Below are positions 1 through 6,757 of a stretch of DNA of 6,757 nt, piece after piece. Made by a program: the position numbers and the translations under genes. How positions within the stretch are numbered: position 1 is the first letter of the stretch; each line of letters opens with the position of its first letter. This stretch comes from Gammaproteobacteria bacterium (GTDB taxonomy: Bacteria; Pseudomonadota; Gammaproteobacteria; Pseudomonadales; Azotimanducaceae_A): contig JAPOON010000423.1 in the NCBI GenBank assembly GCA_026713405.1, positions 1 to 6,757 of the forward strand, given 5' to 3'. The notes below the pieces were generated by a model, which worked only from the letters and a program-made list of their open reading frames with translations, had not been told where the DNA came from and ran no database searches.

Positions 1-76
1 GCCGGGGAGCGCGAGGGGGCACCCCTCGCATGAAGGGAGCCCTCAGCCGGGGAGCGCGAGGGGGCACCCCTCGCAT
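1..76. repeat. 45-bp-period tandem direct repeat with hairpins, inside a coding frame
   Basis: A 31-bp block at 1-31 recurs exactly at 46-76, a period of 45 bp (15 codons). Each block contains a perfect 8-bp inverted repeat, gcgagggg/cccctcgc with a 3-nt gca loop (11-18/22-29 and 56-63/67-74). In the CoA-transferase frame the unit encodes SRGARGGTPRMKGAL. It sits just before the family's conserved 'NRGK' region, where a loop is expected, so it looks like an in-frame insertion of a REP-like palindromic element. The array may extend past the left edge, and the window may begin here because assembly broke in the repeat. Confidence 0.85.
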
Positions 77-2210
77 CGGTGATGAAGCGATGCCGGGATT
101 TCTTTGCTGGAATCGGGGCAAGGTGCTGGTCGGCCCATTGGACGACCCATCCCAGCATGCCCTTGAACTACGCCGCTTGGCGGAGCGCGCGGACATCCTG
201 CTGGCAGACACGCATCCGGGGTGTCTCGAGCGCAACGGCCTGGATGCCGCAACATTGGCAACGGCGACCCCGGCGCTCGTGCACGTATGGATGCCGCCCA
301 TCTCGGCGGGCGGCCGCTGGAGCCACCTGCCGCACGATGTATTGCTGCTCGATGCGGTCTCCGGATTCGCCGCCCATCACCCCGCCACCGAGGAGCGGCC
401 GGTGGCGTCCGTGGTGCCGACACGCCTGCACCTGCATGGCACCATGGCGGCGTCGGCCGCGGCGGCCGGGCTGTTCGCGAGAGCCCGCGATGGCTGGGGG
501 CGCTCTGCCGTGGTCACCGGCCTGCAGGCCGCGGGGGCGGCGCTGTGCACGCTCATGACCGCTTCCATCGACGGCCCGCCCATCGTTTCCTCCGGCAAGC
601 TGATCGGCGGAGGGTGCCAGTTCCGCTTGTATCAATGTGGTGACGAGCGCTGGATATTTCTCGGCGCGCTGTCTCCGGAGCTGTTCTTCCGGGCGCTCGA
701 TGTGCTCGACCGGGTGGATGTGATGGCCCGGGAAGATGTGGCCGGCGACTTCACGAACATCATGCGCCCGGAGATCGCGAGCCGGGTGGCCGCCGAGTTG
801 GAACCCGTCTTCAGGTCACGGACGGCAGCGTATTGGCTGCAGGCGTTTCGGGCAGCCGATGTGCCCGCGGCTCCGGTGCTGGCTCCCGATGCCTGGCTGG
901 AAGGCGAGGTGATCGCGGGCGCCTGTCCGCCGGTGCGCGTGGCGCACCCGGTGGTGGGTGAGCTTGTCATGCCGGGAGTTGCCGCGGACATGGAGCGGAC
1001 CCCGGGACGGGCGGGCCCGGTTCCCGTGCCGGGAGACCTCGCCGACATGCGTGACCTGTGGAAGGGCGCGGCGCTCCCCGAACCCGGGGGAAAGCGGCCG
1101 GAGCCGGGGGTTCTGCCGCTCACGGGCCTGAAAGTGGTCGATTCTTCGACGTTTCTTGCCGGGCCATTCGTGTCGAGTCTGTTGGGCACTCACGGTGCGG
1201 AAGTCATCAAGGTGGAGAGCCCCGATGGAGACCCGTACAGCGTGTTTACCGCCCCATACGCCATCGTCAATGAACACAAGAAAGCAGTCAGGCTCAACCT
1301 TCGCGATGCCGGTGAACGGGAAGAATTTCTCGAGCTGATCGCGCGCGCCGATGCGGCCGTCGACAACCTGCTCCCTGCGAGCCTTGCACGTCTTCGGTTG
1401 CAGCCCGAAGTGTACGCGCGCGCAAACGCGAATCTCGTTCGTTGCTCGGTCACCGCGTTCGGGCAGACGGGGGCGTGGGCCGAGTTTCCGGGATTCGATC
1501 CGCTGCTGCAGACCCTCAGCGGGCTTGCCGCAGTGCAGGGCGGGGAGGGTCGGCCGATTACGGCCGGCGCTCCGGTACACGATGTCACTACTGGCGCCGT
1601 CGGCGCCCTCGGGACCCTGGCGGCGCTTTACGTACGCGAGACCAGATGTGTTGCGCAACGCGTATTCACCTCGCTCGCGGCAGTTTCGACGTTGCTGCAA
1701 AGCGGTGAGCTGACCAGGTATCCGGGCCGTCCGGGGCGGGCTCTCGGCGGCATGGATCATCCCGGCCCCGATGCTTGCCGGCGCTACTATCGCGCGCAGG
1801 ACCGGTGGATGGCGATATCGGCGCGTACCCGGGAGCAGCGCGAGACGTTGCTCGACATCCTGGGGCTGGCCGACCTTGCCGGCGCCGGTGATGCGGCGCT
1901 TGCGGCGGCGATGGCTCGGGTTGTGTCGGGCAGGACGGTAGAGGATTGGGTTATCGCGCTGGCCGCGGGGGGTGTTCCGGCCTGTCAGGTACTTGAACGC
2001 GTGGAGTTCGACGCCCCGTTTCTTTGTGAACAGCGTTACACGAAGGTGGTCCACTCGGCCAGCGTGGGGCGGCTGCGCCTCATCGGCGGTTTTACCGATT
2101 GGCGGGGTGCACAACGGCGCGACGGTACACCACCAGGTGAGTACGAAATTGACTCAGCCGCGGTGGCGGAAGTCTGGCGCAAGACTGAGGGGGATGACAG
2201 TTGCATCTGA
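3..2210 (+). CDS. Tandem CaiB/BaiF (class III) CoA-transferase, 5' partial
   Basis: Predicted cytoplasmic enzyme moving CoA from a donor thioester to an organic acid. The frame is open to the left edge; the first ATG (base 30) lies inside a repeat and is not the true start. Residues here count from that ATG. The N-terminal domain (to about 345) begins at the family's 'NRGK' element (28-31) and ADILLAD (54-60), so the usual first 50-60 residues (the 'GP...GADVIKVE' part) are upstream of the window. A Pro/Gly linker (about 345-362) leads to a complete second domain: GLKVVDSSTFLAGP (366-379), GAEVIKVE (389-396), GFDPLLQTLSG (488-498), then PVHDVTTG with catalytic-type Asp518. The aligned position in domain 1 (PTRLHLHG) is Leu133, so only domain 2 looks catalytic. 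The stop overlaps the next gene by 10 nt. Family call is firm; substrate unknown. Tandem fusions of this kind and heteromers with one inactive subunit are known in the family. Confidence 0.93.
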   Translation, partial: RGARGGTPRMKGALSRGARGGTPRIGDEAMPGFLCWNRGKVLVGPLDDPSQHALELRRLAERADILLADTHPGCLERNGLDAATLATATPALVHVWMPPISAGGRWSHLPHDVLLLDAVSGFAAHHPATEERPVASVVPTRLHLHGTMAASAAAAGLFARARDGWGRSAVVTGLQAAGAALCTLMTASIDGPPIVSSGKLIGGGCQFRLYQCGDERWIFLGALSPELFFRALDVLDRVDVMAREDVAGDFTNIMRPEIASRVAAELEPVFRSRTAAYWLQAFRAADVPAAPVLAPDAWLEGEVIAGACPPVRVAHPVVGELVMPGVAADMERTPGRAGPVPVPGDLADMRDLWKGAALPEPGGKRPEPGVLPLTGLKVVDSSTFLAGPFVSSLLGTHGAEVIKVESPDGDPYSVFTAPYAIVNEHKKAVRLNLRDAGEREEFLELIARADAAVDNLLPASLARLRLQPEVYARANANLVRCSVTAFGQTGAWAEFPGFDPLLQTLSGLAAVQGGEGRPITAGAPVHDVTTGAVGALGTLAALYVRETRCVAQRVFTSLAAVSTLLQSGELTRYPGRPGRALGGMDHPGPDACRRYYRAQDRWMAISARTREQRETLLDILGLADLAGAGDAALAAAMARVVSGRTVEDWVIALAAGGVPACQVLERVEFDAPFLCEQRYTKVVHSASVGRLRLIGGFTDWRGAQRRDGTPPGEYEIDSAAVAEVWRKTEGDDSCI
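2187..2193 (+). promoter_or_regulatory. Shine-Dalgarno deciding a TTG start
   Basis: The sequence gaggggg ends 7 nt before the TTG at 2201. The nearby ATG at 2194 is in another frame and stops at 2214. No other start lies in the MmgE/PrpD frame before conserved sequence begins. The site lies in the last codons of the CoA-transferase gene, consistent with translational coupling. Confidence 0.7.
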
Positions 2211-3577
2211 CTGAGACGATAGCGCGTTCCATTGCTGCGACCGATTACGACAGTATCCCGGTCGACGTTCGGGAAAAAACGAGGCTCAGCATTCTGGACA
2301 CGCTCGGCGTCATGGTGCCGCCCTCCAGCCTGGACCCGACCTGCGAACGCCTGGCGGAAATCGTGACACAAGAGAGCGGCCCGGGCCGGTCGACGATGAT
2401 AGGGCTGGGTAAGACAGGCTCCGCCGTCATGGCTGCCTATCTCAACGGCTCCTTCGCCCACGTCCTGGACTACGACGACACAATCGACGACCTGGGTCAT
2501 CATCCGTCGGCACAAACCGTTCCAGCGGCGCTCGCCGTTGCCGAGCGCCTGGGCAACGTGAGCGGCAGGGAGTTTATCACCGCGGTTGCCCTCGGCGGTG
2601 ATCTGGGCGCGCGCCTGTCCGCATCCCCCACCGGCAAGCTCGGCGTCGATCACCGCTGGTTTCCGATCAGCAATTTCGGGGTCTTCTCCGCGACCGCTGC
2701 CGCCGGCAAGCTGCTGCGCCTGAGCGAAGGCCAACTGATCAATGCGCTCGGCCTTGCATTGCACCGCTGTCACGGACAACTCGATGCCGTCGCGGCGCCG
2801 GAGTCGGAGTTGCGCGCGATCCGGGACGGTTTCATCAACAAGGAGGGGGTGCTGTGCGCGTTGTTGGCCGGGAGTGGCGTCAAGGCATGCCGCAACGGGA
2901 TTGAGCTTTTTTTTGAAAACTACTACGACAACCGCTTTGATGCGGAACGGCTGCTGTCGGGATTGGGGGAGGAGTACCGCCACGCCGGGGTCAGCCTGAA
3001 GCCCTGGCCCTGTTGCCGCCTGACCCACGGCTACGTGGAGGCAACCCGCAGGATTCTCGCTCAGAACAGCATCGTGCCGGCGAACATCAGGCAGATCACG
3101 CTGGTCGTCTCTGAGGGAACGCGAGACCTGTTCTGCGAACCCGAGGTTGAAAAGAGGGCGCCGACCATGAGCATTCAAGCAAAGTTTTCGCTCTTCTTTA
3201 CGGTTGCCGTTGGCGTAATCAAAACGCCCCGGATCGCGGATTTTCTCCCGGCGAATCTGCGGAGTCGCGATGTGCTGGCCGCCATTCGCCGCGTGCAATA
3301 TCGGGTCAGTGACGAGCTTGGCCCCGCTGCCGAGATCACACCGGCCATCGTTGAAGTCCAGACGAAGGACGGACAGGCTTTCTCCGATCGACTCAACATC
3401 GTTTTCGGGCACCCGAACAACCCGATGTCCGAGGAATACGTCATTGCGAAATTCAAGGATTGCCTGCAATACGCCAGGCACCCGATACCGGAACAACAGA
3501 TCGACCGGTTGATCGACTCGCTGTTGCGCCTGGATGTCGTTCAGGACGTGAGGGAAGCTTCCGCGCTGCTGCCGTAG
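2201..3577 (+). CDS. MmgE/PrpD family protein
   Basis: 458 residues, the usual length of the family that includes 2-methylcitrate dehydratase, cis-aconitate decarboxylase and iminodisuccinate epimerase; predicted soluble and cytoplasmic. Family landmarks: NGSFAHVLDYDDT (82-94), the HPS triplet (101-103) in the substrate pocket, a helical core around GVFSATAAAGKLL (160-172), NKEGVLCALLAG (213-224), KPWPCCRLTH (267-276), and AKFSLFFTVA (327-336) in the second domain. TTG start chosen from the Shine-Dalgarno and the lack of alternatives. It overlaps the CoA-transferase stop by 10 nt, so the pair is probably one operon acting on one acid or its CoA ester. Where many relatives read H-P-T in the middle of the lid domain, this protein reads W-F-P-I (153-156), so a loss of that His is likely and the reaction cannot be transferred from characterised members. 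Family firm, reaction unknown. Confidence 0.93.
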   Translation: MHLTETIARSIAATDYDSIPVDVREKTRLSILDTLGVMVPPSSLDPTCERLAEIVTQESGPGRSTMIGLGKTGSAVMAAYLNGSFAHVLDYDDTIDDLGHHPSAQTVPAALAVAERLGNVSGREFITAVALGGDLGARLSASPTGKLGVDHRWFPISNFGVFSATAAAGKLLRLSEGQLINALGLALHRCHGQLDAVAAPESELRAIRDGFINKEGVLCALLAGSGVKACRNGIELFFENYYDNRFDAERLLSGLGEEYRHAGVSLKPWPCCRLTHGYVEATRRILAQNSIVPANIRQITLVVSEGTRDLFCEPEVEKRAPTMSIQAKFSLFFTVAVGVIKTPRIADFLPANLRSRDVLAAIRRVQYRVSDELGPAAEITPAIVEVQTKDGQAFSDRLNIVFGHPNNPMSEEYVIAKFKDCLQYARHPIPEQQIDRLIDSLLRLDVVQDVREASALLP

Positions 3578-4419
3578 CCGGAATGATCCGCCGGGTGCAT
3601 TCTCTTGCCAGCCAGGGTCGGCGTCCCGCGGGCGGCGGCAGGATCAGTCTTTGCCGCGGTCCATGGCGGTTTCCGCCAACGCCATGTCGCCCCGACACTG
3701 CGACTTGCCCAGCAGAACGTCAAGCCGCAAACGAGCGCCGTGGTACCGATGACGCCCAGCATGGAGTAGCGAATGGACAACTCCCCGAACTGGGGGGCCA
3801 GCAGGTCATTGGTCAGCCCGACCAGGAACGGGCCGCCGCCCATACCCAACAGACTGGTCACCATGTACTGCGTCGTATAGCTCATGGAGCGCATCTCGGG
3901 CCGGACGATGCCCTGGGTCACGGTAGCCACGGCAGGCGCGGAAGCCGCCATGCAGGCGATCATGGGCAGATAGGCGAACATGGCCCAGCCGGGTTCGGCC
4001 ACATTGAGGAAAGCGAATACCAGCGGAACCGACAACAGGTTGGCAATTCCCACCACGCCCATGTACCAGCTCTTGCTCCGGGCGCTCAGCCTGTCCGTCA
4101 TGAAACCGCCGATCAAATTGCCCAGCGCCGCCCCGAGGCCCGTGACCAGGCCGATCCTGAGCCCGACTTCCGTGGTGCTCAAACCGTGTATGCGGATGAA
4201 ATAGGCGGCCGCCCAGGCGAAGCTGGCGTACACCGCCGCGAAGGCGAATCCCGTCAGGAAGCCCATTGCGGTGTCGCTGGCCCCCAGTTCGTTCTGGATC
4301 GGCACCAGCAGGATGGACATGATCTGCCGGTCGAGGTTGTGTACCAGGAAGACTACCGTCAGCAGCAGCAGGGCGTACCGTGAATAACCGGCCGTAATGG
4401 GTTTGAGGGCTGCCGTCAT
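3541..4419 (-). CDS. MFS transporter (spinster-like), internally deleted and probably frameshifted; likely non-functional
   Basis: 292 residues from the ATG at 4419; related carriers have about 420-450 and 12 membrane helices. Present are TM1 (about 15-40, with the NLDRQI motif), loop IQNELGASDTAMG and TM2 (52-66). The sequence then passes straight into the TM7/TM8 loop (YFIRIHGLSTTEVG, 73-86), TM8 (GLGAALGNLIGGFMTDRL), and TM9-TM12 ending near 238. TM3-TM6, most of TM7 and the 'GIP..RLADR' loop are absent, about 150 residues lost in frame around base 4220. At 3688-3693 the frame seems to slip in a G run: one extra G would give VGGDMALAETAMDRGKD and a stop at 3644, like family C-termini. The actual frame runs 54 unrelated residues further and overlaps the MmgE/PrpD gene by 37 nt. 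The start overlaps the ybjQ-type stop as ATGA. Transport activity is unlikely. A catabolite importer would fit the neighbours, but that is inference. Confidence 0.85.
   Translation of the reverse strand: MTAALKPITAGYSRYALLLLTVVFLVHNLDRQIMSILLVPIQNELGASDTAMGFLTGFAFAAVYASFAWAAAYFIRIHGLSTTEVGLRIGLVTGLGAALGNLIGGFMTDRLSARSKSWYMGVVGIANLLSVPLVFAFLNVAEPGWAMFAYLPMIACMAASAPAVATVTQGIVRPEMRSMSYTTQYMVTSLLGMGGGPFLVGLTNDLLAPQFGELSIRYSMLGVIGTTALVCGLTFCWASRSVGATWRWRKPPWTAAKTDPAAARGTPTLAGKRMHPADHSGYGSSAEASLTS
4416..4419 (-). promoter_or_regulatory. ATGA stop/start overlap (translational coupling)
   Basis: On the minus strand ATG (4419-4417) of the MFS gene and TGA (4418-4416) of the YbjQ-type gene share bases. 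No convincing Shine-Dalgarno precedes the MFS start, which fits termination-reinitiation. Confidence 0.7.
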
Positions 4420-4754
4420 CGAAGGCGAACGGCCGTCCCCGAGGCGACCAGGAATACCATGCCCTTGCCCCCGCCGCTGATCTCGCTGAAATCGAGGTCG
4501 ACGCCGATGACCGCATCGCCGCCGAGTTCTTCGGCATGCGCCGCGAGTTCCTCGAGGCAGGTCTGGCGTGCCTGCCTGAGCGCTTTCTGGTGTGTGCCGC
4601 TGCGGCCTCCGAAGATGTCCCGCAGGCCGCCGAGCATGTCGCGGAAGACGTTGATGCCCAGCACGCATTCGGCCGTGACGATGCCGAGTGTTTCCTGAAT
4701 CTCCCGGCCGGGCACTGAATGGGTCGTCGTCAGGTTTGTCAGTGGGATAGTCAT
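4416..4754 (-). CDS. ybjQ: YbjQ/UPF0145 family protein
   Basis: 112 residues, matching the roughly 105-110 of the YbjQ family (Pfam DUF74, 'putative heavy-metal-binding domain'). This is a small cytoplasmic protein seen as pentamers in structural work, with no settled function. Hallmarks in order: GIVTAECVLGINVFRD (24-39), GGLRDIFGGRSG (42-53), a helix rich in Ala, Glu and Arg (54-77), GGDAVIGVDLDFS (78-90), and a C-terminal strand VASGTAVRL (103-111). Nothing is missing. The ATG at 4754 fits the family's N-terminus; an AGG 8 nt upstream on the minus strand is only a weak Shine-Dalgarno. Its stop shares four bases (ATGA) with the start of the damaged MFS gene, so the two were probably translated in sequence. 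The start codon directly abuts that of a possible divergent small ORF. Confidence 0.92.
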   Translation of the reverse strand: MTIPLTNLTTTHSVPGREIQETLGIVTAECVLGINVFRDMLGGLRDIFGGRSGTHQKALRQARQTCLEELAAHAEELGGDAVIGVDLDFSEISGGGKGMVFLVASGTAVRLR

Positions 4755-5003
4755 ATGGGCAGCCTGTTGCGGTTTGTGAAACTTTTCGACTTTATCCTGA
4801 ATTTGGTTTTCCGTTTGGTCTGGTCATCCCGTGGGATCGACGGTGACGAAAAGATTGTGGGTTCGAAGGAACTTTCGGGGGCGGATTCAGTCCAACAGCA
4901 AATGCGATCTCGATCGCCTTCCGTGGCGGGTCAAAGCACCCAGCGAGGGATAAGCGGCGGGCTGTCGGTTCCGGTGGGCCGGCTTGAGGAAGTTTCGCAG
5001 TGA
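4755..5003 (+). CDS. Small hypothetical protein with hydrophobic N-terminal helix (tentative)
   Basis: Possible 82-residue protein, not recognised. Residues 4-23 form a Leu/Phe/Val-rich segment with scattered basic residues (LLRFVKLFDF...RLVW), which could be a single membrane anchor or an amphipathic helix. The rest is polar and Ser/Gln/Gly-rich, ending RLEEVSQ. A GGGA seven bases before the ATG is a modest Shine-Dalgarno. Its start directly abuts the divergent YbjQ-type start (CATATG), so each gene's 5' signals would lie in the other gene. It ends 64 nt before the Shine-Dalgarno-supported start of the long downstream gene and runs the same way, so co-transcription is possible. Against it: short, no known family, and the T-rich interval at 4771-4820 could equally be the promoter region of the YbjQ-type gene. 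Confidence 0.4.
   Translation: MGSLLRFVKLFDFILNLVFRLVWSSRGIDGDEKIVGSKELSGADSVQQQMRSRSPSVAGQSTQRGISGGLSVPVGRLEEVSQ
4771..4820. promoter_or_regulatory. AT-rich interval upstream of the YbjQ-type gene (possible promoter region)
   Basis: About 31 of 50 bases are A or T, in clear contrast to the surrounding GC-rich sequence, 17-66 bases upstream of the YbjQ-type start codon. No well-spaced -35/-10 pair could be read with confidence on either strand. The same composition is explained if the interval codes for the Phe/Leu/Val-rich helix of the tentative small ORF. Confidence 0.3.
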
Positions 5004-5057
5004 TTCATCACGCGACCCGGGCAGGATGGCGGTTGTGCGTGACGATGGGGCCGAATC

Positions 5058-5063
5058 AGGAGG
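5058..5063 (+). promoter_or_regulatory. Shine-Dalgarno of the long right-hand gene
   Basis: A perfect AGGAGG lies 4 nt before the ATG at 5068, the best ribosome binding site in the window. It favours this start over the in-frame ATG at 5026, which has only an AGG touching the start codon. Confidence 0.7.
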
Positions 5064-5067
5064 CAAC

Positions 5068-6757
5068 ATGGAACGAGCGCCGAGTGTGGTGGAACCGGCC
5101 ACCAGCGGGACTCGCGAGGGGGCTGGACAATCCGGGTCGGGGCGACAGGGAGGCAACTTCAACGGCCGCCGTGTATCGGAGCGGGCTGCATCAGCGAACT
5201 GCGCTACGGGCGTAGGGGAACACGGGCAGTCGGGGACTGCCCCCAATGCTGACAGAAGAGACCGAAGCCTTCGTTCGCGTCTGGTCCAGTTTATTCGAAC
5301 GGCGGTTCGCAAACTGCGTACGTTCGCCGAGTCTGGCAGGGTTGAGACTGGGGTACCGCAGCGTCGACCGCATAACCAGGCGGGCGAAACCCGTCCTTTG
5401 CGCGAGATGCCCGCCCCCCTTCGGAATTCGCCGGATTCTCCGCCAGCTGCGATCGACGTTTCATCAGCCTCTCGCCCGGCCATGGGGGGGGTGGAGGGTC
5501 AGTTGGGCGAAAGCCCGGCCCTGCAGGAATTCCTGCGCATCAATCAGGCTACCCCGGACAATCCCCAGGCCCTGCAGGCGGAACTCGAGGCTCTCGTGGA
5601 CGAGTTGTCGTCGACGGGCGAAGAAGACGACGACCACATTGACCGGATGAGCGCGGATCGACCGTCAGAACCGTCGTGGCGAAGGGAGGCGGCGAAGGGC
5701 GCGAGAACCTCGCCCGTATACGAGCGGGTCGGGCCAGCCGGCTCACCATCGCCGGAAATGCAGGAACGATTGACGGGAGCCACGACTGGTTTGACGGACG
5801 AGGAAGTCGACTGGCATTCGTTTGCCACGCCGCCGCGGTCTTCAAGCGGCCTCCACAAGGCTGTGCTGGACGCGAATCGTGAGTTGCGTTTGCTTCAACA
5901 AGCCAGTGAGCAAAGCTTGGGTACAGTGGACCGAAACGACACGCAGGCTTCTTCGAGCGTTGCCCTGAGCACGCTACGAACTCAGAGACTGACAAAGCTC
6001 CGCAATGCCGCAGGCTGGATCGAGGCGGATGGTGAACGCGATCGTGAGACGGTGGATTTGCTGAAACGGTTCTATCTTGACACGTTGGACGAGGCGGGGA
6101 TGCGCCGCATGGCCGATCATCTATCCGCGAACCGGGTTATCGCGGCCAAGATCGAGAATTTGGCGGCTACTATCAAGAGAAAATCCCAGGTCCTCGATCA
6201 ACTCCTTGAGGAAAACGATGGCACTTCCGGGGCGGGTCGGCGGCTTGCGCAGGCGTTGCGGGTTCGATTCGAGGAGCGTGTCGAGGAATTGTGGCAGTTG
6301 CATCTGCTGGGAGCATGGGTAGGCGTTCAATCGGAACGTGACTGCCTGTTCCGGTCGCCCTGGCTGGACGCGTCGAACGGGGCGTTGCCAAGTCCGGAGA
6401 ACGAACAGCCGAAACCGGCTACACGAAGCGGGCCTTCGGACCAAGCATCCGGCTCTGATGGCGAAACCTTGCCCAAGTCAGTCGATGCAGTGCGTGACGC
6501 CACGATGCGCGACACGAGTTCCCTTGAGTCAGCCAAATCGCGGGCCGCCCAGCCGTTGGGCAGTGTCAGTTCCAGGGACGGCCCGCCCGCGCCACCCGAA
6601 GCAGTCAGCGAAACCACGGTGCGGGCATCGCCGCCGGCGGACACGGGTGGCGGCGCGGTATCGAGTGACGACTCACAGGATTCGCCAGAGCTTGCAAACG
6701 GTTTTAGTGAATACGACATCGCCCTGTACCGTGCGCTGGAACTGCTGAACAAGTCCA
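5068..6757 (+). CDS. Large unrecognised protein, disordered and helical segments, 3' partial
   Basis: At least 563 residues; the frame has no stop from 4954 to the right edge. I recognise no family. Residues 1-65 are Gly/Ser/Arg-rich and disordered-looking. A basic helix follows (68-90, RSRLVQFIRTAVRKLRTF), then Pro/Ser-rich linker, a short helical stretch (150-180) ending in the acidic run GEEDDD, and more linker. A long helical, partly coiled-coil-like region spans about 262-425 (e.g. VDLLKRFYLDTLDE, VEELWQLHLLGAWVG), then a Ser/Pro/Asp-rich tail (432-543). A new ordered segment (EYDIALYRALELLN) starts at the window's end. No signal peptide or clear membrane span; two Cys. By hand count about 20 of some 60 Arg codons are CGA/AGA/AGG, roughly three times the share in the CoA-transferase gene, which suggests different ancestry or low expression. 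Start from AGGAGG; ATG 5026 is the alternative. Could be an effector, a scaffold or a surface-associated protein, all speculative. Confidence 0.75.
   Translation, partial: MERAPSVVEPATSGTREGAGQSGSGRQGGNFNGRRVSERAASANCATGVGEHGQSGTAPNADRRDRSLRSRLVQFIRTAVRKLRTFAESGRVETGVPQRRPHNQAGETRPLREMPAPLRNSPDSPPAAIDVSSASRPAMGGVEGQLGESPALQEFLRINQATPDNPQALQAELEALVDELSSTGEEDDDHIDRMSADRPSEPSWRREAAKGARTSPVYERVGPAGSPSPEMQERLTGATTGLTDEEVDWHSFATPPRSSSGLHKAVLDANRELRLLQQASEQSLGTVDRNDTQASSSVALSTLRTQRLTKLRNAAGWIEADGERDRETVDLLKRFYLDTLDEAGMRRMADHLSANRVIAAKIENLAATIKRKSQVLDQLLEENDGTSGAGRRLAQALRVRFEERVEELWQLHLLGAWVGVQSERDCLFRSPWLDASNGALPSPENEQPKPATRSGPSDQASGSDGETLPKSVDAVRDATMRDTSSLESAKSRAAQPLGSVSSRDGPPAPPEAVSETTVRASPPADTGGGAVSSDDSQDSPELANGFSEYDIALYRALELLNKS
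5224..5242. repeat. Perfect 8-bp inverted repeat inside the long right-hand gene
   Basis: gggcagtc (5224-5231) and gactgccc (5235-5242) are exact reverse complements with a ggg loop. No T-run follows, so it is not an intrinsic terminator. It lies in the disordered N-terminal coding part, about 155 bases after the start codon, and might shape the mRNA or be a relic of a palindromic element. Confidence 0.5.

Follow-up and report, generated by a model that had tools for sequence, protein, structure and literature searches.

An orphan gene in a gammaproteobacterial contig encodes a protein with two related, predicted helical modules

RESULTS AND DISCUSSION

An orphan protein with a duplicated helical module

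The gene that runs off the right edge of the window (the whole 6,757-nt stretch of DNA analyzed here) is a true coding gene. Its product is described by none of the family libraries searched, is predicted to alternate between disordered and helical segments, and carries one helical module followed, past a long linker, by what profile comparison identifies as a diverged copy of the same module. Differences among its close relatives are spread unevenly along the protein. We tentatively prefer to see in the product a protein of the effector or adaptor type that a host-associated bacterium exports, a possibility that we hold with caution. The features on which the analysis rests are collected in Table 1.

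TABLE 1 Features of the orphan gene and its product in the window
Feature	Residues	Position	Strand	Remarks
Orphan gene		5068..6757	+	563 codons, 3′ end open; frame cut by the window edge
Shine-Dalgarno-like AGGAGG		5058..5063	+	4 bases upstream of the start codon
N-terminal tail	1-60	5068..5247	+	No Leu/Ile in the window protein; Gly/Ala/Ser/Arg-rich; predicted disordered
Conserved N-terminal stretch FNGRRVSERAASA	31-43	5158..5196	+	Identical in P0001, one change in P0003; P0002 is without this region
Low-confidence predicted helix	60-90	5245..5337	+	Conserved RSLRSRLV; Phi-X4-Phi-x-Phi match at residue 68
Helical module 1	257-419	5836..6324	+	Window model; helices 257-286, 292-336 (break at 321), 342-381, and 389-419; P0002 model similar
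Most divergent 40-residue stretch	350-389	6115..6234	+	Among the three close sequences; mostly helix 342-381
Signature EELWQLHLLGAW	406-417	6283..6318	+	Strictly conserved; identical in all four sequences
Disordered Ser/Pro/Gly/acidic linker	433-540	6364..6687	+	94% identical to P0002 (102/108)
Start of helical module 2	541-563	6688..6756	+	Runs on past the window edge

The open frame is a gene

As the initial annotation had described, the frame is open and leaves the window at its right edge: both the ORF list and a reading of the sequence place a TAA stop at 4951-4953 and no further stop from 4954 to 6757. Its two other statements about this frame, that AGGAGG stands 4 nt before an ATG (at 5068) and that at least 563 residues are encoded (to 6756), held as well. 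An open run of 601 codons is the longest within 4601-6757; when the bases of this stretch were shuffled 500 times, the median was 136 codons and the largest value 450. At the level of sequence comparison, the relatives P0001, P0002, and P0003, conserved in the same frame, settle that the gene is coding, as had been proposed. That GC-rich DNA had left this frame open by chance might be suspected from the GC content of 64% and from the 34 ORFs of at least 80 residues that are listed over both strands; however, the three in-frame relatives already refute such a reading and the run is longer than in all 500 shuffles, so its probability is close to nil and it was dropped.

The first residues of P0001 and P0003 align with the ATG at 5068, a start thus common to two of the three relatives. 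Past the window edge, P0001 and P0002 have about 164 further residues, from which a full length of about 727 residues (563 + 164) is expected. The GC content at third codon positions is 0.67 in the orphan gene versus 0.76 to 0.82 in the four neighboring genes.

Three relatives and no known family

The orthologue search named in the initial annotation was run on a database of about 5.8 billion proteins, in which the 7997 candidates sharing most words were scored. It returned three relatives, all proteins from ENA contigs: P0001 (681 amino acids), P0002 (497 amino acids), and P0003 (683 amino acids), whose identities to the window protein, counted on aligned columns, are 74%, 91%, and 40%, respectively. 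A repeat search with the four-sequence alignment (7992 candidates scored) gave the same three. Pattern-based scans, which may miss diverged relatives, confirmed no relative in GTDB species genomes (two scans, with 36 and 200 pattern matches) or among IMG/VR viral contigs (106 pattern matches). Among 72,556 plasmid records, P0001 as the query gave one match only, at an E value of 0.5, and among 50,697 phage records no relative of the window protein was found. When the N-terminal region of P0001 was used alone, only P0001 itself came back among 1339 candidates; since even P0003 was missed, this query says little about shared N termini.

Module 1, linker, and module 2 follow in the same order in the three relatives and the window protein, EELWQLHLLGAW is identical, and the N-terminal tail is common to the window protein, P0001, and P0003. 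The relatives also differ from the window protein in several respects. P0001 is without window residues 117-222 (5416-5733), a stretch of 106 residues that aligns in part with P0003 at low identity, and at P0001 residues ∼165-262 part of module 1 is repeated in tandem, a duplication found in none of the others, with a block that includes RLLQQ and TVDRNDRQAS occurring twice. P0002, which lies on a 1.64-Mb contig, begins at window residue 231 (window position 5758); perhaps its front part is out of frame, absent, or hidden by a start called late. P0003 is the most distant, and its linker is longer.

The family is an orphan in what was searched. Pfam gave no family for the window protein (E values up to 1) or for the three relatives (E values up to 10), NCBIfam gave none for any of the four proteins (E values up to 1), and the PADLOC anti-phage defense models gave none at E values up to 1. 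PHROGs returned a single chance-level match for each relative (best E value, 0.054) and nothing for the window protein, and the sequences of solved structures gave 10 distinct matches at E values up to 10, also at chance level (best, 0.25). The earlier impression that the protein matches no known family was therefore confirmed in Pfam, NCBIfam, and PADLOC, with nothing above chance in the other two collections. Rfam had no match at the gathering score. In Foldseek comparisons of the P0002 model, 240 matches to the PDB and 218 to viral models were obtained at E values up to 10 but none at ≤0.001; the CagL and syntaxin-like folds among them were judged to be generic bundles and dropped.

Predicted helical modules and the linker between them

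Predicted structures agree with the alternation of disordered linkers and helical blocks that the initial annotation had read from the sequence. The model of the window protein has a mean pLDDT of 41.5, with ten-residue means of 48 to 71 over the helical residues 257-419 and values under 50 at residues 1-246 and 415-546. The P0002 model, with a mean pLDDT of 52.7, shows the counterpart of module 1 as helical and predicts a second helical bundle.

A profile of module 1 built from four sequences aligned with a profile of module 2 built from three at an hhalign probability of 94.6% (E value, 6.6e-8; 138 columns; 20% identity). The score was 53.5, compared to a maximum of 22.0 in column shuffles (0 of 200 as good) and 13.6 for the reversed profile. 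Pairwise BLAST between the two modules varied with the protein: in P0003 the E value was 4e-11 (a two-sequence comparison with composition correction off), in P0001 the match was weak (0.001), and in P0002 there was no agreement. By these comparisons, module 2 is a diverged copy of module 1 (residues ∼257-419), predicted to be a bundle of long helices. The homology also means that the segment starting at the window edge is a second copy of a domain already present in the window. It had been suggested that an ordered segment begins at the edge and that the informative domain may lie outside; the start of the segment is indeed there, but a separate domain is not what follows.

Uneven divergence among close relatives

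The differences between the proteins showed two trends. First, among the close relatives the disordered linker is better kept than the core of module 1. For instance, linker and core identities are 94% and 85% (104/122) between the window protein and P0002, 82% and 66% between P0001 and P0002, and 79% and 73% between the window protein and P0001, whereas in comparisons with the distant P0003 the module core is the better kept (47 to 56%, versus 30 to 35% for the linker). Second, the variable part of module 1 lies at residues ∼350-389, which among the close relatives are more variable than the linker. With 40-residue windows, the peak falls at 350-389 between the window protein and P0002 (12 of the 31 differences; permutation P = 0.0032) and between the window protein and P0001 (P = 0.053), and at 349-388, in window numbering, between P0001 and P0002 (P = 0.015); no correction was applied to these P values for the use of three window lengths, and the pairs have sequences in common. 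With shorter windows, the peak between the window protein and P0001 lies elsewhere, at 84-103 for 20 residues (P = 0.14) and at 74-103 for 30 residues (P = 0.25), and in the two remaining pairs the most divergent 20-residue window gives P values of 0.07 and 0.13, so that at this length no pair is significant. From these three related proteins there is a hint of diversification at residues 350-389.

The N terminus and known effector-type proteins

The first 60 residues contain no Leu and 2% Ile in P0001, and 7% Leu and no Ile in P0003; because of the Leu in P0003, the Leu/Ile-free tail of the window protein is not a family-wide trait. The maximum Kyte-Doolittle mean over 19 residues is 0.56 in the window protein and 0.92 to 1.20 in the relatives, and by this measure the window protein has no stretch hydrophobic enough for a membrane segment and no clear hydrophobic signal segment.

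Type III effectors, as described in PMC6114900 and PMC7406222, have an N-terminal signal and a chaperone-binding beta-motif, Phi-(X1-4)-Phi-x-Phi, usually within residues 21-90. The orphan protein is like them in its disordered polar N-terminal tail and in a Phi-X4-Phi-x-Phi match that falls in this range, at residue 68. The match is conserved in all three sequences that have an N terminus; however, column shuffles did as well in 5% (strict) or 17% (loose) of cases, so that its occurrence is not clearly above chance, and PMC7406222 warns that the motif alone produces many false positives. The orphan protein differs further from the effectors so described in that it has no known effector domain and no secretion system is in view. 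In composition and predicted disorder, the window protein would be compatible with a type III signal, which is non-cleaved, polar, and disordered, and P0003 fits less well. Among the matches listed for literature on FNGRR or type III secretion, FNGRR was absent. Overall, the N terminus is compatible with an effector-type protein, and the effector label is to be taken as a lead only.

A second comparison is with the four-helix-bundle membrane-localization domains of effectors such as BteA (PMC8100071). The orphan protein resembles these in that the models predict a helical bundle amid disordered sequence, but it has two copies, both far from the N terminus, and no sequence match was found; fold comparison yields generic bundles only.

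Alternative readings

Taken together, the flexible tail, the modules strung on disordered segments, the lack of a catalytic family, the small number of relatives, and a helix that may evolve fast suit an exported host-interaction protein and an internal scaffold alike. Export is favored by the Leu/Ile-free first 60 residues of the window protein together with the conserved short motif, by the lack of a clear transmembrane or hydrophobic signal segment, by the narrow distribution, and by the position of the most divergent 40-residue stretch, which shifts by at most one residue between the close pairs. The coding status and full layout obtained from the three relatives, the duplicated module, the third-position GC content below that of the neighbors, and the apparent internal deletion of a neighboring transporter gene also count in its favor. 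However, neither secretion nor chaperone genes are in view within the window, nor is a host, the occurrence of the beta-motif is not clearly above chance, no effector family was found by Pfam or NCBIfam and the solved-structure sequences stayed at chance level, the tail of P0003 contains Leu, and the divergence peak moves with 20- and 30-residue windows in one pair. The main rival is an intracellular scaffold or organizer, whose two helical modules on a flexible string would bridge or cluster partners inside the bacterium, for example at the cell pole, at the inner face of the envelope, or on a granule or filament. Helical modules with a disordered linker are the typical build of a scaffold, which the orphan protein shares, its linker is unusually well kept relative to the module core, as if it had a job of its own, and no export machinery was seen within the window. 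On the other hand, scaffolds of central processes are usually widespread, whereas this family was found in few sequences only, and we regard the scaffold as plausible but doubtful.

Two further readings carry less weight. That the protein leaves the cell by unconventional export and is kept on the bacterial surface as an adhesin-like protein seems improbable. A mobile-element or prophage gene, whose structural or accessory product would do nothing for the host bacterium, would account for the lower third-position GC content and the small number of relatives, but the phage, plasmid, and viral-contig searches and PHROGs gave nothing above chance, no mobile-element family was found among the window proteins scanned, and one relative lies on a 1.64-Mb contig, all of which make this origin quite improbable.

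Under the preferred reading, export, the product, about 727 residues long, would be a modular protein restricted to its lineage and made to bind rather than to catalyze. Its flexible N-terminal tail would serve as the export signal and be followed by an amphipathic helix, and it would leave the bacterium by an injection-type or other Sec-independent secretion system. The two related helical-bundle modules, joined by the long disordered linker and one of them with a diversifying helix, might then grip a partner in or on the host cell. Export, contact with a host, binding rather than catalysis, and diversifying selection are what we infer from the features described above. The fullest version of this account is rather unlikely: the protein would found a new family that is exported to interact with a host, with its duplicated helical module on disordered strings, a host partner would be driving the diversification of one helix of module 1, and the genome of the bacterium would be shrinking. 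Were export to be shown, the family would become a new, modular class of host-contact protein; failing that, it would be a scaffold particular to its lineage. In both cases, the libraries searched here contain no description of it. With four sequences, this orphan family offers a clean case for asking about the origin and the partner of a lineage-restricted, partly disordered protein.

Genomic surroundings

To the left of the orphan gene, Pfam identifies a CoA-transferase and an MmgE/PrpD protein; the opposite strand carries YbjQ and an MFS-type transporter, whose MFS match falls below the Pfam cutoff. Residues 14-73 of the transporter (3541-4419, − strand) align with residues 32-91 of one Sphingobium transporter and residues from 74 on with those from 264 on, so that about 170 middle residues are missing; about 50 residues at the end are without a counterpart. 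The transporter gene is probably decayed, judging by this alignment. Next to the CoA-transferase gene (93-2210, + strand), whose profile match begins at position 41 of 366, stand two directly repeated copies of 31 bases (1-31 and 46-76) that match perfectly and contain a near-palindrome; the repeat sits where the N terminus is expected. A 21-base core of this repeat was not found in viral contigs. The transporter gap and the CoA-transferase start suggest gene decay near the orphan gene. Internally deleted genes occur in the shrinking genomes of host-bound bacteria. An origin from a sponge symbiont, which had been guessed at, found no support here and was dropped.

Between YbjQ (− strand) and the orphan gene (+ strand) lies a divergent gap of 313 bases (4755-5067), with a low GC content (0.49 in 4755-4880). 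A small ORF in it (4755-5003) was rejected as a gene: its start abuts that of YbjQ on the other strand, and it has no family in Pfam, PHROGs, or PADLOC. Two plant-pathogen-type regulatory boxes were absent from 4755-5067. A scan of 4600-5200 found no promoter-like sites; on the − strand it found one terminator-like site, compared to a mean of 0.4 in shuffles. When the neighboring proteins were compared with plasmids, no taxon emerged for the window: all matches were below 60% identity and came from mixed groups.
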